Shown one piece after another: positions 1-5,009 of a DNA stretch of 5,009 nucleotides; position 1 is the stretch's first letter; every line of letters starts with the position of its first letter. Under the pieces are notes generated by a model, which searched no databases, was not told where the DNA came from, and saw nothing but the letters and a program-made list of their open reading frames with translations. A program made the translations under genes and the position numbers. This stretch comes from Holophagaceae bacterium (GTDB lineage Bacteria; Acidobacteriota; Holophagae; Holophagales; Holophagaceae), in the NCBI GenBank assembly GCA_025353305.1, contig JANXQX010000222.1:1-5009 (forward strand). The letters run 5' to 3'.

Positions 1-480
1 GATCCCATTTCCACGCCGAAAGGATGGGTGGCCTTCGCTGATGAGACCTGGAGCATCGAGCCAAAGGAACTGCAGATCTTCTTCCAGGCCGAGGCCGTGT
101 TCTGGACCGCCAGCCGCACGATCGAGCAATGGCGGCGGCTGCTGGCCTGTTCCCGGCTGCTCACGGCCCGCCTTCAAGCAGAGGAAGGCAAGGGCGGGCG
201 CCTGGTGGGCACTACCCGCGTCTGGTCGGACCAGGCCTACGAGGCCAAGCTCTACGACGTGGTGACCGCCGAAGACATGATGGGGCTTGGCATCGCATCC
301 AATCTTGTCCGTTGGGCATTGCGCCATCCAGCGACCGGCAACGTGCAGCGCTTCGTGCTTGAAACCCGGGACGCCGGGAATCTTTATTTGCGGTTCGGAT
401 TCTTGCGATCCGATGAGGTGAATACCGTTCACATGCGCGCGAGCGTGGCCGACCTTCAAAAGCTGGGGCTGCGCGAGTGA
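1..480 (+). CDS. GNAT-family N-acetyltransferase, 5' end open at window edge
   Basis: Probable acyl-CoA-dependent N-acetyltransferase of the GNAT superfamily; the substrate cannot be told. Counting from the GTG at 28 (150 aa), the fold reads as an N-terminal strand and helix (about 8-42), a beta hairpin with GRLVGTTRVWSD (57-68), the strand YDVVT leading into the acetyl-CoA loop and helix (76-100), then FVLETRDAGNLYLRFGF (109-125), the C-terminal signature typical of small GNATs. The usual (R/Q)xxGxG loop is present only as DMMGLG (83-88), so the first position is not basic or amide. The frame has no stop back to base 1. GTG at 28 gives a normal family length, but the only purine-rich stretch upstream (AAAGGA, 19-24) sits just 3 bases away, so the true start may lie outside the window. 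The stop overlaps the maf start by one base, which suggests co-transcription. The family call is fairly sure; the function is open. Confidence 0.75.
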   Translation, partial: DPISTPKGWVAFADETWSIEPKELQIFFQAEAVFWTASRTIEQWRRLLACSRLLTARLQAEEGKGGRLVGTTRVWSDQAYEAKLYDVVTAEDMMGLGIASNLVRWALRHPATGNVQRFVLETRDAGNLYLRFGFLRSDEVNTVHMRASVADLQKLGLRE

Positions 481-1064
481 TGCCGCTCATCCTGGCCTCG
501 GGTTCCCCACGCCGCAAACAGTGGCTGGAATCCTTGAGCATTCCATTCGAGATCATGGCACCGGATATTGATGAAACCCCTGACGAAGTTGAGGACCCGG
601 CGGAACTTGTGCTGCGCCTTGCAAGGGGCAAGGCCGCGCTCATCTCCGCTGCGAATCCAGGCCGATGGGTGCTCGCGGCGGATACTACGGTGGCGGTGGA
701 TCATCACACGCTGAACAAGCCGATTGATGCTGAGGACGCCGTGCGGATGTTGATGCTCATCCAGGGCCGCCGCCACGAGGTCCACACGGGAATGTGCCTG
801 CAGCGCGATCAGGACGTCCATGCCTTCGTGGACACCGCGGAAGTGTTCCTGCGGCCCATCAGTGAAGCCCAGGCCCGTTGGTACGTTGCAAGCGGCGAGC
901 CCATGGACAAAGCCGGCAGCTACGCCGCCCAGGGCATCGCGGCCCTCTTCATCGAGCGCATCAAGGGCAGCTTCGCCACAGTGATGGGACTGCCCGTGGA
1001 ACGGCTGAGCGCACTCCTGCAGGAGCTTGGGCTGCTGAACGAATGGATCGGAATGCCGGAGTAG
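480..1064 (+). CDS. maf: Maf/YhdE-type nucleoside triphosphate pyrophosphatase (dTTP/UTP type)
   Basis: Cytoplasmic pyrophosphatase that hydrolyses non-canonical or excess nucleoside triphosphates to the monophosphate and PPi; the family is also known as the septum-formation inhibitor Maf. At 194 aa it has normal length. Family motifs are all present: the N-terminal LASGSPRRK loop (5-13, Arg11/Arg12), APDIDET (27-33), a conserved Lys51 in LARGKA, the catalytic-acid segment AADT (66-69, Asp68), a Lys80-Pro pair, and SGEPMDKAGSYAAQG (138-152) followed by GSFATVMGLP. The DKAG...QG form is that of the YhdE dTTP/UTP subgroup, unlike the CAGSF...EG form of the YceF m7GTP subgroup. I chose ATG at 480 over the in-frame GTG at 477: it gives the standard MPLILASGSPRR N-terminus, overlaps the preceding stop as TGATG, and has GGGG at 465-468 upstream. 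No damage is visible. Confidence 0.95.
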   Translation: MPLILASGSPRRKQWLESLSIPFEIMAPDIDETPDEVEDPAELVLRLARGKAALISAANPGRWVLAADTTVAVDHHTLNKPIDAEDAVRMLMLIQGRRHEVHTGMCLQRDQDVHAFVDTAEVFLRPISEAQARWYVASGEPMDKAGSYAAQGIAALFIERIKGSFATVMGLPVERLSALLQELGLLNEWIGMPE

Positions 1065-1071
1065 CGCAACC

Positions 1072-1087
1072 AGGCAAAGGATTGCCT
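1072..1087. terminator. Short inverted repeat between convergent genes
   Basis: AGGCAA (1072-1077) and TTGCCT (1082-1087) form a perfect 6-bp stem with a 4-base loop. It fills almost all of the 23-base gap between the maf stop and the stop of the minus-strand operon's last gene. The position suggests a shared bidirectional terminator. No T-tract follows on either strand and the stem is short, so this is a weak call. Confidence 0.3.
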
Positions 1088-1285
1088 TCACCCCTTGAAT
1101 TCATCCTTGCCGTCCTTCTTTACATCTTTGGGATTGAAGTCTTCCAGCATGCGGTACTTCACGCCTTCAACATCCTTGAACTGGCCTGCGCGGATGGCCC
1201 AAAGCGCGAACATGATAAAACCGGCGGCGAACGCGACGCCTACGGTGGTGAAAACAATGATGAGGGTCCAGTGTGTGGTTTCCAC
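1088..1285 (-). CDS. CcoS-like small single-helix membrane protein
   Basis: A 65-aa protein with one transmembrane helix at about 7-29, followed by WAIRAGQFKDVEGVKYRMLED (29-49). This block matches the family pattern of CcoS, the cbb3 oxidase assembly protein: W, then GQF.D.EG...R.L.D directly after the helix. CcoS is about 50 aa and is implicated in cofactor insertion into the cbb3 oxidase catalytic subunit. This copy carries an extra charged Lys/Asp-rich tail (50-65). The GTG start at 1285 is set by an AGGAGG Shine-Dalgarno (1291-1296) five bases upstream. It is the last visible gene of the cytochrome operon, 56 bases behind its neighbour, with a palindrome just upstream. No oxidase subunit is seen here, so a role in assembling the neighbouring cytochrome b complex is possible but inferred. 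It could also be an unrelated small subunit with a chance resemblance. Confidence 0.6.
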   Translation of the reverse strand: METTHWTLIIVFTTVGVAFAAGFIMFALWAIRAGQFKDVEGVKYRMLEDFNPKDVKKDGKDEFKG

Positions 1286-1290
1286 TTGCC

Positions 1291-1296
1291 CCTCCT
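1291..1296 (-). promoter_or_regulatory. Shine-Dalgarno for the CcoS-like gene
   Basis: Read on the minus strand this is AGGAGG, with a 5-base spacer to the GTG at 1285. It is the strongest ribosome binding site in the operon and fixes the non-ATG start. It begins two bases after the end of the 17-bp palindrome. Confidence 0.8.
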
Positions 1297-1298
1297 TT

Positions 1299-1315
1299 CT
1301 TGATGTGACATCAAG
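1299..1315. promoter_or_regulatory. Perfect 17-bp palindrome upstream of the CcoS-like gene
   Basis: CTTGATGT (1299-1306) and ACATCAAG (1308-1315) are exact inverted repeats around a single central base (1307). They lie in the only sizeable gap of the minus-strand operon, immediately upstream of a strong ribosome binding site. The half-sites TTGAT and ATCAA are those of an FNR-type box, but the spacer is 5 bases instead of the FNR standard of 4. It could be an operator for a dimeric regulator driving an internal promoter, or a 6-bp RNA hairpin next to the ribosome binding site. I see no convincing -10/-35 pair nearby. Confidence 0.45.
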
Positions 1316-1341
1316 CAGCGCTCGATGATCTGTTAGTACTG

Positions 1342-1530
1342 CTAGTTGTTCGCTACCAGGAAGAGATTGTATTTCCAGGCAATAAGGAGGGGCACCGAAA
1401 GCATGAGGATGAAAATGATTAGGGACCGGGCAAGGACCCAGTTTTCCTTCAAGATTTGGATCACTGAGATTGGGGGCTCGGGTGCGGACCCGGCTTCAGG
1501 CTCTTGCTCGGAGTGTGTATTCTCTGTCAT
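1342..1530 (-). CDS. Small single-helix membrane protein, unknown function
   Basis: A 62-aa protein I do not recognise. It has an acidic, Pro/Glu-rich N-terminal segment (1-20), a short amphipathic stretch (ISVIQILKENW, 21-31), then one transmembrane helix at about 34-52 and a short tail ending VANN. There are no cysteines and no haem or metal motif. The frame could start at GTG 1542, but ATG 1530 has a GGAG (1537-1540) with a 6-base spacer, so I chose ATG. It lies 17 bases after the 44-aa gene and 56 bases before the CcoS-like gene, within the cytochrome b operon. Its size and layout resemble small accessory subunits of respiratory complexes; that role is inferred from position only. Confidence 0.7.
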   Translation of the reverse strand: MTENTHSEQEPEAGSAPEPPISVIQILKENWVLARSLIIFILMLSVPLLIAWKYNLFLVANN

Positions 1531-1536
1531 GTCAGG

Positions 1537-1540
1537 CTCC
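1537..1540 (-). promoter_or_regulatory. Shine-Dalgarno deciding the 62-aa protein's start
   Basis: GGAG on the minus strand, six bases before the ATG at 1530. It overlaps the alternative GTG at 1542-1540, which argues against that start. The surrounding GGAGCCTGAC is repeated exactly before the 102-aa gene (4081-4072). Confidence 0.65.
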
Positions 1541-1547
1541 ACAAATT

Positions 1548-1682
1548 CTAGCTCTCCGCCACTTCCCCGAACATGCCCACGAGATAGAGCACACCGAAGA
1601 AGAAGAGGTAAAAGAGCACATATCGCAGCATGACGATGTAGCTGCTCACTTTGGGTTCGGCGGTTTTCTTGGGGGCGGCCAT
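1548..1682 (-). CDS. Very small (44 aa) single-helix membrane protein
   Basis: An open frame of 44 codons plus TAG fills the gap between the MvhD-like gene and the 62-aa gene. The product starts MAAPKKTAEPKVSS, then has one hydrophobic helix rich in Phe, Leu and Tyr (about 15-37), and ends MFGEVAES. A positively charged N-terminus before the helix suggests N-in, C-out topology. Two adjacent ATGs are possible (1685 and 1682). The AAGGAG at 1694-1689 gives a 6-base spacer to 1682 and only 3 to 1685, so I prefer 1682. That ribosome binding site overlaps the TAA stop of the preceding gene. The size resembles single-helix subunits of cytochrome bc/b6f or oxidase complexes; this is inference, and I recognise no family. 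Confidence 0.7.
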   Translation of the reverse strand: MAAPKKTAEPKVSSYIVMLRYVLFYLFFFGVLYLVGMFGEVAES

Positions 1683-1692
1683 CATCGTCTCC

Positions 1693-2109
1693 TTATAGGT
1701 TTTCAGTGGAGGCCTTGAACTGGGCCAGGGCTTCCAGGAAGGGACGCTTGTCCTTCATGGTGAAGAAGAACATGCCCACTTTTCGTTTGTCCGTGGACTT
1801 GCGCAGTTTGGGATTTCGCAGGCCTTCAAGGCGCTCGCGGATCATGATGTTGCCCGTGCGGTAGTGGCAATCATTCATGGCGCAGCCGACGACAAAAGTC
1901 GCATCGGCGCCATTGACCAGGGCCAGTTCCATTTGTGTGGGTTTCACCATGCCCGAACAGGGCAGGATGATGATCTTCGTGTCGGGATCATCGGTCAGCG
2001 CTTTGTGCGTATCCAGCATGTCGTGGATGGGAATGCTGCGCTCGCATACGAAACCGATGATGACCCTCTGCCTTTTTTCAGAAGGGACGGAGGATTGGAT
2101 TTCGCTCAT
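1693..2109 (-). CDS. MvhD/FlpD-like hydrogenase iron-sulfur subunit
   Basis: A 138-aa soluble protein of the MvhD/FlpD (methyl-viologen-reducing hydrogenase delta) family. Members carry a [2Fe-2S] cluster and relay electrons between a hydrogenase, formate dehydrogenase or NAD(P)H module and heterodisulfide-reductase-type or related partners. Visible signatures are FVCER (20-24), LPCSGMVKP (49-57), NGADATFVVGCAMNDCHYRTGN (66-87) and a C-terminal helix (122-134). Cysteines are Cys22, Cys51, Cys76 and Cys81. The usual second cysteine of the first CxxC is a serine here (Ser25). The length matches the stand-alone domain, with no HdrA fusion. ATG at 2109 overlaps the preceding cytochrome b stop as ATGA, indicating translational coupling. 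It is most likely the cytoplasmic electron partner of the ferredoxin domain of that cytochrome (inference). The family is sure; the physiological partner is not. Confidence 0.88.
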   Translation of the reverse strand: MSEIQSSVPSEKRQRVIIGFVCERSIPIHDMLDTHKALTDDPDTKIIILPCSGMVKPTQMELALVNGADATFVVGCAMNDCHYRTGNIMIRERLEGLRNPKLRKSTDKRKVGMFFFTMKDKRPFLEALAQFKASTENL

Positions 2110-3380
2110 TGGGCACCCGTCTTTAGAAGGGCCAGCACATCAGCCTCGATGGTCTTGGAATGGGTGTTGGGCAGTTCTATGGCCTGGAAGGGGCAGGCGC
2201 CCACGCAGATGCCGCATTCGGAACACCGGGGCGCGAAGACGACCGCGATGAGCTTGAACTTGGAGCCCGGGGCACGCTCAACCATGGTGATGGCTTCGAA
2301 GGGGCAATCCAGGGAGCAGAAGGTGCAGCCGGTGCATTTGGCGTCAATGACTTCGGCAATGTTGTCGCGGCGGTCCTTGGGGTAGAAGGGCGCCACAAAC
2401 AGCAGAATCGTCGCGCCGGCCAAGATGATCCAGGCCCAGTTCACGCCCACCTTCTCGATCAGGTAGTAGGGGAACAGGTACCAGGCGTCATAGCGGATGA
2501 CGTCGACCAGATAACCGATTTGAGCTGGTGCGTCCGAGGCGATGAAACCCTTGTCACCAGCCAGCACGGGGTACTGGGCGATGAGGTCGTTGGTGACGTT
2601 CACGGCCGGATAGACACCAGCCGCCACAAGGATGAACCCGAGCGTGAGGAAATTCACCGCGCGGCTGGGCGTCACCACCGGTTCGTGGAGCCGGATGAAG
2701 TGCATCCAGATGAGCCAGAAAATGAAGGTCGCGCCACCGATGTGGAAGAAGAAGAACCTAGTGAGCGTGAAGTCGCGGATGGCATCGCCACCAGTGAAAA
2801 AGGTCGAGAGTCCCTGGCCGATGAGCGGCACCGCTTCCAACCAATGCTGGGTCGATACCACCAGCGAATAGGCCCGCGCATCCCACACCAGCAAGTAGCC
2901 GGTGATGCCCACGAAAAGCAGGAACATCAGCAGCAGCACACCCGAGACCCAGGGCAACCAGCGCCAGGCCCGGTGGCGGTCCGTGAAGTAGACCCGGAGC
3001 ATGTGCAGCAGCGTGGTGATCATCATGGCCGCGGCGCCCCAACGATGGATGCCCCGAACCACGGCGCCGTAGGGAATGCCCGTGGCGGGCGATATCGCCG
3101 CCACCACTGGATTTCCGTTCTTCAAAATCAACTGGCCGCTGGCATCTTTCAACAGGACGGGCAGCGACGTGATGTAGTTCACCGAAGTCCAGGCACGGTC
3201 CAGGGTCGGGATGTAGTACATCCAGAGCATGATTCCCGAAAAGATCAGGAACCAGAACGTGTACAACGGCAGGGCCCCGTGGAAATACAGGGGATTGTTC
3301 TCCTGGGTGGTCAAGAAATTCAGGCCCTTTTCAAGGCTGACCGTCAGGTTCTTGGTGAGACTGAGGAACTTCTTGTACAT
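2106..3380 (-). CDS. Cytochrome b fused to a C-terminal 2x[4Fe-4S] ferredoxin domain
   Basis: A 424-aa di-haem cytochrome b of the bc1/b6 type with a cytoplasmic ferredoxin tail. Helices A-D are at about 37-58, 111-131, 142-165 and 207-229, with haem ligand pairs His112/His126 in helix B and His213/His227 in helix D, each 14 apart as in bc1. Conserved landmarks are RGIHRWGA (109-116), GITGYLLVWD (158-167) and TLTRFFFFH (205-213). Two more helices (about 243-260 and 314-332) bracket a loop with DAWYLFPYY (298-306), the equivalent of the Qo-site PEWY motif but without its Glu. Residues 349-359 (CxxCxxCxxxCP) and 386-396 (the same pattern) are two classical [4Fe-4S] sites. Six helices put the ferredoxin on the cytoplasmic side. 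The A-B loop has about 28 extra residues (75-103). ATG 3380 is preceded by AGGGG five bases away. It is the core of the operon, probably moving electrons between quinone and a cytoplasmic carrier. Confidence 0.9.
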   Translation of the reverse strand: MYKKFLSLTKNLTVSLEKGLNFLTTQENNPLYFHGALPLYTFWFLIFSGIMLWMYYIPTLDRAWTSVNYITSLPVLLKDASGQLILKNGNPVVAAISPATGIPYGAVVRGIHRWGAAAMMITTLLHMLRVYFTDRHRAWRWLPWVSGVLLLMFLLFVGITGYLLVWDARAYSLVVSTQHWLEAVPLIGQGLSTFFTGGDAIRDFTLTRFFFFHIGGATFIFWLIWMHFIRLHEPVVTPSRAVNFLTLGFILVAAGVYPAVNVTNDLIAQYPVLAGDKGFIASDAPAQIGYLVDVIRYDAWYLFPYYLIEKVGVNWAWIILAGATILLFVAPFYPKDRRDNIAEVIDAKCTGCTFCSLDCPFEAITMVERAPGSKFKLIAVVFAPRCSECGICVGACPFQAIELPNTHSKTIEADVLALLKTGAQ

Positions 3381-3388
3381 GCCTGCCC

Positions 3389-3760
3389 CTACTCTTCCAC
3401 GCGGGTCTTGGTATGCGAAAGATAGGCGACGCCGATCTCCATGAGGGCCGCCCAGACGAAAGCCCAGCCCAACCAGATCACAACATTGAACTGAAGAAAG
3501 GGGTTGTCGTTGGTGGATTTCCCCTTGGCCTCACGGCCATTCAGGTATTTCAAATGGGGTAGATCCTCCACCTTGGCGGGAAGCACCGCATCAATGGCGC
3601 GGTTCAAACCGGCGGGCATGGCCTTCCGGGCCGGCTCCGTGAGCGGTGGCCCATGAAGCACGTCGTGCAACTCCGTGGCGATGCTGTTGGAGGCCAGGAC
3701 GTAGAAGATCCCCAGGCCCGTGACCAGGAAGATGGTGCCGAATACATTGCGGGTTTTCAC
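3389..3760 (-). CDS. Two-helix membrane protein of unknown function
   Basis: A 123-aa protein I do not recognise. There are transmembrane helices at about 6-24 and 92-114, with a hydrophilic loop of about 65 residues between them. A basic N-terminus (MKTR) predicts N-in/C-in topology with the loop in the periplasm. The loop holds HDVLHGPP (32-39), and there are no cysteines and no CxxCH, so it is not a c-type cytochrome. The frame also opens at TTG 3766, which overlaps the preceding TGA, but the AGGGG at 3771-3767 would then touch the start codon. GTG 3760 sits six bases from it and is the better start. The stop TAG lies inside the ribosome binding site region of the cytochrome b-ferredoxin gene. 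Its position between two cytochrome b genes suggests a structural subunit of the same complex (inference). Confidence 0.75.
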   Translation of the reverse strand: MKTRNVFGTIFLVTGLGIFYVLASNSIATELHDVLHGPPLTEPARKAMPAGLNRAIDAVLPAKVEDLPHLKYLNGREAKGKSTNDNPFLQFNVVIWLGWAFVWAALMEIGVAYLSHTKTRVEE

Positions 3761-3762
3761 GG

Positions 3763-4071
3763 TCAACCCCTAGTCGTTTTGGTGGAGTGGGTGGCGTCGG
3801 AATGGATCATGAAGAACCGGTCGGCCCAACGTTCCAGCCAGGGCCTGTGCAGGGTGAGGGTTCCCTTGGCTTTCTCCTCGGCATAGACCACGATGGCAAG
3901 CGCCGCCAGGAGCAGGATGAAAATCGTTCCGGCGGTGATGATCGCCACGTAAGTTAGGACCGTCGGGCCCGCGAAGAAGGCCCGCCACCTGGCGATCGCC
4001 TGGCTCAGGAAGATGATCCCGAACAAGACTCCGGTCCATTTGCTGATCTGGATCCGCCGCCGGCTGTACAC
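3763..4071 (-). CDS. Small two-helix membrane protein of unknown function
   Basis: A 102-aa protein I do not recognise. A basic N-terminus (YSRRRIQISKW, 2-12) precedes hydrophobic segments at about 13-34 and 38-64, followed by a polar, basic C-terminal segment of about 38 residues (AEEKAKG... to TKTTRG). No cysteines and no cofactor motif are seen; His75, His90 and His95 lie in the tail. The open frame extends upstream to 4209, but that part overlaps the cytochrome b gene in another frame and reads as low-complexity Arg/Pro-rich shadow sequence. GTG 4071 has GGGAG (4082-4078) at a 6-base spacing and begins one base after the upstream TGA. With so small a gap, co-translation with the upstream cytochrome b is likely. 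A role as accessory subunit of that complex is inferred from position alone. Confidence 0.75.
   Translation of the reverse strand: MYSRRRIQISKWTGVLFGIIFLSQAIARWRAFFAGPTVLTYVAIITAGTIFILLLAALAIVVYAEEKAKGTLTLHRPWLERWADRFFMIHSDATHSTKTTRG
3767..3771 (-). promoter_or_regulatory. Shine-Dalgarno deciding the 123-aa protein's GTG start
   Basis: AGGGG on the minus strand, six bases before GTG 3760 and directly adjoining TTG 3766. The spacing favours GTG. The site lies within the last codons of the 102-aa gene, so the two genes are probably translationally coupled. Confidence 0.65.
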
Positions 4072-4072
4072 G

Positions 4073-5009
4073 TCAGGCTCCCGCGGCTTTGGACTTGGCG
4101 GTTGATGCTTTGGCGGCCGCGGCCGCCATTTCGGCATCCTTCTTGGAAGCCCAGCGCGAAAGGCCGATGACGATGCCAAGCACGATGCAGGCCAGCCAGC
4201 CGAATACATGCAGCTTCCAGAGTTCCATGCCCTTGGGGTGGCCGCTGGCCAAGGCGTCGGCAGGGGTCATCCAGAGGTTCAAGTTCGGCCTGAATTGCTC
4301 CAGGCGATCTAGAGCGACATCCATGGTCATGCCCCGGTTCGTGGCCATGAGTTGCGCCGCGGCGGTCTTGGCGGCCTGATTCCACTCGCGGATATCGCCA
4401 AAATAGTGATACAGCGTGTTGGCCGACATGGAGATGAGGATGAAGGCCACGAAGAAAATGTGGAAAGTCTCCCACCATTTCTTGCTATCGCGCTTCATCA
4501 CATAGCCCCAATCCTGGAAATAGCCCATGAGGAGGAAGAAACCCATGGAGTAGTACCAGAGTGGACCGTCGCGGTGGATGTCCGCGATGCTGTTGATGAT
4601 CAGGAAGCTGAAGACGATGAAGTAGATCAGCCCGCCGATGCCGATCCAGTTGGCGATCTGGCGCTTGCCCCATTCCTTTTCGGGACGCATATCCAGGAAT
4701 AGAGCCGCCAGCACCAGCGCGGGAACTCCCACCGTCAGTACCGTGGCCAGGTAGGGATCCTGCAATTTCAGCATGTGATACATGGCCAGGAAGTACCAAT
4801 CCGACAGGATCGGATTGGGCGTCACTTCGGGATTCGCCGGACTTCCCTGGGCAGCCGGGATCATGATCACCACCGCCAGGATCACTGCGAACACCGCGAA
4901 CTTGGCCCAGTTGCTGATGTTCATGCGCTTGAAGCCGCGGTGATAGACCCGCAGTTCGAAGAAGATCATGGGGATGAAGCTCAACATGAAATGGAATGCG
5001 TAAAAGCGG
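4073..5009 (-). CDS. Cytochrome b, C-terminal part with extra helices; 5' end outside window
   Basis: The frame is open through the right edge, so only the last 311 residues are seen (numbered here from the first full codon). RFYAFHF (1-7) begins what should be helix D of the cytochrome b N-terminal domain, so the ATG at 4987 is internal. Then follow a connecting helix (about 36-52), SPANPEVTPNP (56-66) with SDWYFLAMY (69-77) as the PEWY equivalent, and a helix ending in LDMRPEKEWGKR (105-116), the usual end of the cytochrome b C-terminal domain. Beyond the usual architecture there are further helices at about 150-172, 178-203 and 262-287, with His183, His201 and His267 in or at the ends of them, and an Ala/Lys-rich tail (290-311). 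The first helix-D histidine is present (His6), but no histidine lies 14-15 residues on; the next is His23. No Rieske or c-haem motif is visible. It is probably the quinone-reactive partner of the downstream cytochrome b-ferredoxin. Confidence 0.85.
   Translation of the reverse strand, partial: RFYAFHFMLSFIPMIFFELRVYHRGFKRMNISNWAKFAVFAVILAVVIMIPAAQGSPANPEVTPNPILSDWYFLAMYHMLKLQDPYLATVLTVGVPALVLAALFLDMRPEKEWGKRQIANWIGIGGLIYFIVFSFLIINSIADIHRDGPLWYYSMGFFLLMGYFQDWGYVMKRDSKKWWETFHIFFVAFILISMSANTLYHYFGDIREWNQAAKTAAAQLMATNRGMTMDVALDRLEQFRPNLNLWMTPADALASGHPKGMELWKLHVFGWLACIVLGIVIGLSRWASKKDAEMAAAAAKASTAKSKAAGA
4078..4082 (-). promoter_or_regulatory. Shine-Dalgarno deciding the 102-aa protein's GTG start
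   Basis: GGGAG on the minus strand, six bases before GTG 4071. It lies within the last codons of the cytochrome b gene. It supports the short form of the protein over the longer open frame from 4209. Confidence 0.65.

Follow-up and report, generated by a model that had tools for sequence, protein, structure and literature searches.

The bc1 and b6f complexes, in which two copies of one cytochrome b are present, share with the locus reported here a Rieske protein, a cytochrome b with heme bL and a Qo motif, a cytochrome c partner, and an oxidase encoded in the same operon. In the locus, by contrast, the two cytochromes b are unlike and their losses complement each other; a ferredoxin (Fd) domain stands where the last helices would be, an FlpD is added, and there is no Cys35 for heme cn.

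Electron crossing between the two bL hemes of complex III is presented as a still controversial issue, argued with engineered dimers, in the part of the source drawn on here (PMC4330944). The same part describes an engineered R. capsulatus-type bc1 complex, with G158W in one half and H212N in the other, which forces electrons across bL-bL on the millisecond scale. This cross-inactivated complex resembles the present case in that one cytochrome b is blocked at Qo, the other lacks the bH/Qi branch, and bL-bL transfer would be forced; as described in that part, it is a laboratory construct without an Fe-S port (PMC4330944), whereas the present system would be natural and widespread. The anammox complexes Kuste4569-4574 and Kustd1480-1485 also pair Rieske/cytochrome b proteins with Fe-S clusters facing the cytoplasm, and a link to a low-potential carrier is proposed for them, but in the sections of the source used here they have an NAD(P) oxidoreductase and multiheme cytochromes c and are modelled as homodimers (PMC12954380). 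The present system has instead Fd-FlpD, a pair of non-identical cytochromes b, and an O2 reductase.

Aerobic Melainabacteria were reportedly treated by Soo et al. in 2014 and 2017. A Melainabacterial complex III/IV cluster, with petB/petC beside a type C oxidase, has in part the same genes in the same lineages, and the account of it, in the portion covered here, mentions neither the Fd/FlpD fusion nor the missing bH ligands (PMC6349859). The C-terminal part of HdrA2 has Fd followed by MvhD, the same order as Fd-FlpD here, but a cytochrome b takes the place of the flavin-carrying HdrA body. Among the papers listed in a search of the open-access literature, we found no description of the pair formed by FlpD and the cytochrome b-Fd protein (cyt b-Fd), or of a Rieske-partner cytochrome b lacking heme bH.

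The window, that is, the whole stretch of 5,009 nucleotides analyzed, comes from a Holophagaceae bacterium. On its minus strand, from right to left, are part of a cytochrome b, two small membrane proteins, cyt b-Fd, FlpD, and further small membrane proteins. The first of these genes (4073–5008), missed in an earlier sequence-only reading, encodes the C-terminal portion of another cytochrome b, the Rieske partner (CYTB2), and leaves the window on the 5' side. The two small proteins that follow are S104 (3763–4071), with one or two TM helices and a GTG start picked by eye, whose blastp cluster is present in 35 of the loci in which cyt b-Fd and FlpD are separate genes (split-type loci, discussed below), and S125 (3389–3766), a 125-aa TM protein whose cluster occurs in 6 loci and whose position in other loci is occupied by different small 2-TM proteins. 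The cyt b-Fd gene (2106–3380; 424 aa) and the FlpD/MvhD-like gene (1693–2109; 138 aa) lie where the sequence-only reading had put them, on the minus strand, with the FlpD ATG overlapping the cyt b-Fd stop by 4 bases (ATGA). Three minus-strand genes follow FlpD on its 3' side: a 45-aa single-TM protein (1548–1685), a 62-aa single-TM protein (1342–1530), and, last, a small CcoS/FixS-like protein (1088–1285) of the cbb3 oxidase assembly family, which passes the Pfam cut-off, narrowly misses the NCBIfam cut-off, and belongs to a cluster found in 28 split-type loci. The plus strand carries a Maf family gene (477–1064; Pfam 2.3e-59) and a GNAT acetyltransferase gene (28–480; Pfam 1.6e-7), which seem unrelated to the cyt b-Fd system.

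The cyt b-Fd protein consists of a cytochrome b (Pfam Cytochrome_B, 1.4e-25), with helices A–F and ligands for both b hemes, and a 2x[4Fe-4S] ferredoxin domain (Fer4_7, 1.8e-8, plus other Fer4 models). Heme His 112, 126, 213, and 227 are invariant in 58 aligned sequences, as are the Fd cysteines 349, 352, 355, and 359 and 386, 389, 392, and 396 (58/58), and all four heme histidines are found in each of the 81 cyt b-Fd proteins made up of the best 80 of 342 relatives and the window. The predicted fold of the window protein is confident (pLDDT 90.1, pTM 0.83), the Foldseek and VIA matches listed are to the cytochrome b domain, and b6 is the best match, among solved chains, of both cyt b-Fd and CYTB2. 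The Fd domain follows helix F, which by textbook cytochrome b topology puts it on the cytoplasmic side and not on the periplasmic side, the location that the sequence-only reading had named as refuting. In a tree, cyt b-Fd, CYTB2, and other cytochromes b form separate groups (supports 0.93, 0.999, and 0.98); the split-type group alone has a support of 0.24, and as the tree has no outgroup, the order of events is not readable from it.

Two other assignments were considered for these cytochromes. A link to heme A synthase, suggested by a weak match of cyt b-Fd to COX15-CtaA (E 0.016), was set aside, since the oxidase of split-type operons is of the CcoN/CcoO kind, which uses no heme A. The ExtP and ExtQ cytochromes of selenite/tellurite operons were rejected as well, with scores below the NCBIfam equivalog cut-offs (ExtP, 123.6 bits versus 290; ExtQ, 27.6 versus 150, the latter with a truncated protein).

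FlpD matches PF02662 (E 5.6e-19; 68.8 bits versus a cut-off of 22.3) and has conserved cysteines at positions 22, 51, 76, and 81. Cys 51, 76, and 81 are kept in 72/72 family domains, while Cys 22 is present in all 53 domains aligned there, 19 more having gaps; relative to the solved MvhD 5odc_D, two further cysteines of a CCxxC stretch are missing. Mesoterricola sediminis is among the organisms for which a FlpD of this family is listed. Together with the invariant residues of cyt b-Fd, these matches agree with the earlier identification of a four-His cytochrome b with two Fe-S motifs and an MvhD/FlpD-like protein. Read across the two genes, Fd and FlpD align to HdrA2 positions 570–774, which makes the module look like the C-terminal end of HdrA2 mounted on a cytochrome b.

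FlpD is the sole PF02662 match in 21/22 genomes, and an HdrA body is among the matches listed in 2/22 (G014 and G021), many of these genomes being drafts. Thus FlpD can hardly be in the service of Hdr in these genomes. The exception, G014 (the source of locus L040), is the only one of the 22 with three FlpD matches, and it has an HdrA body too. Across the loci, no conserved Hdr, hydrogenase, or NADH partner was found among neighbor clusters common to at least five loci (judged by eye) or with an HdrA2 profile, and neighbor clusters, likewise judged by eye, include no soluble partner gene kept across loci. In seven loci (L011:14397-16542 and six others), a gene pair next to the operon on the opposite strand comes closest to such a partner: it encodes a flavoprotein (FAD_binding_2, Succ_DH_flav_C) together with a small Fer4 protein and looks, by eye, adenylylsulfate-reductase-like; this pair could be the soluble partner or could be there by chance. 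In one fusion, P0079, the FlpD part appears by eye to be without the conserved cysteines. The best reading of Fd-FlpD, with its predicted clusters, is a putative port between heme bH and a soluble cytoplasmic carrier.

Operon context was read from related loci, with counts made by tblastn. The locus set is the best 80 of 342 fusion relatives, found via one ferredoxin motif, and samples cyt b-Fd rather than FlpD or CYTB2; where gene calling missed cores (L004, L005, L040, L050, L051, L057, and L071), the tblastn counts were used instead. As named in their records, the relatives include Holophagaceae, Melainabacteria, Vampirovibrio relatives, Chloroflexi, Deinococcales, Armatimonadetes, Bacillota, Nitrospirota, Delta-, Gamma-, and Alphaproteobacteria, and others. 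Two arrangements are found among these best 80 of 342: 52 split-type loci (53 with the window) and 28 loci in which cyt b, Fd, and FlpD form one chain. FlpD adjoins or is fused with cyt b-Fd in 79/80 loci, so the pair proposed from the window is indeed kept together in relatives; the exception is L038, which ends at a contig edge before FlpD, and the other 51 of the 52 split-type loci encode cyt b-Fd and FlpD as separate genes.

The operon order is CcoN, CcoO, cytochrome c, Rieske, CYTB2, small proteins, cyt b-Fd, and FlpD. The genes upstream in L002, which is closely related (96% identity), encode CcoN (COX1, 2.1e-86), a FixO/cytochrome c protein, a diheme cytochrome c, a Rieske protein, and a full-length CYTB2 of 548 aa (L002:7662-9308), the counterpart of the gene cut at the window edge. 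The L002 Rieske protein has the motif CPHLGC...CPCH and a Pfam Rieske match (E 0.006, 16.9 bits) under the cut-off of 20.3; L042, from Vampirovibrio chlorellavorus NCIMB 11383, has the same gene set, with a Rieske match just over the cut-off (20.5 versus 20.3). By tblastn, CYTB2 is present in 48/52 split-type loci (in L048 as a weak fragment), a Rieske protein in 45/52, the window itself not being counted among them, and CcoN and CcoO in 35/52 each. Loci with no CYTB2 match have at most 1.3 kb of upstream sequence, and those with no Rieske match at most 2.3 kb; 15 of the 17 split-type loci without CcoN have at most 4.2 kb upstream, the other two being L050 (6.2 kb) and L051, which has no CcoN or CcoO match in 10 kb upstream. 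No NAD(P) oxidoreductase was found in the operon among the Pfam-scanned genes of L002 and L042 or among clusters in at least five loci, judged by eye. Missed in the sequence-only reading was that cyt b-Fd and FlpD are paired subunits encoded in a complex III/IV operon.

The one-chain loci (L052-L064 and L066-L080; 28 of the best 80 of 342) are mostly from Proteobacteria as named. A ba3-type COX1 match lies nearby in 25/28, three of these 25 matches being short fragments at contig starts (L060, L063, and L071), and in L066 the fusion is preceded by COX2, COX1, and SCO1. Among these loci, a SCO1-like family is found in 24 and a hemerythrin family in 12, both named from scanned examples. There is no nearby match to the split-type Rieske or CYTB2 queries, except for a 67-bit CYTB2 match in L073, and despite the lack of a partner match these proteins keep the ligands of both hemes, including both bL ligands. 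Because such natural one-chain fusions exist, FlpD is tied to cyt b-Fd. The predicted fold of one of them, the 495-aa protein of L061, is confident (pLDDT 93.8, pTM 0.91). With contact between the two proteins looked at in a natural fusion, as distinct from the two chains of the window, none of the three results that the sequence-only reading had given as refuting it was found. A conserved protein of about 165 aa, with one TM helix and then a probable outer-face domain, was observed in 20 one-chain loci (L077:5211-5714 and 19 further loci). It carries the motif CR..NMR..C.RER, is encoded separately in 15/20, extends the fusion at its C-terminus in the other 5, and has no Pfam match in the two examples L077 and L054. 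We found no description of the oxidase-linked one-chain module in the open-access literature.

The two cytochromes b of the split-type operon were compared at their heme ligands and at the Qo site. In CYTB2 from the loci (hits of at most 100 bits, L048 and L073, left out; L001 and the window partial and scored as gaps), the heme bL histidines are kept in 46/46 and 47/47 sequences. The first bH ligand position is Arg in 35 and Lys in 11 (non-His in 46/46), and the second (n=47) is Tyr in 36, Arg in 7, His in 2, Trp in 1, and Phe in 1. Database homologues of CYTB2 (best 120 of 824, six of them identical to locus proteins and distant homologues falling outside the set) have Arg (95) or Lys (24) at the first position, with one gap (non-His 119/119), and Tyr (96), Arg (23), or Trp (1) at the second; both of their bL positions are occupied by His (119/119 and 120/120). 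The window CYTB2 has Arg at the second bH ligand position and Asp as the Qo acid (SDWY). All four heme histidines are kept in 34/34 other cytochromes b used as controls, 21 of them distinct. Two locus sequences, L040 and L049, have His at the second bH position with Arg or Lys at the first, and are possible intermediate forms to judge from these residues. Lys or Tyr might serve as a heme ligand in CYTB2.

The Asp of the PEWY-like motif is present in 47/47 CYTB2 and 80/81 cyt b-Fd. The Qo glycine position, which we take to be bovine Gly143 and R. capsulatus Gly158 (set by eye via the b6 alignment), is Trp-Ala in CYTB2 (46/46 loci; 120/120 of the best 120 of 824 database homologues) and Ala, Ser, or Gly in the control cytochromes b (21/21, the number left of the 34 once repeats of one stretch are taken out). 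In cyt b-Fd it is filled by Leu, Ile, or Val in 80/81: Leu 32, Ile 20, and Val 1 in split cyt b-Fd (n=53) and Ile 14, Val 13, and Ala 1 in the one-chain form (n=28). The position of b6 Cys35, the residue that binds heme cn covalently, is aromatic in 53/53 split cyt b-Fd, so a b6f-type heme cn Cys is absent; in CYTB2 (n=42) it is Q, S, T, K, A, M, or V, with two gaps. From these residues, CYTB2 looks to have an intact Qo site and to have lost bH, and cyt b-Fd looks to have a filled Qo site and to have kept the bH ligands. Two bis-His hemes and a Qo site do not occur together in either chain, the functions being split over the two, and because of this we do not regard the pair as an ordinary Rieske/cytochrome b complex. 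With the Qo of cyt b-Fd filled, one Qo and one bH would be shared by two different chains.

In the class of the Vampirovibrio genome G016 (77 genomes), cyt b-Fd is found in 49 (E <1e-90) and CYTB2, counted by homology match with ligand losses read in the locus and database sets, in 48, all of which also have cyt b-Fd (48/48). The sole genome with cyt b-Fd and no CYTB2, G140, has its cyt b-Fd 422 bases from a contig start. The remaining 28/77 have neither gene, two of them (G130 and G149) giving only a weak cyt b-Fd match (36%, residues 22-207). In the family of G003, the genome of L007, named Acidobacteria, 71/77 genomes match at E <=0.001 and only 15/77 carry cyt b-Fd itself (E <1e-200), so the system is patchy. 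A POR_N match is found in 18/20 carrier genomes and 10/14 control genomes, a NuoH-family protein in 20/20 and 11/14, and NuoF in 9/20 (6/17 split-type, 3/3 one-chain) and 9/14. This pattern fits a ferredoxin-based metabolism and speaks weakly for inward electron flow, these genes being also common in the 14 controls and several of the genomes being drafts.

Based on the gene order, co-occurrence, ligand losses, and cysteine conservation observed in these sequences, we give about an even chance to an obligately asymmetric complex III in which Qo and heme bH are on different chains, electrons pass from bL to bL, and Fd-FlpD is a port, with inward the likeliest direction. In that case the complex III/IV operon, whose distal half lies in the window, would encode an asymmetric Rieske/cytochrome b complex. 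The likely partner of cyt b-Fd is the cytochrome b that lacks heme bH ligands, CYTB2, and the two probably form a heterodimer, since the bL electron would have no way out of a homodimer of CYTB2 and contact with cyt b-Fd would be required. Quinol would be oxidized at the Qo of CYTB2, with one electron passing to the Rieske center, cytochrome c, and the cbb3 oxidase, and the other to heme bL of CYTB2 and on to the bL and then the bH heme of cyt b-Fd. The bL-bL step is probable, as CYTB2 has no usable heme bH and the electron would have to hop to the bL of cyt b-Fd. Reduced ferredoxin or another low-potential cytoplasmic donor would feed FlpD, the two [4Fe-4S] clusters, and heme bH, where the donor electrons and the electron from bL would reduce quinone in a built-in ferredoxin-assisted Q cycle, of the kind proposed for b6f cyclic flow. 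The membrane-to-cytoplasm route put forward in the sequence-only reading is well supported by the 79/80 loci, the 28 fusions, the confident fold, and the cytoplasmic Fd domain; the inward direction through Fd-FlpD is tentative, at somewhat under even. Several observations weigh against the reading as a whole: the two of 47 CYTB2 with His at the second bH position and the chance that Lys or Tyr binds a heme there, the lack of a Qi signature recognized by eye in cyt b-Fd, the bL ligands kept by one-chain proteins with no partner match nearby, the 10 kb upstream of L051 with no CcoN or CcoO match, and the patchy distribution in the G003 family.

The same heterodimer could run the other way as an outward quinol bifurcation, a reading we consider unlikely, in which the electron passed along bL-bL-bH exits via Fd-FlpD to a low-potential carrier and is paid for by the electron that goes to O2. 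O2 as the high-potential sink would make this energetically generous, and a similar mode of action is proposed, in the sections used here, for the anammox Rieske/b complexes, which have an NAD(P) reductase in the cytoplasm (PMC12954380). No Qi-site signature was recognized by eye in cyt b-Fd, and the aromatic residue at its Cys35 position may mean that there is no Qi, which would favor outward flow. However, POR_N, in 18/20 carriers, would already provide reduced ferredoxin if these proteins are ferredoxin-reducing 2-oxoacid oxidoreductases, the one-chain relatives, with no Rieske match nearby, can hardly bifurcate, and most loci have, by eye, no obvious acceptor gene nearby. A natural obligate heterodimer with every low-potential electron crossing bL-bL and an O2-driven bifurcation outward via Fd-FlpD in aerobes is unlikely as a whole.

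Complementarity of the two cytochromes would suffice to explain the operon as a plain asymmetric complex III, with Qo on CYTB2, Qi on cyt b-Fd, and a structural or regulatory role for Fd and FlpD, but the Fd cysteines (58/58) and those of FlpD are kept across many phyla, which is unexpected for a redox-silent part and makes this quite improbable. Alternatively, cyt b-Fd-FlpD might work on its own, as a homodimeric FlpD-quinone (NarI-like) or transmembrane electron module, and have no more than its operon in common with a bH-less complex III. This would suit the one-chain versions, which have ligands of both hemes and no CYTB2 or Rieske protein found nearby, but is quite improbable given that all 48 CYTB2 genomes also have cyt b-Fd and that a CYTB2 homodimer would lack an exit for bL electrons.

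If the asymmetric complex III with an Fd-FlpD port is correct, bL-bL crossing would be obligatory by nature in several phyla and would be testable without engineering. Complex III would also gain a cytoplasmic ferredoxin/FlpD port that directly links low-potential metabolism to O2 respiration, and these operons would encode a respiratory analogue of the ferredoxin-assisted Q cycle that has been considered in photosynthetic cyclic electron flow.
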